A stretch of 64,000 nt of DNA from Methanococcoides methylutens MM1 (GTDB lineage Archaea > Halobacteriota > Methanosarcinia > Methanosarcinales > Methanosarcinaceae). The notes under the pieces are model-generated. The model had not been told where the DNA came from. It was given only the letters and a program-made list of their open reading frames with translations, and searched no databases. The stretch lies in assembly GCF_000970325.1 (NCBI RefSeq), contig NZ_CP009518.1, forward strand, positions 1,178,001-1,242,000, in the 5' to 3' direction. The position numbers and the translations under genes were made by a program. Below, piece after piece: positions 1 to 64,000 of the stretch. Each line of letters starts with the position of its first letter. The first letter of the stretch is position 1.

Positions 1-19
1 GATCTGCAAAGGGATATCA

Positions 20-568
20 ATGAAAAACCCCGAAACTCACAACTACAGATACGATCTTAAAGAGAATATATTTTACGCAGGAGATCGCCGGATACCGGCC
101 TATGAGCTTGAGGAAAATGATATCGGAACCTGCGGATACTGTGATTCGACCATCACGAGTCTCAGCTATCATGCACTGGATGACGAATTCGTTGTTACAG
201 GTAAATGTGTAAACTGTGGAGCCCTCTCCGCTAATATTTATGACAATGACTGGAACTGGGTCAGGGAAATAACCATATCTCACTTTTCCAGGTCAATCCC
301 TGCAGACAAATCAGATAATATAGACATAACTATTCCTGATGCCAAAGAAACAAAAAACAAAGACACTCAGGAAAGCAACGAGATCGATGACCTGGAACTG
401 CTGAACAGTATACCCATGAGGCAGATCGAGACCATATTTTCACCTACAGAGATCAAAGCAATGTTCGCCCGTGCAAAAGGGGAAAAATGTATTCGGCAAT
501 ATCTCTACAATGCCAGGAAAAAATATCAGAAATTTGAAGATGTTTTTGGAATTAAGTTAACAATTTGA
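20..568 (+). CDS. Zinc-ribbon protein of unknown function
   Basis: A 182-residue soluble protein. Two cysteine pairs (CGYC near residues 38-41 and CVNC near 63-66) make a probable zinc ribbon in the N-terminal third. A polar, acidic linker (about 95-125) leads to a basic helical C-terminal region (about 125-182). No signal peptide or membrane segment is visible. The ATG is preceded by a modest AAAGGGA site. The gene stands alone: a long AT-rich stretch with no gene follows it. I do not recognise the family. A nucleic-acid-binding or regulatory role would fit a zinc ribbon with a basic tail, but that is only inference. Confidence 0.8.
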   Translation: MKNPETHNYRYDLKENIFYAGDRRIPAYELEENDIGTCGYCDSTITSLSYHALDDEFVVTGKCVNCGALSANIYDNDWNWVREITISHFSRSIPADKSDNIDITIPDAKETKNKDTQESNEIDDLELLNSIPMRQIETIFSPTEIKAMFARAKGEKCIRQYLYNARKKYQKFEDVFGIKLTI

Positions 569-997
569 CAAAATCTTATTTTTATATGATCAGTATTAAT
601 TAAATAAGTAATGTAATAAAATATTATTACATTAATTAATATTACTAATATAATAGATAACTATAATTTAGTTATATATTGACAACATAATAAATATGAC
701 TAAAATATAAATAAATTTTGAGTGAATGATGATTTCCAAACAAAACTAAAATATAAAAAAAATTAGAACAACGTATATAAAAATTATTGGTTATTAAGTA
801 TCATCAAATAACTTCAAAAAATTTTAGGGTCATTTTTGCATATGTGTTTTTACTACTTTTTTACTTGCAGAGTGTATATGCAATCGCTCTTAAAGTGCAA
901 GAAAAATATAGCAATTTTTTGCAAAATATATTCTTAAAGAACAAAATCCTTAATTAAATTTGAGATATGATCTAAAAATAGCAAACTACTATAGTTC

Positions 998-1041
998 AAA
1001 AAGTGAGAGCAAATTCTACAAATGAATAACTCTCACTTTTT
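998..1041. repeat. Perfect 12-bp inverted repeat, terminator-like
   Basis: The arms AAAAAGTGAGAG (998-1009) and CTCTCACTTTTT (1030-1041) are perfect inverse complements around a 20-nt loop. The A-run on one side and the T-run on the other would make it an intrinsic-terminator-like hairpin on either strand. No gene end lies nearby, so it may mark the end of an unannotated transcript. Confidence 0.55.
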
Positions 1042-1481
1042 AATACAACTGGCAAAACAAATGAGTAACTTTTTTAAAATAAAAAAGATCTCGAGAATTG
1101 ATCCTGAGAGCATACAAATATTATGTTGTATTTTGCCTATGTGATACCTATAATTAATTATTCACAACCTATACCAGTGGCAATCTAAAAACTAGTAGAA
1201 AAGCATAGCATTGTATCATGGGAAATTATACATAATTTTTGCACATATTTGGGATGAAAAAACAAAATCTCGAATTTGATCTGACACAAAACTAGAAAAA
1301 TCAGAGCAAAAAAGGCCGTGAAATCTCCATAACAGATACTATATGCATAGATTACTTGGACATATGTTATATGCATTTCTCGATTATTTTTTGCATAGAA
1401 TAACGGGTCTGCAAGATCAGTACTCCTTATTCATATAGAGTATGTAATAATTGAGTTTGTATAATTGGCCCTTTTCAGCAC

Positions 1482-1679
1482 ATGCTTGCAGTTGTTCATA
1501 TAGAATATAAGAATGGGAGAGGGAGAGTGGCTATCGAGTATTTTTATGATCATTTGAGCAAAATTACTGGACACTTCAAACTCACTAAAACTTCAATGTC
1601 AAATTTCACTAAAATAAATTTAAAATTTAGACATTTTTTGGTTAAATTATTAATGAAGTTTAACTACATTCAAAAATAA
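1482..1679 (+). pseudogene. Possible gene remnant in the AT-rich region
   Basis: A 65-codon open frame whose first 26 codons have gene-like composition (for example GRGRVAIEYFYDH), while the rest becomes AT-rich low-complexity coding (many K, N, F, I). No ribosome binding site precedes the ATG. The look is of a short surviving piece of an older gene that runs into non-coding sequence. I could not assign a family; a transposase fragment is one possibility but there is no motif to prove it. Confidence 0.2.
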
Positions 1680-2648
1680 TTACTCAACTTTTGCTATATG
1701 TATTTACATATATTCTGATTGCAACACCTACACTAAGTGAGCAATAAAATATTATATAAATATAGCACAATAATATCAGATTTGTCTTTATATATACTAG
1801 AATATACATAAAAGATATAATAAATCTCCTCATTAAAAATATCTATTATGAAATATAGACATCATAAAAGAGAGAATGTTGTAATTTAAATATATGGTAC
1901 ATAATAGATATCAAAGTATCATAAGTATCATATTTAAAAAAGCAAAGATGTAATAAAATATTATAATAATAGTATATATTATACAATAAAGTAAAGAAAA
2001 ACTTCATATAAATAAAGATAATAAAACAAATATGTAATAAAGTATATAATCTATAATAATATAATAAAATAACATATTAAATATAATTAAAGATGTGGCT
2101 ATGCGAATTAGCCATAATAATACATACGACCTATACACTATGCAAATTAAAAACTAATAAATAAATATAGCCATATAAAATTAAAACTTGCTACATTATA
2201 TATTTAGAATAAAGGAATAATAGTAACATAGATCTAAAGGTACTAAGAAATCCCAGTTACAAATAACTAATAAAAAAATTTATTATACAAATAAATACCA
2301 CAATTAGATCTGTTAAATCTAAAATTCACACTTTTATCAAAATATATACTAATTTTATATATAAATACTATAAATAGCGTGTGTTTCAATCAACACCTAC
2401 TATAAAGAATATATTTTAATATATATTAGTTTTAAGCTATTTACTACTTAGTATTTATAATAGCCGTTATATAAAATGTATTTTGCATTAGTGTATTGTT
2501 AATAATATACATCTAATAATAAAATAAAACCTATGTAATATTACTAAATAGTTATAATCAAGTATATACTTTTAAAGGAATGCTATTTTATAGATATAAT
2601 TCACAAAGGACCACCAGACTAAACTACCAAATGAAAAGCGGATAAAAA

Positions 2649-3512
2649 TTATTCATCCAGCCATTCATTTACCTTCTCAGGATTGTTCTCGATCCACTTT
2701 GCAGCAGCCTCTTCAGGAGACATGCCATTCTCCATGTTTAGCATTACAAATTGCACATCCTCATGGGACCAGTTGAACCTTGTGAGAACATCATATACCC
2801 CGGGCATATCCTCTTCAAGACCCATACGAGTAAGTGTATCTACATTGTCCTCATAACCAAATACCTTTTCAGAATCATCAAGATACTTAAGGTCCCAGCG
2901 GCTAAAGGCCCAATGTGGCGACCAGAGAGTGACAACAATAGGCTCTTCAACAGCAATAGACCTGCCAAGCTCAGAGGTCATTGAGGCCGTACTGCCCGGA
3001 ACAAGCCTGTAATCGAGCCCGTATACCTCAATAGCATTGACTGCGTTGTACATTATACCTGCACCCGGATCGATGCCAATTATTTCTGAATCGAATGCTT
3101 CCTTGTTAGCATTGAGCTCATCGATGGAATTAACTTCAACGTATGTAGGAACTACAAGTCCAAGGCGACAACCTTCGAGATTATGTCTTACATAAACTAT
3201 CTGATCGCCATATTGGTTCCAATAGATCTCCTGGGTGACCGGCAACCAGGCAGATGTTGTGAAATCTATATCACCCTTTGCAAGACCCTGATACAACGCC
3301 TCTGCATCCACTGCTTTGGCCTCGACTTCATAACCCTTCATCTCAAGCACCTGTTTTACTACATTAGTACTTGCGACCTCCCCATCCCAGAGAACATAAC
3401 CAAAAGTTACCTTTTTAGAAGCCCCTTTATTTTCATTCGGATCGGCCTGTTCGATACAACCAGCTACGGAAAACGTTAGCAGCAATATCAGGATCAACGT
3501 AACAGATTTCAT
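2649..3512 (-). CDS. Glycine betaine/proline-type ABC substrate-binding lipoprotein (OpuAC/ProX-like)
   Basis: A lipoprotein that should capture quaternary-amine osmolytes such as glycine betaine outside the membrane for an ABC importer. It has a signal peptide with lipobox SVAGC (Cys19 of the 287-residue form) followed by one OpuAC-type binding domain. Family features include the WLPVT segment and several conserved tryptophans that could cage a trimethylammonium group. An upstream in-frame ATG at 3557 exists, but a TATA-like box (about 3562-3572) would place transcription start near 3542, so the ATG at 3512, directly before the signal peptide, is preferred. No OpuAA or OpuAB genes adjoin it, and a terminator (3689-3707) separates it from the upstream amino-acid transporter. 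It is therefore an orphan binding protein. Confidence 0.88.
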   Translation of the reverse strand: MKSVTLILILLLTFSVAGCIEQADPNENKGASKKVTFGYVLWDGEVASTNVVKQVLEMKGYEVEAKAVDAEALYQGLAKGDIDFTTSAWLPVTQEIYWNQYGDQIVYVRHNLEGCRLGLVVPTYVEVNSIDELNANKEAFDSEIIGIDPGAGIMYNAVNAIEVYGLDYRLVPGSTASMTSELGRSIAVEEPIVVTLWSPHWAFSRWDLKYLDDSEKVFGYEDNVDTLTRMGLEEDMPGVYDVLTRFNWSHEDVQFVMLNMENGMSPEEAAAKWIENNPEKVNEWLDE

Positions 3513-3559
3513 TGTTTCGATCAAAGTACGATATACTTTGTAAACTCCCCAATTCATTT

Positions 3560-3574
3560 TTGTATATACACAAT
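3560..3574 (-). promoter_or_regulatory. TATA-like box of the betaine-binding lipoprotein gene
   Basis: On the minus strand the sequence reads GTGTATATAC, a fair archaeal TATA element. Transcription about 25 nt downstream would start near 3542, inside the longest open frame, which supports the shorter start at 3512. Confidence 0.4.
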
Positions 3575-3688
3575 ATTCATTTCTACCTTATGAAAATATG
3601 CATCAAAATAGTGAAATGGCCTCAGAATAAAAAAAATAAGATTTAAAAATGAGCTACAAATAAAGGATTAAAAATAAAAGCAAGCGAC

Positions 3689-3707
3689 GGTCCTGTATCA
3701 CAGGACC
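3689..3707 (-). terminator. Hairpin terminator after the amino-acid ABC operon
   Basis: Perfect 8-bp arms (GGTCCTGT/ACAGGACC) enclose a 3-nt loop, followed on the minus strand by a T-rich stretch. The hairpin overlaps the stop codon (3698-3700) that the ATPase gene would use if its frameshift were corrected, evidence that the corrected frame is the ancestral one. Confidence 0.6.
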
Positions 3708-3711
3708 TTAC

Positions 3712-4419
3712 TTAAAAATGATCTTGTCCTCTCATGCTTAGCATTAGAGAAAATATCTTCAGGCTTACCCTCTTCGACGATACACCTTCATCCATGAATA
3801 GGACGCGGTCAGCTACTTCCCTGGCAAATCCCATTTCGTGGGTAACCACTACCATGGTCATGCCCTCTTTTGCAAGGTCTTTCATTACATTAAGGACCTC
3901 GCCCACCATCTCAGGATCCAGAGCTGAGGTGGGTTCATCAAAAAGCATCACCTTTGGCTGCATGGCAAGTGCTCTTGCAATTGCAACTCTCTGCTGCTGA
4001 CCACCGGAGAGTGCACCTGGCCGGACATCTGCTTTATCCACCAGACCAACCTTTCGAAGCAGATTCATTGCCCTGTCATTAGCTTCATCCTCGCTAAGCC
4101 CTCTCACACGGATCGGTGCAAGAGCTACGTTCTTCAGGGCTGACATGTGAGGGAAAAGGTTGAAGCGCTGGAACACCATGCCCACCTCTTCTCTTATCTT
4201 GTTGATATCAACGGAAGGATCAGTTATGACCTCTCCTTCAACTGAGATCTGGCCGGATGTTGGCATCTCAAGAAGGTTCAGGCATCGGAGGAATGTGCTT
4301 TTACCTGATCCGGAAGGACCGATTACACATACAACCTCGCTTGGTTCAACTGTGGTCGATATGCCTTTTAAGACCTTAAGGTCTCCGAAATGTTTGTGCA
4401 GGTCATGCACTTCAATCAT
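3712..4419 (-). CDS. Polar amino-acid ABC transporter ATP-binding protein, C terminus frameshifted
   Basis: ATPase of a polar amino-acid importer (GlnQ/HisP family). Walker A (GPSGSGKST, about residues 34-42), signature LSGGQQQR, Walker B followed by DEPTSALDP, and the switch histidine (VTHE) are all intact. After FMDEGV the frame is wrong for the family: the sequence reads [10 protein letters not shown] to a stop at 3712. Adding one A near 3770 restores [12 protein letters not shown] and a normal family tail ending at 3698-3700, inside the terminator hairpin. So one base is missing, either truly or as a sequence error. The ATG at 4419 overlaps the permease stop; an in-frame TTG at 4425 lies closer to the AAGGAGG site. 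The catalytic core should survive, so activity may persist. Confidence 0.88.
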
Positions 4420-5101
4420 TGCCAACGCCAAGCCTCCTTTCTGAATAATGTACTAAACGTGATATAGTCAATGTCATCACTAGATACACCAGTGCAACAC
4501 CTATGTAAACCGGGAACGATGCGAAGGTGGTAGCAACATAGAGCTGTCCGCTCTTTAGCAGTTCAGGCACACCTATCACAGCCAGAAGTGAGGAATCCTT
4601 CAAAAGCACAATGAACTCGTTACCCAGAGGAGGCATGATCCTCCTGAATGCCTGTGGCAGGATGATATCCTTCATGGTCTGGGCATGGCTCATCCCAAGG
4701 GAACGTGCAGCTTCCATCTGGCCCTTTTCTATAGACTGGATACCTGCTCTTACGATCTCTGCAACATAAGCACCACTATTGATACTACAGACCACCACAC
4801 CGGCAAGAATAGGATCTATCCTCAGCGGTTCACCGGTAACATTGCTGATAAGTCCCGGGATTCCATAATAGAACAGAAGTATCTGTACAAGTAAAGGAGT
4901 TCCCCTTATGAAATCGATATATACAACACTTGGATAATGGAATATTTTAGATTTGGACAATTTCCCAAGGGCCATGAATATGCCAATAATTGTCCCGAAG
5001 AATACTGATAACGATGTAACTTCTACAGTGATCACAGCACCTTGCAATAAACTTGGCATTACATTGATGATATGACCAATATATGATTGGAGAATGTCCA
5101 C
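4412..5101 (-). CDS. Polar amino-acid ABC transporter permease (HisM/GlnP family)
   Basis: Integral membrane subunit of a polar amino-acid importer, 229 residues with about five membrane segments, normal for the family. The cytoplasmic EAA loop ([13 protein letters not shown] with the downstream [11 protein letters not shown]) that docks on the ATPase is clear. It sits between the binding protein (77 bases upstream) and the ATPase, whose start overlaps its stop. A hairpin in the upstream gap (5129-5155) may lower its expression relative to the binding protein. Confidence 0.93.
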
Positions 5102-5128
5102 TTGAGATCACCTTAGAACAAAAAAATG

Positions 5129-5155
5129 GATGCGTGATATAAAAAACCACGCATC
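5129..5155 (-). terminator. Intra-operon hairpin between binding protein and permease
   Basis: On the minus strand GATGCGTG, an 11-nt loop and CACGCATC are followed by a run of seven T. It lies in the gap between the binding-protein stop and the permease start. Such partial terminators commonly keep the binding protein in excess over the membrane complex; that role is inferred here. Confidence 0.6.
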
Positions 5156-5178
5156 AAATCGAGATATTGAACAATTGT

Positions 5179-5955
5179 TTAGCTGAAGTATTTAGACTGG
5201 ATCTCATCATAGGTTCCGTCTTCAATAACATTCTGAAGACCTGCATCGATCATGGTAAGCAATTCTTCATTGCCACTTCTAACAGCAAAACCGTATGATT
5301 CGCTTTCCAGCTTTTCGCCTGCGATCTTAATGGTTCCTGGCTGCTGGACCATGTATGCCTGGGTAACAGGCAGATCGTTGATAACAACGTCAGCGCCACC
5401 GTTTACAAGCTCCATCATTACAACATCAACTGTATTGAATGTCTTGACCTCTGAAAGGACACCTGCATCCAGAAGCTCCTGTGCCTTTTCATGACCTGTT
5501 GAACCGATCTGTACTGATGCAACAAGATCCTGAAGGTCATCCACACTGTTCACATCGCTATTATCAGCTGCGACTGCAATTGCAAGTCCTGCATCAATAT
5601 ATGGTGCACTGAAGTCAACCTGTTCCTCACGTGCTTCTGTGATGGTCATACCGGATGCAATGATGTCGATGTTACCGCTCTGTACAGCAGGGATCAGTGC
5701 ATCAAAACCGATGCTCTGTATCTCGACCTCAAATCCCTGATCTTCAGCGATAGCCTTGATAAGTTCGATGTCAAAACCGGTAATTGCACCGGATTCGTCT
5801 GTCATCTCAAATGGAGGGAAGGTTGGTTCTGTTCCCACAATAAAGGTAGCTGTCTCGACTTCCCCGCCTTCAGCTGTTGTGTTGTCGGTGCAACCGGAGA
5901 ATGCAACAACTGCGACAAGCATGAGAACTGCTACAAATGCCGTTAATTTGTTCAT
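5179..5955 (-). CDS. Polar amino-acid ABC transporter substrate-binding lipoprotein
   Basis: A 258-residue lipoprotein (lipobox FSGC, Cys22) with one SBP_bac_3 domain that should bind a polar amino acid outside the membrane. Family hallmarks are the opening GTEPTFPPFEM, GFDIELIKAIA, the arginine-bearing TEAREEQVDFSAPY and IGSTG segments. First gene of a three-gene operon with permease and ATPase downstream on the same strand. The ATG has a weak AGGATGG site, and a TATA box lies about 40 bases upstream. The exact substrate cannot be read from the sequence. Confidence 0.93.
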   Translation of the reverse strand: MNKLTAFVAVLMLVAVVAFSGCTDNTTAEGGEVETATFIVGTEPTFPPFEMTDESGAITGFDIELIKAIAEDQGFEVEIQSIGFDALIPAVQSGNIDIIASGMTITEAREEQVDFSAPYIDAGLAIAVAADNSDVNSVDDLQDLVASVQIGSTGHEKAQELLDAGVLSEVKTFNTVDVVMMELVNGGADVVINDLPVTQAYMVQQPGTIKIAGEKLESESYGFAVRSGNEELLTMIDAGLQNVIEDGTYDEIQSKYFS

Positions 5956-5988
5956 TTTTTACCATCCTATTTAGTTCTGAAAAGGTCT

Positions 5989-6001
5989 GTATTTATATTC
6001 A
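5989..6001 (-). promoter_or_regulatory. TATA box of the amino-acid transporter operon
   Basis: GAATATAAAT on the minus strand, about 36-45 bases upstream of the ATG at 5955, is a good archaeal TATA match and would give a short leader containing the ribosome binding site. Confidence 0.45.
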
Positions 6002-6065
6002 AACCGTTAATAGGCATAAATTTCCAACTCATTTAAGGTTTTCCATATCTTATTTTTACAAATTC

Positions 6066-6085
6066 GGTCGAATTGTTACTCGACC
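6066..6085. promoter_or_regulatory. Inverted repeat in the divergent promoter region
   Basis: GGTCGA and TCGACC flank an 8-nt spacer in the region shared by the amino-acid transporter operon (leftwards) and the DUF255 gene (rightwards). A dimeric regulator site is plausible; no regulator is identified. Confidence 0.3.
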
Positions 6086-6182
6086 TCACAACTACCCATA
6101 CAAATTATAATAAAGGTTGATCAAGAAAGATATACAATAATAACAGCAATAACAGCGGATCAGAAAATAAAGGGGGAACAAT

Positions 6183-8318
6183 TTGTTAAGCCAAAATGAA
6201 GACGCCAGGAAACCGAACAGGTTGATCCATGAAAAAAGTCCATACCTTCTTCAGCATGCCTATAACCCCGTTGACTGGTATCCGTGGGGAGATGAAGCAT
6301 TCAGGAAAGCAAAAGAGGAAAACAGGCCGATCTTCCTTTCCATCGGATATTCAACCTGCCACTGGTGTCATGTAATGGAAGAGGAATCCTTCGAGAATCA
6401 GGAAGTGGCTGACCTTCTGAACAACAATTTTATTCCCATAAAGGTTGACAGGGAAGAAAGACCCGACATAGATGCTGTCTACATGGAGGTCTGCCAGGCA
6501 ATGAACGGAAGAGGTGGCTGGCCGCTTACCATAATAATGACACCTGAGAAGGTGCCTTTTGTTGCTGCAACCTATATCCCGCGGGAAAGTATTCCGGGAA
6601 GAATAGGCCTGATTGACCTCCTGAGTCAGATCAATGGAGTCTGGACCGACCAGCCTGAAAAAGTAGAAGAGCAAACTTCCATGGTGCTTTCACATTTCTC
6701 AGCTCAGACCACCCGAAAACCTCCCGAAAAGGGAAAAATTAATGAAAACACACTATATCTTGCTTTCAAACACCTTGAAGACACATTCGATGAAGAGAAC
6801 GGTGGGTTTGGAAATGCACCAAAGTTCCCTTCCCCGCACAACCTCCTATACCTGCTGAGATACTGGCACAGGAGCGATGATGAAAAAGCACTGGATATTG
6901 TGGAGAGAACCCTCAAAGCAATGAGAGCCGGAGGAATCTATGACCACATCGGTTTCGGATTCCACCGATATTCAACGGACAGCTCCTGGCTTGTCCCTCA
7001 CTTTGAAAAGATGCTGTACGATCAGGGAATGCTGGCAATTGCCTATTCGGAGACCTTCCAGGTAACGCATAAACCTGAATATGCACAGACAGTCAGGGAG
7101 ATATTCGAATATGTCGAGCGAGACATGACATCACCGGAAGGTGGATTCTACTGTGCAGAAGATGCCGACAGTGAGGGGGTTGAGGGCAAGTTCTACGTAT
7201 GGGACATCGATGAGATCAGGGAAGTCCTTGGAGATCCTGATGCTGATATCTTCATCGATCATTTCAACATTCAGGAAAGTGGCAATTTCCTTGATGAGAG
7301 CACACACCAGCAGACCGGAAAGAACATATTGCACCTCAAGAACAGCGTGACCAGTGTTGAGAAGATCGCAGACAAATACAATATCACTACAGAAGAACTT
7401 GAAAGTTCCATTGAGAAAAGCAGAGCAAAGCTCTTTGAGGTACGTGAGAAGAGAATTCACCCATCTAAAGATGACAAAATCCTCACCGACTGGAATGGAC
7501 TGATGATAGCGGCCCTGGCCATTGCTTCAAGGGCACTCGGAGAGAAGAGATACGAAGAGATGGCGAGAAGATGTGCGGACTTCATACTTACCAGCACTTA
7601 CATGAGAACAGGCCTTCTTTCCCACCTCTGCACTGAAAATGCAGAGTCGGTATCAGATTCACCTGTATTTCTTGATGACCATGCATTCCTCATATGGGGA
7701 CTGATAGAGCTTTATGAGAGCACTTTTGAGACATCCTACCTCAACACAGCACTAAAGCTCAACGAATACCTGCTGGAAAATTACGAAGATGTTGAAAACG
7801 GAGGACTCTACCAGACATCCGCTGACTCGGAGAATCTCCTTTTCCGGAAAAAGGAGGTCTATGACGGTGCAATGCCAAGCGGGAACTCAGTGGCCCTATC
7901 AAATCTGATCCGCCTTGGAAGAATGACAGGCAACCCGGAACTTGAAAAGAAAGCCCATGAGATGATGGAAAGCTTCTCAGGGACCGTTTCAACAATACCC
8001 ATAGGATACACTCATTTCCTTTCCGGTGTGAACTTTATACTGGGCTCATCGAGTGAAGTCGTGATTATGGGAGAGTCTGATTCTGATGACAGCAGAATGA
8101 TGCTTTCAGCAATTGATCATGAATACCTGCCCAACAATGTCGTGATATTCAGGCCAAATGTAACAAACGGAGAAGCTATCACCCGGATAGCAAAATATAC
8201 TGAGAACTATTCCATGAAAGACAACAAAGCAACTGCTTATGTGTGCAAGGGCATGCAATGCAATAAGCCTGTCAATGATCCTGAAGAGATGATACGATTG
8301 CTCAAATCTAATGAATAA
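6183..8318 (+). CDS. DUF255 thioredoxin-fold / glycosidase-like protein (YyaL/SSP411 family)
   Basis: A 711-residue cytosolic protein of the DUF255 (YyaL, SPATA20) family. The N-terminal thioredoxin-like domain starts with the family signature [20 protein letters not shown] and carries a CHWC motif (Cys59, Cys62). The rest is an (alpha/alpha) barrel similar to N-acylglucosamine epimerase or six-hairpin glycosidase folds, with conserved stretches such as [12 protein letters not shown] and HFEKMLYDQ. Length is typical. The biochemical role of the family is not settled. Translation probably starts at a TTG with a strong AAAGGGGG site six bases upstream; no better ATG exists before the conserved region. 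The next genes (thioredoxin-like lipoprotein, CcdA) are also thiol-related, though 113 bases away. Confidence 0.9.
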
Positions 8319-8407
8319 GCAGAAGACGATCATTATTTTGGTCTGGAAGAAGCTCAAAGTGGGAAATTACCGGATTTTGGAATACACAACACTTATTTGC
8401 AGATAGT

Positions 8408-8425
8408 CCCCATATTTAATGGGGG
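8408..8425 (+). promoter_or_regulatory. Hairpin covering the ribosome binding site of the thioredoxin-like gene
   Basis: CCCCAT (8408-8413) can pair with ATGGGG (8419-8424) across a 5-nt loop. The right arm includes most of the GGGGG ribosome binding site of the gene at 8432, so folding would hide it. Translational control or temperature sensing is possible but untested. Confidence 0.35.
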
Positions 8426-8431
8426 CTTTAA

Positions 8432-8974
8432 ATGCAATTTAAAAAGAACACAGGCTTAGTTTCAGTTTTACTGATATTATTCGTTGTCATTTTTTCCGGT
8501 TGTGTGGAAGATGAGACTCCTGAAGATAGCGATCCGGTAGAAACTGTTGACTGGAGGGATGTCGAGCTTACGGATGTAAGAACAGGAGAGGTCTTCAAAA
8601 TAAGTGATCTTGAAAAACCTGTCCTTGTTGAAAGTTTTGCAGTCTGGTGTCCGACCTGTCTCCAACAGCAAAAACAAATGCAAGAGCTCATTGAGCTGGA
8701 AGGAGAAAGCATAACTCATGTTTCTCTTGACACTGACCCAAATGAAGATATTGACCAGGTGCTTGATCATGCAGAAAGGAATGGCTTTGAATGGTACTTT
8801 GCAGTCGCACCTACGGAAATGACAGAAGACCTTATCGATGAATTCGGTGTTGAGGTTGTAAATGCACCAATTGCACCTGTTATACTCATATGTGAGGACG
8901 GGGAAGCAAGGCTACTGGGCAGAGGCCTTAAATCTGCAGAAGAATTGAACACAGAGGTAATGGAGGGGTGCTGA
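8432..8974 (+). CDS. Thioredoxin-like lipoprotein (TlpA/ResA-like)
   Basis: A 180-residue lipoprotein: lipobox FSGC (Cys24), a short acidic linker, then a thioredoxin fold with the active site WCPTC (Cys73, Cys76) in the usual position after the first strand, and a cis-proline region (APIAPVI) near residue 150. It should act outside the membrane as a thiol-disulfide carrier. It is followed at once by a CcdA-type membrane protein (stop TGA, one base, ATG), the classic pair in which CcdA passes electrons from cytosolic thioredoxin to an outer thioredoxin-like partner. Likely clients are apocytochrome c or other surface proteins. Confidence 0.88.
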   Translation: MQFKKNTGLVSVLLILFVVIFSGCVEDETPEDSDPVETVDWRDVELTDVRTGEVFKISDLEKPVLVESFAVWCPTCLQQQKQMQELIELEGESITHVSLDTDPNEDIDQVLDHAERNGFEWYFAVAPTEMTEDLIDEFGVEVVNAPIAPVILICEDGEARLLGRGLKSAEELNTEVMEGC

Positions 8975-8975
8975 A

Positions 8976-9674
8976 ATGGCACTTATCCCTGCCTTTCTGG
9001 CAGACCTGTTCCTCTCATTCACATTGGGTTTGCTAACCCCGCTTACAGCTGTATGTGTACTGCCACTTTATCCGGCATTCCTTGCATATCTTTCCAATCA
9101 GCTATCAGGTGAGGAGAAGAACAAGAGGCTGCCTTTGATCTTCGGACTGATCATAAGTGCAGGTGTGATCCTGTTCATGTCCCTGCTGGGACTCATATTC
9201 ACAACCCTTCTTCAAGTCTCGCTGACAAAGGTAGTAGGAATTATCTCACCCATTGCATTCGGAGTCCTTTTCATCATCAGCATCCTGCTGATCATAGATT
9301 ACGACATCGGGAAGTTCCTCCCAAGAACAAACGTTGGTGGTGACAGGAATCCCTTTATAACCGCATTCCTATACGGGTTCTTTTTCGGTGCTATCGTTGT
9401 ACCATGTAATCCGGCATTTATTGCAGCCCTTTTTGCCAAATCGCTTACAAGCATGGGATTTGTTGAGAACTTCCTGAACTTTGTAGCCTTTGGCATAGGG
9501 ATCAGTTTCCCGTTGCTGGTGTTCTCAGCATTATCAACTGCAAAGAGCAAGAGTATCATCAGATTCCTTGTCAAATACAAGCGGAAGATCAACCTGTCTG
9601 CAGGCATAATCATGCTTGTGATATCGACATATTATCTCATATTCGTATTCAGGGTAGTGGAGAGATTGATTTGA
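8976..9674 (+). CDS. ccdA: CcdA/DsbD-type thiol-electron transport membrane protein
   Basis: A 232-residue membrane protein with about six helices, the normal size of CcdA. The two redox cysteines are visible: one in the first helix (TAVCVLPLYPAF, Cys27) and one in the fourth (VVPCNPAF, Cys144), both next to prolines as the family requires. CcdA carries reducing power across the membrane to an extracytoplasmic thioredoxin-like protein, here the gene just upstream. It overlaps the following DUF3179 gene (TTGA), so the three form one operon. The nine-heme cytochrome at about 40.7 kb in this window is a plausible beneficiary. Confidence 0.9.
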   Translation: MALIPAFLADLFLSFTLGLLTPLTAVCVLPLYPAFLAYLSNQLSGEEKNKRLPLIFGLIISAGVILFMSLLGLIFTTLLQVSLTKVVGIISPIAFGVLFIISILLIIDYDIGKFLPRTNVGGDRNPFITAFLYGFFFGAIVVPCNPAFIAALFAKSLTSMGFVENFLNFVAFGIGISFPLLVFSALSTAKSKSIIRFLVKYKRKINLSAGIIMLVISTYYLIFVFRVVERLI

Positions 9675-10801
9675 GAATTAGATACAGAACCGAATATAGG
9701 GTATTGTTGATTTCGGTAACTGTCCTGCTGGCTACCTTCATGGCATGCATTCCTGCATCTGCTGAGGAAGCCACTGAAGGCGGTATCGAGAAGCTTCCGG
9801 AACTGACAGAAATGGAAGAAGAAATGGGAATAATGCTTACGGAGATGGGAGTCAAGTACATTGTTGACCCAAACGATATCGTTTCAGGCGGACCACCCAT
9901 GGATGGAATACCTTCTATCGATGAACCTGAATATGTCACCGTTGATGAAGCCGACAGATGGATCGAAGACAATGAACTTGTGATGGCGCTTAACCACAAC
10001 GGAACAAAGAGGGTCTACCCCCTGCAGATCATGGTCTGGCATGAGATAGTGAACGACCATATCAAAGGCGAGCCGATACTCATCACATATTGCCCCCTGT
10101 GCGGTTCAGGCATCGCCTATGAGAGAACTATCAACGGGGAAGAGGTCGAGTTCGGTACATCCGGTAAACTCTACAATTCCAATCTTGTGATGTATGACAG
10201 GAAGACCAACTCATACTGGACACAGATCGGAGGTCAGGCGATAGTGGGAGAGCTTACAGGAATGGAGCTTGAAGCGATCTCCATCGAGACCGTTGTCTGG
10301 AGGGACTGGAAGGTCGCACATCCGGATTCAGAGGTGCTTTCGCAGAACACGGGATTCAGCAGGCCTTATGGAAATGATCCTTATGGCAACTACTACGAGA
10401 ACAGCATATTGTTGTTCCCGGTGGAAAATAGCAATACCACGATCCATCCAAAGACCGTGATATTCGGAATCGAGCTGAATGACACCTTCAAGGCCTACCG
10501 CGAGGATGATCTCATTGAGCTTGGTTCCATAGAAGATACGATCGATGGTGTCGAGATCCTGGTGGAAAGGGATGATGTGGGAATTGTCACCATAACAAAT
10601 CTGGAAACAGGGGAAGAGATTGTCAAGGAAAGGGATTTCTGGTTCGCATGGTATGCATTCCATCCTGAGACAGAACTGTATCTTCCTGAAGGAGTTGTCC
10701 CTGAACCACCTGAAGAGAAGCAGGACGTACCATTAGGTCCGATAGTTCCGCTTCTTTCCGTGAGCATAGCTTTCGCTGTTCTGAGAAAGATTACAAAATA
10801 A
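9671..10801 (+). CDS. DUF3179 domain secreted protein
   Basis: A 376-residue exported protein with an N-terminal signal peptide (cleavage near CIPASA) and a hydrophobic C-terminal segment followed by basic residues (VLRKITK), so it is probably membrane-anchored. The central part is DUF3179: PLQIMVWHEIVND, then ITYCPLCGSGIAY with two cysteines, then SGKLYNSNLVMYDR. The family function is unknown; the paired cysteines and the NosL-like flavour hint at metal or redox chemistry. Translation starts at a TTG that overlaps the CcdA stop, implying coupling. Being in one operon with a CcdA/thioredoxin pair suggests that the CPLC cysteines are the ones kept reduced. That link is inference. Confidence 0.85.
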   Translation: MRIRYRTEYRVLLISVTVLLATFMACIPASAEEATEGGIEKLPELTEMEEEMGIMLTEMGVKYIVDPNDIVSGGPPMDGIPSIDEPEYVTVDEADRWIEDNELVMALNHNGTKRVYPLQIMVWHEIVNDHIKGEPILITYCPLCGSGIAYERTINGEEVEFGTSGKLYNSNLVMYDRKTNSYWTQIGGQAIVGELTGMELEAISIETVVWRDWKVAHPDSEVLSQNTGFSRPYGNDPYGNYYENSILLFPVENSNTTIHPKTVIFGIELNDTFKAYREDDLIELGSIEDTIDGVEILVERDDVGIVTITNLETGEEIVKERDFWFAWYAFHPETELYLPEGVVPEPPEEKQDVPLGPIVPLLSVSIAFAVLRKITK

Positions 10802-10903
10802 GACAATGCGAAAGAAGACGAATAAATTACATAAATTAAAGAAGAAAAGGAGATCGTGTACATCAACTTTGTTAGGTCACGACACGACCTGCGTCTGCAA
10901 GGA

Positions 10904-11374
10904 TCACTCATCAGCGATCCGGAACACGATCTCTACTATTCCATTTTTGCAGGTCATTACTGAACTTTCAGGATCGACCTTTGGTTCAAGTTCGATGTGA
11001 TGTGTGAATACCTCTTCTTCCGTTTCGAACTGGAGATCAAGTTCCGAACCTGATGCACTGAACCGGACATCTTCGGCCTCCACCCCGGTATCAACTGTAA
11101 CGTGCAGTTTATCATCGATCTCGGTGCACTCTACGACCGGTCCCTTCTTTGAGACATAGAAGTCATTCTCATCAACCTTTATGCTGGAGAATGTATGCTC
11201 TTCGGCCTTATCGGGTCCGTTGTATACTACGGAGAAACCGTAAAAGGCAGGTTTTTCGAATCCTTCGTCAGCCATATCATCCATGATACGCTCAATAAGG
11301 GATCTGACAATCTCTTCCAGTTCCTTCATAGGAAGAGGAACTGAACCATCATCGTTGTGTTCTTTTTCTGTCAT
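10904..11374 (-). CDS. Hsp20/alpha-crystallin-like protein (GvpH-like)
   Basis: A 156-residue acidic soluble protein. Residues about 15-40 form a charged helix (MKELEEIVRSLIERI) and residues 75-155 look like an alpha-crystallin beta sandwich: short alternating strands (LHVTVDTG, VRFSASGSELDLQ) ending in a strand with the NGIVEIVF pattern typical of small heat-shock proteins. The overall form resembles the archaeal GvpH/Hsp20-like proteins; no other gas-vesicle genes are present, so a chaperone role is more likely. The ATG has a good GGAGG site. A TATA box and a perfect palindrome lie upstream (11481-11514). Confidence 0.7.
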   Translation of the reverse strand: MTEKEHNDDGSVPLPMKELEEIVRSLIERIMDDMADEGFEKPAFYGFSVVYNGPDKAEEHTFSSIKVDENDFYVSKKGPVVECTEIDDKLHVTVDTGVEAEDVRFSASGSELDLQFETEEEVFTHHIELEPKVDPESSVMTCKNGIVEIVFRIADE

Positions 11375-11480
11375 GGTCTGCCTCCATTAAGTGGTGGTGT
11401 GTTTCAAGGTCGATTCAAAAAAAGAAAAATAGGTAACCAATAAGGTGAATCGTTTGACAGGTATTTGGTTAGCTATTCAC

Positions 11481-11498
11481 GTTCGTACTTATACGAAC
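11481..11498. promoter_or_regulatory. Palindromic operator candidate upstream of the Hsp20-like gene
   Basis: GTTCGTA and TACGAAC are perfect 7-bp arms around a 4-nt spacer. The element lies just downstream (minus strand) of the TATA box at about 11503-11514, where transcription should begin, the usual place for an archaeal repressor site. The rest of the 11375-11695 gap shows nothing gene-like. Confidence 0.5.
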
Positions 11499-11502
11499 TT
11501 TT

Positions 11503-11514
11503 GCTATATAAATT
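11503..11514 (-). promoter_or_regulatory. TATA box of the Hsp20-like gene
   Basis: AATTTATATAGC on the minus strand is a strong archaeal TATA element. It would start transcription near 11484, inside the palindrome, leaving a leader of about 110 nt before the ATG at 11374. Confidence 0.5.
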
Positions 11515-11695
11515 TATCTGAAAGACTAAAACCCACACAAAAAACAGATAGCAACCAATGAAATCAGAAATTACGAGCAGAAATTGCTAGCAGAAGCTGC
11601 ATTAAAACATAGCAGAAATGAAAACTAATAAACATCCAGTACCATCCGAACATTCCTGGTAAAATTTTTAATGATATAAACACAGAATAACTACT

Positions 11696-12217
11696 ATGAA
11701 CACCGAAGATCTCCTTGCCTCACTTCGTAAGGCTGCAAGGGATATACCCATGGCAGACATCATGAAAGCGAGGGCCTTCATGGTAAGATCAGCTTCCGGG
11801 TTACCAAAAAAATACAGGGAAGCATATTCTAATGAGCTGTTCAGCCATCTCTATAACGTCTTTAATGAGATCAGCAGGTCAAAGAAACCTGAAAATATTG
11901 AGAATATCGATCCTGAAGAATATGAAGAATTTATGAGAAGGCTCGAAGAGATGGGAATTTCAGAAGACAAGAACCAGGAGTACTTCAATAAACTGGTCAG
12001 GATCACAGCCCCATATCTGGTGTTCATTGCAAAAAGACCCATACATCCCATAGGAATGACATTTCCCGGAGGGGACAGGGTAGTCGAAAAGGACGGAATT
12101 TATTATTGTCCTGTCAAAGATAAACAGAACACTGTAGAGGTTGCTCTCTGCAAATTCTGCATTTGCAGGGACGCAGAAGAAATGGTAAAAGGTAGTAAAT
12201 GGAAAATGGGGTTGTAA
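11696..12217 (+). CDS. UPF0305 / DUF2115 family protein
   Basis: A 173-residue soluble protein of a family found mainly in methanogens. Typical features are the N-terminal helical region, the HPIGMTFPGG segment at about 117-126 and a cysteine-rich end (YYCPVK, then LCKFCICRDA) that could bind metal. Function is unknown. A TATA-like GATATAAAC about 20 bases before the ATG suggests a leaderless or nearly leaderless mRNA, in keeping with the lack of a ribosome binding site. Confidence 0.85.
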   Translation: MNTEDLLASLRKAARDIPMADIMKARAFMVRSASGLPKKYREAYSNELFSHLYNVFNEISRSKKPENIENIDPEEYEEFMRRLEEMGISEDKNQEYFNKLVRITAPYLVFIAKRPIHPIGMTFPGGDRVVEKDGIYYCPVKDKQNTVEVALCKFCICRDAEEMVKGSKWKMGL

Positions 12218-12226
12218 GAATGGAGC

Positions 12227-12406
12227 TTAGATGTTAGCTCCATCCAGAACACGCTTGAAGAAAGCATTGGACATACCGTCTTCATCCACTTGACCAACAA
12301 ACTTGACTAATTCCCAACCGTCAAGTCCCATCTGGTTAAGATCTTCTTTTGTCTTGTCAACCTGATCCATTCTGATAGTTTTGATATCGTATTCCCAACA
12401 TGCCAT
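12227..12406 (-). CDS. DUF4177-like small protein
   Basis: A 59-residue protein starting MACWEYDIKTIRM, with the pattern of the DUF4177 fold: an opening strand, a helix, then LNQMGLDGWELVKFVG and a closing strand. The role is unknown. A longer frame opens at 12493, but the ATG at 12406 has a good GAGGT site eight bases upstream and begins at the conserved strand. A TATA box (GTTATATACC, about 12459-12468) fits this shorter start. It converges with the DUF2115 gene, nine bases away. Confidence 0.78.
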   Translation of the reverse strand: MACWEYDIKTIRMDQVDKTKEDLNQMGLDGWELVKFVGQVDEDGMSNAFFKRVLDGANI

Positions 12407-12601
12407 GATTTGTACCTCATTTTGAGTTTTGTTGTATAATAATAGATAGCCTGTTGATGGTATATAACTGTTTTTAAAAATTCTATTTAACAATTAGTCA
12501 AGCAAATTTGAGTTCATGATGCTAAATTATTGAAGAAATTAAGAAATTAAAATGGTACTTAAAAATGAATAGGGAATGAAACGGGGAAAAGGAACACATG
12601 G

Positions 12602-12613
12602 TCATATAAATAG
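12602..12613 (+). promoter_or_regulatory. TATA box of the MFS gene, leaderless transcript likely
   Basis: CATATAAATAG is centred about 27 bases before the ATG at 12635 and no ribosome binding site is present, the arrangement expected for a leaderless archaeal mRNA. Confidence 0.5.
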
Positions 12614-12634
12614 TTAGAAAGTAAACAGTAAACA

Positions 12635-13885
12635 ATGGAACAGAACGGCTGTGAACCAAAGAAAGTGAGACTATTTCCTTTACTCCTTATCAATTTCATA
12701 AATACCCTTGGTTTTGGACTCGTTCTACCATTCCTTGTTTTTCTTGTGGACCGCTTCGGAGGGAATGCAATAGTCTATGGATTTATAGGTGCCATGTATC
12801 CGGCATTCCAGCTGATAGGGGGCCCCATACTCGGAAGATGGTCAGATCTCCACGGCAGAAAGAAGATACTGTTCATAACCCAGGCAGGCACATTGTTATC
12901 CTGGATAATATTCCTGCTTGCATTCTTCACTCCTGTAGAAACCCTTCTTGAAGTTAATTCGGCAATCTTTGGGGCATTCATAATCACAATACCCCTATTG
13001 ATCCTGTTCATAGCCAGAAGCTTTGACGGACTTACAGGAGGGAACATAGCTGTAGCAAATGCCTACCTTGCCGACATAACAGAGGAAAAGGACAGGAACA
13101 GGAATTTTGGAAAAATGTCCATTTCCACGAATCTCGGATTTATAATCGGACCAGCACTTGCAGGACTGCTCAGCATTACAATGTATGGGGAACTGATTCC
13201 GGTACTTGCTGCTGCCCTAATATCTCTGGCAGGAACCATCGTGATAGCAATCTACCTGCCGGAATCCCGGCAATGTACAATAAAAAAACCAGGGAAAATG
13301 GGATTCAGGGAAGTCATCCGGATAAAGAACATACCTTACATGCTGCTAATATATTTCCTGATATTCCTTGGATTCAACATCTTCTATACAGCTTTCCCTC
13401 TTCATGCCATCAAAGCACTCCAGTGGTCTGTTGCTGATATGGGAATATACTTCTCAGTACTCGGCATCATCATGATAGCAGTACAGGGACCTGTACTTAG
13501 CCAGGCAGTGAAAAGATACTCAGATGCACAACTTGCCATATTCGGAAGTATTGTGCTCGGTACGAACTTCATCCTCCTTGTTACCGGAAATATTGCCCTT
13601 ACATACCTGGCAGCCTTTTTCTTTGCACTGGGGAACGGACTTATGTGGCCTTCTATCCTCTCCATAATCTCAAAGCTTGCAGGCAAGGAACATCAGGGTG
13701 CAGTACAGGGCTTTGCCAGCAGCTTTTCGAGTCTTGCCAGCATTGTGGGACTTATTCTTGGAGGTTTCCTCTATGAGATACTCGGAGGAATATCTTTCAT
13801 AATAGCTGCAGCGATCGTTTATACAGTATTCCTGCTGTCCTTCAGGATGCTTTCTTTTGAGAGGGAAGTGCAGGAAGAGGTTTGA
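12635..13885 (+). CDS. Major facilitator superfamily transporter (TetA-like)
   Basis: A 416-residue protein with about 12 membrane segments. The MFS signature between helices 2 and 3 is clear (GRWSDLHGRKKIL), and the motif of drug:H+ antiporters appears near helix 5 (LGFIIGPALAGLL). This points to a drug or metabolite efflux pump of the TetA/DHA1 kind. The substrate cannot be read from the sequence. The gene is monocistronic, with a TATA box placed for a leaderless transcript, and converges with the peroxiredoxin gene. Confidence 0.9.
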   Translation: MEQNGCEPKKVRLFPLLLINFINTLGFGLVLPFLVFLVDRFGGNAIVYGFIGAMYPAFQLIGGPILGRWSDLHGRKKILFITQAGTLLSWIIFLLAFFTPVETLLEVNSAIFGAFIITIPLLILFIARSFDGLTGGNIAVANAYLADITEEKDRNRNFGKMSISTNLGFIIGPALAGLLSITMYGELIPVLAAALISLAGTIVIAIYLPESRQCTIKKPGKMGFREVIRIKNIPYMLLIYFLIFLGFNIFYTAFPLHAIKALQWSVADMGIYFSVLGIIMIAVQGPVLSQAVKRYSDAQLAIFGSIVLGTNFILLVTGNIALTYLAAFFFALGNGLMWPSILSIISKLAGKEHQGAVQGFASSFSSLASIVGLILGGFLYEILGGISFIIAAAIVYTVFLLSFRMLSFEREVQEEV

Positions 13886-13955
13886 GCTTAACTGTAGATG
13901 AGATGCAAAAAATACGAAGGTGTAGATAAAATAAAAATATAGAGGAATCGACGAA

Positions 13956-14438
13956 TCAATTCCCTTTGATAGTCCTCAGTTCCTCAAGCACTTCCATTGC
14001 ATGCCCTTTGGCCTTGACCTTCTCCCATACCTTCGCAATGTTGCCTTCAGGATCGATGAGGAAGGTTGTCCTGACCGTACCCATATATTCCCTTCCGGCC
14101 ATCTTCTTCAGATGCCACACATCATAGCTCTGCTGCAATTCAGTGTCCTCGTCTGAAAGAAGAGTAATCCCCAGTTCTTTCTTTTCGATGAACCTCTGGT
14201 GTGATTTCTGGTTGTCCTTGCTAACACCAAGTATGAAAGCACCTTCTTTCTCGAAATCCGGTTTGAGCTTTGTAAATTCCATGGCTTCGATACTGCAGCC
14301 CGATGTATTGTCTTTGGGATAGAAATAGAGAACTACCCATTTCCCATTAAGATCTTTCAGAGATACTTCATTTCCTTCAGCATCCGGAAGACAGAGATCC
14401 GGGGCCTTTTCCCCTGCTGTAAGTGATGTCTTTGGCAT
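13956..14438 (-). CDS. bcp: Thioredoxin-dependent peroxiredoxin, Bcp/PrxQ family
   Basis: A 160-residue cytosolic peroxidase that should reduce hydrogen peroxide and organic peroxides. The peroxidatic Cys48 lies in TSGCSIEAMEF after the PKDNT motif. In most Bcp proteins a second, resolving cysteine follows five residues later; here that place is methionine (Met53), so it must act as a one-cysteine enzyme or use another cysteine (Cys16 is the only other visible). Length and the closing GHAMEVLEEL are normal. Good GAGGGA site before the ATG. Confidence 0.92.
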   Translation of the reverse strand: MPKTSLTAGEKAPDLCLPDAEGNEVSLKDLNGKWVVLYFYPKDNTSGCSIEAMEFTKLKPDFEKEGAFILGVSKDNQKSHQRFIEKKELGITLLSDEDTELQQSYDVWHLKKMAGREYMGTVRTTFLIDPEGNIAKVWEKVKAKGHAMEVLEELRTIKGN

Positions 14439-14510
14439 TTTTAGTCCCTCATTGCAATATTAACTATTTTGATACAAAAAACCATCTAAGGATTAACAGA
14501 TATGTCAATC

Positions 14511-14837
14511 TCAAACCAACTTATCGCTCAGATTAAGCCCGGCAACTCCCACCATAATTACAAAAATGGAAACCATTTTGATCGCAGTAGCTGGCTCTTT
14601 AAAATAGAATATACCTATGAGTGTGATAGCTGCGGTTCCTATGCCAGACCATATTGCATAGGCCATGCTCACATCGATGGTTTTCAGTGCAATGGGGAAT
14701 ATGCTGAAACTGATACCATAGAAAACAAAGATCAAAACAGTTGGCAGCATATTTGCATATCCATCTGAGAATTTCATACACGTAGTTCCACATATTTCAA
14801 AAAAGATGGCAGCTGCCAGATACAGATAACCTATCAT
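14511..14837 (-). CDS. Small multidrug resistance (SMR) family transporter
   Basis: A 108-residue membrane protein with four helices, the SMR/EmrE size. The membrane-embedded glutamate needed for proton-coupled export is present in the first helix (AAAIFFEICGTTCMKF), and the second-helix pattern (FSIFPIALKTIDVSMAYAIW) and the fourth helix match the family. It probably exports cationic compounds, or guanidinium-like molecules, as a dual-topology dimer. The ATG at 14837 has a strong CGGAGG site; a longer in-frame start at 14870 lacks one. Genes either side are unrelated. Confidence 0.9.
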   Translation of the reverse strand: MIGYLYLAAAIFFEICGTTCMKFSDGYANMLPTVLIFVFYGISFSIFPIALKTIDVSMAYAIWSGIGTAAITLIGIFYFKEPATAIKMVSIFVIMVGVAGLNLSDKLV

Positions 14838-14989
14838 GTTTTTCCTCCGGTTTTTAAGATCATTTTGCACGTTTTGTTCTTTTTTATTTGCTTAAATGTC
14901 ACTATGTTCTGTGGAATAAATCCTTAAGCCCTTTATAATACACCTCAAAAAGCTCCGAGATGAACGCAGACCATGCTGCTTACAAGTGA

Positions 14990-16204
14990 TCATCTCTTCC
15001 TTAGAGATTCCACCGGATCAAGCTTTGATGCCTTATTCGCCGGATAGATACCTGCGATCAGGCCTACAACAACAGCTATGCCAACCCCAAGAACCAGCAG
15101 GTATGTAGGGAAGATGTAAGGCAGGCCAAGGAAACTTACTGCCGCGTATGAACCCGCAAACCCCAGGACCGTTCCCAGGATCCCTCCGATTAGACCCAGG
15201 ATTATTGATTCAATAATGAACAGATAGAGGATGTTCGACCTTGTATAACCAAGTGATTTCAACAGACCGATCTCTTTTGTCCTCTCAGTAACTGTCACAA
15301 GCATGATGTTCATGATACCAATGGAACCAACCAGAAGTGAGATCAGTGCAACAGAGGTGAATAAAGAAGTGAGAGCATCTGAAAGCTCATCAAGCTGGTC
15401 AAGGATGTCAGCCTGGTTGAAGATGCTGTAAGGCTTTACATCCTCATTATCAAGCTCCCTTTCCGAAACACCCAAGCTTCTGGCGAGCTTCTTATCGATC
15501 TCTTCGGAAACCGGACGCACCGACTCCGCATCCTCGACTGTTATGGAGAATCCGCCATAGTCCTCAATTCCCAGCATCTCATTCATCGTATCGATTGGTA
15601 TGAATATCCTTACATCGGATTCAGCACCGCTCTGAATAAATTCAGTATCAGGGCTGTCAATGATCCCGATTATCCTGAAACTTCGTGAGACAGGTGTACC
15701 ATCCCTTCGTATGAACTCAATGTCAATGGAATTGCGATAAGACACCTTCTGGTCGAATTTTTCATATGCAACATCAGACCCAATTACCGCAGCATACTTA
15801 TCCTGGTCCGAGAAGTAGTTCCCGACCTCCAGTTGTACATTGCCGATCTTTTCATAATCGGCCGAAGTACCCTGTATATCCACCTGCCGGACAGTGCTGA
15901 TATACGTAACACCTGCCAATTGCTGCCGGATAGGCGACACCCCCTCGACCTTCGGAGTGTTTCGTATGACATCAAGCTGATTATCGAAGAACAGGTTGAT
16001 GTCCTCACTGTAAATAACAATGAAATTTGATCCCTGGGAACCAAGCTCATCAACAAAGAACTGATTGAAGCTGGCACCAAGAGATACGTTTGCAACAACC
16101 GCAGCAACACCTATGATGATACCAAGTGTTGTAAGTGCAGAGCGCAGCTTGTAACTGCTGATGCTGCCTACTGCCAGATGTAGCGCCTGTGAGAACTTCA
16201 GCAT
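14990..16204 (-). CDS. MacB/FtsX-family ABC transporter permease (second copy)
   Basis: A 404-residue permease of the MacB type: one helix at the N terminus (residues about 20-42, TTLGIIIGVAAVVANVSLGA), a large extracytoplasmic MacB_PCD domain (45-270), then three helices of the FtsX domain (about 275-395) with the conserved VTERTKEIGLLKSLGYT loop. Such proteins move conformational force across one membrane instead of forming a channel and serve export or surface assembly. It is a clear paralogue of the next upstream gene, same length and about half identical, so the two may form a heterodimer. Last gene of the operon. Confidence 0.9.
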   Translation of the reverse strand: MLKFSQALHLAVGSISSYKLRSALTTLGIIIGVAAVVANVSLGASFNQFFVDELGSQGSNFIVIYSEDINLFFDNQLDVIRNTPKVEGVSPIRQQLAGVTYISTVRQVDIQGTSADYEKIGNVQLEVGNYFSDQDKYAAVIGSDVAYEKFDQKVSYRNSIDIEFIRRDGTPVSRSFRIIGIIDSPDTEFIQSGAESDVRIFIPIDTMNEMLGIEDYGGFSITVEDAESVRPVSEEIDKKLARSLGVSERELDNEDVKPYSIFNQADILDQLDELSDALTSLFTSVALISLLVGSIGIMNIMLVTVTERTKEIGLLKSLGYTRSNILYLFIIESIILGLIGGILGTVLGFAGSYAAVSFLGLPYIFPTYLLVLGVGIAVVVGLIAGIYPANKASKLDPVESLRKR

Positions 16205-16243
16205 CCGGTAACACCCCTATTGCTCATACCATCGCACCTGCTA

Positions 16244-17458
16244 TCACTCATATCTCAACGACTCCGCCGGGTCCATTCTGGCTGCTTTGTTAGCAGGATA
16301 AATTCCTGAGGCTATACCTACAAAAAGTGCGATCCCAAAACCCAGGAACACAAGGGATACCGGGAAAACGAACGGTACATCAAGGTACTGGTTCACGAAG
16401 TACGAACCAACGACACCGAGGATAACTCCAAAAACACCACCCAGGAATCCGATGATCGCTGCTTCAACAATAAAGAGCGTCAGGATATCCCTGTATGTGT
16501 ATCCCAGGGATTTCAGGATGCCGATCTCCTTTGTCCTTTCAGTGACCGTCACAAGCATGATGTTGGTGATACCAATTGAACCGACAAGAAGAGCTATCAA
16601 GGCTATGGCTGTCAGTATCGATGTCAGTGCAGCGGATATCTGGTTAAGCTGCTCAAGAATGTCCTGCTGGCTGAAGATTACATATGGTTTAGCATCCTCA
16701 TTATCAATATCACGACTTGGGACACCAACTGACCTTGCAAGGTTCTCATCGATCTCGTCGGTGGTTGCTTCAAGGATTTCGAGGCTCTCAGCTTTTATGA
16801 AAAAGCCACCGATATCGCTTACGCCTTGCATTTCCTGCATTACATCATGAGGAATAAATATCCTGAAACTTGGATCGACCTCCGGTGCAACATACGTTGC
16901 ATCCGGGTCCTGAATAATACCTTTCACCGTAAATTTGCGGGTACTTACAGTACCATCTATGTTGTTAATGGAAATATTCAGGGAATTCTTAACGGAAAGG
17001 TTCCGTTCGAACTTATCATACGCTATATCCGAACCTATAACAGCAACATACTGGTCCTGGTCGGTGAGGAACTGACCTTTTTCCATAAGGATGTTGCCGA
17101 CTTCCTCATATTCGGAACTCACACCGTTTATTGCTGCACTTCTACTCGAAGATTGGTATGTGATCGTGCCTATTTGTGTATTCACCGGCGATACAGCTTC
17201 GACACCTGCAGTGTTCCTCACAACCTCAAGCTGGTTGTCATGAAAGACATTGTTCTTTTGAGTGAAAACAACAACAAAATTGGAACCTGCAGCCCCAAGG
17301 TTCTCTTCAAAGCTCTGGCTGAATCCCACACCCAGCGAAATATTCACGATAACAGCAGCTACGCCTATGACAATACCAAGAGTGGTCAAAGCAGAGCGTA
17401 CCTTGGCACTACGTATACTGCCAAGTGCTATCCTCGTCGCCTGTGAGAGATTTACCAT
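16244..17458 (-). CDS. MacB/FtsX-family ABC transporter permease (first copy)
   Basis: 404 residues with the same plan as the neighbour: N-terminal helix, extracytoplasmic MacB_PCD domain and a three-helix FtsX domain carrying VTERTKEIGILKSLGYT. It sits between the COG1361 surface protein (four bases upstream) and its paralogue (39 bases downstream). The ending AARMDPAESLRYE is the usual family end. It should pair with the LolD-type ATPase encoded first in the operon. Confidence 0.9.
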   Translation of the reverse strand: MVNLSQATRIALGSIRSAKVRSALTTLGIVIGVAAVIVNISLGVGFSQSFEENLGAAGSNFVVVFTQKNNVFHDNQLEVVRNTAGVEAVSPVNTQIGTITYQSSSRSAAINGVSSEYEEVGNILMEKGQFLTDQDQYVAVIGSDIAYDKFERNLSVKNSLNISINNIDGTVSTRKFTVKGIIQDPDATYVAPEVDPSFRIFIPHDVMQEMQGVSDIGGFFIKAESLEILEATTDEIDENLARSVGVPSRDIDNEDAKPYVIFSQQDILEQLNQISAALTSILTAIALIALLVGSIGITNIMLVTVTERTKEIGILKSLGYTYRDILTLFIVEAAIIGFLGGVFGVILGVVGSYFVNQYLDVPFVFPVSLVFLGFGIALFVGIASGIYPANKAARMDPAESLRYE

Positions 17459-17462
17459 TGTT

Positions 17463-18713
17463 TCAGCTTTCCATAGAGATCCTCAGGCCCTTCTTCCTGT
17501 ACATGTAATAGGCAGTACCCGCAATGATAGCCCCTAGCAGAAGGATGACGATCGCATTGCTGTCATTGTCTTCCTTGACCTGCTCCAGCTTAAGGACACG
17601 TTCACCCAGGGATTCCTCGTGTTCGTTAAGACCATTCCTGTATTCCGTATATATGGTCAGGTTGACCTCACCGGTGGCTTTAGGATCATCTGCCTGTGCT
17701 TCGATCTCAATTGTAAACAGTTCGTCAGGGTCCATAGAACCAACAAAATATTCCTGTGGAAGGAACTCAACGCCATCTGCTTCCATTTTTACCAGTACAG
17801 ATGAGAGCTCATTGGGATGAATGTTAGCAACATCAAACTCAAGGTCGGCCTGGCCGTTCTTGAGAACAAGAGGCACTGAAGGGATGACCCTTACCGCAGA
17901 AGAGTCCACAACAACAGGCACCATCCAGTTATTGTTGAATGAATGGGAATTGCCTATCATGACAAGGTCAAGGAAATATGTGCCATCCTCGATGGAATCA
18001 CTTATCTCCATATTGTAAGTGACCTGTACGAAATCACCCGGACCCAGCACACCTTTGCCTTCATATGGTGGGCTTGTCACGGTTATCATGTCTGTACCTA
18101 CAAGAGTTGCTGACTGTACCCTTGCATAGGTATCATAACTTTCACCATCTATAGTGATCGTGCTCTGCTGAGCAGTATTTGTAAGAGTAAAACTTATGCT
18201 GCCATCATCACCTGGCATAAGAACTTCAGGTGAAGATATGACATTGGAGAGAGCAACTGTACCCTTGCTATCAAAAGTGGTGGAGCCGACTTTTATTTCA
18301 AAGGTTTCTTTCTGCCAGGTGAAGTCATCACCTGCACGATACAAAATATCAAAACTACCGGTGCCTGCTCTTGCACCTTCATCCACATAAAGACGATACT
18401 CATGGATCGCTGCCCGGTCAGGTGGCAGTATACCAAAATCCTTTATGGCATTTTTCTCAGAATCCAGCGAAAAAGGATAATCAGGTTCCATCTTGATCGA
18501 AACGCCCTCAGTAGAGCCGGAAGCAAAGTTCTCGACCTTGATCCAGACATCCACATAGGATCCGATCTCTGCAGGATATGGATCGTACTTCAATAGGTCT
18601 ACCCTCAATGTACTGCTACTTGAAGTTGCAGCGCTTGCCTGCATGGGAACAGCAGCAACAAGAAGCAGCATCATTACAATCAATATCCCTACCGGTCTTT
18701 TATAGATTTTCAC
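17463..18713 (-). CDS. COG1361-type S-layer-like exported protein with C-terminal anchor
   Basis: A 416-residue exported protein: signal peptide ending near MQASA, several beta-sandwich (CARDB/COG1361-like) domains across residues about 30-370, and a C-terminal helix (VILLLGAIIAGTAYYMY) followed by RKKG, so it is anchored with most of the chain outside. It lies in an ABC operon and is probably the external partner of the MacB-like permeases. Of two in-frame GTG codons, the one at 18713 has an AGGTGGAG site six bases upstream and begins directly before the signal peptide; the one at 18725 has none. Confidence 0.82.
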   Translation of the reverse strand: MKIYKRPVGILIVMMLLLVAAVPMQASAATSSSSTLRVDLLKYDPYPAEIGSYVDVWIKVENFASGSTEGVSIKMEPDYPFSLDSEKNAIKDFGILPPDRAAIHEYRLYVDEGARAGTGSFDILYRAGDDFTWQKETFEIKVGSTTFDSKGTVALSNVISSPEVLMPGDDGSISFTLTNTAQQSTITIDGESYDTYARVQSATLVGTDMITVTSPPYEGKGVLGPGDFVQVTYNMEISDSIEDGTYFLDLVMIGNSHSFNNNWMVPVVVDSSAVRVIPSVPLVLKNGQADLEFDVANIHPNELSSVLVKMEADGVEFLPQEYFVGSMDPDELFTIEIEAQADDPKATGEVNLTIYTEYRNGLNEHEESLGERVLKLEQVKEDNDSNAIVILLLGAIIAGTAYYMYRKKGLRISMES

Positions 18714-18752
18714 AATATACTCCACCTTTTTAGTATTAGTTCCACCATATTA

Positions 18753-19475
18753 TCAGTTAGCAACATCATTATTACTTTCAATATAACCATCCTTCAGGTA
18801 AACAACACGATCAGCATACTTTTCTGCAAGGTTAGGGTCGTGCGTGATCATAATTATTGTACGCCCCCTCTTGTTGAGATCGGTGAAAAGGTCCATGATC
18901 TCCTTCCCGGTTTTAGAATCGAGATTGCCTGTGGGCTCATCTGCAAGGATCAGCGACGGATCATTTATCAAAGCGCGTGCAACAGCAACTCTCTGGGACT
19001 GGCCTCCTGAAAGTTCGGTGGGACGATAGTTCATCCTGTCCTCTAAACCGACCAGCTCCAGAAGCTCTATTGCATGTTTACGATTGTCAACACCCGACCT
19101 GCTGTTGGCATAAGTAGGAAGCTCTACATTCTCAATAGCTGTAAGCCTTGGTACAAGATTGAAGCTCTGGAACACAAAGCCGATTTCCAATCCCCTGAGC
19201 CTTGCCAGTTCATTGTCCGAGATCATGTTCACATCTTTCCCCATGAGAACTACAGTACCACATGTAGGCCTGTCCAGACATCCTATCAGGTTCATCAGGG
19301 TGCTCTTACCTGAACCGGAAGGACCCATGATAGCTACAAATTCCCCTTCTTTGACAAGCAGGTTCACACTCTTAAGAATGGGTATCGTCATCTCACCAAC
19401 CTGGTAATCACGACAGACATCAGTAGCCCTTACAACAGCTCTCTCTTCTATATTCTCTACCGGGATCGTTTCCAA
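18753..19475 (-). CDS. LolD/MacB-type ABC transporter ATP-binding protein
   Basis: A 240-residue ATPase with Walker A (GPSGSGKST, residues 51-59), Q-loop, signature LSGGQSQR, Walker B with DEPTGNLD and switch histidine (ITHD). The LIGCLDRPTCG segment after Walker A is typical of the LolD/MacB branch. First gene of a four-gene operon with a surface protein and two permeases. It starts at TTG, with an AGAGGTG site placed correctly; no ATG lies nearby in frame. A strong inverted repeat sits upstream at 19538-19571. Confidence 0.92.
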   Translation of the reverse strand: METIPVENIEERAVVRATDVCRDYQVGEMTIPILKSVNLLVKEGEFVAIMGPSGSGKSTLMNLIGCLDRPTCGTVVLMGKDVNMISDNELARLRGLEIGFVFQSFNLVPRLTAIENVELPTYANSRSGVDNRKHAIELLELVGLEDRMNYRPTELSGGQSQRVAVARALINDPSLILADEPTGNLDSKTGKEIMDLFTDLNKRGRTIIMITHDPNLAEKYADRVVYLKDGYIESNNDVAN

Positions 19476-19537
19476 ATCTTCACCTCTGCCAGGTCATAAC
19501 CCTTCAGGCAACATTTCCTGAAATATGTGCCAGTCTG

Positions 19538-19571
19538 AGCACCCATTTAAAATGAGAATTAAATGGGTGCT
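19538..19571. promoter_or_regulatory. Perfect 13-bp inverted repeat at the promoter of the MacB-type operon
   Basis: AGCACCCATTTAA and TTAAATGGGTGCT flank an 8-nt spacer. A TATA-like element on the minus strand (TCTATAAAG, about 19583-19592) would start transcription inside the repeat, so it is either an operator over the start site or a hairpin at the 5' end of the mRNA. A second small inverted repeat (TTCAGG/CCTGAA) follows at 19503-19522. The remaining gap up to 19805 shows nothing else. Confidence 0.5.
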
Positions 19572-19805
19572 GCCCGGAATATAAAACTTTATAGAAATAT
19601 TGTGTTTACGATTATTTAAGAGTTGGTACATACAAGAACGAAAAGCAGAAGAGGAACAGCAAAAATGAAAAAGGAGAAATAACACAAGATCGCCTTTTTT
19701 TCATCAACGTAGCAACTTAGTGTGAAATTATATTTTATCCTCTTTCTGAACAAAACATGAATAAAGATAAAAGCATTGAAAGATAAAACATGTTTGGGGA
19801 TTACA

Positions 19806-20870
19806 GTGGGTAAAATTGTCAATATCGGTTCCAGAAAAGCAGGTGTTGCTCCGGGAACACTGATCCATATTGGGAAGAAGCACCTGACAGAACCAGAGAT
19901 CACCATCATTGACTATGATGCGGACCATTTTCAGGAGATCATAGCGGAGAATATCGAAGAAACATATCCTTTCAGGGATAGCAGGAATGTTTCATGGATT
20001 AATCTCTGTGGAGTCCATCAGGTCGAAATGGTTGAAAAAATTGGTATGCACTTTGGGATACATCCACTTGTACTTGAAGACATCGTTCATACTGACCAGC
20101 GACCAAAAGTTGAGTTCTTTGATCCCTATATCTACATCGTCCTGAAAATGCTTACGTATGACAAAGATAAAGAAGAACTTACTTCTGAACAGGTAAGTAT
20201 CCTTCTTGGAGATAATTTTGTTATTTCATTCCAGGAGGTTCTTGGAGACACATTCGATCCTGTAAGAGACAGATTAAGGCTTTCAAAAGGACGAATACGA
20301 AAGCAGGGGCCGGACTATCTGGCCTATGCACTTCTGGACTCCATTATTGACAACTATTTTGTCATGCTCGAAAAAATAGGAGAAGATATAGAAGCACTTG
20401 ATGATGAACTGCTTGAGGATCCTACACCAAAAACAGTCGAACACATCCACCGCCTTAAAAAAGAAATTATCTTCTTGAGAAGATATATATGGCCTCTCAG
20501 GGAAGTTGTCAGCACCATGCAAAGGGAAGAGTCCCCTTTCATCAAGGAGTCAACGGCTATCTTCCTGAAAGATGTATATGATCACATTATCCAGGTAATG
20601 GATACCATCGAATCGTACAGGGATGTCCTTTCCACAATGCTGGACCTTTATCTTTCCACTACAAGCAACAAGATGAACGAGATCATGAAGGTGCTGACGA
20701 TCATAGCCACCATTTTCATACCCCTCACGTTCATTGCAGGAATATATGGAATGAACTTTGAACATATGCCGGAACTGGGATGGCAATGGGGATATCCGGC
20801 AGTCTGGGTTATCATGTCTGCAGTAGCTATTGGAATGCTAGCTTATTTCAAAAAACTGAAATGGCTCTGA
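19806..20870 (+). CDS. corA: CorA-family magnesium/cobalt channel
   Basis: Divalent cation channel of the CorA family. A long cytosolic domain with coiled-coil helices (about residues 130-290) leads to two C-terminal helices with the signature YGMNFEHMPE between them, the pore entry of the pentamer, and the usual short basic tail. Two starts are possible: a TTG at 19776 without a ribosome binding site, and a GTG at 19806 with GGGGA just upstream. The GTG is preferred, giving 354 residues. It converges with the MarC gene 16 bases later. Confidence 0.92.
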   Translation: MGKIVNIGSRKAGVAPGTLIHIGKKHLTEPEITIIDYDADHFQEIIAENIEETYPFRDSRNVSWINLCGVHQVEMVEKIGMHFGIHPLVLEDIVHTDQRPKVEFFDPYIYIVLKMLTYDKDKEELTSEQVSILLGDNFVISFQEVLGDTFDPVRDRLRLSKGRIRKQGPDYLAYALLDSIIDNYFVMLEKIGEDIEALDDELLEDPTPKTVEHIHRLKKEIIFLRRYIWPLREVVSTMQREESPFIKESTAIFLKDVYDHIIQVMDTIESYRDVLSTMLDLYLSTTSNKMNEIMKVLTIIATIFIPLTFIAGIYGMNFEHMPELGWQWGYPAVWVIMSAVAIGMLAYFKKLKWL

Positions 20871-20886
20871 TCAAATACAATTAGAC

Positions 20887-21525
20887 TTACAGGCCAGACA
20901 TACTAAGATAAAGTCCCCAAACGCCACTTGCTATCATACTCACTGAGATAGCACCCAGGAAAAGGCCGAACATACGTGTGATCACAAGCATACCGTTGTA
21001 ACCCATTCTTTTGTGCAGCCTCCTTGAAAAGAGGAATATCAACAGGGCTATTGCATAGGTCAGCACTGTCGCAAGTATGATCAGCGCTTTCTGAGGGACA
21101 ACTTCCGCAGATTCTGTTAGGATTATAACTGTTGTAATTGTGGCAGGTCCGCTAAGCATAGGCATTGCTATAGGGAATATCCAGATATCCTCACGTTCAC
21201 TAGATGCATCAATTTCCCTGTCAGTAATACTTTCCCTTGAGATCTTTGCCTGCATCATATCGAAAGCTATAACAAATAGCAACAGACCGCCGGCAACTTT
21301 CAATGAATCAATGCCTATCCCAAAGAAATCAAGGAGGATATTTCCTGTAAAAATGAAAAATATGGCAATAGCAAAAGCCAGTGCGACCGATTTTCTGGCA
21401 ATGGCATTCTTTTCATCCAGCGTTAACCCATTTGTTAGTGTTATGAATGTAATTACTCCACTAAGCGGACTCACAATAGCAAATAATGTGATAAATACAT
21501 AGATGAAGTACCCCAGAAAGTCCAT
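20887..21525 (-). CDS. MarC-family integral membrane protein
   Basis: A 212-residue protein with six membrane helices and the MarC pattern: FAIVSPLSGVITF in the first helix, LKVAGGLLLFVIAFDM in the third, and FPIAMPMLSGPATIT at the start of the fourth. Despite the name, members are not proven multidrug proteins and the transport substrate is unknown. No ribosome binding site precedes the ATG, while a TTTAAAATA box lies about 27 bases upstream, so the mRNA is probably leaderless. Confidence 0.92.
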   Translation of the reverse strand: MDFLGYFIYVFITLFAIVSPLSGVITFITLTNGLTLDEKNAIARKSVALAFAIAIFFIFTGNILLDFFGIGIDSLKVAGGLLLFVIAFDMMQAKISRESITDREIDASSEREDIWIFPIAMPMLSGPATITTVIILTESAEVVPQKALIILATVLTYAIALLIFLFSRRLHKRMGYNGMLVITRMFGLFLGAISVSMIASGVWGLYLSMSGL

Positions 21526-21666
21526 CGAATGATAAAACGAGATACTATTTTAAAAGACCTGCGATAAGAATAGGCTTTATAGAAACTTTTGTTTGACCTT
21601 CATATCACCATGTTCAATTAATTTTTTTGTTCAGTTAACGCCATTAACATAAAGCTTAAATTATAT

Positions 21667-21711
21667 GCTATTAATTATTACAAAAATTAAAATTCGTAGT
21701 AATTAATAAGC
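21667..21711. promoter_or_regulatory. Imperfect inverted repeat upstream of the iron/corrinoid uptake operon
   Basis: GCTATTAATTATTAC (21667-21681) and GTAGTAATTAATAAGC (21696-21711) are inverse complements apart from one mismatch and a one-base bulge. The element ends 70 bases before the binding-protein ATG. A DtxR-family metal regulator would be a natural candidate, but the site was not matched to a known consensus. Confidence 0.35.
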
Positions 21712-21780
21712 TATATTTTTGAAAACATAGCATCCAAACGTTTGCCATTACTATGCAAAAACAGAAGAAAGGAAGCTATA

Positions 21781-22911
21781 ATGGTGGTAGCAAAAATGAA
21801 GATAAAAACATACAGTGCAATATTCATAACTTTCATTATTCTCTTAACATGCATGGGTTCAGGTTGCCTTTCAGGCTCAGGAGGATCTGCAGAAAACAGC
21901 ATAGAGATGCGAACAATTACAGACGGACTTGGAAGAGAAGTAACACTTCCAGCAGATCCTGAAAGTATCGTTGCTCAGGGACCCGGAGCATTAAGATACA
22001 TCTGCTACCTCGGTGCTCAGGACAAAGTTGTTGGTGTCGAGGACATTGAACTGAGAAAAGATGAGAACAGAAGACCTTATGCAATTGCCAATCCACAATT
22101 CCAGGACATGCCCCTGATAGGCGAATACAGAGGAAACACTGATCCCGAAAAGATCGTAGCATTAGATCCTGATGTTATTTTCTGGACAGAGGTACAGTCA
22201 GCTAATGATGCGGATGAACTCCAGTCAAAGACAGGCATTCCCGTAGTAGCCCTTAATTATGGCGATCTTACAACCTATCGCAGCGATATGTACCTCTCAC
22301 TTAAAATAATGGGAGATGTGATGGGTAAAAATGACAGAGCAGAAGAGGTAATCGATTTCTTCGACATGGCAATTGCAGACCTGACATCAAGAACCGAAGA
22401 TATACCTGAAGAGGATAAGGCATCCGTTTACGTTGGAGGAATAGCCTACAGGGGTCCTCACGGTTTCCAGTCAACAGAACCATCCTATCCTCCGTTTACC
22501 CTTATCAATGCGAATAACGTAGCATTAGCCCTTGGAACTGAACATGCTGATGTCTCAAAAGAGGCTATCCTTGAATGGGACCCTGAGATTGTTTTTGTTG
22601 ACCTCTCAACATACCAGACAACACCTTCAGCAGTAGATGAGTTGAAGACCGACCCTGCCTACACATCTTTGACAGCAGTGAAGAACGGAGAGGTCTACGG
22701 AGTACTACCTTACAACTGGTACACAACCAACCATGGATCAGTCATTGCTGCTTCATATTACTCCGGAAAAGTCATCTATCCCGACAGGTTCCAGGACATC
22801 GATCCTGCTGAAAAAGCAGATGAGATCTATGTGTTCCTCTTTGGAAAGCCTGCATACGAAGCCATGAATTCCGGATTTAGTGCAGGATTCGGACAGATCG
22901 ATCTTGATTAA
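21781..22911 (+). CDS. Iron/corrinoid ABC transporter substrate-binding lipoprotein
   Basis: A 376-residue lipoprotein (lipobox MGSGC, Cys29) with the two-lobed periplasmic-binding fold of class III (BtuF/FepB type): ITDGLGREVTLPADPE at the start, IVALDPDVIFWTE in the middle and a long linking helix. It should deliver ferric chelates or a corrinoid to the FecCD-type permease encoded next. The ATG at 21781 has an AAAGGAAG site; the longer frame from 21742 does not. Downstream order is binding protein, permease, ATPase. The substrate, iron or cobamide, cannot be decided from sequence. Confidence 0.9.
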   Translation: MVVAKMKIKTYSAIFITFIILLTCMGSGCLSGSGGSAENSIEMRTITDGLGREVTLPADPESIVAQGPGALRYICYLGAQDKVVGVEDIELRKDENRRPYAIANPQFQDMPLIGEYRGNTDPEKIVALDPDVIFWTEVQSANDADELQSKTGIPVVALNYGDLTTYRSDMYLSLKIMGDVMGKNDRAEEVIDFFDMAIADLTSRTEDIPEEDKASVYVGGIAYRGPHGFQSTEPSYPPFTLINANNVALALGTEHADVSKEAILEWDPEIVFVDLSTYQTTPSAVDELKTDPAYTSLTAVKNGEVYGVLPYNWYTTNHGSVIAASYYSGKVIYPDRFQDIDPAEKADEIYVFLFGKPAYEAMNSGFSAGFGQIDLD

Positions 22912-22929
22912 AGAACCGTGAAATAATTT

Positions 22930-24072
22930 GTGAGAAAAGCCTGTGAGGAAAAAACAATTCCTGAACAGATGGAGCTAAAAATGGAATTCATAGAAGGAGA
23001 AATGGATGAACTGAAAGGAGATACTCTTCCTTTTGGTTATACGGGATACATAAGAAAGAAAATCTCATTCATGATCATCTCATCGATCCTTCTGTTCCTG
23101 CTACTTATTTATTCCATAGCCGTAGGTGCAGCAAGCGTATCGTTCTCAGATGTTGTGGCAGCACTCCTTGGATATGATGTTGGCAACATATCCACCATCG
23201 TCTGGAATATCAGACTTCCAAGAGCACTTGCAGCTATAGTTTCAGGAATAGGGCTCTCTGTTGCCGGCGTTGCACTACAATCCATACTCCGCAACCCGCT
23301 TGGTTCTCCCTACACACTGGGGATCTCACATGCAGCGGCCTTCGGTGCAGCATTCTCTGTCATCGTCCTTGGAAGCGGAACAATGCGAAGCACAGGAGCA
23401 GATGCTGTAATGCTGAACAACCCGTACATGACAACAGCAGTTGCTTTCATATTCTCCATGATAGCAACGTTCATCCTGATAGCTATTGCAAAATACAGGA
23501 ACGCTTCCCCGGAGGTTATGATCCTCACCGGAGTTGCACTGGCATCCCTTTTTACTGCAGGCACAATGTTCCTCCAGTATTTTGCAGACGATGTACAGCT
23601 CGCAGCTGTCGTTTTCTGGACATTCGGAGACGTAGGAAGAGCCGATTGGGGAGACCTCGGGATACTTACAGCCATCGTTGTACCCTCAATGCTCTATTTC
23701 CTGATCAACCGCTGGAATTACAATGCCATCGATGCAGGGGATGAGACCGCCAGAGGACTTGGTGTTAACGTGGAAAAGGTGCGTCTCTGGGGCATGCTGG
23801 TCGCATCCCTGATGACTGCCTTTATCGTGGCATTCCTGGGTGTCATCGGCTTTGTAGGACTTGTCTGCCCGCACATGGCACGCAGGTTCGTCGGGGATGA
23901 GCAGAGATTCCTCCTGCCGGCATCCTGCCTCACAGGCGGACTGCTGCTACTTGGTGCGGACACAGCTGCACGCCTCATGCTCGCACCCCATGAGCTTCCT
24001 GTGGCTATACTGACCGCGTTCATGGGCGCTCCGTTGTTCCTTTACCTGCTTATCAGGGGGTATCAGCACTAA
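22930..24072 (+). CDS. FecCD-family ABC transporter permease
   Basis: A 380-residue permease with about ten membrane helices. Family blocks are visible: VWNIRLPRALAAIVSGIGLS, LQSILRNPLGSPYTLGIS and FVGLVCPHMARRFVG, the last contacting the ATPase. About 40 extra hydrophilic residues precede the first helix, more than is usual. Translation may start at the GTG listed or at an internal ATG (22978, 22981 region or later); the GTG lacks a strong ribosome site. Its stop overlaps the ATPase start (TAATG). Confidence 0.88.
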   Translation: MRKACEEKTIPEQMELKMEFIEGEMDELKGDTLPFGYTGYIRKKISFMIISSILLFLLLIYSIAVGAASVSFSDVVAALLGYDVGNISTIVWNIRLPRALAAIVSGIGLSVAGVALQSILRNPLGSPYTLGISHAAAFGAAFSVIVLGSGTMRSTGADAVMLNNPYMTTAVAFIFSMIATFILIAIAKYRNASPEVMILTGVALASLFTAGTMFLQYFADDVQLAAVVFWTFGDVGRADWGDLGILTAIVVPSMLYFLINRWNYNAIDAGDETARGLGVNVEKVRLWGMLVASLMTAFIVAFLGVIGFVGLVCPHMARRFVGDEQRFLLPASCLTGGLLLLGADTAARLMLAPHELPVAILTAFMGAPLFLYLLIRGYQH

Positions 24073-24824
24073 TGTTGAACGTAGAAGAACTAGGATTCAA
24101 TTACAAGACAAGAAAAGTGCTCGAACAGATACACTTTAACCTCAAGCCTGGAGAAGTGCTTGCTATACTGGGTCCCAACGGAGTGGGGAAATCAACACTT
24201 CTCAGGTGTATCAACTCGATACATTCACCTGCCACAGGAACAATATTTGTTGACGGGGAAGAGATCCTTTCCCTTGAGAAGCATGAGGTTGCAAAAAGGA
24301 TAGGGTACGTTCCACAGCGTTCTGAAGCCGGAAGACTGACCGCATATGACGCGATCCTCCTCGGCAGAAAACCGCATATTGGATGGAACATCAAAGAAAG
24401 AGATCACAAGATCGTAAGATCCGTTATAATGAAGCTGGAACTTGAGAACCTGGCACTCAGGTACATCAATGAGATGAGCGGAGGGGAACTCCAACGGGTT
24501 GCAATAGCAAGAGCCCTTGTCCAGGAACCAAAGCTTCTCCTGCTCGATGAGCCAACCAGCAGCCTGGACCTCAAAAAACAACTGGAAATACTGCGCACGG
24601 TCAGGCAGGTAGTGAAAGAGAACAACGTGTCCGCTGTCATAACAATGCACGATATCAACCTTGCACTCAGGTTCGCGGACAGGTATATGTTCCTGAAGGA
24701 TGGAACGATCTTCGCTCACGGAGAACATGATATCGTCGTGCCTGAGACCATTGAGCAGGTCTATGGCGTATCAGCCACCGTAGAACAACTGAACGGATAT
24801 CGTATTGTCATACCTAACGACTGA
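24072..24824 (+). CDS. FecE/BtuD-type ABC transporter ATP-binding protein
   Basis: A 250-residue ATPase with Walker A (GPNGVGKST, residues 34-42), signature MSGGELQR, Walker B with DEPTSSLD and switch histidine (MHD). YVPQRSEAG after the Q-loop is typical of the iron-siderophore/cobalamin branch. It is the third gene of the uptake operon, start overlapping the permease stop. The C-terminal extension (about residues 215-250) matches the family. Confidence 0.92.
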   Translation: MLNVEELGFNYKTRKVLEQIHFNLKPGEVLAILGPNGVGKSTLLRCINSIHSPATGTIFVDGEEILSLEKHEVAKRIGYVPQRSEAGRLTAYDAILLGRKPHIGWNIKERDHKIVRSVIMKLELENLALRYINEMSGGELQRVAIARALVQEPKLLLLDEPTSSLDLKKQLEILRTVRQVVKENNVSAVITMHDINLALRFADRYMFLKDGTIFAHGEHDIVVPETIEQVYGVSATVEQLNGYRIVIPND

Positions 24825-25006
24825 TTTAATGTAACATTATTTCATTACAATTTTGAAATATTCATCTGGAATTAGTTCTGATCGAAAGCAGATGAGTAAT
24901 AAATAGTTAGGACTAAATTTTGAATGGTACATCATCGTTGCGTAATAATAAAAAATTACACCATGGTGAAACGAAGATCAATTCGGGAAATAAAAAGAGA
25001 ATTGAA

Positions 25007-25036
25007 GGATGTGTAAAGGAAGTTAAAATCACATCC
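25007..25036 (-). terminator. Possible hairpin terminator of the unknown gene at 25068
   Basis: GGATGTG and CACATCC can pair across a 16-nt loop and are followed on the minus strand by a pyrimidine-rich stretch (TTCAATTCTCTTTTT). The stem is short and the loop long, so confidence is moderate. Confidence 0.35.
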
Positions 25037-25067
25037 ATTCATCATCTTTCAAATAAAATAGAATAAT

Positions 25068-25673
25068 TCACACAATGCCCCTGACAGAAGCACACTCCGC
25101 ATGGTTTAAAAAGAGGTGGCTGTTAATATTAAAACCTAAAAGGAAGGTACCGATACATCCCTTTTTACCTTTGGACTGTGACCTCATTCTCAAGTATTCA
25201 TCTGTAAATCTGGAAGGTGATGCCATAAGGGCATCAGAGACCCCGGGTATGTGATCAATATAAGGGAAAGGTTTTGGGTTTACGACCATGCAGATAGGAT
25301 CAGCAGAAGGATCTTTCTTCGCCAATTTATCAAGTTCTACAACGATATTCCCGAAAACACAGTAACCGGAGTGATCCTGATATTCCTGAAGTTTGACAGG
25401 GTCAACAACATCTCCGCCTATTATCTGGTTCCCATCCATTAGTTTGATGACATTTTCCGGCCAGCCAAACTCCCTGTTCGTCAGGAAAGCCATCAGTACA
25501 TCACAATTAAGGGCCTGCCTCACCCCAAGATTGTTCTTTTTACCAAATAGAACCGATTTAACCTTTTCATCTTCCCTCTCAAGATCAATGATCTTCATCC
25601 GGTCCGCATAATTAAGAACCAGAATTTGTTCAATGCCTTTCGTGGAATTTAGTTTGATCCTTACTTTGTCCAT
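25068..25673 (-). CDS. Conserved-looking protein of unknown function
   Basis: A 201-residue soluble protein that I do not recognise. The middle (about residues 100-165) looks most conserved in style: GYCVFGNIVVELDKL and VVNPKPFPYIDHIPGV. It has cysteines at scattered positions (NCDV, GYCVF, KGCIGTF) but no paired metal motif, no signal peptide and no membrane segment. The ATG at 25673 lacks a nearby ribosome site; instead a GGGGG lies about 27 bases upstream, next to an out-of-frame ATG (11 codons) and seven bases before an in-frame ATA. A non-AUG start at that ATA, or a leader peptide, is conceivable. A pair of 10-bp inverted arms lies upstream (25708-25767). Confidence 0.65.
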   Translation of the reverse strand: MDKVRIKLNSTKGIEQILVLNYADRMKIIDLEREDEKVKSVLFGKKNNLGVRQALNCDVLMAFLTNREFGWPENVIKLMDGNQIIGGDVVDPVKLQEYQDHSGYCVFGNIVVELDKLAKKDPSADPICMVVNPKPFPYIDHIPGVSDALMASPSRFTDEYLRMRSQSKGKKGCIGTFLLGFNINSHLFLNHAECASVRGIV

Positions 25674-25707
25674 TGTGTCTTCGTATGATATGGCATAACC
25701 CCCTATG

Positions 25708-25767
25708 AAATACCATTATTTCCACTAACTGGAATCAACATATACTAATTAGAATTCAATGGTATTT
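25708..25767. promoter_or_regulatory. Perfect 10-bp inverted arms flanking the promoter of the unknown gene
   Basis: AAATACCATT (25708-25717) and AATGGTATTT (25758-25767) are exact inverse complements 40 bases apart and bracket a TATA-like stretch on the minus strand (TTAGTATATG). Two operator half-sites or a looping element are possible. The remainder of the gap to 25990 is AT-rich and shows no gene. Confidence 0.35.
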
Positions 25768-25990
25768 AAGTCTTATTTCCTTGATTTTAAAAATTGAAAT
25801 CGTAATCGATCAGACAAAGGATATAAAGTAAAGGGATATTCGTCGATTCATATTAGAGAATATAGACATCAAGAGCCATTATTATTAATGTTTAAGATTA
25901 TACGAATATATGTTTGTACTGAAGATAATGTCAAAAAAGAAAAGTAAAGTTAAGTTTACTGTAAATAAAATAAAAAGATGATGCTAAAGA

Positions 25991-27481
25991 TCATTCCACT
26001 TTAGCAACGGTACTGTTCCTGCTCAGAAGCAGGTTATACGCATCCTTGTCTTCATTGTACTTGACAAGAACATTGAAGAGTTCAAGAACGGTACCATATC
26101 CTGCTGTCTTAATGAGCTCATTTTCAGGAACTTCATGGTGGGAGGGTAATAAAGTATATACCTGTTTCCTGGTAGTGCCGTCACATATCTTATAGACAGA
26201 GTATTTGCTGTCACCAAGATCCCCGGACATAAGGGAGCAAACGACATTTATGCGCTTACCAACGTGCTTGTTCACATCTGCCAGACGGGCAAACTTTGAT
26301 TTCAGGGGAACCTTGTAGCTTACTTTTGACAGATTGTCCTTCCTCATTATAGCATACGAATACTTGATGTCAGTATTGAGATAACGGAAAGCTTCCTCAC
26401 AATCGGCGAGTTTTTTCATAAGACGTGTCGGGTTGATATCCTCCTTCTGCTCAAAGCTCCAGCATTCATCAGGTTTGCATCCCTGGCACCAGATAAAGGA
26501 GCATGGACTGTATATACCAAGACCCTGAAGCTTAAGGGCAAGGGTCAGTTTCCTGAACTCGGTTGAATTTGCCCTGTCGGCAGGCTCGATGAGAATAATA
26601 TTACCATCCACTGCAAGTTTAGAGGACAGCTTCTTGACAAGTTCTGCTTTCTGGTCGATGGTAAGCTCACGTATCTCGTTCAGGACATTGGAGAATATCA
26701 TGAGATCAATGTTGTCAGGAATATCCTCGGGTTTGAGATCCACCAGGTTGGCCTTAACTGGCTTTTCAACTGTTAGTCCTGATACTTTCTTTGCATATTC
26801 AGGCACGATGGCATCATATGCTTCGATATTCTCATCATAGAGCTCCACACTATGAATAGCTGCTTCTGCATTGTCAAGTCTCTTGTAGAAATCAGTGATG
26901 GCAAGAGGTACGGTTCCCGGGCCGGTCCCTATGTCAAGGATCTTCATTCTTTTCTTCAACATGCCATCGGATGCCAGGCTGTGGAGGATATGCTCGAACT
27001 GCACAAAATATACAGGGAACTGGTAAGCAAGATAAGCAAGGATACTGTAGCCCTTTTCATATGAGATGATCCTGGACTTGCCAGACTTCCAGTAAGCATT
27101 CTTCTGGGCGACTATCGCTTTTCTTATCTTTTCAAGGACCATAGGATCATCCCAGTCCTTGGTAGTTTTTAATGTGATATAGTTCTCAATGATCTTCTGA
27201 AGCTGGCCAGGTACAACAGCAGAACCAAAGAATGACAGGATCTTCTCTTTTTCTTCATCTGACAGTTCCATCTTTTCCCTGCTGAGACCCGGGGTAATCC
27301 TGAAGTCATCATCCATGGGAGTTGCGTTGATCTTCAGATCGAATAAAAAAGGTGATACGACCTTGTAAATGTCCTGTGTCGACATCTCTTCTTCTATATA
27401 GTCCTTGATCTCCGATAGCATGAACTCCTTTTTCATGCGTGAGACATATTTCAAAGTGGAGAGGATATTATTTTTGGCCAT
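25991..27481 (-). CDS. Rsm22-like SAM-dependent methyltransferase with cysteine cluster
   Basis: A 496-residue protein. Residues 1-150 are helical; a class I methyltransferase core follows with motif I ILDIGTGPGTVPLA near 183 and the acidic residue of motif II in VELYDENIEAYD. A tight cluster (Cys327, Cys332, Cys335, Cys340; spacing C-x4-C-x2-C-x4-C) then precedes a C-terminal beta-rich region (about 400-496) that looks like an OB fold. This layout matches the Rsm22/METTL17 family, whose eukaryotic members bind an iron-sulfur cluster and help assemble the small ribosomal subunit. An rRNA-linked role here is inferred. The ATG has no ribosome binding site. Confidence 0.8.
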   Translation of the reverse strand: MAKNNILSTLKYVSRMKKEFMLSEIKDYIEEEMSTQDIYKVVSPFLFDLKINATPMDDDFRITPGLSREKMELSDEEKEKILSFFGSAVVPGQLQKIIENYITLKTTKDWDDPMVLEKIRKAIVAQKNAYWKSGKSRIISYEKGYSILAYLAYQFPVYFVQFEHILHSLASDGMLKKRMKILDIGTGPGTVPLAITDFYKRLDNAEAAIHSVELYDENIEAYDAIVPEYAKKVSGLTVEKPVKANLVDLKPEDIPDNIDLMIFSNVLNEIRELTIDQKAELVKKLSSKLAVDGNIILIEPADRANSTEFRKLTLALKLQGLGIYSPCSFIWCQGCKPDECWSFEQKEDINPTRLMKKLADCEEAFRYLNTDIKYSYAIMRKDNLSKVSYKVPLKSKFARLADVNKHVGKRINVVCSLMSGDLGDSKYSVYKICDGTTRKQVYTLLPSHHEVPENELIKTAGYGTVLELFNVLVKYNEDKDAYNLLLSRNSTVAKVE

Positions 27482-27632
27482 CTTGTGACAGGAAGGAGCG
27501 CAAGTAATTAAAGCATTTTGGGGAGAAGAAAAAGGTCTGTAATTAAAAATGAACAGGAGAGATCAAAAAGAAAGAAAAAGAAAGTAGCAAAAACAGGAAT
27601 GGGAATAGGAAATAAGAAGAAGGTAAAGATGT

Positions 27633-27902
27633 TCACTCTTTTGCAAGAGAATATTCTGCAAGCACCTTCAAATATTCGTCATCCACTTCCATGAGGACGG
27701 TCTGGAACATTGCCACATGGATCATTTCTTCACGTGCTACGTCAAGCAGGATCTGCTTGAGGTCTTCATCGTCAGTCAGTGCAGCCATTTGTTCATAGAG
27801 ATTGACAGCATCCAGCTCGGCGATCATGGAAAGCCTCATTAGCTCCTTATCAATATCTTTTTTATCTACTATTTCGAGATCAATAGGTATTTCTGATAAC
27901 AT
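27633..27902 (-). CDS. Encapsulated-ferritin-like (EncFtn-type) protein, copy 2
   Basis: An 89-residue two-helix ferritin-like protein. The iron-ligand pattern of encapsulated ferritins is present: Glu29 in AELDAVNLYEQMAAL, then Glu59 and His62 in REEMIHVAMF, exactly the 30- and 3-residue spacing known for that family, which makes its ferroxidase site at a dimer interface. It follows its paralogue by 12 bases with a GGGGG site. The C terminus (EYSLAKE) has no obvious encapsulin-targeting peptide and no encapsulin shell gene is in the window. A rubrerythrin-like reading is less likely because only half a four-helix bundle is encoded. Confidence 0.8.
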   Translation of the reverse strand: MLSEIPIDLEIVDKKDIDKELMRLSMIAELDAVNLYEQMAALTDDEDLKQILLDVAREEMIHVAMFQTVLMEVDDEYLKVLAEYSLAKE

Positions 27903-27914
27903 TAAAGGACCCCC

Positions 27915-28199
27915 TTATTTCTCGAGTTTTTCTTCGACTTCTTTTTGCCCCATCTTCAACTCATATTCCTGCTGGCCATCTTCTTTCAGCAGGAGTGACT
28001 GGAACTCACCCACATGGGTCTTTTCTTCTTTTGCAACATCAAGAAGGACCTGCTTTACTTCATTGTTATCCGTAAGAGCAGCCATTTGCTCATACAGGCT
28101 TATAGCATCCAGTTCAGCGATCACTCCAGCCCGGAGGATCTCTTTATTGATATCTTCACGTGCTACGGTCGAAAGGTCTATTGGTATCTTTGATAACAT
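27915..28199 (-). CDS. Encapsulated-ferritin-like (EncFtn-type) protein, copy 1
   Basis: A 94-residue paralogue of the following gene (about half identical) with the same ligands Glu29, Glu59 and His62 (AELDAISLYEQMAAL and KEEKTHVGEF). It closely resembles the ferritin-like domain that is fused to the encapsulin shell in Pyrococcus. It probably oxidises ferrous iron as an oligomer. The tail after residue 72 is charged (KEDGQQEYELKMG, KEVEEKLEK). First gene of a two-gene operon, divergent from a cupredoxin lipoprotein. Confidence 0.82.
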   Translation of the reverse strand: MLSKIPIDLSTVAREDINKEILRAGVIAELDAISLYEQMAALTDNNEVKQVLLDVAKEEKTHVGEFQSLLLKEDGQQEYELKMGQKEVEEKLEK

Positions 28200-28307
28200 C
28201 TCTGCACCCCGTTACTCTATAATTACAGCTTTAATTGAACCGGGTCCCTGTGGAAATTTCCAATAACCAAAAATACAAAAACCCGATCAAACTCCCAATG
28301 AAATATC

Positions 28308-28343
28308 GATGGCCGTACTATTAATAAATTTTGCAGGGCCATC
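28308..28343. promoter_or_regulatory. Inverted arms between the ferritin-like pair and the cupredoxin gene
   Basis: GATGGCC and GGCCATC are exact inverse complements 22 bases apart within the divergent promoter region. A shorter repeat (GGTTA-ACA-TAACC) lies closer to the cupredoxin gene. Either may bind a regulator shared by the two metal-related units. Confidence 0.3.
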
Positions 28344-28425
28344 TTTAGTTATCACCTTCAGCAACATCCATATTATCAATGATAGCATAACTTTATCCGG
28401 TTAACATAACCAGGGGGAGTTTCAA

Positions 28426-28863
28426 ATGAAAGCATTAATTATACCTTTCATACTGCTGGTAACACTGATAGTGGCCGGATGTGCACAGTATGATGAGCAG
28501 CCTGCACCAGAATCAGAAATGACCACACCGGAAGATACAGACGAAGATATGCCGGAAGAGGAAATGAAGATCACTGAGGAAGTCATTGACGATAGTGCTG
28601 ATACAACTTCAATGGAACATGGGGTTCTGATAGAAGATTTCAAGTTCAAGCCTGCCACACTCCAGATATCGATCGGCGATACGGTCACATGGATCAATAT
28701 GGATTCAGCTCCACACACTGCAACTTCGAATGAGGAAGGGTTCGATTCAGGAGGACTCTCTAAAGATGAGAGTTTCAGTTTTACATTTGAAGAAGCGGGA
28801 AATTATGACTACATCTGCACTTTCCATCCTTATATGGAAGGAGAGATCATAGTCGAAGCTTAA
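28426..28863 (+). CDS. Cupredoxin (plastocyanin/azurin-like) lipoprotein
   Basis: A 145-residue lipoprotein: lipobox VAGC (Cys19), a strongly acidic linker (about 25-60), then a blue-copper domain. All four type 1 copper ligands are visible: His97 (APHTATS), Cys131, His134 and Met137 (CTFHPYMEG). It should carry electrons at the outer face of the membrane, or bind copper there. AGGGGGAG lies well placed before the ATG. The partner is unknown; the nine-heme cytochrome elsewhere in the window is one candidate. A hairpin terminator follows. Confidence 0.93.
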   Translation: MKALIIPFILLVTLIVAGCAQYDEQPAPESEMTTPEDTDEDMPEEEMKITEEVIDDSADTTSMEHGVLIEDFKFKPATLQISIGDTVTWINMDSAPHTATSNEEGFDSGGLSKDESFSFTFEEAGNYDYICTFHPYMEGEIIVEA

Positions 28864-28896
28864 GAGAACTTAATGAAATCAGGTTTTTGACATCAT

Positions 28897-28921
28897 TTGA
28901 TGGAAAATAGCACTCCATCAA
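28897..28921 (+). terminator. Hairpin terminator after the cupredoxin gene
   Basis: TTGATGGA and TCCATCAA pair perfectly over a 9-nt loop and are followed by CATTCTTTTTT. It lies 34 bases after the stop codon. The rest of the gap to 29150 shows no gene. Confidence 0.6.
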
Positions 28922-29150
28922 CATTCTTTTTTAAAGTAAACTAAAATTAAATTTCAAATTATTGGATCTTTAGTGAACTCATTCATGCTTCATATATTGA
29001 AAGTATCAATTGTTCCTTCCCTTTAACCAACTTGAAATATCAGAACCTGATAGATACTTCCACAGCCTGACTGACTGATATTCTAATTAATATAGAAAAG
29101 TTAGTATCAAAAAAGATATATACTAATAATTGAAAAATAGTTTATTTGGT

Positions 29151-29252
29151 ATGAATTTCTTGAATGAGATTCAACTATCAGAACAATCTTTGAAGAGGGG
29201 GTTTCTGCTTCAAAGGTCTAAATTAATTAAATGGGGAGTGTTGAAGAAATGA
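29151..29252 (+). CDS. Possible 33-residue upstream peptide
   Basis: A short open frame (MNFLNEIQLSEQSLKRG at its start) whose TGA overlaps the preferred ATG of the next gene in an ATGA arrangement, which would allow translational coupling. It has no clear ribosome binding site and no recognisable domain, so it may be chance. Confidence 0.2.
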   Translation: MNFLNEIQLSEQSLKRGFLLQRSKLIKWGVLKK

Positions 29253-29467
29253 TGTTAATTGACGCAGGAAACATGCAGGATTGGGGCAGAATAATAAGAA
29301 GCAGTGAGTCGATAAAAATCTATGAATATCCCTCACAAAAGACCAGCTTTGTACCGAACTGTGAAGCATGTGGTTGTCATAAGAATACCATACCGGTCAA
29401 GTTCTATGAAGAAAAAAATGAGCATCTTTTACACCTGTGCTTAGATTGCTATGAAAAGCTTTGGTAA
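29249..29467 (+). CDS. Small zinc-finger-like protein
   Basis: A protein of 72 residues with two cysteine pairs (CEACGCH, then LCLDCYEKLW at the C terminus), probably one zinc site. The family is not recognised. The frame extends up to an ATG at 29231, but the ATG at 29249 has a GGGGAG site about 12 bases upstream and overlaps the end of a short upstream frame, so it is preferred. No signal peptide. It stands between the cupredoxin and MerR genes with AT-rich flanks on both sides. Confidence 0.6.
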   Translation: MMLIDAGNMQDWGRIIRSSESIKIYEYPSQKTSFVPNCEACGCHKNTIPVKFYEEKNEHLLHLCLDCYEKLW

Positions 29468-29558
29468 TTAATTGAAGATATTTTCAATCTTTAGTATTCA
29501 TAAAATACAACATCGATCAATCTAAAAAAGCAGTTTATGCAAATCAAACTGGGTTACT

Positions 29559-29578
29559 GAGAGATCATAGTCGAAGCT
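29559..29578 (+). repeat. Twenty-base copy of the cupredoxin gene end
   Basis: GAGAGATCATAGTCGAAGCT here is identical to 28841-28860, the last codons of the cupredoxin gene (EIIVEA). In both places the following bases give a stop soon after the match. It may be the remains of a second cupredoxin gene, or of a duplication and deletion around the zinc-finger gene. Confidence 0.5.
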
Positions 29579-29687
29579 CAATAAAATTCCTAAAAATCAG
29601 AAACCTTAATTCAAGGGAGATTGGAAAGGGATCGAATCTCCTCCCCATCAACCTATTTTTATTCAAGTAAAATATTTTAATTTTAAC

Positions 29688-30524
29688 TTACTCTACCGGC
29701 ACCTGCACTTCCGTCAATAATTCTTCCTCCGGAATCTCATTGGGATCATTAAGATAGAGAGCCCTTGATGGACCTGCCTGCTCCAACCCATTTTCAGCCA
29801 TGTACTCGAAAATACGAGTATAAGCAACATCAACTTCCTGATATGGCCCCTTGTGGATCACAGATACTGCCCTGATATCAGGAAGTGTTGTAAGCGTAAT
29901 GGAAGGCACGTTTAGATCGACACTTCCTGAAATAGGGAGGCAGACCTCTATATCCGCATCGTTTTCCCTGTATTCTTCATCATGACAAAGGAACATTGCT
30001 GGCCCTGTCAGTTTTATTTTGCTACTTGTGCTGGTTGAGCTTTCAACGAATTCAAACAACTTACCTATAAGTACCCCGATAGTCTCTTCATAGCTCCCTG
30101 TTTCACGCATACTGAGCACACGCATTTTTGGTATATCTTTTATTGTTGGTTCTGATACTGACATACTAATCAACTCCAGTTTGTCTGTCTGATTGAGCAA
30201 AAGATTCTGTACTTTTTGAAGCCTCCGGATCTCCAGCTGGGTTTCAGTATATCTTTTCTGCATCATCTCATCAATCACTTTTCCATCCCGATTATCCTCT
30301 GCATCAAGCAAAGATGATATTTCATCAAGCCCGAATCCCATCCAGGACAGCAGACGAATCTTAACACCCCTCTCGATCTGAGAATAAGTGTAACATCGAT
30401 AACCTGTGAAAGCATCTTTTGCTTCAGGCACAAGAAGCCCTTTTTGATCATATAATCGTAGAGCTTTTTGAGTCAGGTGTGTCATTAATGAGAATTTGCC
30501 AATTGGTATTCGATCGAATTTCAT
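29688..30524 (-). CDS. MerR-family regulator with GyrI-like effector domain
   Basis: A 278-residue regulator. The N-terminal winged helix-turn-helix (residues about 1-70) shows the MerR pattern IGKFSLMTHLTQKALRLYD and GYRCYTYSQI; a coiled coil follows (about 80-120) and then a GyrI/AraC effector-binding domain (about 130-278) ending TEVQVPVE, as in BmrR-type multidrug sensors. It is divergent from the methyltransferase gene at 30.7 kb and could control it. The ATG at 30524 lies about 30 bases after a TATA box (TTATATACT, about 30549-30558); the longer frame from 30593 would start before the TATA box. Confidence 0.88.
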   Translation of the reverse strand: MKFDRIPIGKFSLMTHLTQKALRLYDQKGLLVPEAKDAFTGYRCYTYSQIERGVKIRLLSWMGFGLDEISSLLDAEDNRDGKVIDEMMQKRYTETQLEIRRLQKVQNLLLNQTDKLELISMSVSEPTIKDIPKMRVLSMRETGSYEETIGVLIGKLFEFVESSTSTSSKIKLTGPAMFLCHDEEYRENDADIEVCLPISGSVDLNVPSITLTTLPDIRAVSVIHKGPYQEVDVAYTRIFEYMAENGLEQAGPSRALYLNDPNEIPEEELLTEVQVPVE

Positions 30525-30548
30525 TGTGCTCAAGAGATAATTGGTACA

Positions 30549-30559
30549 AAAGTATATAA
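30549..30559 (-). promoter_or_regulatory. TATA box of the MerR regulator gene
   Basis: CTTATATACT on the minus strand, about 30 bases before the ATG at 30524, is a strong archaeal TATA element and rules out the longer open frame as the translated form. Confidence 0.5.
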
Positions 30560-30679
30560 GAGAATTTTTTCTGACACGGGGTAGAGTTTTCAACCAAACT
30601 GCGAGATGAGACTTGCAGGAAATACAGAGAACAGAACCTTAAAATAAGGCTTGTTCAAAACATATATGCGTTCAGGTAA

Positions 30680-31762
30680 ATGAACGAACATAACTTCTCT
30701 TATAAAAGCACCAGAGGGTTGAAATTGACAGATCTTACACAAAAAGAAAGATTCATGCGAGCTTTAGAATGCAAAAATGTGGACAAGGTTCCGGTCTGTT
30801 CGGTCACCCAGACAGGTACTATTGAACTTATGAGACTTAGTGGAGCCAACTGGCCGGAAGCTCATTTTGATGCAGAGAAGATGGCAACGCTTGCAATAGC
30901 TGCTCATGAGCTCGCAGGACTTGAAGCTGTTCGATATCCTTTTGACGGAACTGGCATGGCACAGACACTGGGATGCAAGATCATTGAAGGAACATACGAC
31001 ACACAGCCATCGATCGTTGATTTCCCCTTCAAGGAAGCGGAGGATGCTGAGAACCTGACAATCCCCGAGAACCTGCTTGAATGTGAAAGAGTAGCAACTC
31101 TCCTGGAAGCAACAGATATCGTAAAAGAACGAATCAATGAAGATATTCCCGTAGTTGCAGGCATACTAGGCCCTGCAGGCCTTGCAATGTCACTGATCGG
31201 TGCAAGGAACTACCTCATGTGGTTTATTTCAAAACCTGATACCATAAAGCAACTTATCACAACCTGCACCGATATCTGCATAGAATATTCCAATGCCCTT
31301 TTTGATCATGGTGCAGATGCTGTCTGCCTTCCTGATTCCGAAGCAGGCCCTGACCTGATACCACCTGAGTTCTTCGAGATGATGATACTGGACGAATATA
31401 AGCGGTTCAATCAGAAAGTAACCGGGAAGACAATTGCCCACATCTGCGGGGATGCCTCGGATATTCTCGAACCGCTCTCTACATCAGGATTTGATGGAAT
31501 AAGTATCGAAGAAAAGGTAGATGTCGGATATGCAAAGAACATCATAGGCAACAAAGCCTGCCTGATAGGAAATATCTCCCCGGTACATACCCTTCTTGGA
31601 ATGCCTCCTGAAAAACTGAAAGAACAGGCAAAGAACTGTATCGATGATGGGATCGATATACTGGCACCGGGTTGTGGACTGGCACCACACACATCTCTTG
31701 CGAATTTGAAAGCCTTTGTTGATTCAAGGGATGAGTACTATATGGAAAAAGGTGAGCTCTGA
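30680..31762 (+). CDS. Methylcobamide:coenzyme M methyltransferase (MtaA/MtbA type)
   Basis: A 360-residue zinc enzyme of the uroporphyrinogen-decarboxylase fold that moves a methyl group from a corrinoid protein to coenzyme M, the step that feeds methylotrophic methanogenesis. SVTQTGTIELM near the start is characteristic of the MtaA/MtbA group. Zinc ligands are visible: the HICGD motif (about His254, Cys256) and the later PGCGLAP cysteine (about 332). No corrinoid protein or substrate methyltransferase gene lies nearby, so substrate specificity is open. The ATG listed has little ribosome site; a TTG at 30725 follows AGAGGG and starts at the family's usual beginning, and a TATA-like ACATATAT at about 30659-30667 favours that shorter start. 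Confidence 0.85.
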   Translation: MNEHNFSYKSTRGLKLTDLTQKERFMRALECKNVDKVPVCSVTQTGTIELMRLSGANWPEAHFDAEKMATLAIAAHELAGLEAVRYPFDGTGMAQTLGCKIIEGTYDTQPSIVDFPFKEAEDAENLTIPENLLECERVATLLEATDIVKERINEDIPVVAGILGPAGLAMSLIGARNYLMWFISKPDTIKQLITTCTDICIEYSNALFDHGADAVCLPDSEAGPDLIPPEFFEMMILDEYKRFNQKVTGKTIAHICGDASDILEPLSTSGFDGISIEEKVDVGYAKNIIGNKACLIGNISPVHTLLGMPPEKLKEQAKNCIDDGIDILAPGCGLAPHTSLANLKAFVDSRDEYYMEKGEL

Positions 31763-31814
31763 AATTAAAGAGCTCCATTTATGAAAATTGAACTTTTAAG
31801 GATTGAGAGTCTTT

Positions 31815-32639
31815 TTACTTCCACGTAACCTTTGCAGGATCCCTTCCCGGAATTCCCCTGACCTTGTGTTCAGGGTAACCGAACATCATGGCATACTGTA
31901 CCACATGTCCCTGCGGAAGTTCCAGCTCATCCATTATTGGTTTGTATGATGCAGCTGCGATGGCAAGGAAACCTGCCCAGCATGTTCCTACCTCAAATGC
32001 CTGTGCTGCAAGCTCAAACCATGAGAGGGCTATAATGCTGTCAGTATACCCGGTAGGATATTCAGCCGGAGCATGTGCGATCACGAGATGAGGAGCAGCC
32101 CTGCAAATAGGATCTACACCCATTTCATAGGCAGAGATGAGGCCCGGCATCAGCGGCTTGAGAGGATGTTCCTCTTCGCTTGCAACAACCTCGCGCATCC
32201 AGTCTATACTCAATGCTGCTATCTTTTTCACTTCCTCAGTATCGTGAACGATTGTCCAGTGTACAGACTGGTTGTTCATTCCTGAGGGAGCATAGCGGGC
32301 AATATCAAGGATTGACTCAATTGTCCCCTTATCGACAGGATCTTCCTTGTAGCTCCTGATAGAACGACGCATTACCATATATTTGCCGATCTCTGATGCA
32401 GGAATGGAAGGGAACTTGTCATCATGCAACTGGTAGTAAGTTGAATCGAACAAAGTAGAGATAGCACCTTCAGGACAGAATACCTCGCAGTGGCCGCATT
32501 TTGCACAATATGTAGCAGCATCCTCAGGAGAATATGGGGTTTCGCCTTCACTTGAAGGAAGGATTATAGACATCGGACAGATCTCTACGCAGATCTCACA
32601 GTTCGTGCATAACTCAGGGTCGATTGTAATTACAGTCAT
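31815..32639 (-). CDS. Ferredoxin-nitroreductase fusion protein
   Basis: A 274-residue cytosolic protein. Residues 1-70 hold two [4Fe-4S] ferredoxin motifs (CTNCEICVEICP, Cys11-14-17-21, and CAKCGHCEVFCP). Residues about 75-274 form a nitroreductase-type FMN domain (MRRSIRSYK, ARYAPSGMNNQ, then the GTCWAGF segment). Such fusions are common in anaerobes and reduce nitro or quinone-like compounds with ferredoxin electrons; the true substrate is unknown. The ATG at 32639 has an AGGTGA site; an upstream in-frame start at 32660 would add seven residues. Confidence 0.92.
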   Translation of the reverse strand: MTVITIDPELCTNCEICVEICPMSIILPSSEGETPYSPEDAATYCAKCGHCEVFCPEGAISTLFDSTYYQLHDDKFPSIPASEIGKYMVMRRSIRSYKEDPVDKGTIESILDIARYAPSGMNNQSVHWTIVHDTEEVKKIAALSIDWMREVVASEEEHPLKPLMPGLISAYEMGVDPICRAAPHLVIAHAPAEYPTGYTDSIIALSWFELAAQAFEVGTCWAGFLAIAAASYKPIMDELELPQGHVVQYAMMFGYPEHKVRGIPGRDPAKVTWK

Positions 32640-32789
32640 CAGGTCACCTCTACTCCACAAAATTAAGTTAGCTTAATGTTGGATTCAGAAGCTTATATAC
32701 TTTTCAGCTGTTGAATGAAAATTTAATGAGAGCTTTAATTCGATAAATCTCATATAACATCAGGCAAGCATACTTTATGGGGAATTATA

Positions 32790-33707
32790 ATGGGAGTTAC
32801 AAGATCAATCAAAAAGATAATGAAGAGTATGCCTACTATCGAAGGAGCAGGCGTCCATCTTAAAAGAGCCTTCGGGTTCAATCATGTACCACAACTTGAC
32901 CCTTTCCTTCTGCTTGATGATTTCCATTCGGATGATCCGAACGAGTACATCATGGGTTTCCCATGGCATCCTCACAGAGGGATAGAAACGATCACCTACA
33001 TGCTTTCCGGAGAGGTCGAGCACGGCGACAGCATGGGGAACAAAGGTCTCATTGAATCAGGTGACGTGCAGTGGATGACCGCAGGAAGCGGGATCATCCA
33101 CCAGGAAATGCCAAAGGCTAAAGGAGGAAAGGCCCTCTGGGGCTTCCAGTTGTGGGCCAACCTGCCGGCATCCCACAAGATGAGGGGGCCGAGGTATCAG
33201 GAAGTTAAAAGCCACCAGATACCGGAAGTTGTTGTAGGTAACGATGTTCGCATCAAGGTAATTTGTGGCGAGGTAAATGGAACAAAAGGTCCGGTAAAGG
33301 ATATTGTAACAGACCCGGAATACCTGGATATTACAATTCCTCCTGAGACAATATACTCACATCCAACAAAATCCGGCTATACGGTCTTTGCCTATGTTCT
33401 CGAAGGAGAAGGTTCCTTTGGAAAGGACCAGGATCCTTACTCTTTCGAAGTGGAAGGTGCAAAATACTTCGACCTCAATGAATCCTCAGCCATCGGTCCC
33501 GAGAACCTGGTGATGTTCGATGATGGTGATGAAATTGTTGCAAAGGCCGGAAACAAAGGACTAAGGTTCCTTCTTATTTCAGGCAAGCCCATAAATGAGC
33601 CGGTTGCATGGTATGGTCCCATTGTGATGAACACGCAGGAAGAATTGAAAGTTGCTTTTGAAGAATACAGAAACGGAACATTCATCAAAACCGGTAAAGT
33701 GGATTAA
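32790..33707 (+). CDS. Pirin-family cupin protein
   Basis: A 305-residue bicupin. The four metal ligands known from pirins are present: His60 and His62 (PWHPHRG), His104 and Glu106 (IIHQEMP). The N-terminal cupin (about 50-160) and C-terminal half (about 180-290, FLLISGKPINEPVAWYGP) are both complete. Members act as iron-binding regulators or as quercetin dioxygenases in vitro; the role in methanogens is not known. GGGGAA precedes the ATG. It is divergent from the ferredoxin-nitroreductase gene. Confidence 0.92.
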   Translation: MGVTRSIKKIMKSMPTIEGAGVHLKRAFGFNHVPQLDPFLLLDDFHSDDPNEYIMGFPWHPHRGIETITYMLSGEVEHGDSMGNKGLIESGDVQWMTAGSGIIHQEMPKAKGGKALWGFQLWANLPASHKMRGPRYQEVKSHQIPEVVVGNDVRIKVICGEVNGTKGPVKDIVTDPEYLDITIPPETIYSHPTKSGYTVFAYVLEGEGSFGKDQDPYSFEVEGAKYFDLNESSAIGPENLVMFDDGDEIVAKAGNKGLRFLLISGKPINEPVAWYGPIVMNTQEELKVAFEEYRNGTFIKTGKVD

Positions 33708-33744
33708 TTCTCCTCCCGTTTTTCTTTTTAGTTCCAAACCATGA

Positions 33745-33758
33745 TTACATTTATATAG
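33745..33758 (+). promoter_or_regulatory. TATA-like box before the degenerate reading frames
   Basis: ACATTTATATAGTG matches the archaeal TATA element and lies about 70 bases before the first ATG of the decayed hydrophobic frames at 33819. It may serve those or the SulP gene further downstream. Confidence 0.35.
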
Positions 33759-33818
33759 TGAGAGTCTATTCTACGAAGCTCTGCTAATCCTGGCAGTATA
33801 TATCTAAAAGATATAACT

Positions 33819-34038
33819 ATGGAATTTGAGAACAAGATCACAGATCATTTCAATATGATCTGAGAACAGGTTTTATTCTAGCAATCGCAGTACTCCAAAT
33901 TTTAGTACTCCCAATTGCCTTTGCAATAACTTCTGGCCCTTTACTGGTATTATTACACCAGCTATGAATGGTATCCTGCTTGTTTTTTCCTTGATGATAC
34001 AAGGCATTCCCTACCCAGACGGCATAATAGCACTTTAA
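33819..34038 (+). pseudogene. Degenerate small membrane-protein gene
   Basis: Three consecutive short frames look like one broken gene: an ATG-started piece (MEFENKITDHFNM, stop at 33861), a strongly hydrophobic piece in a second frame (33860-33967, containing AIAVLQILVLPIAFA), and a third piece (33964-34038, MNGILLVFSLMIQGI). A TATA-like box lies upstream. Two frameshifts would be needed to join them. I do not recognise the ancestral family; chance hydrophobicity in AT-rich DNA is the alternative. A small hairpin with CAGATCAT/ATGATCTG arms lies at 33841-33862. Confidence 0.3.
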
Positions 34039-34050
34039 AACGGGATAAAT

Positions 34051-35589
34051 ATGGCATTTATAGAACAATTAAAGAACGACCAATCAAATCTAAAAAACGA
34101 AGTCCTTTCCGGGTTAACTGTTTCACTGGCCCTTGTGCCTGAAGCTGTGGCATTTTCGATCATAGCGAACGTTAGTCCATTGGTCGGACTATACTCTGCA
34201 TTCATCATTGGATTAATAACAGCTATCATAGGTGGCAGGCCGGGAATGATCTCAGGTGCTACAGGAGCAATAGCAGTCGTAGTTGTGGCCCTGGTGGTCA
34301 GACATGGGGTCGAGTACCTTTTTGCTGCCGTGATCCTGATGGGTATTATTCAAATGACCATTGGTTTTTTGAGACTAGGTAAATTCATCCGACTGGTTCC
34401 ACATGCGGTAATGTTTGGGTTTGTGAACGGACTGGCCATAGTGATCTTCATGGCACAGCTCGCCCAGTTCAAGGTAACTGACATTAACGGGATCGAGCAC
34501 TGGTTGAGCGGGCAGTCGCTTCTGGTCATGCTAGGTCTTGTAGGTCTGACCATGGCGATCATCTATTTGCTGCCAAAGTTGACAAAAGCAGTTCCATCTT
34601 CACTGACTGCGATCATAGTTGTTTCAGCTATTGTGATCTATTTCCAGGTCCAGACAAGAACAGTCGGGGATATTGCATCCATTGCAGGCGGATTGCCGGC
34701 CTTCCACCTTCCACAGGTCCCGCTTAATCTGGAAACACTGAAGATCATCTTCCCATACTCTTTAGTTATGGCACTGGTGGGCCTGATCGAGAGCCTATTG
34801 ACACTTACTGTGATAGACGAGATGACAGAAACAAGAAGCAGGGCAAATAAAGAAAGCACGGCTCAGGGTGTTGCCAACTTTGTTTGCGGACTTTTTGGAG
34901 GAATGGGTGGATGTGCAATGATCGGACAGAGTCTTATCAATATCAATTCCGGTGCCAGGAACAGAGTCTCAGGGATCGTTGCGGCTACAGGTCTCCTGAT
35001 CTTTGTGCTGTTCGGTTCCCCGCTTATTGAAAAAATACCAATGGCAGCACTGGTTGGTGTGATGTTCGTAGTTGCGATCAGCACATTTGAATGGGCATCA
35101 TTAAAGATATTCAGGAAAGTTCCCATAACGGATGTAATTGTTATGGTGGTCGTTGCAGGTATAACCGTTATCTACCACAACCTTGCAGTAGCAGTAATTG
35201 CAGGCGTCGTGATCTCAGCACTGGCATTTGCCTGGGAAAACGCCAAACTGGTTCGTGCAAGAGAGATAATTGATGATAACGGGATCAAGCACTACGAATT
35301 CTTTGGTCCATTGTTCTTTGGCTCGGTAACTGAATTCCAGAATAGGTTTGATGTCCTTAATGATCCTGACGAGATCATCATCGACCTCAAGGAATCAAGA
35401 GTTGCTGACCACTCAGCAATAGAAGCACTGAACAAGGTAACTGAGCGCTATGCAAGGGTTGGTAAGAAGGTTCACCTTCGACACTTAAGCGAAGATTGCC
35501 TTGTGCTTCTGGACAATGCATCTGCAATTATCGATGTAAATCACTGGGAAGATCCACATTACAAGGTGCCTTCTGATATACTGGGATAA
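34051..35589 (+). CDS. SulP-family anion transporter with STAS domain
   Basis: A 512-residue permease of the SulP/SLC26 family for sulfate, bicarbonate or similar anions. About 10-12 membrane segments span residues 20-400, including the family blocks VPEAVAFSIIANVSPLVGLY and MISGATGAIAVVV and the FVCGLFGGMGGCAMIGQS segment. A cytosolic STAS domain (about 420-512) contains the conserved IIDLKESRVADHSAI stretch. The substrate cannot be told apart by eye. Its 3' end lies 14 bases from the convergent small gene. Confidence 0.92.
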   Translation: MAFIEQLKNDQSNLKNEVLSGLTVSLALVPEAVAFSIIANVSPLVGLYSAFIIGLITAIIGGRPGMISGATGAIAVVVVALVVRHGVEYLFAAVILMGIIQMTIGFLRLGKFIRLVPHAVMFGFVNGLAIVIFMAQLAQFKVTDINGIEHWLSGQSLLVMLGLVGLTMAIIYLLPKLTKAVPSSLTAIIVVSAIVIYFQVQTRTVGDIASIAGGLPAFHLPQVPLNLETLKIIFPYSLVMALVGLIESLLTLTVIDEMTETRSRANKESTAQGVANFVCGLFGGMGGCAMIGQSLININSGARNRVSGIVAATGLLIFVLFGSPLIEKIPMAALVGVMFVVAISTFEWASLKIFRKVPITDVIVMVVVAGITVIYHNLAVAVIAGVVISALAFAWENAKLVRAREIIDDNGIKHYEFFGPLFFGSVTEFQNRFDVLNDPDEIIIDLKESRVADHSAIEALNKVTERYARVGKKVHLRHLSEDCLVLLDNASAIIDVNHWEDPHYKVPSDILG

Positions 35590-35603
35590 GACCGATCAAT
35601 GGA

Positions 35604-35831
35604 TCAAATCTCTATCAATAAACTGAGAGTACGATCCTCGATCGAATATTCCTTTACATTTGATAACTGCAGGTCCTTTGGTTCACTGATCCAACCAATA
35701 TCCACAATTTTCTTCTTTTTGTGGCCACAGCACACTTTTTTATACGTGACAAGGGTCATTTCGATCCTGTCTACTTCACTTTCATCGATCTCTTCGAGAT
35801 CATCCCTGTATCTCTTTTGGATGTGGATCAT
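35604..35831 (-). CDS. Small charged protein of unknown function
   Basis: A 75-residue protein with an acidic N-terminal half, a central VCCGHKKKK segment and a C-terminal strand-like region. The ATG has a good GGTGAGGG site seven bases upstream, which makes this strand the real one; the opposite strand shows an open frame without a start signal. The paired cysteines plus histidine could bind metal. The family is not recognised. Confidence 0.6.
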   Translation of the reverse strand: MIHIQKRYRDDLEEIDESEVDRIEMTLVTYKKVCCGHKKKKIVDIGWISEPKDLQLSNVKEYSIEDRTLSLLIEI

Positions 35832-35985
35832 AGAAATCCCTCACCTTTAATTTCAATTTGTAACCCCATATAGATATTTGCAATCTATCGATAAATACAA
35901 TGTTCTAAGCAAATATAGAAAATGAGGCATAAGGGCATAAACCCAAATAGTTCAACATCATAGCTATTCAGGGAGAATACTGATA

Positions 35986-36834
35986 ATGATACCTGCTGAG
36001 TTTCTCGTGGTCTTCTTTGGACTTCTGGCAGCCATATCCTGGGGTGCCGGAGATTTCAGCGGAGGCTTTGCTTCAAAACGTGCCAATGTCTATAGCGTAG
36101 TCCTTATAACCCAGGCAGTCGGGGTTTTCCTTCTTGCGGCTTCAGCCTATTTCATGGGAGAAATAGTACCCCCTCTTGGAGGCATGATCTGGGGAGCTGT
36201 TGCAGGAGTATTCATCAGCATAGGACTTCTTGCCCTCTACCGTGGCCTCTCTCAGGGTAGAATGGGACTGGTAGCTCCAACATCGGCAGTCGTTGCTGCT
36301 GCTGTACCTGCCATCTATGGTGCATTCTATGAAGGTCTGCCTGCTATTCACCAGATGATCGGCTTTGCCTTTGCACTTGTAGCTGTCTGGCTCATTGCAG
36401 GCGGTGGAGACGAGAGCAGCAAAATAGAACGTTCGGACCTCATACTTCCGTTGATCGCAGGAACCGGTTTCGGGCTGTTCTTCATATCCATCGATAAGGT
36501 CAGTGATACAGCCGTCCTCTGGCCACTTACCGCTGCAAGGATCGCTGCGGTGATCACGCTTCTTATATTCATAGCAGCAAGCAGACAGGTATACATTCCT
36601 TCTAAAAAGGTGCTCCCCATAGTTTTAATAGCAGGTGTATTTGATACCGGCGGAAACACCTTCTTTGCACTTGCTTCACAGGCAGGTCGGCTCGATATTG
36701 CTTCAATCACATCATCCCTGTACCCCGCAGGCACAGTATTGCTTGCATGGATCATACTGAAGGAGAAGCTTTCCACAAAGCAATGGGTAGGAGTGGCTGC
36801 TGCCCTGGTTGCGATCGTGTTCATCTCATCCTGA
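35986..36834 (+). CDS. EamA-family (DMT superfamily) transporter
   Basis: A 282-residue membrane protein with ten helices formed by two EamA repeats (about 1-140 and 145-280). The AAISWGAGDFSGGFASKRAN start, the VVAAAVPAIYGAFYEG turn and the closing LKEKLSTKQWVGVAAALVAI are typical of the drug/metabolite transporter superfamily. The substrate is unknown. A GGGAG site lies ten bases before the ATG. Monocistronic, converging with a methyltransferase gene. Confidence 0.9.
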   Translation: MIPAEFLVVFFGLLAAISWGAGDFSGGFASKRANVYSVVLITQAVGVFLLAASAYFMGEIVPPLGGMIWGAVAGVFISIGLLALYRGLSQGRMGLVAPTSAVVAAAVPAIYGAFYEGLPAIHQMIGFAFALVAVWLIAGGGDESSKIERSDLILPLIAGTGFGLFFISIDKVSDTAVLWPLTAARIAAVITLLIFIAASRQVYIPSKKVLPIVLIAGVFDTGGNTFFALASQAGRLDIASITSSLYPAGTVLLAWIILKEKLSTKQWVGVAAALVAIVFISS

Positions 36835-36894
36835 AAATGAGATAGTGGGAACGAGACCTATGTAGTTGTTGGCCTATCCGACATAGTCCTAAGT

Positions 36895-37557
36895 TCAGAC
36901 CGAAGCCACGATCAAAGCATACAATTCATACCAGTAAGGACAGAACACATTTTCAAACCCAGCAGCCTTCAGCTTTTCCTTAAGCTCTTGAATTGTATCA
37001 ATCCCATCATAGATCCGGTCCAGGGACAGCAACATCTCTTCAACTTCTGCAGTCGACATACCATGCCCCAGCATGTACTTTTTCCATTGGGACCGGTAGA
37101 TCATCGTTTCCAGCCTGCTTTCTTGTCTGAAAATATCACCTTCGATGAAGATGCCATCCGGCCTGAGGCTATCGTGTATCTGTCCGAATAGCCGTATTCT
37201 ATCATCTACCGGTAAAGCAAAGATGCATTGCGTGGAGACAATGAGATCAAAAGTACCCTCCGGCCACGCTCTCAGGATATCACCCTCTATAAATGTAACA
37301 TCCTTAAGCTCGGGTTTCCCCTTTGCGACCTCCAGCATGGCAGGATCCCTGTCAATACATGTGATAGAAGCTTCGGGTCTTGCTTTACGGATCATGCTGG
37401 TAAGAAAACCGGTTCCACTGGCCAGTTCAAGTATATCCACTCTCCCTTCAGGAATATATTCCACAACTGTGGAGAAGAACGCCTGCCAGTTTGGAAGGGC
37501 CTGCTTTTGCAGGACATCGTATCGTTGAGGAAGCTTGTCAAAAACCGATCGGGTCAT
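36895..37557 (-). CDS. Class I SAM-dependent methyltransferase
   Basis: A 220-residue cytosolic methyltransferase. Motif I (ILELASGTGFLT, about 43-54), the acidic end of strand 2 (CIDRDPAML), and motif III (FDLIVSTQCIF) are in normal order and spacing. It resembles the Methyltransf_25/UbiE-like group that acts on small molecules; the substrate cannot be assigned. No operon partner is evident. Confidence 0.85.
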   Translation of the reverse strand: MTRSVFDKLPQRYDVLQKQALPNWQAFFSTVVEYIPEGRVDILELASGTGFLTSMIRKARPEASITCIDRDPAMLEVAKGKPELKDVTFIEGDILRAWPEGTFDLIVSTQCIFALPVDDRIRLFGQIHDSLRPDGIFIEGDIFRQESRLETMIYRSQWKKYMLGHGMSTAEVEEMLLSLDRIYDGIDTIQELKEKLKAAGFENVFCPYWYELYALIVASV

Positions 37558-37679
37558 AATACCATCTCAAAAAGCAAACATGAAACTAATAATAGCACTA
37601 TATGTTCATAGTATCAAATAGAACCATCGCATCATTCTGATAAGGACAATTAAATGGAAATTATTAAAATATAGAATGC

Positions 37680-37699
37680 AGTCACCAATAATGGTGACT
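37680..37699 (-). terminator. Hairpin terminator after the peroxiredoxin gene
   Basis: AGTCACC and GGTGACT pair over a 6-nt loop; beyond a one-base mismatch two further pairs (TG/CA) are possible. On the minus strand a T-rich stretch follows. It lies 27 bases after the stop at 37726. Confidence 0.5.
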
Positions 37700-37725
37700 A
37701 CAGCTCAATTAGACCATGTTCCTTT

Positions 37726-38412
37726 TCAGGATTCTTTTTTGAAGCAGATGAACCAGTCAAGACAGTATTTGCCTTCTTCTTCGGTTTCAACCCTTTCCTT
37801 AGCCGTTCCACATGAACCAGGTGGTGGAATTATAACATCTTCCCCAGGTTGCCAGTTAGCAGGTGTTGCAATGTTCTCTTCATCAGATTTCTGCATTGCA
37901 AGCAGGATACGCTTGACCTCATCCATATTACGTCCATTGCTCAATGGATAGTAAAGGATGCAACGTACCTTGGCTTGAGGATCCATTATGAAAACAGCAC
38001 GTACTGCCTGTGTGTTGGAGGCATTTGGTTGTAGCATACCGAATTTCTTTGCAACTTCCATGGTAAGATCTTCAATAACAGGGAAATTAACTTCAACATC
38101 TTTCATGCCTTTGTACTCGATCTTCTCTTTGATCGTACGAAGCCATGCAATGTGAGCATAGATGCTGTCAATTGACAGACCGATCAACTCCGTGTTCAGT
38201 TCCCTGAATTCATCCTGCATACTTGCAAAGGTCATGAACTCAGTTGTACATACAGGAGTGAAATCCGCCGGATGGCTGAAAAGGATCACCCATTTACCTT
38301 TATAATCGCCTGGGAAATTTATTTCTCCCTGTGTTGTTTTTGCTGTAAAGGAAGGTGCATCATCGCCTATTAAAGGCATATTGACACGTTCTATATTTTC
38401 AGATTCGCTCAT
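37726..38412 (-). CDS. Peroxiredoxin, Prx6-like archaeal type
   Basis: A 228-residue peroxidase. The peroxidatic cysteine is Cys55 in FTPVCTTEF. A long C-terminal arm carries three more cysteines (Cys201 in GSCGTA, Cys217 and Cys223 in YCLDWFICF); in characterised archaeal relatives two of these resolve the oxidised cysteine, so a two-cysteine mechanism is likely despite the one-cysteine-type fold. DYKGKWVILFSHPADFTPVC and the RAVFIMDPQAKVRCILYYP block are typical. A GGGAGAG site precedes the ATG. Second peroxiredoxin in the window. Confidence 0.93.
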   Translation of the reverse strand: MSESENIERVNMPLIGDDAPSFTAKTTQGEINFPGDYKGKWVILFSHPADFTPVCTTEFMTFASMQDEFRELNTELIGLSIDSIYAHIAWLRTIKEKIEYKGMKDVEVNFPVIEDLTMEVAKKFGMLQPNASNTQAVRAVFIMDPQAKVRCILYYPLSNGRNMDEVKRILLAMQKSDEENIATPANWQPGEDVIIPPPGSCGTAKERVETEEEGKYCLDWFICFKKES

Positions 38413-38597
38413 TGTTGTTCTCTCCCTGTCGGGTATTTCTAAAGATTACATATAAGTTTTAAAAATCAGCATAAATAACTTTCGCATAAATTTAACGACG
38501 TGAACATTGTACTAATTTTAAAGAAAAGCAGGTTTTGATGCACCCTAACAGATAGATTTATTATTAACTGTCTCTAACTCTTATTGGGGGCTTTAAA

Positions 38598-39422
38598 ATG
38601 AACAAATATCAGATAACCTTTCTATTTCTGGCTACAATAGCTATCGCTGCCGTTTCAGGATGTACCTCATACGGACCGGATCTCGGAGTCGAAGAAGTGG
38701 AATATTTCAGCGGAGAATATGAAGCGACCAACAATACAACATTGAACGTTATCAATGTGAACGGTCAGATAGAGATCGATAGCTGGGATGGAAATACAAT
38801 AAGGCTGGATGCTACTAAAAGAACCTATCATGGGGAAGAGGAACTTGAAAAGGTCCACATAATTGTCAATGAGATCGATGATGAGCTGAAAGTAGAAACA
38901 AAATATCCTTCTTATGAGAATGTCAGGGTCTCAGTTGATATGAAAATAAGGATCCCTGTGAATACAACTTTAGAACTCATTAAGACAACGAATGGGGATA
39001 TCGTAATCACGGACACAAAGGGAAATGTTACAGCTATGACAACCAATAGAAACATAGCAATAAGCAACATTGAAGGATACGTAGTAGCAACCTCAAGCAA
39101 TGGAGCACTTGATATCCGGAGAACAACCGGGATCAGTGATCTGAAGACAACTAACGGAAAGATCGAAGCCCATATCCTTGACATAAAAGAAGATGTAGAT
39201 GTCAGATGTACCAATGGAGGAATAATACTTTATATCGATCCCTCACTTGATGCCGATATCGAGATGGAAACGACCAATGGTCACATTTCAATGAATGAAG
39301 TAGAGCTGGTTGTCACAAGACTTGAATCAACTCATGTAGAAGGAACCATCGGTGAAGGTGGCAATAAGATCGATATAAGAACAACAAATGGAAATGTTAA
39401 CCTTAACAAGCTGGTTGCCTGA
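38598..39422 (+). CDS. DUF4097-type beta-helix lipoprotein
   Basis: A 274-residue lipoprotein (lipobox VSGC, Cys22). The rest is a repetitive beta structure of the DUF4097/adhesin type, with the recurrent TTNG motif (TTNGDIVI, TTNGKIEA, TTNGHISM, TTNGNVNL) about every 20-45 residues, expected to form a right-handed beta helix on the cell surface. Function unknown. The leader has the same GGGGGCTTTAAA ribosome-site context as the lipoprotein gene at 8.4 kb. A T-rich stretch follows the stop. Confidence 0.85.
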   Translation: MNKYQITFLFLATIAIAAVSGCTSYGPDLGVEEVEYFSGEYEATNNTTLNVINVNGQIEIDSWDGNTIRLDATKRTYHGEEELEKVHIIVNEIDDELKVETKYPSYENVRVSVDMKIRIPVNTTLELIKTTNGDIVITDTKGNVTAMTTNRNIAISNIEGYVVATSSNGALDIRRTTGISDLKTTNGKIEAHILDIKEDVDVRCTNGGIILYIDPSLDADIEMETTNGHISMNEVELVVTRLESTHVEGTIGEGGNKIDIRTTNGNVNLNKLVA

Positions 39423-39527
39423 GAAGAACTTCATTTTACCCCCTTTTTTTAGATACAACTTCTACCCCCCTCCTATCCTATTTTATTTAATTCTCCGAAT
39501 ATATACAGTGAAAATGAGAAATCCGGA

Positions 39528-40460
39528 TCAGAAGAAAACAATAATGAACCCTGCTATTCCCAGCATGATACCGTTCTGCATGGCCAGGGATACGAACATT
39601 ATCCTCACGCCAAGGTTCGGGCTGAAGATACCAATATAATAAGGAAGCATGGTCCTGATCCTTGCAACACTTGCCAGTATCCTTCCGATGAGGAGTGCAA
39701 GAATTATGTCCTTTGAGGAGAGCATTTCTGCTTCCAGAAGATTGCCTGCTATGGTGTAGGCAGCTATATTGCTGGCAAACCAGCCGGCAATTATGGGTAG
39801 AGCATCGGCAGGCACGTATTGGACCATGAATGAATCCTTCATAATGGATGCTGCCCAGTCAAATACCCCGGTTTCCATTAGCTGGAACACGATCACGGAT
39901 ACGATGGTCATGGTGACAACGATCCTTGTAAGTGACCTCTTCGACCTTTTCAGGGCCTTTATGGAAGCTTCCTTGATAGTTATTTTCTCCGTAGTAGCGT
40001 GGATATTTCCTGATGGTCGGGGTGTCAGGAGAATACGGGCAGCCAGAAGTGCGAGCAATGTTTTCAGGAATCCAATAAGAACCACAATTCCCAGGTAGAT
40101 CAGACCAGTAGTACCAAGCAATATGACCACCACCGGGAACAGGTCCCTTGAGAGAACTATGCCTGAAGGGAAGGAGTTCACCATTGTGGCTATTATGGTT
40201 TCCTTCCTGTCGATGTGATCGTCATCATGAAGCTTTGCGATCATGGAGTTTCCGGCAGCCGAAGAACCGAATGATGTAAGGAAACTGAGACCGATCTCTT
40301 CCCTTAAGTGACCAAAACGCATGAGAGGGGATGCTATAAAGCCCAGCTTGTTCACCCAGCCCATCTCCACCATGATATCCATGATCAGGGTTCCGATGAC
40401 GATTGGCGGGATGACCTTGATGAGATAGTCAAATGCTGCATATAGTCCATCGATCCACAT
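39528..40460 (-). CDS. Nucleoside-recognition (Gate) domain membrane protein
   Basis: A 310-residue membrane protein with about eight helices and two Gate-type halves, the first around residues 10-130 (SFLTSFGSSAAGNSMIA, NSFPSGIVLSRDL) and the second around 175-310. Family members are related to nucleoside transporters and to spore maturation SpmA/B; transport of a nucleoside-like compound is possible but unproven. It lies between a DUF4097 lipoprotein (convergent) and the nine-heme cytochrome (divergent). Confidence 0.85.
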   Translation of the reverse strand: MWIDGLYAAFDYLIKVIPPIVIGTLIMDIMVEMGWVNKLGFIASPLMRFGHLREEIGLSFLTSFGSSAAGNSMIAKLHDDDHIDRKETIIATMVNSFPSGIVLSRDLFPVVVILLGTTGLIYLGIVVLIGFLKTLLALLAARILLTPRPSGNIHATTEKITIKEASIKALKRSKRSLTRIVVTMTIVSVIVFQLMETGVFDWAASIMKDSFMVQYVPADALPIIAGWFASNIAAYTIAGNLLEAEMLSSKDIILALLIGRILASVARIRTMLPYYIGIFSPNLGVRIMFVSLAMQNGIMLGIAGFIIVFF

Positions 40461-40656
40461 TGGCGTTCATATACCCCATATCAGATAAGAGTCTTTCGTA
40501 TTCTTACGAAACAATTGGAGACTGACAGGCAAAAAGCAGGAACCATGAATTAAAATGAAATATTTATCTGGCGACCGCATTAATCATTTGTATTACGCAT
40601 CACAGCAAGATTAAATACGTCTCAGTACATAATATATATTAGCAGGGGGAGTGCTA

Positions 40657-41775
40657 ATGAGCCAGAGGTTTCAACTAAGCAGAATATTTACCAATTTTTC
40701 CGGAAAAACAACATACAAACATTGTACCGTAACTATCGCTATTATAATGATCTCGGCTTTATGCATCATGGCAACAAATATTGCTTTTGCAGTCGAGGAA
40801 ACAGAATCCGGATCAGACCTTGACAGCTGTCAGCCATGTCATGCAGACATCATCACCAATTTTTCATCTTCCCTTCACTACACCGGCAGCGGTATGAAAG
40901 GAGAATATGAGAAAGGCGCAGCAGGCGAATTTGGAATAGATATGCACTCCTTCTATAAGGAAAGAGGTTGTTCTGATTGCCATGCTTCTTCCTGTACATC
41001 CTGTCACACCGAAGAAGGAGGTCATGGTGGTGACATAACTCTTGAAACCTGTGACCAGTGCCATTTCAAGAAGCAGACCTCATATTTCCAGGGAGAACTT
41101 CCTGCACACAAGGATGTGGCTCCCAATCCAGATATCCACTATGAGAAGGGACTGGAATGTACCGATTGCCATACAGCAGAAGAGGTCCACGGTGACGGAG
41201 TCGCATACGAGTCCCAGATGGAAGCCGTGAAAGTAACCTGTGAGGACTGCCATACTGACCCTGAAAAGGAGGTTAATGGCATGGCTGTTACACAATATTC
41301 CCCTGACATCCCTGCACACAGCCTGCATGAAGGTAAACTCGACTGTTCATCCTGCCACTCCGGCTGGGTCATCACATGTGAGAACTGCCATCTTGAAACC
41401 GGCCAGCTGGATAGGATAGATGTCAGCAGTTTCTATCTTGCAAGGTCCGTTGATGGGACCATCAAACCGTTCATAAATATGACCGCGTCTTACAACAATT
41501 CCACACATACAGCCTTTGCCGAATGGGTACCTCACACGACTACTACGGAAGCAAAGGACTGTGTCTTTTGCCATGAGAACACTGAGATCTTTGTTGGTGA
41601 AAGTGACGGCGTGATACTTGGTGCCGGTGGATCGTTCCTTTCACAGGAGACGATCGACAGGATAGCTGAAGCACCGCTGGAGGTTGAAGCTGAGAGTGAG
41701 GATGTTCCGGGGTTCGTTCCCTTTATGGCAATAATTGGGATACTGGCTGTTTATTTTTTGATGAGAAGGGAGTGA
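40657..41775 (+). CDS. Nine-heme c-type cytochrome with PGF-CTERM-like tail
   Basis: A 372-residue exported protein: signal segment (about residues 20-47), then nine CXXCH heme c motifs (CQPCH, CSDCH, CTSCH, CDQCH, CTDCH, CEDCH, CSSCH, CENCH, CVFCH), with many extra histidines available as distal ligands. It ends in VPGF, a hydrophobic helix and basic residues (LMRRE), the layout of a PGF-CTERM sorting tail for surface lipid anchoring. A role in moving electrons across or outside the membrane, like the seven-heme MmcA of Methanosarcina acetivorans, is the natural inference. The ATG at 40657 follows GGGGGAG; a GTG six bases earlier is less likely. No cytochrome assembly genes adjoin it, but CcdA is at 9 kb. 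Confidence 0.92.
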   Translation: MSQRFQLSRIFTNFSGKTTYKHCTVTIAIIMISALCIMATNIAFAVEETESGSDLDSCQPCHADIITNFSSSLHYTGSGMKGEYEKGAAGEFGIDMHSFYKERGCSDCHASSCTSCHTEEGGHGGDITLETCDQCHFKKQTSYFQGELPAHKDVAPNPDIHYEKGLECTDCHTAEEVHGDGVAYESQMEAVKVTCEDCHTDPEKEVNGMAVTQYSPDIPAHSLHEGKLDCSSCHSGWVITCENCHLETGQLDRIDVSSFYLARSVDGTIKPFINMTASYNNSTHTAFAEWVPHTTTTEAKDCVFCHENTEIFVGESDGVILGAGGSFLSQETIDRIAEAPLEVEAESEDVPGFVPFMAIIGILAVYFLMRRE

Positions 41776-41822
41776 AATAATTCCTCATTTTCTTTATTCA
41801 CATCAAATAATTCAATAAAAAT

Positions 41823-41872
41823 AAAGAGGGATTTTATCTAACCCTTTAAAACCAGGTGATAAAACCCTCTTT
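41823..41872. terminator. Bidirectional hairpin between the cytochrome and surface-protein genes
   Basis: AAAGAGGGATTTTATC (41823-41838) pairs with GATAAAACCCTCTTT (41858-41872), 15 pairs with one bulged base. It lies between the two convergent genes, with A-rich and T-rich edges, so it can end transcription from both sides. Confidence 0.7.
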
Positions 41873-41875
41873 TCA

Positions 41876-44800
41876 TTACCATTTGCTATCATCGTATTTT
41901 TTAGATTTCTTCTCTTCATTCTTTTGATCATGTTTACTATCTAAATCTGTTTTAGAAACAGTTTCCTCTGCAGCTTGTTCGTCATCCGAGATATTTGCAA
42001 CTTCTCTCATAGACTTTAGTAATTTTTCAATATCATTCACCGATTTGAGCATCTGATCAAAATCAATTTGCTGGACTTCATCAATCTGATTAGCAGAGTC
42101 TTCTCCTGAAGTTTCACTTGATACATCATCTACAACAGGAGGAACTTCAGAAGGTTCATCTGATGCATCATCAACAGAAGATGTGATTTCAACAGATTCC
42201 TCTGACACATCATCTACAACAGGAGGAACTTCAGAAGGTTCATCTGATGCATCATCAACAGAAGATGTGATTTCAACAGATTCCTCTGATACATCATCTA
42301 CAACAGGAGGAGCTTCAGAAGGTTCATCTGATGCATCATCAACAGAAGATGTGATTTCAACAGATTCCTCTGACACATCATCTACAACAGGAGGAACTTC
42401 AGCAGGTTCATCTGATGCATCATCAACAGAAGATGTGATTTCAACAGATTCCTCTGACACATCATCTACAACAGGAGGAACTTCAGCAGGTTCATATGAT
42501 GCATCATCACCGGCAGATGTGATTTCAACAGATTCCTCTGACACATCATCTACAACAGGAGGAACTTCAGAAGGTTCATCTGATGCATCCTCAACAGAAG
42601 ATGTGATTTCAACAGATTCCTCTGACACATCATCTACAACAGGAGGAGCTTCAGAAGGTTCATCTGATGCATCATCAACAGAAGATGTGATTTCAACAGA
42701 TTCCTCTGATACATCACCTACAACAGGAGAAACTTCAGAAGGTTCATCTGATGCATCATCAACAGAAGATGTGATTTCAACAGATTCCTCTGATACATCA
42801 CCTACAACAGGAGAAACTTCAGTAGGTTCATCTGATGTATCCTCAACATCTTCCTGATCTAAAGCAATTCCTGAAGCATAATCTTCTGCAACCAGCAAAT
42901 CATCCGAGAGATACTCAGATCTCTTATCTGCATCCCCCTGATTCTTTTTAGCTACTGAATATGAAGCGTATAGAAGGCCAAAAAACATTAGAACTGGTAT
43001 TGCAAAGAGCATATCTTTTAGTCCTAAACCGGATCCTTCATCAGAAATGCTTGCATTCACATGTTCTACCGATGGTTCAGTGATAGGAAGAGTAATGGAA
43101 TCTTCTTCTATTGAAGTGACATCGTCTGCGGATCCGATATCATCAGGCACAACTCCCGTGTCCACATCTGCTGCAATCGCAAACGGTGAGAATCCCGGGG
43201 TTTGGGCTTCGAAGTAGATGAATGAATCGTCCTCTCCGGTTTTCTCAACATCAAGAGCATTCCAACTGCCTGCATTGTGGCGATAAATTACTATTGATTC
43301 TTCATCAACTCCAGTCTCTGCAAACCATTCTTTTGCTACAAAGAAACCGATCACTGGATCAGCAATATTATCTTCTGTGGCAAATCCTGCTTTTCCGACC
43401 CAAATGTTAATATATCTATAAACTTCACCCGGAGCACTTTCATCTACCATTGCAGACCTGTTCTTAAGTACTTCAATAGTTGTTGAGGTCCTCTGGTAAT
43501 TTCTCACTGCAGAGAAGTTTATATACTGAATTGGATTCTGCTCTTCATTGAAGGCATAACTAATTTCAAGTCCACCTACAATGCTATTAGTTTTCACATC
43601 CTTGAATGCAATGTTGTCGTAAGATTCACCGGAAGATCCACTTCCACCTCCGCCTCCGGATGAGCTGCTGCTACTACTGCTTGAGGAGCTACCACCACCT
43701 CCAGAAGATTGGGTAGATGAAGTGATATTTGACCAGTTACCTTTGTTCTCAAGAGCATCGACCGGACGCAAGCCGTAATTATAGGATGTACCAGAAGTCA
43801 ATCCTGTGTCTGTATAAGTAGTGATGAAGACATCATCAAGATATACATTGTTCCTCCAAAGTTCCACATGATGCGTATCGGATGAATTATCCCATGAAAG
43901 ACTGATGGAACTTATTGTTCTTCCTGCAACCGTGAGATTAGTAATAGCTACAGGGGCAGTAAGATCAAGAGTAGTTGCAGTATCATTGACCCAGTTGGAA
44001 TTGATATTACCGGAAACATCAACAGTACGAGTACTGATGAGATGAGCAGTGTCTTCTGAGAAACCACTGGCATTATAGAAAGTAGTAGTATCGGACACAT
44101 TGGTTTGGAAAACGTCGTCAATGTAGATCATGGTATGATTGAAATCTGAATCTACAGGGTTTGTCCACGTCCAGTTGATCCAGGTTCCACCAATGGAGTC
44201 CTCGGAAAGATCACTCAGGCTGCCAGGGGCAGTAAGATCAAGAGTAGTTGCAGTATCATTGACCCAGTTGGAATTGATATTACCGGAAACATCAACAGTA
44301 CGAGTACTGATGAGATGAGCAGTGTCTTCTGAGAAACCACTGGCATTATAGAAAGTAGTAGTATCGGAAACATTGGTTTGGAAAACGTTGTCAATGTAGA
44401 TCATGGTATGATTGAAATCTGAATCTACAGGGTTTGTCCACGTCCAGTTGATCCAGGTTCCACCAATGGAGTCCTCGGAAAGTGCACTTATATTGTCAGG
44501 AGCAATACCATCAATCACCAGATCCTTGTTAGCTCCAAGTGAATTCAAACCACCTGGTGATGGTAATGTCAAATTAGCAGCATTTCCTACACCGTCTTTG
44601 ATGATACCTGTCAATGCATCCGAGACAGTATAGTCCAAATCTGAGGAAGAGTCTCCTGACTGAACGGTATAATTAAAGTACAAAATGGAACTGGTACTGC
44701 CTGAGGAATAATCAACTAAGCTGCCAGCGCCACCTGTATCAATTGTAAGCTTGGGCACTCCTGTAACAAATACACTTTCGTTGAATGACACTGTGATATT

Positions 44801-44944
44801 GATCACATCCCCCACAATGTAAGTCCCATTGACAGTGGTGGATGATACATTGGAGACTACCGGTTCTGCTGATGTTGTGTTAACTGCAAGTAAGCAAATA
44901 ATGCACAATTTTGTGGACAATAGTAAGAATTTACTGATTTTCAT
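41876..44944 (-). CDS. Large surface protein with PGF-pre-PGF domain and acidic repeat tail
   Basis: A 1022-residue membrane-spanning surface protein. Order: signal peptide (1-27); a Ca-type beta domain (about 30-145, VGDVINITVSFNES, LGANKDLVIDG); two nearly identical 91-residue Ig/fibronectin-like units (about 155-335) rich in N-glycosylation sites; a third similar unit; a Ser/Gly linker (about 415-445); a PGF-pre-PGF domain (about 445-610, ending TPGFSPFAIAAD); one membrane helix (about 645-670, FAIPVLMFFGLLYASY); then an acidic region with nine 28-residue repeats and a charged coiled-coil end. The ATG at 44944 follows GGGGGG. The long tail behind the helix should be inside the cell, which is unusual. 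Confidence 0.88.
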   Translation of the reverse strand: MKISKFLLLSTKLCIICLLAVNTTSAEPVVSNVSSTTVNGTYIVGDVINITVSFNESVFVTGVPKLTIDTGGAGSLVDYSSGSTSSILYFNYTVQSGDSSSDLDYTVSDALTGIIKDGVGNAANLTLPSPGGLNSLGANKDLVIDGIAPDNISALSEDSIGGTWINWTWTNPVDSDFNHTMIYIDNVFQTNVSDTTTFYNASGFSEDTAHLISTRTVDVSGNINSNWVNDTATTLDLTAPGSLSDLSEDSIGGTWINWTWTNPVDSDFNHTMIYIDDVFQTNVSDTTTFYNASGFSEDTAHLISTRTVDVSGNINSNWVNDTATTLDLTAPVAITNLTVAGRTISSISLSWDNSSDTHHVELWRNNVYLDDVFITTYTDTGLTSGTSYNYGLRPVDALENKGNWSNITSSTQSSGGGGSSSSSSSSSSSGGGGGSGSSGESYDNIAFKDVKTNSIVGGLEISYAFNEEQNPIQYINFSAVRNYQRTSTTIEVLKNRSAMVDESAPGEVYRYINIWVGKAGFATEDNIADPVIGFFVAKEWFAETGVDEESIVIYRHNAGSWNALDVEKTGEDDSFIYFEAQTPGFSPFAIAADVDTGVVPDDIGSADDVTSIEEDSITLPITEPSVEHVNASISDEGSGLGLKDMLFAIPVLMFFGLLYASYSVAKKNQGDADKRSEYLSDDLLVAEDYASGIALDQEDVEDTSDEPTEVSPVVGDVSEESVEITSSVDDASDEPSEVSPVVGDVSEESVEITSSVDDASDEPSEAPPVVDDVSEESVEITSSVEDASDEPSEVPPVVDDVSEESVEITSAGDDASYEPAEVPPVVDDVSEESVEITSSVDDASDEPAEVPPVVDDVSEESVEITSSVDDASDEPSEAPPVVDDVSEESVEITSSVDDASDEPSEVPPVVDDVSEESVEITSSVDDASDEPSEVPPVVDDVSSETSGEDSANQIDEVQQIDFDQMLKSVNDIEKLLKSMREVANISDDEQAAEETVSKTDLDSKHDQKNEEKKSKKYDDSKW
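42107..42844 (-). repeat. Tandem array of nine 84-bp coding repeats
   Basis: Eight full and one partial copies of an 84-bp unit encode the acidic 28-residue motif built on DEPSEVPPVVDDVSEESVEI. The copies are nearly identical in DNA, so the array should expand and contract by slippage or recombination. The repeats also keep the opposite strand open for 224 codons, which is an artefact of the repeated codons. Confidence 0.9.
43951..44482 (-). repeat. Near-identical 273-bp direct repeat inside the surface-protein gene
   Basis: Bases from 43951 and from 44224 match almost perfectly with an offset of 273 bp (91 residues), encoding two Ig/fibronectin-like units. The near identity in DNA indicates recent duplication or ongoing gene conversion. 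Confidence 0.85.
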
Positions 44945-45251
44945 TGAGGTGCCCCCCGACACAAAATGACTATATTTAGGTATGTTAAGTCTTGATATTA
45001 AAAGTTCTCATTGACACAAAATTCATCCAGATAATTCTGTATCACTTGATTCTGGCACTTAGAGATCTTTAAATCAGTATTCCATGCCTATCAAAATAAC
45101 CTTTGTAAAAATCCCAGAGATTGGAGATTTATTAAATCATGTAATAGAATGTAATACATAATGGAGTGAAAACTGAGTTTGAAATATAATTTTAAAACAG
45201 AACAGACTTAACATAATAAAAAAGAAAATTAAAAAACAAAAAGAAAAGACC

Positions 45252-46595
45252 TCACTCAAGCCTTTCCTTCAAATAACTCTTAAACTTCTCATAATCCGTA
45301 TCCAAGAACTCCATGTGCTCCTCCTTACCTTCGATCTCCTTAAGGCTCTGAGGAAGCTCTGGCTCAACTCCTATGGCATCCACAACTTCTGCAGGGAACT
45401 TGGCCGGGTGGGCAGTCTCCAGTGTCACTGCAAGCGTCTCGTCATTGGTGGTTGCACGATAGTCCATCAGGCCCTTTATACCAACGGCACCATGAGGCTC
45501 GATGAAAATGTTATTCTTCTCGTAGAACTCCTTAACGAGGGCCTTGGTCTCGGCATCAGTGACAGAAGTTGAAAAGATATCGCCATTCAATTTATCCATG
45601 TCCGGGAGCTTGCTGATGTTACCCTGTTCATCCATTACACCACCGTAGATAGCGATGAGCCTTGCAAGGTTGCTTGGGTGGCCGACGTTCATTGCATTTG
45701 AGATGCAGTTCTTTGAAGGAACTATCTTCTCATATTCGCCGCTGGTAAGGAAATTCGGAACCTCGTCGTTCTCGTTGACTGAAGCTACTATCTTCTTAAT
45801 AGGAACTCCCATGTTCTTTGCCAGCACGCACCCCATCATGTTACCGAAGTTGCCTGAGGGAATAGAGAAGACGATCTCCTCGGGGTAATCCCTGAGCTTC
45901 AGGTAGGAGTAGAAGTAGTAGAGTGTCTGCGGAATCAGGCGGCCAATGTTAATGGAATTTGCTGATGAGAGGTTCAGGTGCTTGAGATCAGCATCTGCGA
46001 AGGCCTGCTTGACCATTGCCTGGCAGTCATCGAACTTACCATCGATAGCCAGTGCAGAGATGTTCTGGTCAAGGGTTGTCATCTGCTTCCTCTGGCGATC
46101 TGAGACCTCAGTTTCAGGGAACAGCACGATGACCCTGATGTTGTCAAGACCGTAGAATGCATGAGCAACAGCGCTTCCTGTGTCTCCGGAGGTCGCTGTA
46201 AGGATGGTCAGTTCCTTGTTCTCTTTCTTGAGATAGTACTGCATGAGCCTTGCCATCATGCGGGCTGCGAAATCCTTGAAGGAAGCAGTTGGGCCACGGT
46301 CGAGCCTCATGATGTAAGTGTTCTCATTTACCTCTTCAAGTGGTACATCATAATCGTAGGCATCATAGGTTATTGCCTTCAGGGATTCCTCATCGATCTC
46401 ACCTTCAAGTATCTTTTTGAGCAGCTGGAAAGCAATTTCCGGATATGGCTCATCCTTTAAGGCTGTAAGTTCTTCCCCTGAGAAATATGGAAGTGTCTTT
46501 GGCATGAAAAGGCCTTTGTCAGGTGCAAGGCCGGTGATAAGTGCAGTTTCAAAATTTACTTCTTCTGCCTGGAGATTAGTGCTGTAGAGTTTCAT
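45252..46595 (-). CDS. thrC: Threonine synthase
   Basis: A 447-residue PLP enzyme that turns O-phosphohomoserine into threonine. It is of the long E. coli/yeast type: N-terminal MKLYSTN start, the PLP lysine in GPTASFKDFAAR, the phosphate-binding TATSGDTGSA loop, and SSANSINIGRLIPQ. The chain is full length. The ATG has no clear ribosome binding site, so the mRNA may be leaderless. No other threonine-pathway gene adjoins it. Confidence 0.95.
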   Translation of the reverse strand: MKLYSTNLQAEEVNFETALITGLAPDKGLFMPKTLPYFSGEELTALKDEPYPEIAFQLLKKILEGEIDEESLKAITYDAYDYDVPLEEVNENTYIMRLDRGPTASFKDFAARMMARLMQYYLKKENKELTILTATSGDTGSAVAHAFYGLDNIRVIVLFPETEVSDRQRKQMTTLDQNISALAIDGKFDDCQAMVKQAFADADLKHLNLSSANSINIGRLIPQTLYYFYSYLKLRDYPEEIVFSIPSGNFGNMMGCVLAKNMGVPIKKIVASVNENDEVPNFLTSGEYEKIVPSKNCISNAMNVGHPSNLARLIAIYGGVMDEQGNISKLPDMDKLNGDIFSTSVTDAETKALVKEFYEKNNIFIEPHGAVGIKGLMDYRATTNDETLAVTLETAHPAKFPAEVVDAIGVEPELPQSLKEIEGKEEHMEFLDTDYEKFKSYLKERLE

Positions 46596-46783
46596 ATTAT
46601 CAGGACTCTTGTTTTGATCCGCTGGTTGTATTAATTCGTTATCTAGTGATCTAAGAATAAATGATACTGATAAGTTTAGTTTCTGAACGTTAATTCGATG
46701 TATCCTATATAAGCATAATTACATGCAGGTATATTTATGGGCTTTTCTTTCCTTAAGGTCATTGGACTCCTGGACCAGTAAGA

Positions 46784-47215
46784 TCATCCCATCACTATCT
46801 GCACCACAGTCGGATATTTTCTCATGATGGAATAGGCAATGCTTTTCCCAACCCAGAGCCTTCCCTTGTTAAAACTGCGGGACTTGCTGAGCTCACCCAG
46901 TATCTGCAGGGCTCTGGCAGCGTTTTCATCACTGAGAAAGCTGCTATCCGCAACGCGGTTGTCCAGAAAGAAAAGGATGGGGAGGCGAAGTTTTCCATGC
47001 AGCTCTGCCGGGAGTTGCTCTTCAAGGACACTCAGGATATTTTTGTCGAATAGATGTTTATCGCCACCTTTTGTTTCTGAAGATGGAATCTCCTCTTTAA
47101 GCAATTGTGATAGCGGTTTTCTCTCAGCCACTATCTCCTTATTGATCTTACCGATCTCAACTCTCATCCATCTCATAAGAGCGGAGTCGTCCGAATCCGG
47201 CAGTCTTCCTGACAT
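46784..47215 (-). CDS. UPF0216 / DUF61 family protein
   Basis: A 143-residue archaeal protein of the DUF61 family, with the recognisable start LMRWMRVEIGKINKEIVAERKPLS, a central LRLPILFFLDNRV segment and the end GRLWVGKSIAYSIMRKYPT. Function unknown. The ATG at 47215 has an AGGTGATC site; a longer in-frame start at 47245 has none. Confidence 0.88.
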   Translation of the reverse strand: MSGRLPDSDDSALMRWMRVEIGKINKEIVAERKPLSQLLKEEIPSSETKGGDKHLFDKNILSVLEEQLPAELHGKLRLPILFFLDNRVADSSFLSDENAARALQILGELSKSRSFNKGRLWVGKSIAYSIMRKYPTVVQIVMG

Positions 47216-47464
47216 GTCGATCACCTGAATTGTTATGAAATGCACATCGAATGTTGCGATCCGCCACCATTACCATTGAACTATATGGTCTTCTTCGGAT
47301 TAATTACTGATGCTTTTCATTGGAGAAAAAAAATTAACAGAACACAAACAGCTAATGAAAATGTACCCGGGAAAAACGAAGATAATTATATCAGGTCAAC
47401 CTATAAATTATCAGAACTGGAGAAATGTTCACACACAAACTGAACATAGGGGAGATGGAGTTAT

Positions 47465-48718
47465 TTGAAATTAACAATGGTAATTCCCACTTACTGGGGA
47501 AGGGAAAGTAGCATAGGATGGCTTGAAGGTGATGCGGTCTACGATCATGCAACACCACTGGATCACGAGGGGACACTTGGAAGAGCCATAGAAAGCACGG
47601 CAGTCCTTGAGGATAATGATTTTGAACTGGTGATACTGGTCGCTCCGAATAATGACGAGATCACGAAACAGGTCGAACAAAAAGTGAGTGATATCATCAA
47701 AACCTCCTCGACCAATGGTATCAACGTTCACATGTTCGGTCCGTCCCATCTTGAAAAGCTTCATGATGAGCTTAAGGATGCAGGTATGGGTGGCTACTGC
47801 GACCTGCTTTCATTGAGAGGTTACTCCAACATAAGGAACATGTGCCTTTTCATTCCTCACATAATGAGCTCGGATGTTGCACTATTGATCGACGATGATG
47901 AAGTCTTCGAAGACCCTGAGTTCATTTCCAAAGCAAAAGAGTTCATAGGTAATCATCATGAAGGAAAGTTTATCGATGCAGTTGCCGGCTACTACCTGCA
48001 ACCAGATGGAGAATACCTTGTCAGCGTTCCTGATGAGCCATGGACCCAATACTGGGATAAGAATGTCTCTATGAACAAGGGCTTTAAGCAAGTGATCGGC
48101 ACAGCACCGAGGCTCAAGGAAACTCCATTCGTATTCGGAGGGAACATGCTCATCCACAGGAACCTTTTCATGAAAGTCCCGTTCGATCCAATGGTACCAC
48201 GGGGAGAGGACATTGATTACCTGATGAATGCCCGGATGTTCGGCCATTCATTTATGCTCGACAACGAACTTGCAATCAGGCACCTTCCGCCGGCAAAATC
48301 ACACCCGACCTGGAAAAGGGTAAGGGAAGACATTTACAGGTTTGTCTATGAGCGGGCAAAGCTCATGAGCCAGAAAGAGAACGATGGCATGCTGTTGCTG
48401 TCTGCAGAGGACATGGGATACTATCCCGGCAATTTTCTGGGGGACGATCTTGAGGAGAAGATAGCAAATGCATGCCGCCTGTTGTCTGAAGAATATCTGG
48501 CCAGCGGAGATACTGTGGGAAGTGAGGAAGCTCTCAGGAACATTGAACTATCACTTGACGATGCTGTCCCGGATTTTGAACCCTTCAGGCACCTGTGCAA
48601 GTTGAAGAACAGATGGAGTGAACTGATGACCTATATCGCCGAAAGGGACGAAATGAGCTCGGTACTTTCTGAGATGAGGCTGGAAGATGCTTCACTTTTG
48701 CTGGCCTGTGAATCCTGA
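47465..48718 (+). CDS. Family 2-like glycosyltransferase (GT-A fold)
   Basis: A 417-residue cytosolic protein. The start LTMVIPTYWGR is the first strand of a GT-A nucleotide-sugar fold, and the metal-binding aspartates appear as LLIDDDEVFED near residue 142. FVFGGNMLIHRNLF and PRGEDIDYLMNARMFG around 220-255 are typical acceptor-site blocks. The C-terminal 120 residues are helical. Sugar and acceptor are unknown; glycan or compatible-solute synthesis is possible. It starts at TTG after a purine-rich GGGGAGATGGAG leader. Confidence 0.82.
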   Translation: MKLTMVIPTYWGRESSIGWLEGDAVYDHATPLDHEGTLGRAIESTAVLEDNDFELVILVAPNNDEITKQVEQKVSDIIKTSSTNGINVHMFGPSHLEKLHDELKDAGMGGYCDLLSLRGYSNIRNMCLFIPHIMSSDVALLIDDDEVFEDPEFISKAKEFIGNHHEGKFIDAVAGYYLQPDGEYLVSVPDEPWTQYWDKNVSMNKGFKQVIGTAPRLKETPFVFGGNMLIHRNLFMKVPFDPMVPRGEDIDYLMNARMFGHSFMLDNELAIRHLPPAKSHPTWKRVREDIYRFVYERAKLMSQKENDGMLLLSAEDMGYYPGNFLGDDLEEKIANACRLLSEEYLASGDTVGSEEALRNIELSLDDAVPDFEPFRHLCKLKNRWSELMTYIAERDEMSSVLSEMRLEDASLLLACES

Positions 48719-48817
48719 TCCAGAGCCTGAACCCTACGATGAATCTTTACTGTGGATCGGGAAAATATAACAAACCTCTCAACAAATCCTTATAGACCTT
48801 TGTTGTAAGGAGAGATG

Positions 48818-49582
48818 ATGCCAAGCTACAAGTTGATGGTACAGGATGTAATTAAAAAAGCTGATGTCCTTCTCGAGGTAGTGGACGCCCGCTTCCCGGA
48901 TGAGACAAGGAACAGCGAGGTCGAACGCGATGTGAAGCGTTCACGCAAACCACTGATAATCGTGCTGAGCAAATGCGATCTCGTCTCAAAGGAAACCCTG
49001 GAGAAAAGCAAATCCCGCCTGTCAAAGATAGCACCCACGGTCTTCGTTTCCAGCAAGGAACGATACGGAACCACCATGCTCAGGCACAAGATCCTTGAAA
49101 TTGCCGACATACAGGGCCGTGAGATCCTCATCGGATGCCTTGGCTATCCAAACACCGGCAAGTCCTCGGTGATCAACGGGGTGGCCGGGAAAGGGAAAGC
49201 CAGCACATCATCCATCTCCGGACATACCAGAGGAGTACAGCGTGTCAAAGCCGGCTCACGTATTGTTTTCCTTGACACTCCCGGAGTCATACCCTTTGAT
49301 GAGTTTGACGAATACAGGCAGGGCCTTCTTGGAGTGAAGGATGCCACACACCTGAGCGACCCTGAGGGAGTGGCCATGAAGATCATCGAGAACGCCTGTG
49401 AAAAGAACAAGCCTGCCCTTGAAGAGTTCTATAAGATAGAGATCGGGAACGAGGATGTTTACGAGATCCTTGAGCTCATTGGCCTGAAACTGAACTACCT
49501 CAAAAAGAAAGGTGAAGTGGATGAGTTCAGGGCTGCTGTAAGGATCATCAATGACTGGCAACAGGGAAAGTTGTTGATCTGA
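48818..49582 (+). CDS. Circularly permuted GTPase (YlqF/YawG family)
   Basis: A 254-residue GTPase whose motifs come in permuted order: G4 (LSKCD) near residue 50, then G1 (GYPNTGKSS) near 109, then G3 (DTPG) near 146. This is typical of the YlqF/RbgA/NOG2 group that helps large ribosomal subunit assembly. The preceding AAGGAG suits the second of two adjacent ATGs. It converges with the YwbE gene ten bases later. Confidence 0.92.
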   Translation: MPSYKLMVQDVIKKADVLLEVVDARFPDETRNSEVERDVKRSRKPLIIVLSKCDLVSKETLEKSKSRLSKIAPTVFVSSKERYGTTMLRHKILEIADIQGREILIGCLGYPNTGKSSVINGVAGKGKASTSSISGHTRGVQRVKAGSRIVFLDTPGVIPFDEFDEYRQGLLGVKDATHLSDPEGVAMKIIENACEKNKPALEEFYKIEIGNEDVYEILELIGLKLNYLKKKGEVDEFRAAVRIINDWQQGKLLI

Positions 49583-49592
49583 AATACGGCCC

Positions 49593-49790
49593 TTATGATA
49601 ATATTTCTTTTACCCTTCCGACCTGGCCATCTTCCAGCTGGACCTTTATTCCATGGGGATGGGAAGATGATTTGGTCAGGATCCTCTTTACAACGCCGTG
49701 AGTGATCTTGCCGGATCGCTGGTCTTTCTTTAAGACTATCCCTACTTTTGCACCGATCTTGATATTTGCTCTTGTGTTACCTACACTCAT
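49593..49790 (-). CDS. YwbE-family (DUF2196) protein
   Basis: A 65-residue basic protein matching the YwbE family along its whole length: IKIGAKVGIVLKKDQRSGK, VKRILTKSSSHPHGIKVQL and GQVGRVKEIL. The fold resembles small KOW-like beta barrels and a nucleic-acid link is suspected but not shown. Complete at normal length. Confidence 0.9.
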   Translation of the reverse strand: MSVGNTRANIKIGAKVGIVLKKDQRSGKITHGVVKRILTKSSSHPHGIKVQLEDGQVGRVKEILS

Positions 49791-49847
49791 GTTGGGATGA
49801 AAGTTCCTGAAGCTATAAAGATGTACTTTTAAAAAAAGGATGAGACC

Positions 49848-50633
49848 TCATCCCATGATCTCTTTCTTGATGGAATGATAGCATTCGTCGGCAACCTTTG
49901 TGGAACCCTCGAACAGCTTTTTCTCAAAGTCGAACTGGGTTGCAAAATCATCAACGATCTCGTCAAACTTTTTTTCGTAGCACAGACCGGTATCCACCTT
50001 CCCGACATGCTTGTAGCCGGAATAATCAAAGACCATCTTCGTCATTTCAGTATTATCTGGATCCGGTGTCAGTTTTGCAAGGACAAGCATCTCCTTCCAG
50101 TTGGCCGCTTGCATGGGTGTCAGGAAATAAGTTCCTGTACCTCTTTCCTCACCGGACATGGCTTCAACATACGCACTCCTGTTACCGAATGCAGCACAGA
50201 TACAATCATCCACGATATTCCCGTCGGAATCCTTAAGGATCCTCACAGGGATACCGAGATGGGCAAAATCAGATTCAATGGTTCCAAGGACATTGCCACA
50301 CAGACCGTAGAATACCAGAACGCCATCAAACTTTTCCCCGTTTTCATCGATGGTCTGGTAGACCTTTTCCTTGAGAAGGTCAGGATCTGCATCCAGTGCA
50401 AACTCCAGAAGGTGTATTACCACTACAAATTCATCGGTCGGATCGAGCTTTGAGGCTAGATCCTCAAGTCCGATCTTTTCGTATTCCAGGGAAACTTCAT
50501 TCAGCTTCTCTTCAATTCCCTCAATATTCTCATTGTCGATCAATAGAAGACGCGTATTCTCGTCCTCTCCCTCGAATATATTGACAAGCTCATCTTCGAA
50601 CATACGACAGGATACAAGGTATAATGATGGCAT
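49848..50633 (-). CDS. DUF1638 family protein
   Basis: A 261-residue soluble protein of the DUF1638 family, found in methanogens and other anaerobes, sometimes near corrinoid methyltransferase genes. Marks include the start SLYLVSCRMFEDEL, the central LVFYGLCGNVLGTI and a GTGTYFLTPMQAANWKEM block. Several conserved cysteines may bind a cofactor. Function unknown; a role in C1 or corrinoid metabolism is suggested only by family context. Strong GGAGGG site before the ATG. Confidence 0.85.
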   Translation of the reverse strand: MPSLYLVSCRMFEDELVNIFEGEDENTRLLLIDNENIEGIEEKLNEVSLEYEKIGLEDLASKLDPTDEFVVVIHLLEFALDADPDLLKEKVYQTIDENGEKFDGVLVFYGLCGNVLGTIESDFAHLGIPVRILKDSDGNIVDDCICAAFGNRSAYVEAMSGEERGTGTYFLTPMQAANWKEMLVLAKLTPDPDNTEMTKMVFDYSGYKHVGKVDTGLCYEKKFDEIVDDFATQFDFEKKLFEGSTKVADECYHSIKKEIMG

Positions 50634-51107
50634 GTTGTAACCCTCCGGCTAAAATTTTAATCTTTTGAAAAGGCGATCGTTTTTTAGTGCAAATAATAAT
50701 GAAGTTGATAGCTATATAAAATCATCCCTGAAGGTGTGCTGACAGCTGTTTGTGGCATTTGAATTTCTGCTACAAAATTAAAGAACAATACATCTACGCA
50801 GAATCTTAAAAATAAGGTACTAAACCATAAGAAGAGAAGTACTTAGCCTCATCATTATAATGAAAGTATAATTATTTTTTGAAATAACACAAAACTTATT
50901 TTATATTAAAATCTAACATATAATAGTCAGGAATAATTTGTTGCATGAATTGATAAAGGGTAGTTCAATGAACTTACACAGTTGCAACCGTGTTGATATG
51001 GGAGATGAAGCTAAGATTGCTTTTTACCTGGCTGGAAAATAAGTCAACCATTATTTATTTGAAATTGTTTATTTAATAAAATAATAAAGATCAATTTAAA
51101 AATTAAA
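50634..51107. other. Intergenic region with a possible 24-residue peptide
   Basis: This 474-base gap between divergent genes is AT-rich except for 50960-51045. That part contains the palindrome AGTTCA-A-TGAACT and a 24-codon frame (50968-51042, MNLHSCNRVDMGDEAKIAF) after a weak AAAGGG. It could be a small peptide or a structured leader of the protease gene. No known riboswitch core was recognised. Confidence 0.3.
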
Positions 51108-51122
51108 TTGTTTGGTGGTAGT

Positions 51123-54100
51123 GTGAGAAGAGGAATAATAGAATTTAACAATATTAAGGATGGCAGTAAAGCATTTTTATGTCACAGTAAGTTTTGCAAA
51201 CTTTCCGGAATTGCAATATTATTAGTCATACTTGCACTTACCGGTGCAGCAACTGCTGCAACAATTAACATGGACGATGTCAATGATGCTTCGGGAACTA
51301 TAGATGAAGTATGTACACAGGCTCCAGTGAATCCTGAGTTTATAAAATATCAGATGAGAATGAATAATCAGCTGAAAATGAGAAGTTTTGAAATGAGCCC
51401 AGAGGGTCATAAATTGGGTTACATACCATCCCCTGTGGACCTATCACATATAGAGGAAAACGCTGTCATGGAAAGTGATAGCGAGGGATTTGGCACACTT
51501 GCCACCATCACGGAGACATACCCTTCATACTACGATCTCCGAGACCTAGATAAAGTTACATCTGTGAAAAATCAAGGAGCTGCTGGTTCTTGTTGGGCAC
51601 ACGCAACATATGCATCTCTTGAATCTTATCTGATAACCTCCGAGACACATGATTTCTCTGAGAACAATATGAAAAATCTCCTTAATAACTGGCCGAACAG
51701 CCCCTATCAGGAGAGATTTGATTTTGTGGAAGGTGGAAATGCCGAGATGTCAACAGCATATCTTGCTCGGTGGAGTGGTCCAATCGATGAATCTGATGAC
51801 CCATACAGTTCAGATTATGGAGAGTCACCTTCAGGTCTTTCTGAACAAAAACATGTTCAAGAGGTTTTGTGGCTTACAAGTATGGATGACATCAAAGATG
51901 CAGTAATGAACAATGGGGCAGTCCAAACATCATTTTACTGGGATAATGCATACTATAACGCTACAGACCATTCCTACTACTATGCTGGCTCAGCAAGTAT
52001 CAACCATGCAGTAGCTATTGTTGGATGGGATGACGATTTCACTTCCTCGGGATTTCCGGGAACAGGTGCATATATAATCAAGAACAGCTGGGGAACCAAC
52101 TGGGGCGACGGGGGGTATTTTTACCTATCATATTCTGACACATATGCTGGCGACTATGCGGTGATATTCACTGCAGAGGAAACAGATAACTACGACAGTG
52201 TGTACCAGTATGATCCATTAGGATGGGTCAGTAGCGCAGGGTACGGATCCACGACTGCATGGGGTGCCAATGTGTTCACTGCTGAAGCAGATGAAACATT
52301 AGAAGCCGTGAGCTTTTATACAACAGATATCGATACTCAATATGAAATTTATGTCTATCTGGATCCCATGACTGGAAGTCCCACCAACAGTGCCGGTGAA
52401 GTTGCGACAAAGAGCGGGACATTCTCTGAGGCAGGATATCATACAGTACACCTCGATTCAGATGTCCAGATAAGTTCAGGTCAGGATTTCTCAGTAGTGA
52501 TCAAGTTCACTACATCTAACGATAAATATCCCGTTGCAATGGAGAGGCCCTACTCTGACTACAGCAGTAAAGCAACTGCAAACGCCGGAGAAAGTTATAT
52601 AAGTTCGTCTGGTTCCACATGGAGTGATATTACAAGCACTTTTACCAATACAAATGTATGTATAAAGGCATTCACTTCATCCAGCATTAACGAGAATAAT
52701 TTTGCTCCTGTACTTGATGCAATAGGTGATAAAACTGTAGATGAACTTACAGAACTTACATTTACAGCTACTGCAGCTGATGATGATATTCCAGTTCAGA
52801 CTTTAACATTCAGTCTTGCAGGAGATGTACCTCAAGGTGCAGAAATCACAACCGACGGAGTATTCACATGGACACCTACAGAGGTGCAGGGACTAGAGTC
52901 TTACAACTTCGATGTAGTCGTATCTGATGGTGCACTTACTGACAGCGAGACAATAACCGTAACAGTTAACGAGATCAATGTCGCTCCTGTACTTGATGTA
53001 ATCGGTGATCAAACTGTAGAAAAGCTCGCAGAACTTACATTTACAGCAACTGCAACTGATGCTGATATACCAGTCCAGACATTAGAATTCAGTCTTGCAG
53101 GAACAGTACCTCAAGGTGCAGCAATCACACCTGCCGGAGTGTTCACATGGACACCTGCAGAGGAACAGGGACCAGATTCTTACAACTTCGATGTAGTTGT
53201 GTCCGATGGTGAACTAACAGACAGCGAGACCATAACAATAACAGTTAACGAGGTCAATGTTGCTCCCGTACTTGATACAATCGGTGATAAAACTGTAAAT
53301 GAACTTACAGAACTTACATTTACAGCAACAGCAACTGATTCTGATATTCCAGTTCAGGAATTAACATTCAGTCTTGCAGGAGATGTACCTCAAGGTGCAG
53401 AAATCACACCTGCCGGAGTGTTCACATGGACACCTACAGAGATGCAGGGACCAGCTTCTTACAACTTCGACGTAGTTGTATTTGATGGTGCACTTACAGA
53501 CAACGAGACCATAACAATAACAGTTGATGAGGTCAATGTTGCTCCCGTACTTGATACAATCGGTGATAAAACTGTAAATGAACTTACAGAACTTACATTT
53601 ACAGCAACAGCAACTGATTCTGATATTCCAGTTCAGGAATTAACATTCAGTCTTGCAGGAGATGTACCTCAAGGTGCAGAAATCACACCTGCCGGAGTGT
53701 TCACATGGACACCTACAGAGGAGCAGGGACCGGGTTCTTACAACTTCGATATAGTTGTATTTGATGGAATTGCTACTGATTCAGAAATCGTATTGATTGA
53801 TGTCAGCGAATCATCAAATCCCCCAATTGCTGATTTCACTTCAGACATAACAAGAGGGAAAGTACCTTTGACAGTCCAGTTCGTTGATCAATCATCCGGT
53901 GCAACCTCATGGTCATGGGACATTGATGGTGATGGTATTGAAGACAGTAATGCTGCAGATTTTAGTTATACATATACAACACCTGGAACTTATTCGGTCT
54001 CGTTAACAGTTACAAATTCAGATGGTGAAGATACTGAGACAAAATACGATTATGTTAAAGTACTCAGAAATCCCAAATATACTCCTGACACTCCCCCAAC

Positions 54101-54704
54101 CAACAATCCTCCAGTTGCTGATGCAGGCGGACCATACGCCGGCGATATTGGAGAAGAGATCACATTTGTCGGTTCTGGTTCATACGATACAGAGGGAACG
54201 ATCGCTTCCTATGAATGGGACTTTGGAGATGGAACTACTCCGTCAGTTTCTACACTTCCTAATACAACACACACATACACAGTTGGCAATATCTATACAG
54301 CAACACTTACAGTAACAGACAGCAGTGGTGTAACAGCTACAGATACTGTAGATGTAATGATTACTGACCCAAATGCAGTGGCAGGAGATATGTCTATTGA
54401 AAGTATTATACTTTCTACTTCCACCAAGCAAGCAGGTAAAAATTTCTTTGTCTCTGCTAATGCAGTCGTGAAGATATCAGACGGAATTGCTCCTGTTGCA
54501 GGTGCCACAGTTACTGGTCAGTGGAGCGGTGCTGCTAATGATATGGATACTGGAACAACCAATGCTGATGGGGAAATAACATTTACCTCAGATTCTGCAA
54601 AGTACACTGGTGATTCAATAACATTTTATTTCACAGTGAATGGTGTAACTCATCAGGAATATGTATGGGATGGTACACCTAAATCGGCACATATAGACTA
54701 TTAA
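51123..54704 (+). CDS. Secreted papain-like (C1) protease with He_PIG and PKD repeats
   Basis: A surface protease of about 1193 residues. With numbering from the upstream TTG at 51108: signal segment (about 30-50), propeptide (50-130), C1A peptidase domain (about 135-360) with Gln156, Cys162 (GSCWAHA), His300 (NHAVAIVGW) and Asn326 (KNSWGTNWGDGGY), a beta domain (about 370-520), four cadherin/He_PIG-like repeats of 93 residues (about 530-900), two PKD domains (about 905-985 and 1000-1085), and a final Ig-like domain. All catalytic residues are present, so it should be active outside the cell. The GTG at 51123 has a GGTGG site; the TTG has none. Confidence 0.9.
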   Translation: MRRGIIEFNNIKDGSKAFLCHSKFCKLSGIAILLVILALTGAATAATINMDDVNDASGTIDEVCTQAPVNPEFIKYQMRMNNQLKMRSFEMSPEGHKLGYIPSPVDLSHIEENAVMESDSEGFGTLATITETYPSYYDLRDLDKVTSVKNQGAAGSCWAHATYASLESYLITSETHDFSENNMKNLLNNWPNSPYQERFDFVEGGNAEMSTAYLARWSGPIDESDDPYSSDYGESPSGLSEQKHVQEVLWLTSMDDIKDAVMNNGAVQTSFYWDNAYYNATDHSYYYAGSASINHAVAIVGWDDDFTSSGFPGTGAYIIKNSWGTNWGDGGYFYLSYSDTYAGDYAVIFTAEETDNYDSVYQYDPLGWVSSAGYGSTTAWGANVFTAEADETLEAVSFYTTDIDTQYEIYVYLDPMTGSPTNSAGEVATKSGTFSEAGYHTVHLDSDVQISSGQDFSVVIKFTTSNDKYPVAMERPYSDYSSKATANAGESYISSSGSTWSDITSTFTNTNVCIKAFTSSSINENNFAPVLDAIGDKTVDELTELTFTATAADDDIPVQTLTFSLAGDVPQGAEITTDGVFTWTPTEVQGLESYNFDVVVSDGALTDSETITVTVNEINVAPVLDVIGDQTVEKLAELTFTATATDADIPVQTLEFSLAGTVPQGAAITPAGVFTWTPAEEQGPDSYNFDVVVSDGELTDSETITITVNEVNVAPVLDTIGDKTVNELTELTFTATATDSDIPVQELTFSLAGDVPQGAEITPAGVFTWTPTEMQGPASYNFDVVVFDGALTDNETITITVDEVNVAPVLDTIGDKTVNELTELTFTATATDSDIPVQELTFSLAGDVPQGAEITPAGVFTWTPTEEQGPGSYNFDIVVFDGIATDSEIVLIDVSESSNPPIADFTSDITRGKVPLTVQFVDQSSGATSWSWDIDGDGIEDSNAADFSYTYTTPGTYSVSLTVTNSDGEDTETKYDYVKVLRNPKYTPDTPPTNNPPVADAGGPYAGDIGEEITFVGSGSYDTEGTIASYEWDFGDGTTPSVSTLPNTTHTYTVGNIYTATLTVTDSSGVTATDTVDVMITDPNAVAGDMSIESIILSTSTKQAGKNFFVSANAVVKISDGIAPVAGATVTGQWSGAANDMDTGTTNADGEITFTSDSAKYTGDSITFYFTVNGVTHQEYVWDGTPKSAHIDY
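52700..53800 (+). repeat. Four 279-bp He_PIG repeats in the protease gene
   Basis: The unit encoding a 93-residue domain (beginning APVLDTIGDKTVNELTELTF) occurs four times. Copies three and four are almost identical in DNA (53240-53434 against 53519-53713, offset 279), so the last duplication or conversion is recent. Confidence 0.85.
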
Positions 54705-54711
54705 TAAGCCA

Positions 54712-54741
54712 AAAGGTCAGTCTCGATAAGAGACCACCTTT
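54712..54741 (+). terminator. Hairpin terminator after the protease gene
   Basis: AAAGGT plus GTCTC pairs with GAGAC plus ACCTTT around GATAA, with a small internal loop, followed by CTCTTTTTATTTTT. It lies nine bases after the stop codon. Confidence 0.65.
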
Positions 54742-54790
54742 CTCTTTTTATTTTTCTGCAAATAACTTTGTGTTGTTCTTCAGGAGACAC

Positions 54791-54871
54791 ATGCAGTTGA
54801 AGAAGGACGAAGCATTTGTTTTGATATTGCTTTATGTTGTTTACATTGGTGTGAAGATCTACAACATTTAA
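54791..54871 (+). CDS. Possible 26-residue single-helix membrane peptide
   Basis: MQLKKDEAFVLILLYV starts a 26-residue frame with basic and acidic residues followed by one hydrophobic helix. GGAG lies just upstream at good spacing. The sequence looks like the last helix of a sodium/calcium exchanger (CaCA family), so it may be a stranded remnant; the ribosome binding site and ATG instead favour a real micropeptide. Neither is proven. Confidence 0.35.
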   Translation: MQLKKDEAFVLILLYVVYIGVKIYNI

Positions 54872-54948
54872 TGCTATTAAGAATAAATATAGTAATAGAT
54901 ATTTATTAACAGGATCAGAACTAATGTTAAATTATTCCGGTGATGAAT

Positions 54949-55230
54949 ATGGACGATCGTGAAAAACTAAAAGAAAAACTATATGGACTCGCTGTCAAGT
55001 ATGCTGAAAGGAAAGGGTACATGCTGAATCCTGATGAGGAAACGGTCAACGATGTGATCGATGGTGTTGCAGAGAACATCGAGGAATATGGCAAAAGATA
55101 TTGTCCATGCAGGTTCGTATCAGGTGATCCCGAAGAGGACAAGAAGATAATCTGCCCATGCATCTACATCGAAGATGAGATCGAGAATGATGGCATGTGC
55201 CATTGTGAACTGTTCTTTAAAGTAAATTAA
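54949..55230 (+). CDS. Ferredoxin-thioredoxin reductase catalytic-type protein
   Basis: A 93-residue protein of the FTR catalytic (beta) family with the CPC...CPC...CHC pattern (Cys52/54, Cys69/71, Cys84/86) that holds a [4Fe-4S] cluster next to a redox disulfide. The spacings (14 and 12 residues) differ from the plant enzyme (16 and 8), as is common in archaeal members. It should take electrons from ferredoxin and reduce a thioredoxin-like partner. No variable (alpha) chain gene is nearby; archaeal forms do without it. The ATG at 54949 is preferred over GTG/ATG six to nine bases earlier because GGTGAT sits at the right distance. Confidence 0.88.
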   Translation: MDDREKLKEKLYGLAVKYAERKGYMLNPDEETVNDVIDGVAENIEEYGKRYCPCRFVSGDPEEDKKIICPCIYIEDEIENDGMCHCELFFKVN

Positions 55231-55308
55231 GGCAACTTTAAACTGGAAACCGGAGCTCAGCCAATAATGTTCATGCAGCCCTAAAGCTCATGAGAATACA
55301 GGAAGAAC

Positions 55309-55692
55309 ATGAAACATCCAAAGACCATCCGGAAGGGACTGGACTACATCATAGCAATGGATGCACCTGAGCTATCCCCGCTTGAAGTAAGGGAGTTGCT
55401 GCGTAAAACCGTAACAAAACGCTTTGATGTCATTGACCAGATAATGTCAGCCGCCAGAAAGGAAGGCCTTATAACTGACAAAGACGGCATGTGTCACTTC
55501 ACATACGAGGCACACGATCTGGAATTTTATAAACCCAGGATAATACACACAGAAGAGATCAACAACTGCAGGTGTTGTGGGCGGAGCATGAAAGAAAGCC
55601 ATTACATCGAATTGAGATCAGGAATGCTTGGTCCATATGGTTCTACCTGTGTTCGGAAGCTCTATCTGGACTATTTGTTCGGAGAAGAGTAA
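55309..55692 (+). CDS. Winged-helix-like protein with C-terminal zinc motif
   Basis: A 127-residue protein. Residues about 1-70 look like a helical DNA-binding-type domain (DVIDQIMSAARKEGLI). Residues 85-125 have a cysteine motif CRCCGRSM followed by LGPYGSTCVRKL, similar in style to the small zinc motif C-x2-CGR...GP..C seen in DUF6011-type proteins. The exact family is not recognised. It follows the FTR-like gene by 78 bases and could be co-transcribed. Confidence 0.65.
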   Translation: MKHPKTIRKGLDYIIAMDAPELSPLEVRELLRKTVTKRFDVIDQIMSAARKEGLITDKDGMCHFTYEAHDLEFYKPRIIHTEEINNCRCCGRSMKESHYIELRSGMLGPYGSTCVRKLYLDYLFGEE

Positions 55693-55763
55693 ATTGCAGC
55701 TATTAACTTCAGAAAAATAAAAAGCAAAAAAAGTAGTTTTGATTGGCTTGTTTAGTATAGATC

Positions 55764-56123
55764 TCATCGCTTCAGATCAGAACGGACACGGTCTTTAAGT
55801 TCTTGTTGTTTTCCAGCATTCCATCCGCTGACATTGGAGATATATCCTGTTACCCGTGAAAGCTGGTGGACACTGTGGTTCATGCAATCCGGGCACATTG
55901 GTTGGTCACATACTGGACACTGTGCAACATTTGCAACGGTATCATGAGCACATTTTACCCCGTTAATTGCTACCCATACATGAACCGGACATGGATTATT
56001 TTCATCCGTTTTGATAGGCTGTCCGTTATTGAACTCATTGCACCATTCTTTACATCTCTCAACGAATTTATCCTTTGGAAGTGCAAACAGTTCCTCTGCT
56101 GACATTTCTTGTCTCTCTGACAT
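55764..56123 (-). CDS. Stand-alone glycyl-radical / zinc domain resembling the NrdD C terminus
   Basis: A 119-residue protein. Residues 66-114 match the C-terminal end of anaerobic (class III) ribonucleotide reductase: four cysteines (Cys69, Cys72, Cys77, Cys80) as in the NrdD zinc site, then SRVTGYIS with Gly93 at the glycyl-radical position, then SGWNAGKQQELKDRVR, the conserved NrdD ending. Residues 1-65 are not from NrdD and include extra cysteines (Cys24, Cys28, Cys45, Cys58). The large catalytic barrel is absent, and no NrdG activase gene is in the window. It could be a spare radical domain that repairs an oxygen-damaged reductase, as GrcA does for pyruvate formate-lyase. A GGAG site and a TATA box (about 56140-56150) precede it. 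Confidence 0.75.
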   Translation of the reverse strand: MSERQEMSAEELFALPKDKFVERCKEWCNEFNNGQPIKTDENNPCPVHVWVAINGVKCAHDTVANVAQCPVCDQPMCPDCMNHSVHQLSRVTGYISNVSGWNAGKQQELKDRVRSDLKR

Positions 56124-56139
56124 GTTCTATATCTCCTGT

Positions 56140-56152
56140 TTTATATGTATTC
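56140..56152 (-). promoter_or_regulatory. TATA box of the glycyl-radical-domain gene
   Basis: ATACATATAAAAC on the minus strand is centred about 22-25 bases before the ATG at 56123, so the mRNA would be nearly leaderless although a GGAG also occurs. A loose CCAGCC/GGCTGG inverted repeat lies further upstream (about 56191-56217). Confidence 0.4.
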
Positions 56153-56391
56153 TTAAATTGGATGTGTAGCTTAATAACGATTTTTCAACCCAGCCTTGAA
56201 TACAATAGGACAGGGCTGGTAACAAACATGATAATTATTGATCGGTGTTGTAATCAGATCCTCACCTAATAATAAAATGTAGATTGTAATTATGTTTTGT
56301 CATCTAATTGTTAATGATAGCCATCAACTCTATATGTGCCGACGTCGATATATTCCGTGGGTAACCTTATTCTTCTGCGGGGGAGAAAATC

Positions 56392-58227
56392 TTGGAACAT
56401 TATTTTGAAATGATATTTAATTCCGTAAATGATGGAATTTTTATCCATACACCTGAAGGACGCTTTTTGGAAGTGAACAGGATCATGTGTGATGATCTGG
56501 GATATCAAAAGGATGAATTGCTGCAAATGAGTGTAATGGATATAACACCGCCAGAATTCAGGGAAGCCACTGGCAAACAAGTTGTAGAGAAACTTAAGCA
56601 GGGTGGAGGAATTTTCGAAACTGTGAGCAAATGCAAAGACGGTTCTTTGGCAAAAGTTGAACTTAATGTCCGCCCGATCGACTACAAAGGAACTCCTGCT
56701 ATTCTGACCGTTGCCAGAAATGTGACCGAGCGCAAGGAAATGGAAAAAGCTCTTCGCAAGAGTGAGATAAGTTTAGCCAATGCACAGCGTATTGCTCATC
56801 TTGGAAATTGGGATTGGGATATCGTCACCAATGAGCTGTACTGGTCAGATGAGATCTATCGCATATTTGGACTGGCACCTAACGAATTCGGAGCTACGTA
56901 TGATGCATTTCTAAATTCTGTCCACCCGGATGACAGAATATTTGTTCAGGACGCTGTAGATAAGGCAGTTTATGAAAATGATCCGTACAATATTGATCAT
57001 CGTATTCTTTTACCCGATGGTTCTGAACGCATTGTGCATGAGCAGGGCGAGGTTACTTTTAACGAAAACGGACAGGGTCTCCGAATGGTTGGTACAGTAC
57101 AGGATATTACTGAGCGTAAGAAAATAGAAAAAGAGGTTATCATAAAAGAGAAAGCAATTGATTCATCACTCAATGCTATCGTTTTTGCTGATCTTAAAGG
57201 GAAGATTCTCTTTGCTAACCCTTCGTTCCTTGAATTATGGGGTTATGACAACAAAAATGAGATTATTGGACTAAATGGTAACAAGCTCTGGAATTATGAA
57301 ATTGACCCTCTGGAAATACAGAACTCACTGGTTTCCACAGGAAGCTGGAAAGGAGAAGCAATTGCCAGAAAAAAAGATGGGAGGGAATTTAGTGTATCTA
57401 CGTCTTCTCATTTTATAATAGATGATATTGGCAATCCAATTTGTTTAATGGCTTCATTTGTAGACATAACTGAACGTAAAATAAAAGATAAACTGCTTAT
57501 AGAAAAAGCAAAAGCTGAAGCTTCCAGCCGTGCTAAAAGTGAACTTTTATCCACAATGAGTCATGAAATGCGTACCCCTCTAACTATTATTATTGGTTAC
57601 TCGGATTTGCTTGACATGCAGGAAATTGGAACACTCAACCAGAAACAAGCAAGTTGTGTAGAAAACGTTTTAGAAAGTAGTCACCATCTCTTGTCGCTCA
57701 TAAACGATACACTGGATCTTTCTAAAGCTGAAGCCCATAAAATGGAACTCAATATTGAAGAGTTTTTTATACCTGATGTTATTGATGATGTAAAAACTGC
57801 ACTGATGCCCCTAACATCAAGTAAAAACCTTGATTTACTAACAAACGTCAACTCAGATATTGACACAATAAAGGCGGATAAGAAGAAATTCAAACAGATA
57901 CTCTACAATTTAATGAGCAACGCTCTAAAGTTTACACCTGAAAAAGGCTCGATTACCATCGAAACACACACCGCGAACAACATGGTACAATTTAATGTTA
58001 TCGATAATGGTATTGGAATGTCTGAAGAAAATATGAAAAGAATATTCCAACCTTTCCAACAAGTTAATACTCCAGAAACAAAAGAACAACAGGGAACTGG
58101 ATTAGGACTTGCACTTACCAAAAAGTTTGTGAAAATGCATGGTGGTAAGGTCTGGGTAAAAAGTGAACTTGGAAAAGGGACAACATTTAGTTTTACTTTA
58201 CCATTCGATCAGGAAATTCAAGTTTAA
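56392..58227 (+). CDS. PAS-domain sensor histidine kinase, cytosolic
   Basis: A 611-residue kinase without membrane helices. Three PAS/PAC units (about 1-118, 130-245 and 255-370), each ending in the DITERK type of motif, precede a HisKA domain with the phospho-accepting His391 (STMSHEMRTPL) and an ATPase domain with N box (LMSNALKFTP), G1 (DNGIGMS) and G2 (GTGLGLALTKK). It should sense an internal small-molecule or redox signal. No response regulator adjoins it, so it is an orphan kinase. It starts at TTG behind a strong GGGGGAG site. Confidence 0.93.
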   Translation: MEHYFEMIFNSVNDGIFIHTPEGRFLEVNRIMCDDLGYQKDELLQMSVMDITPPEFREATGKQVVEKLKQGGGIFETVSKCKDGSLAKVELNVRPIDYKGTPAILTVARNVTERKEMEKALRKSEISLANAQRIAHLGNWDWDIVTNELYWSDEIYRIFGLAPNEFGATYDAFLNSVHPDDRIFVQDAVDKAVYENDPYNIDHRILLPDGSERIVHEQGEVTFNENGQGLRMVGTVQDITERKKIEKEVIIKEKAIDSSLNAIVFADLKGKILFANPSFLELWGYDNKNEIIGLNGNKLWNYEIDPLEIQNSLVSTGSWKGEAIARKKDGREFSVSTSSHFIIDDIGNPICLMASFVDITERKIKDKLLIEKAKAEASSRAKSELLSTMSHEMRTPLTIIIGYSDLLDMQEIGTLNQKQASCVENVLESSHHLLSLINDTLDLSKAEAHKMELNIEEFFIPDVIDDVKTALMPLTSSKNLDLLTNVNSDIDTIKADKKKFKQILYNLMSNALKFTPEKGSITIETHTANNMVQFNVIDNGIGMSEENMKRIFQPFQQVNTPETKEQQGTGLGLALTKKFVKMHGGKVWVKSELGKGTTFSFTLPFDQEIQV

Positions 58228-58383
58228 TTTGACTGGTTTATTATGTGATGATAACTTCAACTATTATTTTGTATACCCATCTTATACCCAATATATCCAG
58301 CACATCCAGTTAGATCATCGGGAATGAATGAAAACAAAATTTCCCAGAAACGGATTTTGTTCTAACTTGAATTAACTGGCACA

Positions 58384-58731
58384 TTAGCCGAAAACTATCC
58401 TGAAAACATCCAGCTGGACCAGCAACATATACAACCCTGTCCCTGTAAAAATGCTGAGCATTGCATTTCTCTTCCACAGGTGCAGTCCTGTGACAGCTGC
58501 TATGGTAAAAATCTCCGGGACACCGTATGGCACTGAAAGCCACTGAACGTCCTTCAGGCAATAGATAACCAGCAGCAGGAGTATCATAGGAGGGAGATTT
58601 TTCTCAATGGTTGAGAGGATCTCAGGCGGAGCCCTGTTGTTAAAGAATACAAAAGGCACAGCCCTTGTACCAAAGGTAGCCAGTGCTACTACGGCTGTTA
58701 TGATAAGCAGGTGTACCGGATCTTCGGTCAT
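58384..58731 (-). CDS. azlD: AzlD-family branched-chain amino acid export subunit
   Basis: A 115-residue membrane protein with four helices, matching AzlD (ALATFGTRAVPFVFF near the start and a central LPPMILLLLVIYCLKDV). It is the small subunit that works with AzlC to export branched-chain amino acids or analogues. Its ATG overlaps the AzlC stop by four bases (ATGA), so the two are translated together. Confidence 0.9.
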   Translation of the reverse strand: MTEDPVHLLIITAVVALATFGTRAVPFVFFNNRAPPEILSTIEKNLPPMILLLLVIYCLKDVQWLSVPYGVPEIFTIAAVTGLHLWKRNAMLSIFTGTGLYMLLVQLDVFRIVFG

Positions 58732-59471
58732 TGGAAATCCTCCTTATCGGGGGTCTGTTCAGGAAGCGTGTTCACCTCAATGTCATCCCGGACAAACTTT
58801 TCATATGCCATCAGGATGAGGGTGCCTATGAAAATAGAAAACAACAGCATGTTGTCCGGGCTGAAGATCAAGAGTGAGATCACACCTGCACCCATGGCTG
58901 CCATGAATGGGAAACGTGACCTTGCAGCATGATATTGCTCAATTGTCAGCACTACGAACAGGGCCGTGAGCACGAATGTCATTCCCTCAAGCCGGAGGTC
59001 CAGTACTGAACCCAACAACGCTCCCAGGACCGAGCCCAGTATCCAATAGGAGTGGTCGAGCACAGCTATGTAGAAATAGAATTTTCCTTTTGATTCCTCA
59101 TCCGGGGCTCGTGTGGTTGTGAGAAGAGCATAGGTCTCATCGGTAAGTGCAAAGATGAGGTAAGCTTTGACCTTGCCGACACCTGAGAACTTTTCCAGGA
59201 GGGACAGACCGTAGAATGAATGCCTCAAATTAATAAGAAGAGTTGTGATGGCAAACTCTGTGAGCCCTGCACCGGCTGCCAGAAGAGCTACTGCGATGAA
59301 CTGGCCTGCTCCGGCGTAGATGAAGATGCTCATTAGCGGTGCATATATCCAGTGATAACCGGCTCCTTCAAGGAGGAAGCCGAAGGCCATTCCCAGGGGG
59401 ATGTAGCCCAGGAATACCGGGAGGGTTGTCCTGAGGGCACTTGTGAAGAGGCTTTCACTCTGCTGGCTCAT
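58728..59471 (-). CDS. azlC: AzlC-family branched-chain amino acid exporter
   Basis: A 247-residue membrane protein with about six to seven helices. AzlC blocks are present: PVFLGYIPLGMAFGFLLEGAG, IYAGAGQFIAVALLAAGA, and INLRHSFYGLSLLEKF. It forms a two-component exporter with the overlapping downstream azlD. Length is normal. Confidence 0.92.
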   Translation of the reverse strand: MSQQSESLFTSALRTTLPVFLGYIPLGMAFGFLLEGAGYHWIYAPLMSIFIYAGAGQFIAVALLAAGAGLTEFAITTLLINLRHSFYGLSLLEKFSGVGKVKAYLIFALTDETYALLTTTRAPDEESKGKFYFYIAVLDHSYWILGSVLGALLGSVLDLRLEGMTFVLTALFVVLTIEQYHAARSRFPFMAAMGAGVISLLIFSPDNMLLFSIFIGTLILMAYEKFVRDDIEVNTLPEQTPDKEDFQ

Positions 59472-59635
59472 GATACTGATGCACCTTCTAAATTTAATGA
59501 TTTATCGTTGATTTAGTTTTCGAAGTTGAAAACAAAGTGCAAGAAAAGAATTGATTGTATTTATGCTTTGTTAAATGTGAACAGGGTACTAACCGATGTG
59601 AAAGAATCTCAATAAATTTAAATAGTAGCTAATCC

Positions 59636-59650
59636 AATCTATTTATATAA
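59636..59650 (+). promoter_or_regulatory. TATA-like box before the four-helix membrane protein gene
   Basis: CTATTTATATAATT is a strong TATA match 20-30 bases before the GTG at 59668. Because a GGGGG ribosome site sits between them, another start site from TTTAAATAG (about 59617-59626) is also possible. Confidence 0.35.
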
Positions 59651-59667
59651 TTCAATGGGGGAATTTT

Positions 59668-60057
59668 GTGGAACCGGATGTAATTAGAACATTATCCAAC
59701 CTTTCACTTTTTTTGCAGGTAGTAGCATTCCTGATGCTTTTGTATGCCATCAAACTAAAAACAGAGAGCATGGAGAAGCATGCTAGGGGAGCAGCTCTTG
59801 CAGTCTTCACAATCGTGCCGACCATTCTGTTCATGTTCTATTCGATCGGACAGGGCTTTCAGCTGGCATCCTATGGCTTCGTCCTTATGCTGCACCGGTT
59901 TCTCGGATTCATCGTGATCATATTCATAATACTCTTCGTGACCAACAGATGGAGATTCAAAAAGAAAGTGCATATGCATATTGCAACTGGTTTGTGGACT
60001 TTGACACTGGCATTAGGAATATTTGTTTACCTTGTATCCTTTGGCTATATTGCATGA
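59668..60057 (+). CDS. Four-helix membrane protein, DUF420/cytochrome b561-like
   Basis: A 129-residue protein with four membrane helices. Histidines occur near helix ends (MLHRFLGF, KVHMHIATGLW), as in small heme-b or DUF420-type proteins; HRFLGF and HIATGLW resemble that group. Heme binding is possible but not shown. It starts at GTG after a GGGGG site. It is monocistronic, followed by a hairpin with a T-rich tail. Confidence 0.7.
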   Translation: MEPDVIRTLSNLSLFLQVVAFLMLLYAIKLKTESMEKHARGAALAVFTIVPTILFMFYSIGQGFQLASYGFVLMLHRFLGFIVIIFIILFVTNRWRFKKKVHMHIATGLWTLTLALGIFVYLVSFGYIA

Positions 60058-60065
60058 ATCATCTC

Positions 60066-60085
60066 AAGCAGGTTTCGATCTGCTT
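60066..60085 (+). terminator. Hairpin after the four-helix membrane protein gene
   Basis: AAGCAG and CTGCTT pair over an 8-nt loop, followed by TGATCTTATTTTT, nine bases after the stop codon. Confidence 0.45.
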
Positions 60086-60140
60086 TGATCTTATTTTTGA
60101 AAGAAATTTTAGTGTGATCCTGCACAAACCAGAGAACAAA

Positions 60141-60160
60141 GCTATTTATGAATAAATAGC
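60141..60160. repeat. AT-rich perfect palindrome
   Basis: GCTATTTAT and ATAAATAGC flank two bases. It lies between two convergent terminator regions and could be a TATA-like or protein-binding site; no function is assigned. Confidence 0.3.
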
Positions 60161-60209
60161 AAGCTCTTCCTTAATAGAAGTGTCAACGTAGTCATGGAAA
60201 AAAGAAAAA

Positions 60210-60255
60210 GAGATTACCATAATCTCCTAAAAGAGATGAGATTCAAAAGAATCTC
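60210..60255 (-). terminator. Double hairpin terminator of the fasciclin gene
   Basis: Two perfect 7-bp hairpins in a row: GAGATTC-AAAA-GAATCTC (60238-60255) and GAGATTA-CCA-TAATCTC (60210-60226). On the minus strand the second is followed by TTTTTCTTTTTT. They begin about 50 bases after the stop of the fasciclin gene. Confidence 0.65.
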
Positions 60256-60303
60256 AACGTATCAAAATTGCATCAATGAAGCTTATTACTCCATCATGTC
60301 ATC

Positions 60304-60846
60304 TTACATCATGGATGGTGGAAGAATTACCTTGTCGATGACATGGATCACACCATTGCTTGCCATGATATCTGCCCGGATAACATTTGCATCATTAACC
60401 ATGACACCATCTGTGGTATCGAAAGTGACTGATTCGCCCTGGACGGTTTCTGCAGATTCAAGACCTGCAACATCAGCTGCCATGACCTCGCCTGCAACAA
60501 CATGGTATGTCAGAACAGCTGCAAGGGCTTCCTCGTCTGCAAGTAATTCTTCAAGAGTTCCCTCAGGTAAGGCTGCAAATGCATCATCTGTTGGTGCGAA
60601 TACTGTGAAAGGACCTTCACTTCTTAAGGTTTCCTCAAGTCCGGCAGCCTGAACCGCTTGAACCAGAGTATTAAATGAACCAGCATTCACTGCCGTGTCC
60701 ACAATGTCCATTTCTTCCATTTCGTCCATTTCGTCCATGTGTTCTGTTTCTTCCATCTCTTCCATTTCAGGTTCACTGGTAGTACAACCGGAAGACATTA
60801 CTGCTATTGCTAGAAGCAAAGCTAATAGTACATATAATATTTTCAT
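60304..60846 (-). CDS. Fasciclin-domain lipoprotein
   Basis: A 180-residue surface lipoprotein: lipobox SSGC (Cys21), a linker rich in Glu and Met (about 28-48), then one fasciclin (FAS1) domain with the two conserved boxes [17 protein letters not shown] and [16 protein letters not shown]1 proteins mediate adhesion; the family is also common in methanogen envelopes. The ATG at 60846 follows GGGGG. The upstream region carries several TAGCAT half-sites and a TATATATAG box. Confidence 0.92.
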
Positions 60847-60861
60847 CTTTATAACCCCCTT

Positions 60862-60905
60862 TAGCATGAATAATGCTAGATAATAGAATTTTGTTAATCA
60901 TGCTA
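60862..60905. promoter_or_regulatory. TAGCAT half-sites upstream of the fasciclin gene
   Basis: TAGCAT-GAATA-ATGCTA (60862-60878) is a perfect inverted repeat, and another ATGCTA at 60900-60905 touches the TATATATAG promoter element; a fourth half-site is at 60986-60991. The first pair overlaps the 5' leader near the ribosome site. This looks like an operator cluster. Confidence 0.45.
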
Positions 60906-61087
60906 TATATAGATTGATGATTTATTTATATGTTATATTTATTAGAATAATCAATAAAATACAATGGATGATATCAAATCATATATAGCATAAAATTAAA
61001 AACGGCATCAAATGACTTCAAATTAATTTGTAGTTAAAGGCAGGGTTATATATTTTCGAGGAGTTATGAGCTTTAAGGTGAAATAAA

Positions 61088-61699
61088 ATGTCAGACAAAA
61101 GATCACACATACTAAGCTTATTGCTGGTCTGCTTTGTGATGGCCGGATTGGTCTTTACTGCAGGCTGCATATCTGATGAAAACATTTCTGAGGATGAATC
61201 TGCTGGATTTGAAAACATCCTTTTCCTTGACCACCATATCAACAGTCATGGTGAGTTCATAGAAGGAGATACATGGCCGATGCTTGCAATCGATTTCCCG
61301 ACCTACTACTTCGATGAGGAGAATCAAGCTCTTCATATAACTGCACCAAGGGAACCATTTGAAGTGAACAGTTCACTTATGATGATCGCAGGGGATGGAT
61401 CTTCCCTTTCCGGAGTCATAGGAATGGGAGCAGGCACAATGACCTATGCTGCATACTCGTTACCTCATGAAGTGAACAGCTATGAGGTTATTTCAATTTC
61501 CAAAGAAGGAACAGTAGTTATCTCCTACAATGATGAAGAGATAGTCATTGAAGCAGGAGAGAAATGGGAAAACATAGAGAACACTACAGAGGAAAGTGAA
61601 GAAGGACAGCCTTACGCAAAGGTGAACATCACAACAACTGATACTTTCATCAATTATGGCTTCCTCGAAAAAGGGGATATCGTTTTCGATAATTTCTAA
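61088..61699 (+). CDS. Lipoprotein of unknown function
   Basis: A 203-residue lipoprotein (lipobox TAGC, Cys27). The mature part is acidic, with FPTYYFDEENQALHITAP and a GVIGMGAGTMTYAAY segment that could form a beta structure; no known domain was recognised. AGGTGA precedes the ATG. It is divergent from the fasciclin gene and may share the TAGCAT-rich control region. Confidence 0.8.
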   Translation: MSDKRSHILSLLLVCFVMAGLVFTAGCISDENISEDESAGFENILFLDHHINSHGEFIEGDTWPMLAIDFPTYYFDEENQALHITAPREPFEVNSSLMMIAGDGSSLSGVIGMGAGTMTYAAYSLPHEVNSYEVISISKEGTVVISYNDEEIVIEAGEKWENIENTTEESEEGQPYAKVNITTTDTFINYGFLEKGDIVFDNF

Positions 61700-61892
61700 A
61701 GACTTTTTTTAAACCGAGGGAACTGGAATACAAACCATTCCATCCTTTTCTTTCTTTTTTGAATTTTTCTCCCTAGCATCACACATTCAGTCTCAATGAA
61801 GTAATAGGACATCGAAAATGAAGCATCGAAATGACCCCTGACAAATAAACTGTTTATACAATGGTTTCATAATTCTTTAAGGGGGTAATAGT

Positions 61893-63062
61893 ACGGAGAG
61901 TACGAATAGCAATAAACCTGAGAGACGATACGATCTCGACTGGCTGAGAGTAATAGCCATAGTTGCGGTCATCCTTTTTCATTCAATGAGATTTTTCGAT
62001 CCGATGGACTGGGATGTAAAGAACAACGTCCTGAGCGAAAATATCATGGTACTTGTTTTGCTCATCGTTCAATGGCTGATGCCCCTGTTCTTCCTGATCT
62101 CGGGTATGAGCATCTATTTCGTGCTGAGCTTCAGGACAAAGGGACAGTTCATAAAGTCACGATTTATGCGTATCATGGTCCCCTACCTCTTAATTGGTAT
62201 ATTTGTCATACTCCCACCCCAGCATTACCTGAGGACAATAAGCAGTGGAGAAACAGGACTTACATTCCTTGAATTCTATCCCAATTATTTGACATACGCT
62301 TTTACCGATGTGTTCATGAACTTCGACTTCCCCCCAATGGGCCATCTGTGGTACCTTTTCTTCCTGTTCATATTCTCAGTTATCATGCTTCCGCTTTTTG
62401 CTTATCTTGGAACCGGATCAGGGAGATCGATCATTTCGAAGGCAGCGTTCATTTTTGATAAACCAGGTACTATATTCCTGCTGGCACTGCCGGTCGGGAT
62501 CCTTACAGCGGTCCTCGACCCTACATCATTTGCAGGCAACCCGAATTATTTCGGTGGCTGGGGAATATTTGTCTATCCTATCATCCTGTTCTATGGATTC
62601 CTCATAGCTTCTAATGGGAGATTGGAGGAAGCCATCCAAAAACACGCAAAAGTTGCATTGGTACTGGCAGTGACAACTTTCCCGATCATCCTTTGGTTCA
62701 TACAATCCGTACTTGACGGGACATACTACTTCGGAAGCTATGGGTATGCAGGAGTAATGCTGCTTCGCTCATTCAATATGTGGTGCTGGCTGATCGCCTT
62801 CCTGGGATACGGAAAGAAATACCTGAGCTTCAATAACAGCACACTGAAATATGCTAATGAAGGACTCATAGCCATTTACATACTTCATCAAACCGTTATC
62901 CAGCTCGTTGGATTTTTTATTGCAAACTGGGAGATGGGCATATACCCCAAGTACATGATACTCGCCACTACATCGTTCATAGTGATCCTGTTGATATATG
63001 AGATCGTCATCCGGCGTATCAATGTCATAAGATTCCTTTTCGGCATGAAACAAAAGAAATAA
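61893..63062 (+). CDS. Acyltransferase-3 family membrane protein, probable ACG start
   Basis: An integral membrane acyltransferase (OafA type, ten or so helices) that should acylate surface glycans or lipids. The essential first-helix block RYDLDWLRVIAI with the following LFHS histidine is complete only if translation begins upstream of the first ATG (61986). The frame is open back to a stop at 61878-61880 and contains no ATG, GTG or TTG there. A GGGGG site at 61881-61885 points to an ACG codon at 61893, seven bases on, giving 389 residues. So either ACG is used, or an ATG has mutated or been misread. It is followed 12 bases later by the next membrane protein gene. Confidence 0.8.
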   Translation, partial: TESTNSNKPERRYDLDWLRVIAIVAVILFHSMRFFDPMDWDVKNNVLSENIMVLVLLIVQWLMPLFFLISGMSIYFVLSFRTKGQFIKSRFMRIMVPYLLIGIFVILPPQHYLRTISSGETGLTFLEFYPNYLTYAFTDVFMNFDFPPMGHLWYLFFLFIFSVIMLPLFAYLGTGSGRSIISKAAFIFDKPGTIFLLALPVGILTAVLDPTSFAGNPNYFGGWGIFVYPIILFYGFLIASNGRLEEAIQKHAKVALVLAVTTFPIILWFIQSVLDGTYYFGSYGYAGVMLLRSFNMWCWLIAFLGYGKKYLSFNNSTLKYANEGLIAIYILHQTVIQLVGFFIANWEMGIYPKYMILATTSFIVILLIYEIVIRRINVIRFLFGMKQKK

Positions 63063-63073
63063 GCGGTGACAAA

Positions 63074-64000
63074 ATGAACCTCCCGCCAATAAAGCAAGTG
63101 ATCTACCAAAGGCCAGCACTCCCGGGCCTAGCTATCAGCAGCATTCTCCTGATAGGCTTCCTGATGCAGGAGTACCTGTTGGGTCGTTTCACGCTGATCT
63201 TTGAAAATGATTATTTGCTGCAGGACTTCTGGATCGCTGTTGTCCATTGTTTACTGGCAGGTTATCTCCCAAGTGCATATTTTTATCTTCTACGTGGCAC
63301 GAGGAAAACCTTCAAAGATCTAAAAAATATTCTAAAACCGACAACTGAAACCCCGGGTATAGATGCAACAGTACATATTGAGAAGAAATATCTGATCGTC
63401 TGGGGGTTTGTGGGCTTATTGATAACATTTTCACTACCCTACCAAACAGCTACATCCCCCTGGGACCCGGCAACGTGGTACCCGGAAGTTGCCTGGCATC
63501 GTGTTCTCGAACCTTTCATTGGTTTATGGGCTGGCTGGTTCTTTGGTGCTGTCTGGTTTACCTCAACACGGACCTCCAGGCTGGCTGCAAGGATAGAATC
63601 CATTGACCTGTTAGACATGAGCCCGTTATCACCCTTTGTAAAACAGGGCCTTTTGACAACCCTGCTAACCATAGGAATGATATCGATCTTCAGCTTGCTT
63701 CTGCTCGATCCGGGAGAGTGGCCTGTTGTTGCCAGGGCTTATCTTGGATCCATAACACTCGCATTGATCGGATTCTGGTTGCCAATTAGAGGAGTACACA
63801 AGCGAATCCGTGAGAGCAAGAAAGAGGAACTTAAGTGGACACGTGAAAGGATACACGATTCTGAAGCTCTCCTGCATAACAATTCACCCGACATTTCACC
63901 CGGACACATGGCAGACCTGATCGAACACATGAAGCTGATCGAAGATGTGCAGGAATGGCCTTTTGAAAGCCTCACAATTGTACACGTGTTGGCATATCTG
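63074..64000 (+). CDS. Membrane protein of unknown function, cut by the window end
   Basis: An open frame of at least 309 codons without a stop before the window ends, starting at an ATG behind GGTGAC, 12 bases after the acyltransferase gene. About five to six membrane helices are visible (for example ISSILLIGFLMQEYL near 20-35, IVWGFVGLLITFSL, LTTLLTIGMISIFSLLLL), and a cytosolic stretch with charged helices follows (about 250-309, RIRESKKEELKWTRERI). The family is not recognised. Tight spacing suggests an operon with the acyltransferase, so a cell-surface role is possible. Confidence 0.8.
   Translation, partial: MNLPPIKQVIYQRPALPGLAISSILLIGFLMQEYLLGRFTLIFENDYLLQDFWIAVVHCLLAGYLPSAYFYLLRGTRKTFKDLKNILKPTTETPGIDATVHIEKKYLIVWGFVGLLITFSLPYQTATSPWDPATWYPEVAWHRVLEPFIGLWAGWFFGAVWFTSTRTSRLAARIESIDLLDMSPLSPFVKQGLLTTLLTIGMISIFSLLLLDPGEWPVVARAYLGSITLALIGFWLPIRGVHKRIRESKKEELKWTRERIHDSEALLHNNSPDISPGHMADLIEHMKLIEDVQEWPFESLTIVHVLAYL

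Follow-up and report, generated by a model that had tools for sequence, protein, structure and literature searches.

Can the radical-bearing end of a class III ribonucleotide reductase (RNR) serve its enzyme when it is encoded as a separate small protein? The question is raised by a 119-residue protein of Methanococcoides methylutens MM1, encoded within the stretch of 64,000 nucleotides analysed here (the window), which ends like the class III reductase NrdD. From sequence comparison, we consider it fairly probable that this protein is the glycyl-radical domain (GRD) of class III RNR in detached form, which would supply the radical in trans to an NrdD barrel, and that in this organism it would most likely be a spare part.

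A stand-alone glycyl-radical domain

A sequence-only reading of this locus had recognized the four cysteines Cys69, Cys72, Cys77 and Cys80, the motif RVTGY with Gly93, and the ending WNAGK, all of which lie at the residues that it gave. It had also proposed that the protein matches the C-terminus of NrdD and lacks the catalytic barrel. Residues 65 to 113 match the Pfam family NRDD (PF13597) with 47 bits (E = 2e-12, cut-off 26.2 bits) over profile positions 507 to 560 of 562, and no match to positions 1 to 506 was found in the protein. TIGR02487 is matched only over its last 39 positions (542 to 580 of 581), with 46 bits compared to a cut-off of 326. Since the profile match is confined to the NrdD C-terminus, the protein carries the radical end of NrdD and no barrel, and both proposals hold. 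The analogy with GrcA, also drawn by that reading, does not extend to the profiles, as the protein has no PF01228 match. Among solved structures the best match is P. copri NrdD (8p23, E = 2.5e-8), whose RITGY aligns with RVTGY, and the 795-residue NrdD of the same genome is 62% identical over 39 residues.

Two features had been read differently. The cysteine site was called NrdD-type, which is true of the second CPxC, which aligns with NrdD, but not of the first pair, which stands four rather than about 12 residues before it. The N-terminal half with its four cysteines was called new, but it is common to the family rather than unique to this gene, and Cys45 alone of the four is invariant. In an AlphaFold model (m84102f15573f; mean pLDDT 72), this part has predicted helices at residues 9-13, 17-31 and 46-54, with pLDDT of about 90 at residues 11-40. 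The radical loop is poorly predicted, and a Foldseek search of the PDB with this model, whose GRD is of low confidence, gave no match.

Table 1. Features of the locus, in positions of the window
Feature	Position	Strand	Basis
FtrB-like protein, 96 aa (PF02943)	54940-55230	+	profile
DUF5830 protein	55309-55692	+	profile
Stand-alone NrdD-type glycyl-radical-domain gene, 119 aa and stop; start codon ATG	55764-56123	-	ORF, profile matches, orthologues, purifying selection
Residues 67-119, glycyl-radical domain homologous to the class III RNR C-terminus	55767-55925	-	PF13597 507-560; TIGR02487 542-580; slowest-evolving part
RVTGY, residues 90-94; Gly93 codon (55845-55847), aligned with the NrdD radical glycine	55842-55856	-	alignments
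CPVCDQPMCPDC, residues 69-80, compact four-Cys site C-x2-C-x4-C-x2-C, signature of the stand-alone family	55884-55919	-	C69, C72, C77 and C80 invariant
Residues 1-66, N-terminal part with Cys24, 28, 45 and 58	55926-56123	-	model m84102f15573f and alignment
Shine-Dalgarno AGGAG of the radical-domain gene	56133-56137	-	sequence; kept across the genus

The gene has copies in eight of the ten other Methanococcoides genomes and, sporadically, in other members of the order. Within the genus dN/dS is 0.09-0.14, which together with the orthologues indicates that the ORF is not a chance one, and the same ratio rules out a fragment or pseudogene in the window. In pairs at middle distance, pN is about 0.03 in residues 67-119 versus about 0.10 in residues 1-66. 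Invariant among 16 relatives are C45, C69, C72, C77, C80, H83, R90, T92, G93, Y94, G100 and W101; Gly93, on which the sequence-only reading depended, is kept in every aligned relative. The region upstream, including the Shine-Dalgarno sequence, is conserved across the genus. The gene is nevertheless dispensable, because two of the ten relatives (G004 and G009) are without it and a copy in another genus (L014 in G013) is frameshifted after GYLSTVAGW and probably a pseudogene. A minimal copy of about 57 residues in a further genome (L017 in G078) has no N-terminal part, and its fourth Cys is replaced by Ser.

Neighbours and candidate partners in the host genome

The ferredoxin-thioredoxin-reductase-like (FtrB-like) gene had been pointed out as lying 0.5 kb away, which is so in the window genome and in one close relative, but elsewhere in the genus it is far away. 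Within the genus, the radical-domain gene stands alone at no fewer than four different, unrelated chromosomal sites. As the neighbourhood is not conserved in the genus, a functional link to the FtrB-like and DUF5830 genes is ruled out, and the FtrB-like neighbour is incidental. Some other Methanococcoides genomes keep these two as a pair, with the radical-domain gene elsewhere. The window also encodes (51108-54704, + strand) a 1198-residue papain-family protease with a lectin-like domain, Ig-like repeats and PKD domains, which is probably secreted.

The host genome, a single contig of 2.39 Mb, had been suggested as the place to look for a full NrdD, and it holds two complete ones (L001 and L002), each covering PF13597 1-562 and ending in its own RVTGY. 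An NrdG-type activase (NrdG2) adjoins one of the two nrdD genes. Searches of this genome for enzymes of the pyruvate formate-lyase type (PF01228 and PF02901) and for class I/II RNR (PF02867) found none, and the controls were positive. With NrdD as the only reductase detected and no enzyme of the pyruvate formate-lyase type, NrdD is the only plausible partner, and we conclude that it almost certainly is the partner of the 119-residue protein. The genome thus has both a stand-alone GRD and complete glycyl radical enzymes, the pattern of a spare part, and not the barrel without a GRD that would mark a subunit of a split RNR, as both NrdDs are full-length.

A split class III RNR, viral copies and descent

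Among 394 surveyed genomes of the phylum, 74 from six families of another class of methanogens, probably the Methanomicrobiales, each have a single short ORF that belongs to the family. In all 21 genomes of that class that were tested, the NrdD match to PF13597 breaks off at about position 510-516, and the separate short ORF takes in about 506-562. The split cases include loci L197, L201 and L189 and genomes G222, G149 and G259. For one such pair, TIGR02487 is covered by the barrel at 1-529 and by the domain protein at 523-580. The barrels extend a few residues beyond GYFAFTRDLTV and stop immediately ahead of the zinc/radical domain, and their tails vary; they retain the finger-loop CYQCC motif, and most have a glutaredoxin-like gene upstream. 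The domain gene is unlinked to the barrel and lies, at the loci looked at, between pyrF and cbiZ. NrdG2 is found in all split-class genomes examined, and the split-class genomes also have class II RNR.

The GRD gene is present in 173 of the 199 genomes of the split class. Genus g88 (G219, G242, G285 and others) has neither barrel nor GRD in any of 12 genomes, all of them 90% complete or better; the class II RNR found in the split class may have allowed this genus to lose class III. In four drafts with completeness of 79-93%, a barrel is present and no GRD was detected. Judged by gene content, the GRD gene is apparently the only radical source for the NrdD of this class and an apparent core subunit there. 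The open-access literature, to which our search was confined, yielded no description of a split NrdD or of a stand-alone NrdD radical domain. As a side observation, NrdD ORFs of 1200-1700 residues in five genomes (G101, G165, G446, G180 and G119; L211-L217) match the family in pieces and probably contain inteins, and among class II RNR ORFs, too, some reach about 1100 residues.

The same gene is carried by contigs of IMG/VR, where the ten records examined, several of them fragments, have the domain only and no barrel. Their marker genes include a tape-measure protein, terminase large subunits, baseplate proteins, Sak4 and primases, a diversity which indicates that several unrelated viruses are involved. 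Two viral proteins (L163 and L162) resemble that of the split class, and two others (L114 and L115) are of the Methanococcoides type. Further copies lie near a Prim-Pol gene (G066) and near genes for Dam and a replication protein (G054). One viral copy (L116, 5890-6213) reads RVTGS with an apparent insertion after the glycine and is possibly degenerate. Two contigs filed under bacteria appear to be misbinned: a Bacteroidetes contig (L038, QMOR01000201.1) has a tailed-virus tail module and is as long as the IMG/VR contig L160, and a Ratteibacteria contig (L039, JAQURI010000002.1) encodes a PCNA N-terminal domain. By tblastn, no locus in 50,697 phage records (384 with matches) reached 80% coverage of the query, and the matches listed are annotated full NrdDs or unannotated; in plasmids, too, no locus reached 80% coverage.

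A tree of 53 radical domains (65 columns, midpoint root) is split by a single branch (96/88) into 20 ends of full-length NrdDs and 33 stand-alone copies, and the compact CPxC-x4-CPxC signature divides the same two groups. In the full-length NrdDs of relatives, the CPxC is preceded at about 12 residues by a Cys or CxxC, and the compact spacing is absent. The 119-residue protein belongs to the stand-alone lineage by both its signature and its branch. Like the GRD of class III RNR (NrdD; PF13597, TIGR02487), it has RVTGY, a CPxC just before it and a WN.GK..E..DR tail, but it differs from full NrdD in having no barrel, a shorter spacing of the Cys pairs, a new N-terminal part and this separate lineage. 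The Methanococcoides clade (98/93) groups with two viruses and the split-class clade, through a weakly supported branch. Both the tree and the Cys spacing disfavour a recent duplication of the host NrdD end, and the copy of this genus probably did not arise from its own NrdD. Within the family, transfers between hosts and viruses have taken place.

Proposed role and alternatives

We propose that an NrdG-type radical-SAM activase would install the radical on Gly93 of the detached GRD, and that the charged GRD would then complete the active site of an NrdD barrel encoded by another gene. The window protein may bind the host NrdD as the split-class GRD would bind its barrel and, in this organism, would most likely restore NrdD cut at its glycine by oxygen. 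The sequence-only reading had considered such a role in trans, and it is well supported by inference, as the same family appears to be the only GRD source for a naturally split NrdD. Because the window organism has complete NrdDs, the trans role there would be an extrapolation, and because the Cys spacing is unlike that of full NrdD, docking may not be identical. Since the host NrdDs keep their own intact GRDs, replacement of a damaged one is the likeliest role, and by analogy with known cases the protein probably serves NrdD as a spare part.

The precedents are YfiD and phage T4 Y06I, which are spare parts of pyruvate formate-lyase; validation is confined to that enzyme, and the study of these proteins raised the question of spare parts for other glycyl radical enzymes, which it considered possible (PMC8683613). 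Like GrcA/YfiD and Y06I, the 119-residue protein is small, consists of a GRD and an additional N-terminal half without a barrel, occurs in both hosts and viruses, and has the full enzyme in the same genome (PMC8683613). Unlike them, it is archaeal, derived from NrdD rather than pyruvate formate-lyase and without a PF01228 match, and its N-terminal part is predicted to be helical whereas theirs is disordered; rescue here is proposed by analogy, and the analogy to GrcA is apt but unproven. The split class II RNR NrdJa/NrdJb (mentioned in PMC9669993) likewise consists of two chains, one with the barrel and one that has a Cys-rich domain at its C-terminus, but it belongs to the B12-dependent class and has no glycyl radical in the Cys-rich chain. 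The split class III RNR shares with the window protein a homologous GRD and the same CPxC-x4-CPxC; its GRD is apparently the only radical source for its NrdD, in contrast to the window genome with its full-length NrdDs.

Other accounts of the gene differ in how well they fit. It is possible, though we have our doubts, that it is a virus-derived auxiliary gene that serves mainly to keep host NrdD working during viral replication, and that the chromosomal copies in the genus, captured or domesticated, are remnants that matter little to the host. The ten viral records, the solitary position at unrelated sites in the genus, the patchy presence with a frameshifted copy in G013, and the copies near Prim-Pol, Dam and replication genes all speak for this, whereas strong purifying selection and a conserved upstream region across the genus, and its fixation in another class, where it is apparently a core subunit, speak against it. 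That the protein is a decoy or regulator, binding the NrdD barrel or NrdG to lower RNR activity and, for example, limit viral DNA synthesis, seems unlikely. Such a protein would bind the same surfaces, and the host already has complete NrdDs, but viruses carry the GRD too, a simple blocker would not need the radical glycine and the whole loop that are kept, and if the split RNR works at all, its GRD has to be productive.

The eight cysteines and the compact CPxC-x4-CPxC could also be those of a zinc-ribbon or redox protein in which the NrdD end has only a structural use and no radical chemistry takes place. We consider this quite improbable, as Arg90, Thr92, Gly93, Tyr94, Gly100 and Trp101 do not vary and the GRD evolves more slowly than the rest of the protein. 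That the protein carries a radical for some glycyl radical enzyme besides NrdD, an idea for which nothing speaks beyond its mention in the sequence-only reading, is very hard to credit when PF02901 and PF01228 are absent from the genome and both searches were positive in control genomes.

We therefore retain the reading of a detached GRD that would act on NrdD, probably as a spare part. If true, this would be a second spare-part case, for a DNA-precursor enzyme, in a genome with no other RNR class detected. The stronger result is the split class III RNR, whose radical domain is common to hosts and viruses. In a wider view, which we hold tentatively and judge a little short of evenly balanced, the class III RNR GRD of methanogens is detachable: an obligate separate gene in one class, a spare in other hosts, and brought alone by unrelated viruses to take over or repair the host barrel. 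The split NrdD of a whole methanogen class would offer a two-protein system for studying radical installation, docking and domain exchange, and the viral copies suggest that viruses can steer the nucleotide supply of their hosts with one small part.
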